Of a DNA stretch of 23,919 nucleotides, positions 1 through 23,919 are shown in pieces. The notes under the pieces are model-generated. The model was not told the origin of the DNA. It saw only the letters and a list, made by a program, of their open reading frames with translations, and ran no database searches. Each line of letters opens with the position of its first letter. Within the stretch, counting starts at the first letter, position 1. The stretch spans positions 1 through 23,919 of IMG/VR virus record IMGVR_UViG_3300040958_000036. One strand, 5' to 3'. The stretch comes from a virus. The translations under genes and the position numbers were made by a program.

Positions 1-189
1 TTAGTTGTTGGTGTAATCAGACAGCCACTCTTGGGCGGCCTTTGCGTCACCGCTTTCGATTGCTTTTCCAGCCTCGATGAGTTCAAGCGCACCAACGAAC
101 TCGCCGTCCTTGATGTGGCCAAGGCAACGTGCTTTCATCGCCTTGTTGAGCTCTTCAGTAAGTTTGGTTTCTGTGTCGGTTGGGGTCAT
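1..189 (-). CDS. Hypothetical small phage protein, 62 aa
   Basis: Unrecognised. The start chosen is the ATG at 189, because it lies just after a GGAG-type ribosome site within a copy of the leader that precedes the other genes of this operon. A longer in-frame extension to 438 would run through the neighbouring gene and is not believable. The protein is mostly helical and acidic, beginning MTPTDTETKLTEELNKAMKA and ending WLSDYTNN, with no membrane segment. It is the most distal visible gene of the leftward early operon, 46 nt after the stop of the gene ending at 236. The stop codon sits exactly at the window edge, so the gene is complete. Function unknown; the position suggests an accessory early gene. 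Confidence 0.65.
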   Translation of the reverse strand: MTPTDTETKLTEELNKAMKARCLGHIKDGEFVGALELIEAGKAIESGDAKAAQEWLSDYTNN

Positions 190-193
190 TGTT

Positions 194-222
194 GGCTCCG
201 TCTTTGGGTTGAGGTTTCGGGG
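194..222 (-). repeat. Operon leader repeat, copy a
   Basis: On the minus strand: CCCCGAAACCTCAACCC, AAAGACGGAG, then the start of the gene at 189. This is the most diverged ribosome-site half (ACGGAGCC instead of ATGGAGAG). Confidence 0.6.
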
Positions 223-235
223 GGAATTGGAATAA

Positions 236-514
236 TCAGACGCCATCGATCTCGAAGTGACATTCTTCCAACGGCTTGTCTTCGTCGCTGACCCAAAAGA
301 AGGGGTTGCCCCGCCATTGGAAGCCATCCCATACGAGTTGGGGCGAGACGTTGAACGTCTTAGCAGCCATGCCGACTGTGATTGGCGAGGCCGACTGTTG
401 GGCGTGGAACCATGTTTCGATTGCATCCAGTAGGTCATTCATACACCCGCCAATCCTCACTCCGTCCTCTTCTTCTTGGTGAAACGGAAATAGATCGTCG
501 CTTAGGCGTTGCAT
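236..514 (-). CDS. Hypothetical protein with HTH-like C-terminal segment, 92 aa
   Basis: Unrecognised small early protein. I place the start at the ATG at 514 rather than the ATG at 526, because the sequence between them (GGAGAGACCC) is an ideal Shine-Dalgarno with a 6-nt spacer and recurs before neighbouring genes. A third possible start at 439 (MNDLLDAIETW) would give a 67-residue protein. The segment from about residue 45 (ITVGMAAKTFNVSPQLV) looks like a helix-turn-helix, so DNA binding is plausible but inferred. It is aromatic-rich towards the C terminus (WDGFQWRGNPFFW). It belongs to the leftward operon, and a 22-bp palindrome lies just upstream at 544-565. Confidence 0.7.
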   Translation of the reverse strand: MQRLSDDLFPFHQEEEDGVRIGGCMNDLLDAIETWFHAQQSASPITVGMAAKTFNVSPQLVWDGFQWRGNPFFWVSDEDKPLEECHFEIDGV

Positions 515-546
515 GGGTCTCTCCATTTTTGGGTGAGGTTTCGGGG
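515..546 (-). repeat. Operon leader repeat, copy b
   Basis: CCCCGAAACCTCACCC, AAAAATGGAGAGACCC, then ATG at 514. This is a reference-quality copy. The GGAG acts as the ribosome site for the 236-514 gene, and the copy abuts the 22-bp palindrome. Confidence 0.75.
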
Positions 547-565
547 TGTAACAGCTGTTACACCC
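544..565. promoter_or_regulatory. 22-bp perfect palindrome
   Basis: The left arm GGGTGTAACAG (544-554) is followed at once by its exact complement CTGTTACACCC (555-565), with no spacer. It lies between the stop of the HD phosphohydrolase gene (568-570) and the leader of the next gene. A spacer-free dyad of this length suits a dimeric protein-binding site better than a hairpin terminator, and there is no T-run. The binding factor is unknown. Confidence 0.55.
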
Positions 566-567
566 GG

Positions 568-1110
568 TTATTTGGAGAGCTGAGAAAAGCGCTCAAGGAA
601 GCGCCGCTTGGCTTCCTCTGGCTGCCAGAATTCAAGGGTAATGTCGGTGGCGTTGAGTTCTGCGACCAGCGGCCAAACGTCTTGATTGCCCATCGCTTGG
701 ACTTGCTCAGCGCGTAACATTTTGAGATCCGTCAATTTGACTTGCGGTGACAGTGGTGGGGTGATGCCGAACCGGCCAAGGACTGCGATCTCTGCGCGCT
801 CTTCAATAACCTTGTAGTCTGGTAGCAGGGTTTTGAGCGGCTTGGAGATGTCGCCAACAAAGGCTTCCGGTGCGTCGTGCAAGAGCGCTTCCATTTCAAA
901 ACCAGCCGGGACGTTATAGCTGGCATGTACGGAATGTTCTGCAACTGAATAGAACCGCTTGCACTGGCCGGTGAAGCGGCAAATTAGTGAAAGCCCGTGC
1001 GCAACATCATCAATTGTGAAGCCGCTGCTTTCCGGGTCTTCAAAGTCAAAGTATGCGCCGCTGCGCAGTGCGATTGTTGGGCCGACAATGTGTTTCACTT
1101 TTTCGTTCAT
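568..1110 (-). CDS. HD-domain phosphohydrolase (YfbR-like nucleotidase type)
   Basis: Predicted metal-dependent phosphohydrolase of the HD superfamily, 180 aa, about the usual size for single-domain YfbR-like 5'-deoxynucleotidases. Visible signature: RFYSVAEHS (H59), ALLHDAPEAFVGDI with the HD dyad at H78-D79 and D87, and LTDLKMLRAE (D128) as the likely final metal ligand. Known relatives hydrolyse (deoxy)nucleoside monophosphates or other phosphate monoesters, and phage copies are usually taken to adjust nucleotide pools. The substrate here cannot be read from sequence. The ATG at 1110 follows GGAGACCAACC. The gene is in the leftward early operon, 28 nt after the upstream stop, and is the only member of that operon with a confident functional call. 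Confidence 0.85.
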   Translation of the reverse strand: MNEKVKHIVGPTIALRSGAYFDFEDPESSGFTIDDVAHGLSLICRFTGQCKRFYSVAEHSVHASYNVPAGFEMEALLHDAPEAFVGDISKPLKTLLPDYKVIEERAEIAVLGRFGITPPLSPQVKLTDLKMLRAEQVQAMGNQDVWPLVAELNATDITLEFWQPEEAKRRFLERFSQLSK

Positions 1111-1138
1111 GGTTGGTCTCCGGCAAAGGGTGATTGGA
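1111..1138 (-). repeat. Operon leader, degenerate copy c
   Basis: After the stop at 1139 the minus strand reads CCAATCACCCTTTGCCGGAGACCAACC before the HD gene start. Only the CACCC box and the GGAGACC ribosome site remain, so this is a short, partial copy. Confidence 0.4.
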
Positions 1139-1495
1139 TTATTCGGACGCGGTTTCTATCCGCTCAGAGGTGGGCATGATTTCGCCTTTGTCGCCCATCG
1201 CCTCGATGCCGGCCTTTTCGCTGTAGAGTTGCACAATGGTCCGCTGGTTTGCGATGTGCGCTTCGATGATCGGTCGGGACATCGCAAACGGCACATTGAA
1301 GATTCGGTGACCGGACCCCGAGGGGACGCCAAGTTGCAAGCCATCCTGCCGACGCCCGAAGGCATCGCGGATGTCCTTCTGGTCGAAAGACGACTTGGCC
1401 ATCGCCGCCTCGACATCTTCGAGCAGCTTTTCCGCTGTCTCAATTTCGCGGTGCGCGAAAGCGATTGCCCGCGCTGTCTCCATAGATACTGGCAT
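1139..1495 (-). CDS. Hypothetical helical phage protein, 118 aa
   Basis: Unrecognised. The ATG at 1495 is preferred over the in-frame ATG at 1510 because the stretch between them is the GGAGAGAACCACT ribosome site shared by this operon. The first half (MPVSMETARAIAFAHREIET to about residue 55) is strongly helical, probably a short coiled coil. The second half carries NVPFAMSRPIIEAHIANQRT and is also helical. No catalytic motif, cysteine pair or membrane segment is seen. It lies in the leftward early operon downstream of the acidic protein gene at 1561-1986, separated by a 65-nt junction that contains a perfect 8-bp hairpin. Confidence 0.7.
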   Translation of the reverse strand: MPVSMETARAIAFAHREIETAEKLLEDVEAAMAKSSFDQKDIRDAFGRRQDGLQLGVPSGSGHRIFNVPFAMSRPIIEAHIANQRTIVQLYSEKAGIEAMGDKGEIMPTSERIETASE

Positions 1496-1498
1496 AGT

Positions 1499-1550
1499 GG
1501 TTCTCTCCATTTATCGGTGAGGGGGTGCCTCACCGGGTGGGGGTTCGGGG
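1499..1550 (-). repeat. Operon leader repeat, copy d, with embedded hairpin
   Basis: On the minus strand CCCCGAACCCCCACCC is followed by a perfect hairpin (CGGTGAGG/CCTCACCG, 1515-1522/1528-1535, 5-nt loop) and then AAATGGAGAGAACC before the start at 1495. The hairpin separates the two halves of the leader. Confidence 0.65.
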
Positions 1551-1560
1551 GGAGTTGGAG

Positions 1561-1986
1561 TTATGCGCTCTGGACTTCGATGGCCGCTCGACGGCTTTGC
1601 TCTGCGGTGATTGCTGCCTCGGCAGCTTCACGGGTGTTTTCGCAGACTTTGAAATCGTCGTCGTATTCCGCATCTTCGGCGGCGGGCAGGCGAGCCTCAT
1701 ATGTCACATCGACCACTGCGACATGCTCAATCTCGACAACGGCACCGGATTCAATGTCGTCAAGTATTTCGCTTGGATCACTGTGACCGTATTCTCTGTC
1801 GTCACCATTCCAATAGCATTGGACGGAGTGAGTTTGCGCCGTGGATTCCTGCACGGCGTAGAACATTTCTGAGGCGATTTCCTCCGGTTCTGGGCCTCCT
1901 GGCTCACAGTAGGCTTCCGCTGCTTTGCACAACTTCTCACGCTGCTCTGGTGTCAGTTGGTTCCAATTTGGTTGGGGGGCGCTCAT
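1561..1986 (-). CDS. Acidic hypothetical protein, 141 aa
   Basis: Unrecognised. The start at 1986 (MSAPQPNWNQLTPEQREK) follows GGAGATACTC and is preferred over the upstream in-frame ATG at 2055, which would overlap the preceding gene. The composition is very acidic, with clusters such as PGGPEPEEIASE, DPSEILDDIESG and AAEDAEYDDDF. Small strongly acidic early phage proteins are sometimes DNA mimics or anti-defence factors, but nothing here proves such a role. The central part (AVVEIEHVAVVDVTYEARL) looks like a beta strand pair, and the C-terminal third is an Ala/Glu helix. It is transcribed leftward, 32 nt after the upstream stop. Confidence 0.7.
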   Translation of the reverse strand: MSAPQPNWNQLTPEQREKLCKAAEAYCEPGGPEPEEIASEMFYAVQESTAQTHSVQCYWNGDDREYGHSDPSEILDDIESGAVVEIEHVAVVDVTYEARLPAAEDAEYDDDFKVCENTREAAEAAITAEQSRRAAIEVQSA

Positions 1987-2018
1987 GAGTATCTCCATTT
2001 TTCGGTGGGGTTTTGGGG
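1987..2018 (-). repeat. Operon leader repeat, copy e
   Basis: Directly after the TAA of the upstream gene the minus strand reads CCCCAAAACCCCACC, GAAAAATGGAGATACTC, then ATG at 1986. It fills the whole 32-nt junction. Confidence 0.7.
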
Positions 2019-2531
2019 TTAAGACTGAGTGGCTTTGCTGCTTGTTTCGCGCCACTGGGCCTCGCTATCGCCTAAGCGAAAATCCAGATCTTTCTCGGTT
2101 TCTGGGCTCAGGTGCATGTCTTTGACCAGCTCCAGATATACCCAGTTCCACCAGTCTCGGATCTTGGGGTCAGGGTGTTTGTAGCCGATGATCTCGGTCG
2201 CATGCATGAGGTGGAGCTGGAAGTGATGCGGTAGCTCATCGAGCGACTTTAGGTAGTTGTCCACTACGCTGTTCATTTTGTCGGTCCAGTCGTGGGGCAA
2301 CCCTGGAGGCCATTCATAGCTGGGGCCGGTAAAGCTACCGCCGCGAGGATCGTAGGGGGTCTCAAAGACGTTGTGATCCAGGGCGCCAAGGAGGACGCAG
2401 CGCCGATACCAGCGAAGGAGGAACTTTGAGGGGTGGTACTTGGCAACGCCATCTGGCCCTCTGATGGCGGTTAGAAGTACCGTCTGCTGCATGCATGTCA
2501 GGGCATGTGTCCATTCTTGTGTGACGATCAT
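2019..2531 (-). CDS. Conserved-type phage hypothetical protein, 170 aa
   Basis: Probably a conserved hypothetical of alphaproteobacterial phages; I recognise the style (LLTAIRGPDGVAKYHPSKFL followed by LRWYRRCVLLGALD) but no function. The start at 2531 (MIVTQEWTHALTC) is set by the GGAGAGACCA site directly before it; an in-frame ATG at 2543 lies upstream. The protein is rich in Trp, His and Tyr (DWWNWVYLELVKDMHL near the C terminus) and should be a compact soluble domain. It is one of the larger members of the leftward early operon. The leader before it is one of the best-preserved copies of the operon repeat. Confidence 0.72.
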   Translation of the reverse strand: MIVTQEWTHALTCMQQTVLLTAIRGPDGVAKYHPSKFLLRWYRRCVLLGALDHNVFETPYDPRGGSFTGPSYEWPPGLPHDWTDKMNSVVDNYLKSLDELPHHFQLHLMHATEIIGYKHPDPKIRDWWNWVYLELVKDMHLSPETEKDLDFRLGDSEAQWRETSSKATQS

Positions 2532-2564
2532 TGGTCTCTCCATTTATGGGTGCGGTTTCGGGGA
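2532..2564 (-). repeat. Operon leader repeat, copy f
   Basis: Directly after the TAA at 2565-2567 the minus strand reads TCCCCGAAACCGCACCC, ATAAATGGAGAGACCA, then ATG at 2531. It fills the whole 33-nt junction, and its first half matches the orphan half at 3821-3834. Confidence 0.75.
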
Positions 2565-2762
2565 TTAGTCGCAGGGCACGAATTCCAAAACGAGTTCGTT
2601 TGGCTTTTCTGGCACTCCGTCAGTTGTCCGCTGGGTACCGTCGCGGCAGGGGGCAATATCAAGCGCCTTGATGTCGCTGTCGAAGGTGTAAAGCGGCAGG
2701 TCGCCGTGCTTCTCCATCGCTGCTTTCAGGCAGTTGATGACGCTGGAAATCTTCATTGTCAT
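2565..2762 (-). CDS. Small hypothetical protein, 65 aa
   Basis: Unrecognised. It starts at 2762 (MTMKISSVINCLKAAMEKHG) after the ribosome site GGAGACCCACC; the longer reading that extends to 2957 overlaps the preceding gene and is rejected. An internal ATG two codons in (MKISS) is an alternative start. The order looks like one N-terminal helix, then a beta-rich part (DLPLYTFDSDIKALDIAPC) ending LVLEFVPCD. There are three cysteines but no paired zinc motif. It is leftward early-operon gene material between the beta-rich protein at 2810 and the gene at 2019-2531. Confidence 0.65.
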   Translation of the reverse strand: MTMKISSVINCLKAAMEKHGDLPLYTFDSDIKALDIAPCRDGTQRTTDGVPEKPNELVLEFVPCD

Positions 2763-2796
2763 GGTGGGTCTCCATCTTTGGGTGGTGTGGGGTGAG
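2763..2796 (-). repeat. Operon leader repeat, copy g
   Basis: The minus strand reads CTCACCCCACACCACCC, AAAGATGGAGACCCACC, then ATG at 2762. The GAAACC box is lost. A perfect 8-bp hairpin (GGGCTGAC/GTCAGCCC, 2797-2804/2809-2816) takes its place and overlaps the stop of the upstream gene. Confidence 0.55.
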
Positions 2797-2809
2797 GGGC
2801 TGACACAGG

Positions 2810-3253
2810 TCAGCCCATTAGTGGTTGACCCTGACCGATTTTCTTGACCTCTGGGCGGGCGTATTCGGGCAACTTCAAGTGGACAGTGCTGGGCGATTTG
2901 CCTCCGATCACCACCATTTCCGTTGCTGGGCGTTTGCCTTTCGCCAGTGGTCCCCATGGTTGAAGTTTGATGCTCACGCTGTCCTTTATGCTTGAGGCCA
3001 GAGTGAATGCTTGAGGGTCGCCAATCTCTGCCAGCTCTAGTGCAAGGATGTGGTTCTTTCCCTGATCGCTGTTCATCACCAATTTCAGGGTGTCCTTCTC
3101 CGGGCTCAGTGTCCCGCCGAAGTGGCTCTTTTGCGCAACCTGCGAGATGCCAATTCGGATATGCTGGCCATGCTTGGCGTCGACCACTGAGATTGTGAAG
3201 CCAGATTTTCCGGCGCCAACTGGCTCAAACGGTTTTGGGATGATTGGGGGCAT
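2810..3253 (-). CDS. Beta-rich hypothetical phage protein, 147 aa
   Basis: Unrecognised. The ATG at 3253 (MPPIIPKPFEPVGAGKSGFT) follows GGAGAAACCCA. The sequence alternates short hydrophobic strands with turns (FTISVVDAKHGQHIRIGIS, TLKLVMNSDQGKNHILALEL, STVHLKLPEYARP), suggesting a beta-sandwich or barrel, and the ends are basic and proline-rich. It has no signal peptide, membrane helix or catalytic signature. A single-stranded DNA-binding or structural role would suit a basic beta-barrel in an early operon, but that is only a guess. An 8-bp hairpin (2797-2816) overlaps its stop codon. Confidence 0.7.
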   Translation of the reverse strand: MPPIIPKPFEPVGAGKSGFTISVVDAKHGQHIRIGISQVAQKSHFGGTLSPEKDTLKLVMNSDQGKNHILALELAEIGDPQAFTLASSIKDSVSIKLQPWGPLAKGKRPATEMVVIGGKSPSTVHLKLPEYARPEVKKIGQGQPLMG

Positions 3254-3286
3254 TGGGTTTCTCCATTTAGGGGTAGGGTTTCGGGG
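3254..3286 (-). repeat. Operon leader repeat, copy h
   Basis: Directly after the TAA at 3287-3289 the minus strand reads CCCCGAAACCCTACCCC, TAAATGGAGAAACCCA, then ATG at 3253. It fills the whole 33-nt junction. Confidence 0.72.
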
Positions 3287-3523
3287 TTAGTTGGACTTGG
3301 ATGCGAAGAGCATTATGCGCTCTTCAACGTGCGGGACTGTCCCCTCGTTGAACATCTGCACCGCCTTCTTAGGATCGCGGCCCATTGCGACCAGCAGAAG
3401 CGTGGCGATGGTGTGGTCGAGGGTGATCAAAACCTGAGCTCGATCCTTCACAGGGTCGCGCCCGTCGAGGATCAGTTTCGCGGCCTCAAGAGCAAGTTGG
3501 CTGTCGCGGGATGGCTGGCTCAT
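3287..3523 (-). CDS. Hypothetical helical protein, 78 aa
   Basis: Unrecognised. The start ATG at 3523 overlaps the stop of the upstream gene by 4 nt (ATGA), a typical translational coupling, so the start is well supported. The protein is all-helical: SQLALEAAKLILDG, then VLITLDHTIATLLLVAMGR, then KKAVQMFNEG and VEERIMLFASK. The middle helix is hydrophobic, but it is interrupted by Asp and His and is not a convincing membrane span. This is the only junction in this stretch of the operon without the repeated leader, which implies that this gene and its upstream partner move as one unit. Confidence 0.7.
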   Translation of the reverse strand: MSQPSRDSQLALEAAKLILDGRDPVKDRAQVLITLDHTIATLLLVAMGRDPKKAVQMFNEGTVPHVEERIMLFASKSN

Positions 3524-3708
3524 GCCATGGCCTCATATGCCGCGTCACGTGGGTCGTACTCCGCCCAATCGGTCGCCGATTTGTCGGTGTCAGGTACGCG
3601 ATCATCAAACGGCGTTGGATGGTTCTTGTTGTATTTCACTGACGGGTTCGACGTGCGGTAAATTGCTGACCGAACATGGCAACTCGTTTTAGCGTCTTCG
3701 TATGTCAT
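3520..3708 (-). CDS. Conserved-type small phage protein, 62 aa
   Basis: The start is placed at 3708 (MTYEDAKTSCHVRSAIYR), just after GGAGAGACCT; two further in-frame ATGs lie upstream, at 3720 and 3723. The layout of conserved-looking residues (CHVRSAIYR, KYNKNHPTPFDDRVP, ATDWAEYDPRDAAYE) resembles short hypotheticals that recur in phages and prophages of alphaproteobacteria. No function is known to me. The density of aromatic and charged residues suggests a compact nucleic-acid- or protein-binding domain. It is coupled to the gene at 3287-3523 through a 4-nt overlap. Confidence 0.72.
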   Translation of the reverse strand: MTYEDAKTSCHVRSAIYRTSNPSVKYNKNHPTPFDDRVPDTDKSATDWAEYDPRDAAYEAMA

Positions 3709-3733
3709 AGGTCTCTCCATCAAAGGGGTTGGG
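3709..3733 (-). repeat. Operon leader repeat, copy i (distal half)
   Basis: The minus strand reads CCCAACCCC, TTTGATGGAGAGACCT, then ATG at 3708. It carries the ribosome-site half only; the matching first half is displaced to 3821-3834. Confidence 0.55.
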
Positions 3734-3834
3734 TTAGGTGCCGGTGTTTCGCCTCGCTCCCCACCGGCGAGGGAGCTTCGACCAACGCAAGATCAGCAAG
3801 GAGACAACCGATTTGCGCGCGGGTGCGGTTTCGG
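3709..3834 (-). other. Gap with split leader and competing hairpins
   Basis: This 126-nt gap has no supported gene. On the minus strand it opens with the first half of the operon leader (CCGAAACCGCACCC, 3834-3821) and ends with the second half (GATGGAGAGACC before 3708). About 85 nt of other sequence lies between them. That insert can form two mutually exclusive stems: CCGGTG/CACCGG (3741-3746/3762-3767) and CCTCGC/GCGAGG (3752-3757/3767-3772). Confidence 0.45.
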
Positions 3835-4101
3835 TCAGGCTTTGCCAGCTTCGCGGCGCATGCGTTTGATGCAGCGGCGTCTGATGGTGGCGCGGTTTTC
3901 GACCAGCAGGATTAGGGCCTTTTGTTTGCGGATGATCCGGTTGTGCAGCTTTGCCAGCTCTTCCAGCTCTTTCTGGTTGGCGTGGTGGGTCCATGGGGCG
4001 CCGAGGCCAAATGGCTCTTCCAATTCCGCCGGGGTTGGCAAATCTTGTATACCTGCTGCTAGTACCCTTATTTGAGCCTCTGAGACGTGTTTCATTGCCA
4101 T
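3835..4101 (-). CDS. Basic coiled-coil hypothetical protein, 88 aa
   Basis: Unrecognised. The ATG at 4101 (MAMKHVSEAQIRVL) directly abuts the stop of the upstream gene at 4102-4104; an alternative ATG lies two codons in. The N-terminal third is ordinary. The rest is a long amphipathic helix (KELEELAKLHNRIIRKQKA) followed by a very basic tail (RRRCIKRMRREAGKA), so dimerisation and nucleic-acid binding are possible. It lacks the repeated leader found before the genes further left, but the sequence just after its stop (3821-3834) is half of such a leader. Confidence 0.65.
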   Translation of the reverse strand: MAMKHVSEAQIRVLAAGIQDLPTPAELEEPFGLGAPWTHHANQKELEELAKLHNRIIRKQKALILLVENRATIRRRCIKRMRREAGKA

Positions 4102-4371
4102 TTATCCAGCTTCTCTAGGGGCTTGCAGGCGACCCGACCAAAGCAGAAAGTTCGTGTGCATTTCTTGAAACCGCTTAAAGGCTGCGGCGTCAGTTGCCAG
4201 ATTGCGGCGGCTGAAGACACCGCAGACCGTGCGCAGATGTTCGGTGGCAGCGGTGGGGCTGAACTGGTGGCCGGGGAAGCCGTTGCGGGTGGCGGCGTAG
4301 CGCTGAAAGGCCACGTCATTGGCCAGCATGGCGGCGCGCATGGGGGCCTTGTCCTGGGTGATCTGCTGCAT
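4102..4371 (-). CDS. Hypothetical phage protein, 89 aa
   Basis: Unrecognised, but the coding look is good. It has an AGGAGG ribosome site 5 nt before the ATG at 4371 and a direct stop/start junction with the next gene. The N terminus is MQQITQDKAPMRAAMLANDV. The remainder (FQRYAATRNGFPGHQFSPTAATEHLRTVCGVFSRR) is basic and helical, with one tryptophan near the end. Overlapping proline-rich readings in other frames here are shadows. A stem of 8 bp lies in its upstream gap (4394-4436). Confidence 0.65.
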   Translation of the reverse strand: MQQITQDKAPMRAAMLANDVAFQRYAATRNGFPGHQFSPTAATEHLRTVCGVFSRRNLATDAAAFKRFQEMHTNFLLWSGRLQAPREAG

Positions 4372-4393
4372 GGGTGCCTCCTGTTGTCTGGAT

Positions 4394-4436
4394 GGGGCGC
4401 GACTGTTGTTCGTGAGTGGTGGGCTTGCCGCGCCCC
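4394..4436. other. Inverted repeat in the gap before the 4102-4371 gene
   Basis: The arms GGGGCGCG (4394-4401) and CGCGCCCC (4429-4436) are perfect complements separated by 27 nt. A second small hairpin (CAGCG/CGCTG, 4441-4454) covers the stop codon of the upstream gene. Neither has a T-run, so termination is unlikely. They may be RNA-stability or processing structures. Confidence 0.4.
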
Positions 4437-4446
4437 TGTGCAGCGC

Positions 4447-4776
4447 TCACGCTGCTGGGTTGGGGGTTGCGCCGGGGGCGAGACCCTGGCCGTTGTAGGG
4501 GCAATCTGGGCGACCATCTGTGGCGCGGCGATTGCGGGCGCTGGCCTGATGGGCGGCTTTGGTCCAGGCGGTGATGGCGTCAAAGAAGTTGTCGGCGCTC
4601 GCCATGATGCCGTTCAATCCGGCGCGGTGGGTCAGGTTTTCCGGTTCCCACCAGTCCTGCGGATCATCGCTGGGCGGGGTTAGGGTGCCGCCGAGATCCT
4701 GAAATTTCAGAATTTTGCAAAGCCCCTGCTGGGTGGCGATTTCAGCCGCGGCTGCGGCAAGGCTATGTGGGGGCAT
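4447..4776 (-). CDS. Hypothetical protein, 109 aa
   Basis: Unrecognised. It starts at 4776 (MPPHSLAAAAAEIATQQGL) after TGAGGTCAGACC. It contains an Ala-rich N-terminal helix, an acidic WWEPENL segment, a helical middle (NFFDAITAWTKAAHQAS) and a low-complexity Pro/Ala/Gly tail. It lies in the leftward operon between two hairpin-bearing gaps. A small 5-bp hairpin (4441-4454) overlaps its stop codon. Nothing identifies a family. Confidence 0.6.
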   Translation of the reverse strand: MPPHSLAAAAAEIATQQGLCKILKFQDLGGTLTPPSDDPQDWWEPENLTHRAGLNGIMASADNFFDAITAWTKAAHQASARNRRATDGRPDCPYNGQGLAPGATPNPAA

Positions 4777-4804
4777 GGTCTGACCTCAGCAGGTTGGGGG
4801 TGTC

Positions 4805-4970
4805 GTGCGGGCGGTGGGTTCTTTGGAGGAGGACTGAAACCGCCCGCACTATCCCGCGCATCAAAAGGAGAAGTGCGCGGTGTTCCGGTGAAACAAGACC
4901 TGCGATGTCCTCCTGGTCGCAGGTCTGGTGTTGTTAGTGGGGCGGGGGTGGTGCCCGCTGTGATGCGGGC
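4805..4970. other. Gene-free array of four hairpins (possible structured RNA)
   Basis: The stretch 4777-5024 (248 nt) holds no convincing gene on either strand. Instead it contains four perfect inverted repeats in a row: 4805-4815/4839-4849 (11 bp), 4854-4860/4874-4880 (7 bp), 4896-4905/4917-4926 (10 bp) and 4953-4958/4965-4970 (6 bp). Three of the loops contain a Shine-Dalgarno-like purine run or its complement. The loop of the first (AGGAGGAC, 4827-4834) is perfectly complementary to the loop of the third (GTCCTCCT, 4907-4914). The block lies between two genes of the leftward operon, so it would be transcribed leftward. Role unknown: candidates are a regulatory RNA element, an RNA processing region or an antitermination site. 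Confidence 0.6.
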
Positions 4971-5024
4971 TGCAGGGTGCCATGCCGGATGATGGGGCGG
5001 GCGCCGGGGCGGGGTGGTTTCAGA

Positions 5025-5306
5025 TCACGCGGCATGGCGGCGCTGAACCCGGTATCCCTGTTTTTGGGCGTAGCAGCGCACGGTTTCGCCCACCCGGATC
5101 AGGGTCTGGTCGATTGGTTCCGGCGCGGGTTTGGGCCGGTCGATCAGATGCTGCGGCCGCAGGCGCTGTGGGTCAAAGCCCTGCCCGCGCGCGGCCTTCA
5201 TTGCCGCCCAGGCGGTGGTGAACAGGTTCGGATCATCAATGTGATCTTCGGGCGATCCGGCAATCTGCTGGGCGTCGCGCAGCACGGTATTTGATTTATC
5301 TTGCAT
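5025..5306 (-). CDS. First gene of the leftward early operon, 93 aa, unknown
   Basis: Unrecognised. The ATG at 5306 (MQDKSNTVLRDAQQIAG) follows a perfect GGAGG site with a 5-nt spacer and lies about 30 nt after the predicted -10 of the leftward operator-controlled promoter, so it is the promoter-proximal early gene. In lambda this position belongs to N. The protein is basic and helical at the N terminus and ends in an Arg/Gln-rich tail (CYAQKQGYRVQRRHAA), compatible with RNA or DNA binding. An antitermination role is only an inference from position; the middle section (FDPQRLRPQHLIDRPKPAPE) is proline-rich. Confidence 0.68.
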   Translation of the reverse strand: MQDKSNTVLRDAQQIAGSPEDHIDDPNLFTTAWAAMKAARGQGFDPQRLRPQHLIDRPKPAPEPIDQTLIRVGETVRCYAQKQGYRVQRRHAA

Positions 5307-5333
5307 TCAATCCTCCATCGGTTGATGAGGGGG

Positions 5334-5361
5334 AATGTATAGACAAAAACTACTACGTCAA
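5334..5361 (-). promoter_or_regulatory. Leftward early promoter (PL-like) with operator spacer
   Basis: On the minus strand TTGACG (5361-5356) and TACATT (5339-5334) are separated by exactly 16 nt. Those 16 nt are precisely one copy of the operator TAGACAAAAACTACTA, so a bound repressor would occupy the polymerase site. The promoter lies about 30 nt before the gene at 5306. Confidence 0.65.
5340..5355. promoter_or_regulatory. Operator copy 1 (OL-like)
   Basis: Exact TAGACAAAAACTACTA. It fills the -35/-10 spacer of the leftward promoter. The same 16 bp recur at 5369-5384 and 6554-6569. Confidence 0.7.
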
Positions 5362-5368
5362 TACCTTT

Positions 5369-5384
5369 TAGACAAAAACTACTA
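5369..5384. promoter_or_regulatory. Operator copy 2 (OL-like, upstream)
   Basis: Exact TAGACAAAAACTACTA, starting 29 bp from copy 1 in the same orientation and lying just upstream of the leftward -35. The spacing of nearly three helical turns would permit cooperative binding on one face. Confidence 0.7.
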
Positions 5385-5390
5385 TTACCC

Positions 5391-5421
5391 GAGAATCGAA
5401 AACCCCGCACTGGGCGGGGTT
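5391..5421 (-). terminator. Rho-independent terminator of the membrane protein gene
   Basis: The stem AACCCCGC/GCGGGGTT (5401-5408/5414-5421) has a 5-nt loop. On the minus strand it is followed by TTTTCGATTCT. It lies 32 nt after the stop of the 5454-5960 gene and would insulate it from the leftward promoter region. The T-run is short, so strength may be moderate. Confidence 0.65.
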
Positions 5422-5453
5422 CGGATGGTTCGGTGTGTGTTTGCGGTAAGGGG

Positions 5454-5960
5454 TTATTCGCCAGCGGCCAGTTCGGCGGCGCGTTTTTCAGCGGCCAAAA
5501 TTGTCGGGTATCTGCCTTCGCCGTCGACCGATATTCCATCAGAATATTTGTGCAGTTCGTAGCCTTTGACCATGCGCAGAAAGCGGCCTTCTGCCTGCGG
5601 CTTTGCCGCGTATGGTTCTGGGCGAGCAGTCAGCGGCGTGTGATTCGGTGCGGAGATCGGCGGTTCCATCGGGGGGTGTCCCGTTTGGGTTTTCAAATTG
5701 GCGACGTGTTCCAGGATCTGGCTGGTGTTGATTGCGGTGGCTACCTGAGCCTGAACAAGTTGCGCAGCCAGGACTAGGCCTAATCCAATAGCTGCCCCGG
5801 CGGCGCCGGACATCAGAACTACGAGCGTGGATGCTCCGGGCGGGCTGTTGCCTGTATTTAGCATGAGGGCGGCGCCACCTATGGCGAGGGTGACGATCAG
5901 CCACCCTATCACCTCAATGATAGCGGCGAGCGCGCGAGCGGTGGTAAATGTCTGATTCAA
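5454..5960 (-). CDS. Two-helix membrane protein of the immunity region, 168 aa
   Basis: Unrecognised integral membrane protein. I choose a TTG start at 5960 (LNQTFTTARALAAII), because AAGGAG lies 7-8 nt before it. An ATG at 6002 would add 14 residues and has no good ribosome site. Two membrane spans are clear: about residues 11-34 (ALAAIIEVIGWLIVTLAIGG) and 45-68 (TLVVLMSGAAGAAIGLGLVL). A short coiled coil follows (VQAQVATAINTSQILEHVANL), then a Pro-rich linker and a small C-terminal domain (FLRMVKGYELHKYSDGISVD). It lies between the repressor gene and the leftward operators and so could be expressed in lysogens. Small membrane proteins here are often superinfection-exclusion factors, which is an inference. 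Confidence 0.75.
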   Translation of the reverse strand: MNQTFTTARALAAIIEVIGWLIVTLAIGGAALMLNTGNSPPGASTLVVLMSGAAGAAIGLGLVLAAQLVQAQVATAINTSQILEHVANLKTQTGHPPMEPPISAPNHTPLTARPEPYAAKPQAEGRFLRMVKGYELHKYSDGISVDGEGRYPTILAAEKRAAELAAGE

Positions 5961-6028
5961 ATGGGTTCTCCTTGTTTTGTGGTTCCGAACGCAGCCCTGC
6001 AACGGTTTAGAAAATGGCGCGAGTTCAG

Positions 6029-6056
6029 TTCACGGCACACCCTTATGACGTATAAT
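6029..6056 (+). promoter_or_regulatory. Possible rightward promoter antisense to the repressor gene
   Basis: A perfect TATAAT (6051-6056) is preceded after 16 nt by TTCACG (6029-6034). It points right, into the end of the repressor gene on the opposite strand. A minus-strand TTGACA (6061-6056) overlaps it and could serve the membrane protein gene, although no good -10 is seen there. The gap 5961-6133 otherwise holds only a short dyad (ACAAT/ATTGT). Confidence 0.35.
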
Positions 6057-6133
6057 GTCAAGATGAGACAATTTTAAGTATTGTGCCGGGAGGGTGGAGA
6101 ATAAAGGAAATTTAAACGTGACAGATCAGATGC

Positions 6134-6496
6134 TTATTCATTTTCTTCGGCGCCTTTTGGCTGAGACTGATCCGCAGCAGCAGCGAGACCTCGCCCGTAG
6201 CCTAGCAGCTCTTTCAGCAGGTGATCGGGTAGTTGCAGTGCTAGGTGAGCGATCTCTCGCTCTACGGGGTTTGTGGCCTCGCTCATAAATTCTTCCAGCG
6301 TCGTCCCTAGGGCGGCGCAGACCTTGCGCGCTGATTCCAGCGTGGGGCTCTTGCTATCACCGTTTAGCCAGTGGCGTATCGCAGCATTGCTTAGACCTGC
6401 CTTTACGGACAGGGATGCAGCAGTGATTTCTGGGTCACTGTCGATCCGCTGTTTCAGTCGGATCAGGAATGGTTCGATGATCTCATGGTCCTTCAT
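6134..6496 (-). CDS. XRE-family phage repressor (CI-like), short form
   Basis: Predicted DNA-binding repressor, 120 aa. An N-terminal helix-turn-helix of the XRE/Cro-CI type spans about residues 22-72 (ITAASLSVKAGLSNAAIRHW, then SPTLESARKVCAALGTTLEE). The C-terminal part is a short helix-rich tail (VEREIAHLALQLPDHLLKEL) ending in an acidic stretch. It lacks the S24 peptidase domain of lambda CI or LexA-type repressors, so RecA-stimulated self-cleavage is not expected and induction must work differently. It is divergent from the Cro-like gene at 6580, with operators and two palindromes between them, which supports the repressor call. A likely own promoter has -10 TATTAT at 6522-6517 on the minus strand. 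Confidence 0.85.
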   Translation of the reverse strand: MKDHEIIEPFLIRLKQRIDSDPEITAASLSVKAGLSNAAIRHWLNGDSKSPTLESARKVCAALGTTLEEFMSEATNPVEREIAHLALQLPDHLLKELLGYGRGLAAAADQSQPKGAEENE

Positions 6497-6503
6497 GACT
6501 GCA

Positions 6504-6538
6504 TTCTATCGTTAGAATAATACGACTTCCTTCGTATT
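6504..6538. promoter_or_regulatory. Two palindromes at the repressor's own promoter
   Basis: TTCTA/TAGAA (6504-6508/6513-6517, 4-nt spacer) and AATACGA/TCGTATT (6519-6525/6532-6538, 6-nt spacer) lie in tandem just upstream of the repressor start. On the minus strand a TATTAT -10 (6522-6517) lies at their junction. They look like operators for autoregulation and differ in sequence from the three 16-bp repeats. Confidence 0.5.
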
Positions 6539-6543
6539 GTTTG

Positions 6544-6573
6544 TTGACGGATGTAGACAAAAACTACTACCAG
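6544..6573 (+). promoter_or_regulatory. Rightward early promoter (PR-like) region
   Basis: TTGACG (6544-6549), the same hexamer as at the leftward promoter, is followed 4 nt later by the third operator copy, which fills the position where the -10 should lie. The -10 itself is poor (TACCAG or CTACCA), so the exact promoter is uncertain. The Cro-like gene starts at 6580, implying a very short leader. Confidence 0.45.
6554..6569. promoter_or_regulatory. Operator copy 3 (OR-like)
   Basis: Exact TAGACAAAAACTACTA, as at 5340 and 5369. Here the flanking base extends the dyad to GTAG-N7-CTAC (6553-6567). Relative to transcription its orientation is opposite to that at the leftward promoter. Confidence 0.7.
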
Positions 6574-6579
6574 TGAGCC

Positions 6580-6792
6580 ATGGAACAGTTCATGGCCAAT
6601 GTGCGCGCCTATGCGGCGCAGTTCGGGATATCCCCGTCGACCGTCATCCAGAAGGCTGGGGTCGGCGGTGGCGGCACCTGGGCGAAATGGGAAAGCGGAG
6701 ACGGCACCCCCACGCTGCGCACCGCTGATCGCCTGAAAGACTATATGAAGGCGAACCCGCCCGCTGCTGACCAAGCGGAGGACGCCGCATGA
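6580..6792 (+). CDS. Cro-like HTH protein, 70 aa
   Basis: Small DNA-binding protein. Residues 12-56 resemble a compact helix-turn-helix of the Cro/XRE type: AAQFGISPSTVIQKAG, then TWAKWESGDGTPTLRTADRL. The TWAKWE..G..P pattern fits the recognition part of XRE domains. It is the first gene rightward from the operator region and divergent from the repressor, the usual place for cro. The ATG at 6580 lacks a strong ribosome site; an in-frame ATG at 6592 (MANVRAY) is an alternative. Its stop overlaps the next start by 4 nt. Likely function: repress the lysogeny promoter during early lytic growth (inferred from family and position). Confidence 0.75.
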   Translation: MEQFMANVRAYAAQFGISPSTVIQKAGVGGGGTWAKWESGDGTPTLRTADRLKDYMKANPPAADQAEDAA

Positions 6793-7124
6793 GCCGCCCC
6801 ACGAAACGGCCCCGTCTGACCCTGATTGTAAACAATGATATTCCATGCGCTGACCCTAGCGCGGTCGGCTCTCAAAGCTCTTGGTCAAATCAGTTTGACC
6901 CCTACGCCCTAAAGGCCAGCGCGCCGGATCTATGGTCCAGTTATTTTCGCGCCCGGTTCAACAGCCCGCGCGAGGTGGCGCTGTTCTGCGATGTCAGTTT
7001 TCAAACCGCGCTGAATTGGTGGGGCGCAGTCACCGCCCCCGCCAGCCATATCGCGCTGCTGGTCATGCTGACAGACCCCGCCGCGCCCGGTTTCTTTGGT
7101 GCGCAGCTGGGGCAGGCGGCATGA
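6789..7124 (+). CDS. HTH-type phage regulatory protein, 111 aa
   Basis: Not assignable to a named gene. A helix-turn-helix-like segment occupies about residues 59-95 (SPREVALFCDVSFQTALNWW, then ASHIALLVML). This resembles the layout of proteins that follow cro in Rhodobacterales prophages. The first 40 residues are probably disordered, Ser/Pro-rich and basic at the start (SRPTKRPRLTLIV). It is translationally coupled to the Cro-like gene by an ATGA overlap. A lambda-cII-like role is possible by position only. Confidence 0.7.
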   Translation: MSRPTKRPRLTLIVNNDIPCADPSAVGSQSSWSNQFDPYALKASAPDLWSSYFRARFNSPREVALFCDVSFQTALNWWGAVTAPASHIALLVMLTDPAAPGFFGAQLGQAA

Positions 7125-7198
7125 GCGGCACCGAAAAAAATAGGGGTGGGTTTTCCGTCGCTCATGTCAATGGTGAGCGGGGGCAATGGCCTCTTTGC

Positions 7199-7567
7199 TC
7201 AATACCCGCAGGTCAGCGAAAAATATTGGTTTGTGCTCGGTGTAGCCATGGCATCCAGCCGGAATCGATCTCCGGTCATTCCGCCCCGGAAGTTCATGTA
7301 TCCGACATAGGCGCCGTAAGAGTTCTTGGCATTGACTTCACCGCAAACGAGTGTGGCCGCTGTTCCGTCGGAGTAGCTGTTCTTCAGTTTTCGGATATTT
7401 CGGAACTTGGCGGAATCTGGGTCTTTCAGGCCGCGAGCGGCAGTTTGCTTGATTGTGTTGATCTGGGTGTTCGAGAGCGTCAATCGCTCGGTGTGCGTTA
7501 TCGTGGGAATGCCTGCGCAGGCAGACGTGAGTGTGATGGCCGCGAGGGCTACAAAAATGGGTTTCAT
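7199..7567 (-). CDS. Lipoprotein moron on the opposite strand, 122 aa
   Basis: Predicted secreted lipoprotein. It has a Lys-start signal peptide (MKPIFVALAAITLTSAC) with the lipidated cysteine at C17 and Ala at +2, compatible with the outer membrane. The mature part has LKDPDSAKFRN (47-57) and VCGEVNAKNSYGAYVG (74-89). This motif pair is seen in small surface or periplasmic proteins of many Gram-negative prophages and chromosomes. C75 and C120 could form a disulphide. The ribosome site AAGGA precedes the ATG at 7567. A TTGACA (7626-7621, minus strand) may be its own -35, but no good -10 is visible. It is alone on the minus strand inside a rightward operon, the classic layout of a lysogenic-conversion moron; a role in exclusion or host surface change is inferred. 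Confidence 0.8.
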   Translation of the reverse strand: MKPIFVALAAITLTSACAGIPTITHTERLTLSNTQINTIKQTAARGLKDPDSAKFRNIRKLKNSYSDGTAATLVCGEVNAKNSYGAYVGYMNFRGGMTGDRFRLDAMATPSTNQYFSLTCGY

Positions 7568-7784
7568 AAAAATTCCTTAGATTGTGCTTTGGCGGAAAAC
7601 TCTGCCGTTTTGGTTGAGGTTGTCAAGGCAGCACTCAGAGGCACTGCAGGCGGCGGAGTGCCATCCGTCACCTCTGCCGACCGGGGGCAGGCATGCCTGC
7701 AAGTGGCCCCCAATCCCTCCCTGTCAAACTTGGGGCGTGTTGGCGCGAATTGTGCCGCGCGCCCCGCTTTTTTGGGGGTGTTTC
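7568..7784. other. Gap between the lipoprotein and HNH genes
   Basis: This 217-nt stretch has no supported gene. An open reading on the plus strand does continue from 7121 to 7792, but it is explained largely by being antisense to the lipoprotein gene. Its last part (PNPSLSNLGRVGANCAARPA) could be the remnant of an interrupted gene. The stretch contains the possible lipoprotein promoter and, at 7732-7773, a terminator-like structure. Confidence 0.4.
7732..7773 (+). terminator. Possible rightward terminator before the HNH gene
   Basis: GGGGCG (7732-7737) pairs with CGCCCC (7760-7765), or GGCGCG (7742-7747) with CGCGCC (7758-7763). Either is followed by GCTTTTTT. It would end rightward transcripts 12 nt before the HNH start unless antitermination operates. 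Confidence 0.5.
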
Positions 7785-8117
7785 ATGGGTGATCGCCGGG
7801 CTGAAATTGAGGCCAAAGTCAAGGCGCGCATCAATGAGGTTTGGTGCGAAAGCCTGCAAAGCCATTGTTGGGAATGGGCTGGTCCAACCTCGGGCAATGG
7901 GCGCGGTGGCGACTATGCTCGCATGTGTTTGGATGGTCAGACCGTAGCGGTGCATCGGGTGATGTTCACCAACGCCAATGGCTTCATTCCTGGCAAAAAG
8001 CAGATCGATCACAGGTGCCGCAACCGGCGCTGTGTGAACCCGGATCATCTGGATATGGTCACTCACAAGCAAAATCAAAGGCGCCGCGATGAAGCGATGC
8101 GGGTTGCAGCCGAATGA
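7785..8117 (+). CDS. Free-standing HNH endonuclease, 110 aa
   Basis: HNH-family nuclease of the small free-standing (homing-like) type. The start at 7785 gives MGDRRAEIEAKVKARINEVW. A CWEW segment and HRVMF motif lead into the core QIDHRCRNRRCVNPDHLDMV, with D75-H76, N85 and H88 as the probable catalytic triad and C78/C83 nearby. This pattern is typical of HNH_3-like nucleases that bind and nick specific DNA. It is distinct from the terminase-linked HNH at 11960. The next gene overlaps by 4 nt. A NUMOD1-like repeat protein lies one gene downstream, which is interesting because NUMOD domains normally accompany such nucleases. Confidence 0.85.
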   Translation: MGDRRAEIEAKVKARINEVWCESLQSHCWEWAGPTSGNGRGGDYARMCLDGQTVAVHRVMFTNANGFIPGKKQIDHRCRNRRCVNPDHLDMVTHKQNQRRRDEAMRVAAE

Positions 8118-8560
8118 CCGCGCTCCCCGTTCCTCTCTCGACGCAGCGGCTCCAGTTTCCTGCGCAGCCAGATTGGACATGGTTGCGGTGGCATTGGCAG
8201 CGCATGCCTTGCCTGCATGAGGGGGTGCCGTTGGCGGACATAGCGGCGCGCGAAAAGGATCAACTGGCCTGTTTGGCAACGCCCTATAGCTATTCAGAGG
8301 GTGGCCCGGTGCTGGGCGCGGATTGTGCCGGCGCATGGATGCAAGACCTCGCCACCGCCGGGGTCATGGCGATTTCGCCAGCGTTTCTGGCCGGTTGGGG
8401 TGGGCTCAAGGCCGCTCAGCCTGCGCCTGCTGTCCGGGTTAGTGCATGTGTGGTGGTTCCCCCTGCTGTCGGCTGGCAAGAGGCCCCCGATGTTTGGGCT
8501 GCTGTTTGCCTGGCGCTGGCGTCTGTCAAACCGGTCTATCTGGTGGAGGGCTGTGTGTGA
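8114..8560 (+). CDS. DUF1937-like protein, 148 aa
   Basis: The segment KDQLACLATPYSYSEGGPVL near residue 50 and WMQDLATAGVMAISPAFLAG resemble the start of the DUF1937 domain. That family is uncharacterised and structurally related to nucleoside 2-deoxyribosyltransferases. The N-terminal 45 residues (WTWLRWHWQRMPCLHEGVPL) are an unusual Trp-rich addition. The C terminus is short and hydrophobic (VKPVYLVEGCV). Catalytic residues cannot be confirmed, so enzyme activity on nucleosides or nucleotides is inference. It overlaps the upstream HNH gene by 4 nt and shares its last base (8560) with the ATG of the next gene, so it is translationally coupled on both sides. Confidence 0.65.
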   Translation: MTALPVPLSTQRLQFPAQPDWTWLRWHWQRMPCLHEGVPLADIAAREKDQLACLATPYSYSEGGPVLGADCAGAWMQDLATAGVMAISPAFLAGWGGLKAAQPAPAVRVSACVVVPPAVGWQEAPDVWAAVCLALASVKPVYLVEGCV

Positions 8561-9072
8561 TGGGTTCGCGGAAGTACCAAAACATTGTAATTCGTGGTGA
8601 GACATACCCGACGGTTCAGATGGCAGCGAAAGCTCTTTCCTTGACTGAGGGCACTATCTGTCGAGCGATCAAATTGGAGCGCCTTGATACCGTTGGGCTT
8701 GGCTGCGCGGCAGGGTGGCGAATGCCGATTTCAGTTCGAGGTACCGTTTATAAAAACTCATCCGAAGCCGCAGAGGTTCTCGGGGTTACACGATCTGCAA
8801 TTCATAATGCCCTGCACCATGGGCGGATCGATAAGGTTGGTTTGCCTAGTCCTAAAAGGAAGAAGGGTAAGCCATTTTCTGTCGGTGGATTGAGTTGGCC
8901 TTCTATGCGTTCGGCAAGTTTGGAGCTGGGATTTGGGCACCAATATGTGTTCAGGGCCTTCAAGTATAATCGGGTCGAGGCAAAGCATAAAATCCTTCTG
9001 GCAGTCATGAAATTGGCAAAAGAGCGCGGTGCTGTAGGATCTGAGGGCGGATCGATAAATGTCGTTACTTGA
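8560..9072 (+). CDS. Three-repeat NUMOD1-like DNA-binding protein, 170 aa
   Basis: Three tandem modules about 48 residues apart, each beginning with a beta turn and followed by a helix-turn-helix. Module 1 is near 11-46 (IRGETYPTVQMAAKALSL), module 2 near 59-94 (VRGTVYKNSSEAAEVLGV) and module 3 near 108-140 (VGGLSWPSMRSASLELGF). The Y/W-x(5)-A-A/S-x(2)-L pattern followed by ..I.RAIK or ..I.NALH matches the NUMOD1/IENR1 type of DNA-recognition module seen in homing endonucleases. No nuclease motif is present, so this looks like the DNA-binding part standing alone. The start at 8560 is set by the stop/start overlap TGATG. GC content is lower than that of neighbours, which fits recent acquisition. 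Function: sequence-specific DNA binding (inferred). Confidence 0.75.
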   Translation: MGSRKYQNIVIRGETYPTVQMAAKALSLTEGTICRAIKLERLDTVGLGCAAGWRMPISVRGTVYKNSSEAAEVLGVTRSAIHNALHHGRIDKVGLPSPKRKKGKPFSVGGLSWPSMRSASLELGFGHQYVFRAFKYNRVEAKHKILLAVMKLAKERGAVGSEGGSINVVT

Positions 9073-9694
9073 TGTTTCTACTTCGCTCGGCTCGCAGGGC
9101 CAGCCGCGCATGAAAGCCATCTGCGATGACTGTGAACGGGATGAGGTTTTTGCCAACCCGCGAGGGGATGAGGGCAAGGCTCGCAAGAAAATTCAACAGA
9201 TGGGGTGGGAAGTTGCCGGAAAATCCGAGCGATGCCCTGCCTGCAGGGCGAAGAGGAAGGCACAAAAAATGGCGGCAAGGAAACCTAAACCGGTCCCTGT
9301 GGCACCGGCATCTGATGCTCTGATGAGGCAGCCTACGCGAGCGCAACGGCGCGAGATCATGGGATTGCTTGAGGTCTCGTATGACGTTGAGGCCGAGCGC
9401 TATTCTGGTCATGAAACCGATGAGACGATCGCAACGGTTTTGAATGTTCTGCCAGGCTGGGTTTCGGCCATCCGCGAGGAATTCTTTGGTGCGGCGGGCG
9501 GGAATGACGAAATCGCTGCCTTGCAGAGTGGCTATGACGATTTGGCCGGGCGCGTTGCGGATCTTGTGTCGAAACTGGCTGAAGTATCGCAGCAGGCCTC
9601 AGACATTAGTGCACAGTTGACGGGCTTTGAGGGGCGCTTGTCCAAGGTTCAGAAGGCGGTTGGCGAGCGGGCCATGGCGAGGGCGCGCGGATGA
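9059..9694 (+). CDS. Zinc-ribbon / coiled-coil phage protein, 211 aa
   Basis: Three-part protein. Residues 20-66 form a likely zinc ribbon, C22-x2-C25 and C59-x2-C62. A basic linker (KRKAQKMAARKPKPVPV) follows. Residues 90-142 contain a helix-turn-helix-like segment (ETDETIATVLNVLPGWVSAI). Residues 150-203 are a heptad-rich coiled coil (LAGRVADLVSKLAEVSQQAS). The combination suggests a DNA-binding regulator that oligomerises; it is not a family I can name. The ATG at 9059 overlaps the upstream gene by 14 nt, and the stop overlaps the next start by 4 nt. Confidence 0.75.
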   Translation: MSLLDVSTSLGSQGQPRMKAICDDCERDEVFANPRGDEGKARKKIQQMGWEVAGKSERCPACRAKRKAQKMAARKPKPVPVAPASDALMRQPTRAQRREIMGLLEVSYDVEAERYSGHETDETIATVLNVLPGWVSAIREEFFGAAGGNDEIAALQSGYDDLAGRVADLVSKLAEVSQQASDISAQLTGFEGRLSKVQKAVGERAMARARG

Positions 9695-10305
9695 ATATCC
9701 AGGCCAATCATTTGCAGCCGGTCGATGCTTGCGAGTTTCCAGTATATCCGATTGAGGCGGGTGAGAGGCTGGAAAGCCACTACTTTGTTGAATTTCACTA
9801 TCAGCGCTGGTTGACAAGCGACACGCGGCTGCTGGCTGACCTTGAGGTTCGGTCAGTTTTCCTTGATCTAATCTGCCTTGCCCAAACGCAATCCCCGGTC
9901 GGCACGTTGCCAACCAATCCCAAGCTGCTGGCAAAGCTGGTCGGGCTATCGCAGGAAGTATTTGATGGGCTGTGCAAGCGCGAAGTCGGCCCGCTGCACA
10001 ATTGGGCACCATGCCTGTGTGATGGGGTTCAGCGGCTGCATCACCCCGTGGTGACCGAAATCGCTCTGAAGGCGGTCAATTCCAAAAAACGCAATGCGGC
10101 CGCCAATGCCAATGATCGCGAACGCAAACGCTTTGCCAGCATCCGAAAGATCCTTGTGCGCGATATTCCAGGCGGTGCCCGGTTTGCAGAGAGCCAGTCT
10201 ATGGTTGAGCAGATCAGTGGTTGGATAGAGGGCGAGTATCCTGGCGGCAGTTGCACGGTGACGCGGGTAAAGGAGGCGCTGAATGCCTTGTCCGCGCGTG
10301 AGTGA
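9691..10305 (+). CDS. DUF1376/DnaD-like replication protein candidate, 204 aa
   Basis: The first 100 residues (YFVEFHYQRWLTSDTRLL, then SVFLDLICLAQTQSPVGTLP and NPKLLAKLVGLSQEVFDGL) follow the winged-helix pattern of phage proteins in the DUF1376/YdaU group. Those proteins sit with replication genes and are usually treated as replication-initiation or loader partners. The middle is basic and Asn/Arg-rich (SKKRNAAANANDRERKRF). It lies in the lambda O position, immediately upstream of a repeat-rich gap that contains a perfect DnaA box, which strengthens the replication call. Overlap with the previous gene is 4 nt. Confidence 0.65.
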   Translation: MNIQANHLQPVDACEFPVYPIEAGERLESHYFVEFHYQRWLTSDTRLLADLEVRSVFLDLICLAQTQSPVGTLPTNPKLLAKLVGLSQEVFDGLCKREVGPLHNWAPCLCDGVQRLHHPVVTEIALKAVNSKKRNAAANANDRERKRFASIRKILVRDIPGGARFAESQSMVEQISGWIEGEYPGGSCTVTRVKEALNALSARE

Positions 10306-10462
10306 TTTTATTCCAGAAATCTTCCGCCGGAAGAAAACGGAATTCCGCCGGAAGATTTTGGAAGTTTTTTTTCTTCCAAAAAACGCGGTTCTGAAAGGAG
10401 AAGAGAAGAAAATGATAATGAAAAGATAACCGTTGGCGTGACGCAATTAGCCGGTTTCGGCT
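10306..10462. other. Candidate replication origin region
   Basis: This non-coding 157-nt gap contains two copies of TTCCGCCGGAAGA (10322-10334 and 10343-10355), 21 bp apart. They are nested in a long hairpin whose outer arms are AAATCTTCCG (10317-10326) and CGGAAGATTT (10349-10358). A second perfect hairpin follows, TTTTGGAAG/CTTCCAAAA (10356-10364/10373-10381), with an eight-T loop. Next comes an AT-rich purine run (10396-10434). The gap ends against TGTGGATAA (10462-10470), the exact reverse complement of the DnaA box TTATCCACA. Iteron-like repeats, AT-rich DNA and a DnaA box between two replication-position genes fit an origin; the T-loop hairpin could alternatively be a terminator. Confidence 0.5.
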
Positions 10463-10470
10463 GTGGATAA
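10462..10470 (-). promoter_or_regulatory. Perfect DnaA box overlapping a start codon
   Basis: TGTGGATAA on the plus strand is TTATCCACA on the minus strand, the consensus bacterial DnaA box. It covers the GTG start of the next gene, so DnaA binding could also affect that gene's expression. Confidence 0.55.
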
Positions 10471-11080
10471 GTGGGAAAGAGCAGAGAAAAGGTTCGGGGC
10501 TATGGGGTCAACAGACCTGAAGGAAGCAAAGAAGCGGGTCAGGGCGCATCTGGTGGATCCTCTGCTGCGATTGGGGCTGCGTCGGCCATCGGGAATGACG
10601 GTTAGGCAGTTCGATGAAATGGTCGATGAGCTGTGTGGGCGGTTGTCCTACATGACGGCATTGAACCTGGACGCCTTGGCAGAACAGGCAGCAGTGCGAC
10701 CTAGTGGCCGGGATGGGTCGCGGTTTCCGATTGCGGCCAAGATCCTCGCATGGGCGGCGGAGATCCAAAGGCCGGAGGATACCGCCTCGCCCCTAATGAT
10801 TGCAGTGTTTTCCGGGCCGATCGGTCAGGAGGCAGTGGCAGAAGATTGGGCACCTGAATTGCTGTCGCATATACGAAAGTTCCGGACATGGCCAAAGTCA
10901 CCAGACTTGGCCGCCATTAAGGGGCGGGCTGATGATGCGCGGCGCAGGATTGCCAAGGCGCAGGAACTGGCGGGCCGTGGTTTTGTTGCCTCGCCAGAAG
11001 ACCAGAGGCTGAAAGAGATGCGTGGCAAGGCGGCTCAAAGGTGCCGCCGAATTCTGCAGGAAATTGAGGTGCAGCAATGA
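10463..11080 (+). CDS. Hypothetical protein in the lambda-P position, 205 aa
   Basis: Unrecognised. It starts with GTG at 10463 (VDKWERAEKRFGAMG); an ATG at 10502 (MGSTDLKEAKKR) is a possible alternative. The protein is helical and basic, with AKKRVRAHLVDPLLRLGLRR, QFDEMVDELCGRLSYMTAL, and a C-terminal helix array (GRADDARRRIAKAQELAGRG). No ATPase or nuclease motif is visible. Its position directly after the candidate origin and the DUF1376-like gene is where phages often keep a helicase loader or replication accessory, but this is inference by position only. The stop overlaps the next gene by 4 nt. Confidence 0.68.
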   Translation: MDKWERAEKRFGAMGSTDLKEAKKRVRAHLVDPLLRLGLRRPSGMTVRQFDEMVDELCGRLSYMTALNLDALAEQAAVRPSGRDGSRFPIAAKILAWAAEIQRPEDTASPLMIAVFSGPIGQEAVAEDWAPELLSHIRKFRTWPKSPDLAAIKGRADDARRRIAKAQELAGRGFVASPEDQRLKEMRGKAAQRCRRILQEIEVQQ

Positions 11081-11856
11081 ATGAGCAGGTGGTGATTGTA
11101 ACCTCCGCTGGGGTGGCCCGGTTGCAGGATGAGGCAGCGCGCATTGCAGAGATCAGGGCGCGAGGCTGTGTACCTGTTGAATGCGGTCCAGAGATACCGA
11201 TGGCCCCAGGCCGAGGGCCAATGATGCGCTTCACGCCGCGCGAGATGCGCCAGACCGAATGTGGCGGCTTTGTCTCGGTCAAGACTGGCGAGGCGGGCCG
11301 GGATGCGGCACGGGTTGCAGATGCGTTCGATGCGATGGAGCGGGCTTCACTAAAGGCGCATCGGGCGGCAGAGGTCAGGCGGGCCTCGGCTGGACAGGAA
11401 CCGCAGGCCTATAGCGCATTGTTCACGCCGGGGCAGATCAGCGCGGCGCGCGACTATGCGGCGCTGGTCGAGCGGGTCACAGCGTCGGGCGTCAAATGTT
11501 CGTCTCTTGAGGCTGTTCATTCCGGCGGTGCCGGTGGTGGTGATCGAGAGGCTGCGATCTTTCGGGACTTCCAGAGATTGCGGGCTTTGCATCGCCGCAT
11601 TGGCGATGGGCTGGCAAAGGAGGTTAGACGCATCCGGCCATCAAAGAATGGTGGGGTGAAGCGCCGGGCCATCTATGTTCGTCGGTTGGTCGATATGGTT
11701 TGTCTGGGTGACATGTCAATTCTTCAGGTTCTTCATTCGCATGGATGGTCAAAAGATGGTGGCGCATCAAAGGCTTTACGGCTGTCTCTCTGTTCGGCTC
11801 TTGATCGAATGCAGGGATATGATTTGGCCAAAATGAAAAAGGGTGTTGACACTTAA
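11077..11856 (+). CDS. Last early/middle gene, possible late-gene regulator, 259 aa
   Basis: Unrecognised. The N-terminal third contains VPVECGPEIPMAPGRGPMMR and an Arg-rich FTPREMRQTECGGFVS. The middle (FTPGQISAARDYAALVERV) and C-terminal helices (RRLVDMVCLGDMSILQVLHS, then HGWSKDGGASKALRL) look like a DNA-binding helix-turn-helix near residues 205-245. It is the final gene before the promoter-terminator pair and the late genes, the position of lambda Q, so a late transcription activator or antiterminator is a reasonable hypothesis. No homology is claimed. Confidence 0.68.
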   Translation: MNEQVVIVTSAGVARLQDEAARIAEIRARGCVPVECGPEIPMAPGRGPMMRFTPREMRQTECGGFVSVKTGEAGRDAARVADAFDAMERASLKAHRAAEVRRASAGQEPQAYSALFTPGQISAARDYAALVERVTASGVKCSSLEAVHSGGAGGGDREAAIFRDFQRLRALHRRIGDGLAKEVRRIRPSKNGGVKRRAIYVRRLVDMVCLGDMSILQVLHSHGWSKDGGASKALRLSLCSALDRMQGYDLAKMKKGVDT

Positions 11857-11876
11857 CCCACCCGCAGAGCATGAAT
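11846..11876 (+). promoter_or_regulatory. Possible late promoter
   Basis: A perfect TTGACA (11846-11851) lies inside the end of the 11077 gene. A weak -10 (GCATGA or ATGAAT) follows at 17-19 nt. A start near 11880 would be followed at once by the terminator at 11891. Confidence 0.4.
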
Positions 11877-11890
11877 AGTGCATCATCTAC

Positions 11891-11923
11891 AAAAGCGCCC
11901 ACGGGAAACTGGCGGGCGCTTTT
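11891..11923. terminator. Strong terminator before the late genes
   Basis: AAAAGCGCCC (11891-11900) and GGGCGCTTTT (11914-11923) are perfect 10-bp arms with a 13-nt loop. The structure can act in both directions. It separates the early/middle operon from the terminase-linked HNH gene. Confidence 0.8.
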
Positions 11924-11959
11924 GCGTTGGTGGCTTTCAAACAGAGTTGGGATTACCCG

Positions 11960-12340
11960 ATGGCGCGACTAAAGATCTGCGTTGCTGCAGGTTGTGATGA
12001 GTTCGCATTGCCTGGGCTGTCGCATTGCGAAGAGCACGAGGCTGCGCGCAAGGCAAAGCTGAAGACGCGGCGCGCGGTGGCGCAGACCTCGCCAGCGGCC
12101 ATTGCGGCTCGGCGTTTGTATGCAGATCCGAAATGGAAAGCCGCGCGACTGGTTCACTTGCGCGCCAATCCGATCTGCGCTGATTGCGATGAGCTGGGCG
12201 TGGTCGAGGCGGCAACGGATGTGGATCACATCATGCCGCACAAAGGCGATCGAAAACTGTTTTGGGATCGCAAGAATTGGCAGAGCCTTTGCCACTCTTG
12301 TCACAGCCGCAAGACCGCGCGTGAGGTGTTCCACCGATAA
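11960..12340 (+). CDS. HNH endonuclease of the packaging module, 126 aa
   Basis: HNH nuclease of the type found beside terminase genes in HK97-like phages, where it assists the large terminase in cutting DNA at cos. The zinc knuckle is C73-x2-C76 with C111-x2-C114. The core DVDHIMPHKGD gives D89-H90, and N106 and H115 complete the HNH set (NWQSLCHSCHSRKT). An additional N-terminal Cys/His cluster (C7, C12, C23, H26) may bind a second zinc. The start is set at 11960 (MARLKICVAAG); an upstream in-frame ATG at 11927 would overlap the tail of the terminator. It is followed by a 109-nt gap and the small terminase gene. Confidence 0.9.
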   Translation: MARLKICVAAGCDEFALPGLSHCEEHEAARKAKLKTRRAVAQTSPAAIAARRLYADPKWKAARLVHLRANPICADCDELGVVEAATDVDHIMPHKGDRKLFWDRKNWQSLCHSCHSRKTAREVFHR

Positions 12341-12449
12341 GGGGGGTATCTCAAAACTGAGGCCCCACAATACAAACCGGACGGATAACCTTTTTTTACG
12401 CGACCGGGAAATTGGAGAGAAAAACCCACTTTGAGAGGAGGGATGAGAA
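12341..12449 (+). other. HNH-terminase gap, candidate cos region
   Basis: No gene. It contains a small composite hairpin near the start (GGGG..CTCA/TGAG..CCCC, about 12341-12366), a seven-T run at 12391-12397, and repeated ACCGG/CCGG blocks. It ends in AGGAGGG, the ribosome site of the small terminase gene. In HK97-type phages the cos site usually lies near this boundary, but none can be proven here. Confidence 0.35.
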
Positions 12450-12908
12450 ATGAAGGGACGCAAGCCGGATCTGCAAAATGTCATCCCCATGAAGGGGGAT
12501 ATCCAAAGAGAAATACCGGCGGCGCCGGACTTCATGGATGATCTCGCCCGTGATGTCTGGGATGAGCTGGTGCCGGAACTGGTGAAGAAAGAACGGATGG
12601 AACTGCTCTTCAAATATCAGTTTGCGAGCTACTGCGTGGCGGTGTCAAATTTCATTTCCTCTACCAATACGGTGGCGATGGAAGGCCAGTTTTATGACAC
12701 TGGCAAGGGGCGCAACGGCAATCAAAAGCGCAAGCATCCAGCGCTGACATTGCAGGAAACGGCAGCAAACACGATGCGGAGAGAGGCTGCTCTGTTTGGT
12801 TTGAGCCCAGTGGATGAGGCGCGGCTGGGGGCTGGAAGCCAAGGCGAGTTGTTTCATCAAGTAATGGCGCAGCTGAATAAACCTACTGGAACCAATGGAA
12901 CCGATTGA
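12450..12908 (+). CDS. Terminase small subunit, P27 type
   Basis: DNA-recognition subunit of the packaging motor, 152 aa, the typical length for the P27 family. The N terminus MKGRKPDLQNVIPMKGD and the segment PDFMDDLARDVWDELVPELV are characteristic of that family. So is the C-terminal ALTLQETAANTMRREAALFG, followed by LSPVDEARLG. Family members bind the packaging site and hand DNA to the large subunit. A strong AGGAGGG ribosome site precedes the ATG. Its end overlaps the large subunit start by 14 nt. Confidence 0.9.
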   Translation: MKGRKPDLQNVIPMKGDIQREIPAAPDFMDDLARDVWDELVPELVKKERMELLFKYQFASYCVAVSNFISSTNTVAMEGQFYDTGKGRNGNQKRKHPALTLQETAANTMRREAALFGLSPVDEARLGAGSQGELFHQVMAQLNKPTGTNGTD

Positions 12909-14562
12909 CCACCCTGTCAGCCGCTATGCGCTGGGGGTTGTTGAGGGGGATCTGGTTGCGGGCGATCTGGTGCGGATGGCCTGCGAGCGCCACCTGATGG
13001 ACCTGGAAACCGGCGCTGATCGCGGGTTGTACTTTGACTGTCAGGCAGCCAGCCGGATTATCAACTGGGGTGGCATGCTGCAGCACACCACGGGGCCGAT
13101 GGCAGGCCAGCCGTTGAAGCTGGAGCCTTGGCAGGAGTTCCGCCATGGGTCTGTCTTTGGTTGGAAGCGATCAGAAACTGGCCTGCGCCGGTTCCAGTCG
13201 ACCTATCACCAGGTGGGCAAGAAGAACGGCAAAACCACCGATACTGCGGTGCCGATGCTCTACACGCAGTTGTTTGATGGTGAGGCCGCGCCGCAGGGAT
13301 ACTGCGCCGCGACCACAAAGAACCAGGCGGGGCTGCTGTTCAAAGAGATGAAGCGGATGATCAAGCGATCGCCGCTTCTGCGTGAATTCATGGATGTCTC
13401 GCGCACCGCGATCGAGACGAACCAAACAGACGGGCTGATTGCTTGTCTGAGCCGGGACGGTGATTCCTCGGATGGGATTAACCCCAGCTTTCTGGCGCGC
13501 GACGAAATGCACCGCTGGACCGATCGCGAACTGGCGGACACGATTGTTGAGAGCATGATCGCACGTGCGCAGCCGATCGATTGGGTGATCACCACGGCGG
13601 GGCAGGACCGCGCATCGCTCTGCGGTGAGCTGCGCGACTATGGTGAAAGTGTACTGCGCGGCGGCGTCGAGGATGATGCCTTTTTTGGCTACATCGCAGA
13701 GCCGCCCGCAGATTGTGATCCGGCGGATCCGCAGTTCTGGGCCATGGGCAATCCCAATCTGGGGGTGAGTAAAAAGATTGATGCGATGCAGTCCACGCTG
13801 AAAAAGGCGCTGGCGATCGCAGGGCGCATGCCCAACTTCAAGCGCTTTCATTTGAACCTCTGGACTGAAGGGGCAGAGACCTGGATTGCGCGGGATATCT
13901 GGGACAAGGGCATGGCCAGCGCGCCGTTTGACATTGAAAGCCTATTTGGCCGCAAGGCCTGGGTTGGGTTGGATCTATCAAACAAGATCGACACTACGGC
14001 GATTGTGATCGCGGTCCCGGTGGACGGGCTGATCTACCTGGTTGCCTTCACCTTCCTGCCGGAGGGGCCCAAGGGGTTTATCCAGCGGGCGCAGTCGGAA
14101 AAGCGGGAATATGTCGGCTGGCGCGATCAGGGCTGGCTGGAGGTCCACAAGGGGGGCACCATTGATGAGGATGAGTTGGCCACGCGGCTGGAATGGATCC
14201 GCCAGCACTTTGACCTGCAAGAGGTGGCCTATGATCCCTGGGGCATGAAGTACCTGGCCGACAAGCTGGACAAGCGCCGGTTCCCGATGGTGGAACACCG
14301 GCAGGGCTATCAGTCCATGTCAAACCCGATGAAGCGGTTTGAAGAGAAGGTCATGGAAAACAGGATCCGTCACGGCGGCAATCCAATGCTGGCTTGGCAG
14401 GTTGGCAATGTTCACCGGGATGAGGATGCCTCGGAGAATGTGAAGCCAAACAAAAAGAAATCATCGGGCCGGATCGATGCGGCGGTGGCTGCGATCATGG
14501 CGCTGGGGCGCGCCGAGGCGGGCGAACAGAAACGCAAAGCGCGGGAAGTCGAGGTAGTATGA
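12895..14562 (+). CDS. Terminase large subunit, HK97 type
   Basis: ATPase/nuclease of the DNA packaging motor, 555 aa, close to the family norm. Visible parts: an N-terminal LEPWQEFRHGSVFGW adenine-binding region, Walker A VGKKNGKTT (107-115), Walker B FLARDEMHRW (D203-E204), and a C-terminal RuvC-like nuclease with D360 (WVGLDLSNKID), D447 (AYDPWG) and D528 (GRIDAA). It works with the portal to pump DNA into the prohead and cuts concatemers. The start at 12895 overlaps the small subunit; its stop overlaps the portal start by 4 nt. Confidence 0.95.
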   Translation: MEPIDHPVSRYALGVVEGDLVAGDLVRMACERHLMDLETGADRGLYFDCQAASRIINWGGMLQHTTGPMAGQPLKLEPWQEFRHGSVFGWKRSETGLRRFQSTYHQVGKKNGKTTDTAVPMLYTQLFDGEAAPQGYCAATTKNQAGLLFKEMKRMIKRSPLLREFMDVSRTAIETNQTDGLIACLSRDGDSSDGINPSFLARDEMHRWTDRELADTIVESMIARAQPIDWVITTAGQDRASLCGELRDYGESVLRGGVEDDAFFGYIAEPPADCDPADPQFWAMGNPNLGVSKKIDAMQSTLKKALAIAGRMPNFKRFHLNLWTEGAETWIARDIWDKGMASAPFDIESLFGRKAWVGLDLSNKIDTTAIVIAVPVDGLIYLVAFTFLPEGPKGFIQRAQSEKREYVGWRDQGWLEVHKGGTIDEDELATRLEWIRQHFDLQEVAYDPWGMKYLADKLDKRRFPMVEHRQGYQSMSNPMKRFEEKVMENRIRHGGNPMLAWQVGNVHRDEDASENVKPNKKKSSGRIDAAVAAIMALGRAEAGEQKRKAREVEVV

Positions 14563-15839
14563 AATTCTTTGGTTGGGATCTTTCGCGCGGTTCAGATGAG
14601 ACTGTTGTGCAGCGGGTAGAGCCGCCTGTGATCTCTGCCGAGGCTGCTAGCTCTGGCAGTATGACGCCAGAGCCTTGGCTGTCCGATATCGGTTGGGGCG
14701 GATCTGGTGGGCGGTTGGCCAAGCATCTGCCGCGCATCTCGTCCCAGCGGGGTGAACAGCATGCGACGGTGTTTGCCTGCTGCAACAATATCGCCGGTGA
14801 TCTGTCCAAGGTGCCCCTTAAAATCTGGCAGCGCAAAGGCGATGGGCAAGAGGTGCGGGTGCGGGATCATCCGGCGGCCTATCTGCTGAATGTCGAGGCT
14901 TCGGACGGGGTGCCGGCCAAGGTGATGCGCCTGGGCCTGATCTACGCCTGGGCACTGCGTGGCAATAGCTACGCTTACGGCCCGCGCGATGGCGGCGGCG
15001 AGCTGGAGCTGATCGAGGTGATCAATCAGGACAGCTGCACCATACTGCGCTCTGGCCGGTCTCGGTTTTACGATTTTACCGATGGGGCTGGTGTGCAGCG
15101 GCGCGTGGCCAGCCGGTCAATGGTGCATCTGCGCTATCTGGCGCTGGACGGCTGGACGGGGCGCTCGCCTTTGCAGGTTGCCTCTGAAAGCGTTGGGCTG
15201 GCCTTTGCGGGGCAAGAGGCGGCGGGGCGGTCTGTTTCTGGCGCCCATGCCAAGGCCTTTCTGAAACTTGGCGAAAGCTATGAAGATGATGAGGCGCGGA
15301 CGCGCAATGCCCGCCGTCTGAAAAACCACATCACCAATCCCAACTCGGATGGCATTCCGGTGCTGGGACCAGATGACGATATCAAGAGCCTGGATCTGAC
15401 TGCGGCAGATCAGGAGCTACTGGCCAGCCGCAAGTTTGACCGCGAGCAACTGGCCGCGATCTACCGAATGCCACCGAGCAAATTGCAGATGCTGGAAAAC
15501 GGCGTGAAGGCAAATGGCGAGCAGCAGGCGATCGACTATCTGACGGATTGTCTGCTGCATTGGTCGGGTCTGGCAGAGGAAGCGCTGGCCATGTCGGTGC
15601 TGACGCGGGGGGAGCGTGAGAGCGGGATGTTCCTGCGCCATGACTTCGGTGCGCTGTTGCAGCCCACGATCAAAAACCAGATCGAGGCCGTTACCAAGGC
15701 GGTTGGCGGGCCGATCTATACCCCAAATGAGGGGCGTCAAAAGGTTGGTCTGCCGCCCACTGCGGATGGCAACACTATGAACCCTGCGCCCAACATGACC
15801 CGCGAGGACGCGCCGAAACCAAAAGGAAAAGAGCAATGA
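14559..15839 (+). CDS. Portal protein, HK97 family
   Basis: Dodecameric portal at the unique capsid vertex, 426 aa. Typical family segments are visible: ATVFACCNNIAGDLSKVPLK near the N terminus, LRLGLIYAWALRGNSYAYG-like core text (here VMRLGLIYAWALRGNSYAYG), LRYLALDGWTGRSPLQVA, and REQLAAIYRMPPSKLQML with a DCLLHW helix. The C terminus is Pro/Lys-rich and probably disordered. It follows the large terminase with an ATGA overlap and precedes the protease, the standard HK97 order. Confidence 0.93.
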   Translation: MKFFGWDLSRGSDETVVQRVEPPVISAEAASSGSMTPEPWLSDIGWGGSGGRLAKHLPRISSQRGEQHATVFACCNNIAGDLSKVPLKIWQRKGDGQEVRVRDHPAAYLLNVEASDGVPAKVMRLGLIYAWALRGNSYAYGPRDGGGELELIEVINQDSCTILRSGRSRFYDFTDGAGVQRRVASRSMVHLRYLALDGWTGRSPLQVASESVGLAFAGQEAAGRSVSGAHAKAFLKLGESYEDDEARTRNARRLKNHITNPNSDGIPVLGPDDDIKSLDLTAADQELLASRKFDREQLAAIYRMPPSKLQMLENGVKANGEQQAIDYLTDCLLHWSGLAEEALAMSVLTRGERESGMFLRHDFGALLQPTIKNQIEAVTKAVGGPIYTPNEGRQKVGLPPTADGNTMNPAPNMTREDAPKPKGKEQ

Positions 15840-16759
15840 CAGAGACCACAATTGCGGCGCTGGTTGGCGCGGCACCGCTGGCGATTGCCGAGCATGGCTT
15901 GCCTATGCTGGCCATGGATCTGCCCGGGGATGAAGCTGTGGCGCCGATCGAGATCTCGGCCCTGGATGGTGAGGCAATCCAGTTTGAACGCGGTCAGCGG
16001 TTTGCGGTGCATCGTGGGGTGGCCTTTGTGCCGGTGCGGGGCGTGTTGACACCAAATTCTGCCATGCTGGAGCGCTATCTGGGCTGGGCCACCTATCACG
16101 GGTTGGCAGAAACCATGGCGGCAGTCACTGCCAGCGATGAGGTGCAGGCCACGGTGATGTTGTTTGACACGCCGGGCGGCTCAGTGATGGGCATTCAGGC
16201 CGCAGTGCAGGCGGTTCGCGCGGCAGTCTCGGTCAAGCCGGTGCATGGCTTGGTGCATCCGTTGGCGGCCTCGGCAGGCTACTGGCTGGCCAGCCAGTGC
16301 AGCGATTTGAGCGCCACCCCTGGCTCCTGGGTTGGCTCGGTTGGGACCATGGCCACAATGGCTCAACCAATGCAGCCGGGATCCGGTGGCGATCAAGTCT
16401 TTATTCAGACCTCTGCCCATGCCGGGGCCAAGCGGCCTGACCCGTCAACAGATGAGGGTAAACAACTGACCCAGATGCGCCTGGATGAAATGGAAGGCGA
16501 ATTCCTGGCGGGGGTTTCCGAGGGGCGCAAAATTGCAGTTGAAGACCTCCCTGGGCGGATGAGCCGAACGGATAATGTCGAGGATGGTGGCGACGTGTTT
16601 TGGGGCGCGGATGCCATCAGCCGCGGACTGGTTGATGCAGAAGAAACCCTGCCTGACTTTCTGGCCCGTATTGGCGGGCTTTATGCGCCCAAGCCTCGGG
16701 GTAAAACACGCGCTGCAATGGCGCTGGCAGAAGCGGCTCAGGCCCAAGCCTCTCTTTAG
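15836..16759 (+). CDS. S49-type head maturation protease
   Basis: SppA/protein-C-like serine peptidase, 307 aa, expected to process the prohead. Motifs: FDTPGGSVMG (110-119), HPLAASAGYWLAS with the likely nucleophile S146, and WVGSVGTM (165-172), followed by a helical C-terminal part. In phage members of family S49 the serine of the A-S-A-G-Y motif is catalytic and pairs with a lysine, which I cannot fix by eye. Position between portal and capsid supports the call. The start overlaps the portal stop by 4 nt. The Ala/Gln-rich C terminus (MALAEAAQAQASL) may be a scaffolding or cleavage tail. Confidence 0.9.
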   Translation: MTETTIAALVGAAPLAIAEHGLPMLAMDLPGDEAVAPIEISALDGEAIQFERGQRFAVHRGVAFVPVRGVLTPNSAMLERYLGWATYHGLAETMAAVTASDEVQATVMLFDTPGGSVMGIQAAVQAVRAAVSVKPVHGLVHPLAASAGYWLASQCSDLSATPGSWVGSVGTMATMAQPMQPGSGGDQVFIQTSAHAGAKRPDPSTDEGKQLTQMRLDEMEGEFLAGVSEGRKIAVEDLPGRMSRTDNVEDGGDVFWGADAISRGLVDAEETLPDFLARIGGLYAPKPRGKTRAAMALAEAAQAQASL

Positions 16760-16825
16760 AAAACACTGAAAACCACCGGCAATTTTGCCTGTGTTCACCT
16801 CGCGCATTTGCGGCGGGGCCAATTG

Positions 16826-16843
16826 GGCTGCGCATTCGCAGCC
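16826..16843 (+). other. Hairpin before the capsid gene
   Basis: GGCTGCG/CGCAGCC with a CATT loop, followed by only TTTCC. It lies in the 111-nt gap 16760-16870 with a small GGCAA/TTGCC palindrome upstream. It is more likely an mRNA 5' stabiliser or processing stem than a terminator. Confidence 0.45.
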
Positions 16844-16870
16844 TTTCCATGACTGAAAAGGAAAACCAAC

Positions 16871-18169
16871 ATGGATATCAATGATCTGCGCCGCATGCTG
16901 AAAGCGGCGGCTGAAACCATGGGAACCACGGCGCAGGCGCTGGATGATTTGGAAGCCAGCGGCACTGCCGAGGCCAGCGCGATCGAGGCGGCGACTGCTG
17001 CCTTTGATGCGGCCAAGGCGGAATTTGAAGGCCTGAAGGTGCGGGTTGCACGGGCCGAGGATGTCGAGGCCGCCAAAGCCAGCACGGCTGGATCTGAGCT
17101 GAACCCTGGCGGTGTCTCCCCTCTGCCGGGGCAGGTTGCCAAGGCCGATGATAAGGGCGCTGATACTGGCCTGATGGTGGCGGCGCTGGCCAATGCCAAG
17201 GGCAACAAGGATCAGGCTGTCACGTTCCTTGAGGCCGAGGGGCACAGCGGTATTGCTGCCACCCTATCCGGTGCCAGCGATGGCGCAGGGGGGATCCTGA
17301 TCCCACGGGCGCAAAGCACTGTTCTGATTAATCTGCTGACCCCGCGCGTTGTTGTGCGTAAGCTGGGCGCACGGGTGCAGGATATGCCTGCGGGCAAGCT
17401 GCGCATGGGGCGTGTCGCCTCGGCCCCAACGGCGGGCTACATCGGGGAAAACGCCCCGATTGTTGAAAGTGAACCCAGCTTTGACAAGGTGGATCAGGAT
17501 TTCAAAACTCTGACCGCGCTGGTGCCGATCGGCAATGCGCTGTTGTCGCATTCCAGCGCCAGCGTTGGGGCCACGGTACGGGATCTGCTGCTGGACTATA
17601 TGGCGTTGCGCGAGGATCTGGCGTTCATTCGCGGTGATGGCACCGGCGAAACCCCCAAGGGTCTGCGCAACTGGTGCCTGCCTGGCAACGTCCGTCTTGC
17701 GCTGGCCAATACGGTTGCGGTGGTTGAAACTAATCTGCGCTGGATGGTGAGCGTGGTGGAGGATGCCAATGTGGCCATGCAGCAGCCTGGCTGGATCATG
17801 CGCGGCGCGACAAAGCATTTCCTGGCCAGTCTGCGCGATCCATCGGGGGCGAAAATGTACCCTTCGATCGAGGCCAGCAATACGCTGCATGGCTACCCGA
17901 TTGAGACCACCTCGCAGGTGCCGAACAATCTGGGCACGGGCAATGACACCGAAATTACCTTTGCCGACTTTGGTGAGATCATGATTGGCGACGATCAGGA
18001 AATCCGGGTGGCGTCTTCCACTGAGGCCTCGTTTGTGGATGTTGGTGGTAATACGATCTCGGCCTTTCAGCGGGATCTGACCTTGATGCGGGCGGTCTCG
18101 CGTCATGACCTCGCCCCTGCCCATGATGAGGCGATCTCGGTGCTGACTGGCACCAGCTGGGGTCTCTAA
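16871..18169 (+). CDS. Major capsid protein, HK97 family
   Basis: HK97-fold capsid protein, 432 aa. The N-terminal ~100 residues are a helical, Ala/Glu-rich delta-like scaffolding domain (AQALDDLEASGTAEASAIEA). The fold proper begins around AGGILIPRAQSTVLINLL, followed by typical strands (GKLRMGRVASAPTAGYIGEN), the spine helix (SVGATVRDLLLDYMALREDL), and the P-domain end (GEIMIGDDQEIRVASSTEAS). The scaffolding part is probably removed by the upstream S49 protease; the exact cut site is not visible. A strong terminator follows at 18195, separating the capsid from the connector genes and matching its high-dose product. Confidence 0.95.
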   Translation: MDINDLRRMLKAAAETMGTTAQALDDLEASGTAEASAIEAATAAFDAAKAEFEGLKVRVARAEDVEAAKASTAGSELNPGGVSPLPGQVAKADDKGADTGLMVAALANAKGNKDQAVTFLEAEGHSGIAATLSGASDGAGGILIPRAQSTVLINLLTPRVVVRKLGARVQDMPAGKLRMGRVASAPTAGYIGENAPIVESEPSFDKVDQDFKTLTALVPIGNALLSHSSASVGATVRDLLLDYMALREDLAFIRGDGTGETPKGLRNWCLPGNVRLALANTVAVVETNLRWMVSVVEDANVAMQQPGWIMRGATKHFLASLRDPSGAKMYPSIEASNTLHGYPIETTSQVPNNLGTGNDTEITFADFGEIMIGDDQEIRVASSTEASFVDVGGNTISAFQRDLTLMRAVSRHDLAPAHDEAISVLTGTSWGL

Positions 18170-18194
18170 ACCCCTCTGAACAGCACGACAATCG

Positions 18195-18223
18195 GGGCGG
18201 CCTAGCGGTCGCCCTTTTCTTTT
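18195..18223 (+). terminator. Terminator after the capsid gene
   Basis: GGGCGGCC (18195-18202) and GGTCGCCC (18207-18214) pair with one G-U, a 4-nt loop TAGC, and a TTTTCTTTT tail. Partial termination here would make capsid mRNA more abundant than that of downstream genes. Confidence 0.8.
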
Positions 18224-18244
18224 CCTGAGATTTGGAGACGTGAG

Positions 18245-18742
18245 ATGGCACGACATATCGTGAAATTCCTTGCGGGATATTCCCGCTACAACAAAGGCGA
18301 AACTGCAGCTTTTGATGAAGAGAAGGCAAAGCAACTTTGCGCTGGAAAGTCCCCAGTTGCAGAGATGGTTGGGCCGGTGAAAGAAACCAGCTCGCTGAGC
18401 CAATCTGTGGCGGCTGTGATCGGTTCCATGTCCACTGAAGATATTGATCTGCTTGACCGCGAGCGCGAAGAGCTGACCCTGGCTGGCAAGAATATTGCCG
18501 ACCAGTTGGCCAGCTTAGATCGCCGAGAACAGGAGCTGGCGGCTGGCGTGTCTGGCCTTGAGGATCGTGAGCGGGATCTGGCGGCGCGTGAATTGGCACT
18601 GACTGAGCGCGCGCGAGAGATCGAGGCCGCCGAGGTTTCCAATGCAGATCCGGCACCTGCGGATAAAGCCGAAAGTGAAGCCTCAGCGGAAGCCAAAGGC
18701 AAGACGCCGGGTGCCCCTCCAAAGCAGGGCGCGAAGTCGTAG
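18245..18742 (+). CDS. Coiled-coil accessory head protein, 165 aa
   Basis: Hypothetical protein between capsid and connector. The N-terminal 40 residues (HIVKFLAGYSRYNKGETAAF) resemble small domains found in accessory head proteins encoded next to phage capsid genes. Residues 68-130 form a strong, highly charged coiled coil (DLLDREREELTLAGKNIADQ, then LEDRERDLAARELALTERAR). The C-terminal 35 residues are low complexity (Ala/Glu/Lys/Pro). Possible roles are a capsid accessory or head-fibre component; the call is by position and architecture only. Confidence 0.72.
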   Translation: MARHIVKFLAGYSRYNKGETAAFDEEKAKQLCAGKSPVAEMVGPVKETSSLSQSVAAVIGSMSTEDIDLLDREREELTLAGKNIADQLASLDRREQELAAGVSGLEDRERDLAARELALTERAREIEAAEVSNADPAPADKAESEASAEAKGKTPGAPPKQGAKS

Positions 18743-18754
18743 GGAGCGCGGGAT

Positions 18755-19330
18755 ATGCGGGTAATCGATGGTGATCCTTTAGCGCCAGGTGTGGCGCTGG
18801 AAGACTTCAAAAAGTCAATTCACTTCCTGGTGGATGATCCGGACGAAGAGACTGCGCTGCAGCTTGCCTTGCAATCGGCAGAGGCTGCAGTTGCAACGGC
18901 CACGGGTTGCCCGCTTACCCCGCGTTTAGTCGAATTTGTTGCAACGCGCGGCGGCTGGTGCCGGTGGTGGTTTCCTGTGCTGCCGGTGCAGGAACTGGTT
19001 GGCCTGGCTCTTGATGACGGTGTGGGTGGTTGGGCCGATCAGTCTCTTGATGGGGCCTGGGTGCAGCAGGCTTTTGATGAGCCACAGCTTGTCCTTGGTC
19101 CTGCCTGGGCTGGGCGCTCTGCCAGTGGGGATCTGATCCGCATACAGGCACGGGTTGGAGGCGCTGATGCGCAGACGCTGCCACGGCTGCGGCAGGCGGT
19201 GATCCTGTTGGCAAAGGAATGGTTCGAGGCGGGGATTGCGTTGGATGGCGAAGACGTGCCGCGCATGTCTTTTGGGGTGCATCGCTTGTTGAAGCAGGCG
19301 CGCTATCGTCGCCCTTGCGAGGTCGAGTGA
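18755..19330 (+). CDS. Head-tail connector, gp6-like
   Basis: Adaptor protein that docks beneath the portal, 191 aa. The helical N terminus (ALEDFKKSIHFLVDDPDEET, then ALQLALQSAEAAVATATGCP) is characteristic of the gp6/phiE125 gp8-like connector family. The C-terminal helix (LPRLRQAVILLAKEWFEAGI) is also typical. The middle is Trp- and Gly-rich (TRGGWCRWWFPVLPVQELVG). The start ATG at 18755 lies 13 nt after the previous stop. Its last base is shared with the ATG of the head-closure gene. Confidence 0.85.
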   Translation: MRVIDGDPLAPGVALEDFKKSIHFLVDDPDEETALQLALQSAEAAVATATGCPLTPRLVEFVATRGGWCRWWFPVLPVQELVGLALDDGVGGWADQSLDGAWVQQAFDEPQLVLGPAWAGRSASGDLIRIQARVGGADAQTLPRLRQAVILLAKEWFEAGIALDGEDVPRMSFGVHRLLKQARYRRPCEVE

Positions 19331-19665
19331 TGGGGTTGAGGTTTGATCGAAAAGTCACCTTTCTCACTTCTGTAGTGGAGAAAAGCGACGCCGGAGAAAT
19401 GGAGGCAGTGAGCTGGCAGGAGGGCAGGAAGGCCTGGGCCAGCTATACGCCGGTTTCCGATGGTGAGCGCTTGCGGGCTGCTGCGGTGGAGCAAAAGGCA
19501 GAAGCGCGTTTTGTGGTGCGTTGGTCCAAAGCTCTGGCCTTGATCACCGGTGAAAACCGCCTGCGCTTTGAGGGCGCAGATTGGCACATCACCGGAATCA
19601 AGGAAGTTGGGCGGCGGCGGGGACTGGAGATTTCGGCCTGGAAAATTCACAAGGCGGGTAGCTGA
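19330..19665 (+). CDS. Head closure / head-tail adaptor protein
   Basis: Head-closure protein of the SPP1 gp16 / phage_H_T_join type, 111 aa, the usual length. Typical layout: LRFDRKVTFLTSVVEKSDAG, then WQEGRKAWASYTPVSDGERL, then RFVVRWSKALALITGENRLR and WHITGIKEVGRRRGLEISAW. Beta strands dominate. It closes the filled head and provides the tail interface. The start is set by the TGATG overlap with the connector gene. Confidence 0.88.
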   Translation: MGLRFDRKVTFLTSVVEKSDAGEMEAVSWQEGRKAWASYTPVSDGERLRAAAVEQKAEARFVVRWSKALALITGENRLRFEGADWHITGIKEVGRRRGLEISAWKIHKAGS

Positions 19666-19666
19666 T

Positions 19667-20152
19667 ATGGTTGCGAAGCTTCGCATTGAAGGATCTGGTG
19701 ATATTGAGCGCGCGCTGGTGCAGCTCACGCGGGGCCAGTCCAAAGCCTCTGGGCGACGCGCTCTCAAAAAGGTCTTGAAGCCGGTAGCCGCAACCGCTGA
19801 AACCATGGTGGGCGGCAAGTTCAAAGTCGCGGTGACCAGCAAGCTGGACAAGGGCCAGAAGCGGGGAGCGCGCGGTGACCAGGGGCGCAACCGCGTGGCC
19901 ATGTATGTGGGGCCGGTGCAGGAAGATGGCAGCCTGGCGCCCCATGCCCACCTTTATGAGGATGGCACTGCACCGAGATACCAGAAATCCACGGGTAAAT
20001 TCACAGGCGAAATGCCCGCCAATCCCTTCATGCGGCCTGCCTGGGATCTCTATGCACCGGGAATGCTGGAAGCGCTGGGGCTGGAGATCCGCAAGGATAT
20101 TGAAAAGGTGCTTGAGCGGGCGCGGCGCAAAGCTTTGAGGGCGGCGAAATGA
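19667..20152 (+). CDS. HK97 gp10-type tail-joining protein
   Basis: Family HK97-gp10 putative morphogenesis protein, 161 aa. Indicators: the basic helical start (GSGDIERALVQLTRGQSKAS, then RRALKKVLKPVAATAETMVG), the PHAHLYEDGTAPRYQKSTGK segment, and ANPFMRPAWDLYAPGMLEAL, which resembles the family's N-P-F-M-R-P-A-W motif. These proteins sit between the head connectors and the tail terminator in gene order. The start at 19667 is 1 nt after the previous stop; the stop overlaps the next gene by 4 nt. Confidence 0.88.
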   Translation: MVAKLRIEGSGDIERALVQLTRGQSKASGRRALKKVLKPVAATAETMVGGKFKVAVTSKLDKGQKRGARGDQGRNRVAMYVGPVQEDGSLAPHAHLYEDGTAPRYQKSTGKFTGEMPANPFMRPAWDLYAPGMLEALGLEIRKDIEKVLERARRKALRAAK

Positions 20153-20511
20153 GCATGGAGCGCGATTTGAGAGTTTTGCTCGAAACCATTGGCCATCCGG
20201 TGATCTGGGGCATGTTTGGAAAAGATGTCAGTTTTCCACGGATCAGCCTGCAGCGCGTTGGTACGGTGACAGCCTATTCTCTGAAGGGCCGATCAAATTT
20301 GGAAGCCGCGCGGGTGCAGGTGAATATTGATAGCCTGTCTTATGGCGCGCTGATCTCTCTGGGTCCTCAGGTTTCAAATCTTCTGACAGAATATAGCGGT
20401 GGATCTGTGGTCCGCTGCAAAGAACTCTCGCGCCGGGACGGATCATCCGAGACCGGCGGAGAAGTGGTCCGGCGTCAAATGCTGGATTTTCAGGTGCGTT
20501 ACCGCGCCTGA
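20149..20511 (+). CDS. Tail completion / terminator protein (DUF3168 type)
   Basis: Tail terminator of the DUF3168 (gp17-like) group, 120 aa. The sequence MSMERDLRVLLETIGHPVIW, then PRISLQRVGTVTAYSLKGRS, and the late beta strands (EVVRRQMLDFQVRYRA) match the family layout. It forms the ring that ends the tail tube at the head side. The start overlaps the upstream stop. A short hairpin with a GTGA tetraloop (20517-20530) lies in the following 47-nt gap. Confidence 0.85.
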   Translation: MSMERDLRVLLETIGHPVIWGMFGKDVSFPRISLQRVGTVTAYSLKGRSNLEAARVQVNIDSLSYGALISLGPQVSNLLTEYSGGSVVRCKELSRRDGSSETGGEVVRRQMLDFQVRYRA

Positions 20512-20558
20512 CCCTCGCCGGGTGACCGGCTCTCTGAAAAACTGAAAGGAATAATCCA

Positions 20559-21011
20559 ATGGCAGAAAATGTCATTCCGGGCGATCTTTGTGATGTGGAA
20601 TGGTCCGCTGACGATGTTGACGAAAACTACGCTGTGATCACGGGTTGCAAGACCGTTGGGATCCCAGAGGTGAGTCAAGAGTACCGCGACCGGACCTCGC
20701 TCGATAGCCCTGGCCGGTTCAAGCAATACGGTACTGGCCTCAAGGACACTAGCGAGCTGACCCTCGCTTGTTTCTATTCCACGGCGCTTTATGAGAAGGC
20801 GCTGGCCTTCAATACTGCAGGCAAGCCGGTGTTCTTCCGGGTGAAGCTGCCGCCTGTGGAAGGTCTCCAGACCACGGGGGATGTGTTCAAGTATCAGGCT
20901 CTGGTCAACCCCTCAAACCCAGCGACGGATCAGGATGGCGATCTGATGACCGATCTCAAACTGCGCCCGACGGGTGTGGTTGGATGGACCAAAGGGGATC
21001 CAGTCGTATGA
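20559..21011 (+). CDS. Major tail tube protein
   Basis: Tail tube subunit, 150 aa, in the expected place and with expected features: an N-terminal strand region with GCKTVGIPEVSQEYRDRTSL, a KQYGTGLKDTSELTLACFYS motif typical of tail tube proteins, and FFRVKLPPVEGLQTTGDVFK with the C-terminal LRPTGVVGWTKG. Subunits stack as hexamers around the tape measure. An AAAGGA ribosome site precedes the ATG. The stop overlaps the next gene by 4 nt. Confidence 0.88.
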   Translation: MAENVIPGDLCDVEWSADDVDENYAVITGCKTVGIPEVSQEYRDRTSLDSPGRFKQYGTGLKDTSELTLACFYSTALYEKALAFNTAGKPVFFRVKLPPVEGLQTTGDVFKYQALVNPSNPATDQDGDLMTDLKLRPTGVVGWTKGDPVV

Positions 21012-21391
21012 TCAGTTCTGTAACCAAGAAGGTCGGCAAGAAAACCTTGAAACTGAAACTGTCCACGCGCGCCCTGGTTCGCCTGGAAGCAGAGAATGGC
21101 GGCAAACCTTTCGCTGATCTGATGGATGACCTTCTCAAAGGGAATGGTGGTGTCACGCTGGTCGCCTCTGTCTTGGCGGCTGGTCTGGATGATGGCAAAG
21201 GCATCGATCTTGATGGTGCTTATGACATGATGGACGCGGCGGGTGGTTTCCGAGAATTGATGCCGATGATCTCCGAGGCCATCGGTTGCGCTTTCCCTTC
21301 GATGAAGGCCGCTTTGGATGATGAAGGTGCTGATGTCGAGGGGGCTGGTGAAGCCGAAGCGGGAAAGGCGAAGGCCACCGCAGAGGCTTAG
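21008..21391 (+). CDS. Tail assembly chaperone (G-like), GTA-type
   Basis: Tail chaperone, 127 aa. KKTLKLKLSTRALVRLEAEN, then PFADLMDDLL, is the pattern of the Phage_TAC/GTA-type tail assembly chaperones. The C-terminal 30 residues are acidic, Ala/Glu-rich and low complexity. Near its end lies the slippery heptamer G-GGA-AAG (21361-21367) in the correct register. A -1 shift there makes a 233-residue fusion with the next frame, as in lambda G/GT. Both products are expected in the assembly of the tail tube around the tape measure. Confidence 0.85.
   Translation: MISSVTKKVGKKTLKLKLSTRALVRLEAENGGKPFADLMDDLLKGNGGVTLVASVLAAGLDDGKGIDLDGAYDMMDAAGGFRELMPMISEAIGCAFPSMKAALDDEGADVEGAGEAEAGKAKATAEA
21361..21367 (+). 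promoter_or_regulatory. Programmed -1 frameshift site GGGAAAG
   Basis: In the frame of the chaperone gene the codons read GCG-GGA-AAG, giving the X-XXY-YYZ heptamer. The same heptamer is used in lambda G/GT. The -1 frame stays open from here to 21708. Only a weak 5-bp stem (GGCTT/AAGCT, 21386-21402) is seen downstream. Confidence 0.8.
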
Positions 21392-21402
21392 ACTGGGAAG
21401 CT

Positions 21403-21708
21403 ATGCTTTCTTCGTGGTGCGGGTTGGACCTGCACCACGCCGATTTCTGGGACGTTACCCTGCGGGAGTACGACCTGATCACCGGGGGCAAGATCAAGGC
21501 CAAGGATCAAGAGTTCAAAGCCTGGCGGGTTCTCAATCAGGAGCTGGGCATCTTGGTTCAATACGCCTTTAACAACCCCAAAAAGATGCCGGATTTCACG
21601 AAATCGGATGAGGTCAAAAAGCCTGCCATTCGCGATAAATCGCAGGACTTGGACAAGCTGCGCGCGGGTTTGATGGCGCTGCACTTTCAAAGCAAAAAGG
21701 GAAAATAG
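21403..21708 (+). CDS. Tail chaperone T-domain (expressed by frameshift)
   Basis: The -1 frame partner of the chaperone. The region from 21367 to 21708 contributes 113 residues of the fusion; the ATG at 21403 gives a 101-residue free reading with no good ribosome site, so independent translation is unlikely. Content: SWCGLDLHHADFWDVTLREY, KAKDQEFKAWRVLNQELGIL and FNNPKKMPDFTKSDEVKK. It is helical and basic at the end. The role is to link the chaperone to the tape measure during tail assembly (family knowledge). Confidence 0.8.
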   Translation: MLSSWCGLDLHHADFWDVTLREYDLITGGKIKAKDQEFKAWRVLNQELGILVQYAFNNPKKMPDFTKSDEVKKPAIRDKSQDLDKLRAGLMALHFQSKKGK

Positions 21709-23919
21709 ATGTCTGCAATTATTGGCTCACTTCGGGGGCTGTTGTCGCTGGAATCGACTGCTTTTGAAAGTGGTGCCAAGCGTGGCATTGCGGCCATGGG
21801 CAATGTTGAGCGCCGCATGGTGCGTCTGGGCAATACAGTTGAACGCCAGGGGCGTCGGCTGGCGCTTGGCCTCACTTTGCCGATGGTGGGCGCGGCTGCG
21901 ATCGCGGTGAAATCCAGCCTCAAGATTGTGGATGCGCAGGCGAAAATGGCCCAGTCTCTGGGCACCTCGGTTCAATCCATGCAGGTGATGAGCCGGGCTG
22001 CGGATCTGTCTGGGGTCTCGATTGGGGAAGTCGAGCAGGCCACCATCCAGCTGACCAAGCGTCTAAGCCAGGCGGCGGCTGGCAGCGGTCCTGCGGTCAA
22101 GGCTTTGGACCGGCTGCACCTGAGCGCCGAGGCGCTGCAGCGCCTGCCGCTGGATGAGCGCATGGCAAAAATCCAGGATGCCATCGCTCGCTACGTGCCA
22201 GAGGCGGAGCGCGCGGCTGTTGCTTCGGAACTCTTTGGCAGTCGTGCCGGGTTGATCTTTACCCGTATTGATAGCTCGGCTTTACGTGTTGCGACGGATG
22301 ATGTGACCCGGTTTGGCCTGGCAATTTCTGAGGTGGATGCGGATCAGATCGAGCGCACCAATGACGCGCTGTCGCGTATGGGTGTTGTCGGGCGCGGCAT
22401 GGCCAATCAGCTCACGGTGGCGCTGGCCCCATTTCTTGAAGATCTAAGCGACAAGGCGGCAAGCGCGGCTGAGTGGTTCACCAATCTATCCGAAGGCACC
22501 AAGGCGATGATTGCCAAGGGTGCAGCGTTGACCGCCGCCATCGGGCCTGTCGCGATCGGCCTTGGCTTGGTTTTGAAAGTTGCCGCTCCGCTGGTTGGGG
22601 TCGTGGCTGCGATAGCCGCGCCTGTTGGTCTGGTGGTGGCCGGGTTCACCGCCTTGGCGGTTGCGAGCACCGCGCTTGCCGGTAGCGCATCTGGGGCAGC
22701 CGCCTTTGCAGAGGCCCATGAGATCGCAATGGATAATGTAACCATTGCGATGGGCGATCAGATCCACGCAACCGCACGGTTGGCAGATGCCCTGCGCAAA
22801 GGCGGGCCGGTCACACTGGCCACGATCGAAGCAAAGATGGCAGAGGCAGACGCGCGCCGGGCAGTGATTGAGCAGCTTCAAGCTGAGCGCCGCGAAACGG
22901 TTCTGGCGGCGCTGGGGTATGGCGATCTGTTGGTTGAGTTGCAGGCCGCAAGAGCGGGGTTGGATGAGCTTGCCAAGCCCAGCGATAAAGACCTGGTTGA
23001 AATGCCTGCGCTCATGGCCGCAGGCTATGAGGCTGCAGAGCGCAATGTTGTCCGGCTTCTTCTGAAGCAAGCGGAAATGCTCAAACTTGTTCAGGCTGGG
23101 AATGTCCTGACTGAGGAAGAAGCGGCAAACCGAAAGCAGATTGAGGCTAATATTGCCGAGCTGCAGCGGCGCTGGAATGAGCTGAACGGGATCACTTCGG
23201 AGAACGTCACTCTGACCGATCGCGGCACAGTGGCGGCTGGTCAACTGGCGCAGGGGCTTGGTGGCGCTGCAGGGCAGGCGGCGGCTCTGCGGGGCTATCT
23301 CTCTGGCCTGCCTGGGGCATTGGCCGGGGCGCAAGCCAATATCGCCGGGTTGAAGGCGGGCATGGCCGTTCTTGCAGGCGGTGGCGGCGAGGCGGCGGCG
23401 AATGTTGCCAAATACCGCGCTGAGCTGGTCGCAGCCCTGCCGCCATTGGAAGAAATGCACGACGGCCAGCGCCGCAACGTGGAGGAGGGGATCAATCAAC
23501 AGGTGCGCCTGTTTGAGGAAAACCAGCGCCTGAGCGGCGAATATCGCGCGCAGATCAGCGCCCTGAATAAGGTCAGCTCTGCCGGGGGCGCGGCCAGTAA
23601 AAGCGCTTTGGCGGCGCTGCAAAAAGAGATCCGCGACCGGCGCGCCCTGGTGGGGCTGACCGATGAGCAGCGTCGGAAACTGGAGGCGGTGCGCGCGGTG
23701 CGGCAAAAGCTGGGCCGCGAAGGGGCGGGCATCGGCAAGGCGCAGATCGAGGCGCTGGCGGATCAGGTGATTGAGCTGGACCGGGTGGATGCAGCCCTGG
23801 ACCGGGTGCGGGATCAGCAGGAGCGTTGGGCGGAGAATATCACCCGCACCGCCTTTGAGGGCGGCAACCTGGGCGACACCATCAAGGGCATGCTCAAGGA
23901 CATTGCTTTCCAGTTTGCC
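21709..23919 (+). CDS. Tail tape-measure protein (partial, 737+ aa)
   Basis: Tape measure that sets tail length. It is open from the ATG at 21709 (MSAIIGSLRGLLSLESTAFE) to the window end without a stop. The N-terminal part contains RMVRLGNTVERQGRRLALGL and AQKMAQ-type text (here AQAKMAQSLGTSVQSMQVMS), both typical of tape-measure N-terminal helices. A hydrophobic stretch around residues 265-325 (AALTAAIGPVAIGLGLVLKV, then VGLVVAGFTALAVASTALAG) follows. Long Ala/Glu/Arg-rich coiled coils run to the end. A TTFQ-like end is not reached, so true length is unknown. It follows the chaperone frameshift pair directly. Confidence 0.93.
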   Translation, partial: MSAIIGSLRGLLSLESTAFESGAKRGIAAMGNVERRMVRLGNTVERQGRRLALGLTLPMVGAAAIAVKSSLKIVDAQAKMAQSLGTSVQSMQVMSRAADLSGVSIGEVEQATIQLTKRLSQAAAGSGPAVKALDRLHLSAEALQRLPLDERMAKIQDAIARYVPEAERAAVASELFGSRAGLIFTRIDSSALRVATDDVTRFGLAISEVDADQIERTNDALSRMGVVGRGMANQLTVALAPFLEDLSDKAASAAEWFTNLSEGTKAMIAKGAALTAAIGPVAIGLGLVLKVAAPLVGVVAAIAAPVGLVVAGFTALAVASTALAGSASGAAAFAEAHEIAMDNVTIAMGDQIHATARLADALRKGGPVTLATIEAKMAEADARRAVIEQLQAERRETVLAALGYGDLLVELQAARAGLDELAKPSDKDLVEMPALMAAGYEAAERNVVRLLLKQAEMLKLVQAGNVLTEEEAANRKQIEANIAELQRRWNELNGITSENVTLTDRGTVAAGQLAQGLGGAAGQAAALRGYLSGLPGALAGAQANIAGLKAGMAVLAGGGGEAAANVAKYRAELVAALPPLEEMHDGQRRNVEEGINQQVRLFEENQRLSGEYRAQISALNKVSSAGGAASKSALAALQKEIRDRRALVGLTDEQRRKLEAVRAVRQKLGREGAGIGKAQIEALADQVIELDRVDAALDRVRDQQERWAENITRTAFEGGNLGDTIKGMLKDIAFQFA

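Follow-up and report, generated by a model that had tools for sequence, protein, structure and literature searches.

Three exact copies of TAGACAAAAACTACTA at the two early promoters of the window, the whole stretch of 23,919 nucleotides of a marine bacterial virus analysed here, are very probably the operators at which a dimer of the immunity repressor encoded at 6134–6496 silences both promoters. We infer this binding and repression, together with the resulting immunity, from the positions of the sites, the architecture of the family of related loci, the symmetry of the sites and their covariation with the recognition helix of the repressor. The features of the region are as follows.

5025–5306, minus strand: first gene of the leftward operon, 93-aa protein, function unassigned, 95–97% identical in L009 and L010
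5334–5361, minus strand: leftward promoter TTGACG-16-TACATT, from sequence, promoter scan and the same arrangement in L009 and L010
5340–5355, plus strand: predicted operator OL1, exact copy of TAGACAAAAACTACTA that makes up the whole 16-nt spacer between the leftward −35 and −10; counterpart present in 32 of 39 loci
5369–5384, plus strand: predicted operator OL2, exact copy of TAGACAAAAACTACTA, 29 bp from OL1 and upstream of the leftward −35; pair spacing of 28–31 bp in 32 of 39 loci
5454–6002, minus strand: putative membrane protein, downstream of the repressor gene, between it and OL, at a position of variable cargo
6134–6496, minus strand: predicted immunity repressor, 120 aa, HTH_3/XRE, from Pfam HTH_3 (6.7e-08), structure model and covariation with operators
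6513–6528, plus strand: doubtful OR3-like site TAGAATAATACGACTT, 11/16 matches, shuffle p ~0.05, weak family signal at −40/−41
6532–6547, minus strand: candidate weak OR2, TCGTATTGTTTGTTGA as read on the plus strand, 11/16 matches to the reverse operator, overlapping the −35, shuffle p ~0.01
6544–6573, plus strand: rightward promoter TTGACG-18-TACCAG, from sequence and the same geometry across relatives
6554–6569, plus strand: predicted operator OR1, exact copy of TAGACAAAAACTACTA between the rightward −35 and −10; TAG-N10-CTA at the equivalent place in 35 of 39 loci
6580–6792, plus strand: first gene of the rightward operon, Cro-like HTH protein, 70 aa, HTH_3 match weak and below the cut-off, kept adjoining OR1 in relatives

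Scanning both strands of the window for the 16-mer gave the three plus-strand copies and no fourth copy with three or fewer mismatches on either strand, and the whole record gave the same three. The original prediction that the 16-mer occurs at 5340, 5369 and 6554 only thus holds even when three mismatches are allowed. The number of matches expected from shuffled sequences was 0.04, and none of 100 shuffles reached three. On the left, the minus strand reads TTGACG (5361–5356), a spacer that is exactly the 16-mer (5355–5340), as had been described from the sequence, and TACATT (5339–5334), and the promoter scan also found this promoter. On the right, the 16-mer comes after the same TTGACG (6544–6549), as also predicted, with GATG between them, and the −10-like TACCAG (6568–6573) overlaps the last two bases of the operator, giving a spacer of 18 nt; the simple promoter scan of the window did not call this promoter. 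The repressor gene lies, as proposed, between the two operator groups. Candidate OR2 lies 22 bp upstream of OR1, and the family-wide signal for a weaker site over the −35 lies at 24 bp (z 6.9). Two inverted repeats, TTCTA-N4-TAGAA (6504–6517) and AATACGA-N6-TCGTATT (6519–6538), stand between OR1 and the start of the repressor gene, the latter overlapping candidate OR2, and could be Cro-like or autoregulatory sites.

The predicted repressor scored 32.9 bits against Pfam HTH_3, for which the curated cut-off is 23, and its matches in PHROGs are phage transcriptional repressors. A peptidase domain was not found in it by Pfam, which gave HTH families only and nothing over the C-terminal part. The structure model, built with 13 relatives (mean pLDDT 81.5), predicts a five-helix repressor domain, and model residues 4–77 match C.AhdI, 434 Cro and P22 c2 at modest Z values of 7.6–9.1. 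Foldseek ranked the P22 c2 domain first for this model (E 0.027), and the C-terminal helices (77–110) were hardly covered by structure matches. The recognition helix is placed around residues 36–45 (SNAAIRHWLN), corresponding to helix 39–45 in the structure model, and we take SNAAIRHW to align with the recognition helix of P22 c2.

The repressor sequence as query found no match among viral contigs; the Cro-like protein led to relatives on two viral contigs, and subsequent alignment searches gave 41 repressor loci including the window, 39 of them non-redundant. The loci came from IMG/VR contigs, Rhodobacterales genomes, one Robiginitomaculum and one Phaeobacter plasmid, and nearly all of the 39 belong to Rhodobacterales phages and prophages. 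With the window and L074 repressors, tblastn detected no relative among 50,697 GenBank phages, and the plasmid search gave one, on Phaeobacter inhibens pP66_i. The C-terminal part is longer in L055, a distant member found in Salipiger marinus, and on visual inspection resembles a LexA-like peptidase region, which sets L055 apart from the other members. A search of the open-access literature brought up no account of these operators, and the window and its relatives are, as far as could be found, an undescribed family of a known type of switch.

In all 39 loci, a 16-bp site in the frame of the window operator follows the divergent promoter's −35 at a distance of 3–5 nt and ends 9–13 nt before the ATG. 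The site search accepted four of six outer-base matches, and the exact TAG and CTA at the OR1 place in 35 loci are thus a result and not an input. These outer bases are constant, and the inner ten bases vary among phages, the operator place being occupied by TAGGAGTTTACTCCTA in L009 and L031 and by TAGGATAAAAAAACTA in L010 and L029. Further sites within three mismatches of the locus's own OR1 averaged 1.56 per locus, compared with 0.09 for foreign operators, and most of them belong to the OL pairs seen in 32 of 39 loci. On the repressor side of OR1, 73 kb of sequence contained 119 occurrences of TAG-N10-CTA, compared with 4 in 327 kb from elsewhere. In relatives, the TTGAC of the leftward promoter (GTCAA on the plus strand) adjoins the first site of the OL pair, which lies 0.6–1.8 kb away from OR1. 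The central 4 bp of the operator are 94% A+T across the family, and A-tracts at the operator centre increase the affinity of the 434 and P22 repressors (PMC3317979). The original prediction had set the occurrence of the repeats in phages sharing the repressor as its test; L042, whose helix is the same, carries the 16-mer unchanged, and a same-frame site is present in every one of the 39 loci. The prediction's claim of a logic like that of lambda OL-cI-OR is thus strongly supported, with an XRE repressor gene flanked by copies of one operator at the two early promoters.

The −10 of the window's rightward promoter ends just 6 nt ahead of the ATG of the Cro-like gene. Considering this distance and that from operator to ATG throughout the family, the rightward transcript is probably leaderless. 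The gene between the repressor gene and OL varies, lying at 5454–6002 in the window, at 2099–2530 in L009 and at 4297–4950 in L010, which has a different gene. Because gene content varies and the distance between OR and OL ranges so widely, the interval is a likely place for lysogenic cargo, comparable to that of rex in lambda. The identity of 95–97% in the 93-aa leftward protein spans phages of differing immunity, and this protein is ~70–78% identical in 15 further contigs (L014–L028).

The original prediction called the operator largely non-palindromic, which is correct for the window sequence, in which only TAG and CTA are symmetric, and misleading for the family, whose sites are 16-bp dyads beyond chance. 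Interior half-site matches numbered 54 of 96, compared with 30.8 expected, and none of 10,000 shuffles equalled that. Half-site dyads are perfect in L031, L036, L060, L077 and L080, and perfect or near-perfect dyads at the same position in relatives include TAGGAGTTTACTCCTA, TAGATTTTAAAATCTA and TAGGTTTTTAAACCTA. Few operators of the family are less symmetric than that of the window, whose half-sites, TAGTAG and TAGACA, agree at 3/6 positions. L042 also has, at OL, TAGTAGAAAACTACTA, that is TAGTAG-N4-CTACTA, the full dyad of the first half-site. The direct-repeat character of the copies had been considered unusual for an XRE dimer; the copies are indeed on the same strand, but their orientation with respect to transcription is reversed between PL and PR, and some relatives have symmetric sites. 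Since the operator is a quasi-palindrome with a symmetric version in the same-helix L042, direct repeats need no special explanation, and the orientation of the 16-mer appears to have no evident meaning.

The main binder of the 16-mer might instead be the Cro-like protein (6580–6792), though we consider this very improbable. Lambda Cro binds the same operators as the lambda repressor. The gene for the Cro-like protein adjoins OR1 in relatives, and the window protein matches HTH_3, though weakly. Furthermore, the correlation of the Cro-like protein with the operator persists, at a small value, after control for the helix (Mantel partial r 0.17, p 0.018), a residual signal suggesting that shared ancestry, as a lineage effect, contributes. 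However, the co-resident prophages L042 and L049 share one Cro-like protein sequence and yet diverge in the repressor helix and at 5 of 10 interior bases of the operator, and the window and L031 have different operators with Cro-like proteins 91% identical. The window and L042 (Albibacillus), by comparison, share an identical helix and an identical operator (16/16), with flanks identical at only 28 of 62 positions and Cro-like proteins just 60% identical. The 6134–6496 repressor, rather than the Cro-like protein, is thus the likely reader of the operator interior. Partial correlations of the helix with the operator were 0.24 given the Cro-like protein and 0.29 given the C-terminal part of the repressor, compared with −0.04 for the C-terminal part given the helix, the overall helix–operator correlation being moderate (Mantel r 0.30). 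Pairs with identical helices (n=10) differed on average at 1.3 of 10 interior bases, and pairs with at least 6 of 19 helix differences at 5.2. L032 and L046, with Cro-like proteins 99% and repressors 85% identical, differ at 7 of 10 interior bases, and L036 and L037 have the same helix, yet differ at 4 of 10.

Equally improbable, in our assessment, is that the sites are asymmetric, orientation-dependent operators bound by monomers, as with the repressors of L5 and TipsytheTRex. The three copies in the window are identical, asymmetric and on one strand, and OR1 of L042 retains the same asymmetric 16 bases. This reading is opposed by the dyads across the family, some of them perfect, by TAGTAGAAAACTACTA in L042, by the opposite orientation of the copies relative to PL and PR, and by a 120-aa repressor with a single recognised HTH. 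The sites are also restricted to the immunity region, whereas those of L5 are numerous, occur throughout the genome and follow the direction of transcription (PMC9283540). Even less credible is that the repeats are intrinsic to the promoters, recently duplicated without a regulatory role, or the site of a host regulator. They do coincide with promoter spacers, but their positions are constant while the interior turns over with the repressor helix, and the 16-mer is fully kept in L042 between diverged flanks. Exact 16-mers in five viral contigs (L004–L008) were rejected as coding-sequence coincidences, since they sit inside long open frames of AT-rich viruses without a repressor relative.

Residue 36 of the repressor provides a candidate specificity rule. 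In 12 of the 13 loci with Asp36, both half-sites carried G at position 4; among the 26 loci without Asp36, 1 had this G pair. Among independent pairs on the tree, the rule held in about five of five well-supported pairs (p 0.06, five pairs being too few to reach 0.05), so that Asp36 may correspond to G at operator position 4. A rule linking Lys42 to C at operator position 5 was considered and not established. Albibacillus kandeliae J95 carries L042, L048 and L049 on three scaffolds, with Cro-like proteins 93–100% identical, three operators and three repressor helices. L043 and L044, both resident in Epibacterium Ofav1-8, likewise have different operators. Such co-resident prophages with differing operators agree with operator-specific immunity.

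Considering the repressor as the protein bound at the 16-mers, we propose the following course of events at the immunity region. A repressor dimer would bind TAG-N10-CTA dyads through its P22 c2/434-type HTH domain. Conserved residues, with N37 and the invariant R41 as obvious candidates, may hold the fixed outer TAG and CTA, and the inner bases may be read by variable positions in the first and middle parts of the helix (36, 42 and 43), together with the loop that follows it. The repressor at OL1 and OL2 would occlude the leftward early promoter, and the repressor at OR1, aided by the weak OR2 over the −35, would occlude the rightward promoter, which serves the Cro-like and replication genes. 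With both promoters occluded, the prophage would be silent and incoming phages that carry this operator would be repressed, and phages with another helix, and thus another interior, would be heteroimmune. RecA-stimulated self-cleavage is unlikely as the induction route because the repressor is without a peptidase domain; an antirepressor or another route would be needed.

The immunity regions of lambda, 434, P22 and 933W resemble that of the window in the divergent repressor and Cro-like genes, the repressor between two early promoters, the repeated short dyad operators overlapping the −35 and −10 of both, the P22 c2/434-type HTH_3 fold and the AT-rich operator centre. However, lambdoid regions have three operators per side, whereas the window family has two at OL and one strong and one weak at OR, a third OR site being doubtful. 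The lambda-type repressor has a self-cleavage domain of the LexA/S24 type, unlike the repressor of the window according to Pfam. The fixed TAG/CTA frame with a phage-specific interior also sets the family apart from lambdoid phages, as does the lack of a sequence relative among the GenBank phages searched. The operators of Rhizobium phage 16-3, compared by description and through the same negative tblastn search, have ACAA/TTGT ends. Phage 16-3, with its repressor C and immX, is likewise a temperate phage of an alphaproteobacterium and combines a 434-like repressor with early-promoter operators (works cited in PMC10460002).

Cluster A mycobacteriophages such as L5 and TipsytheTRex similarly combine one repressor family with many immunity specificities (PMC9283540; PMC6550527). 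Their stoperators are asymmetric 13-mers, bound by monomers at more than 20 sites genome-wide (PMC9283540), unlike the 16-bp dyads of the window, which are confined to the immunity region with three sites in a 23.9-kb, possibly incomplete, record. L5-type sites follow the direction of transcription, whereas the window copies are all on the plus strand at promoters pointing opposite ways. Two roseobacter systems resemble the window as temperate phages with XRE regulators: the Sulfitobacter phages CB2047-A and CB2047-D, the latter without a LexA-type domain (PMC7305329), and Phaeobacter prophages with xre-luxR-luxI, in which XRE regulators accompany lambda-like divergent promoters (PMC13345283). 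The word ‘operator’ is absent from both papers. Membership of these systems in the window family is not indicated, since tblastn with the window and L074 repressors found no relative among GenBank phages.

Superinfection immunity of marine Rhodobacterales phages has so far been poorly defined. Matching operators to repressors from sequence across some 40 phages and prophages gives predicted immunity groups. With moderate confidence, we regard the family as a natural specificity series, in which the 16-bp frame is fixed and a few residues of the helix (36, 42 and 43) and the following loop set the interior, so that immunity groups may be readable from sequence and new ones may arise via few substitutions. 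The family thus provides a data set on how HTH helix specificity changes over a constant DNA frame, in which the candidate rule for Asp36 and G at position 4 is open to direct testing.
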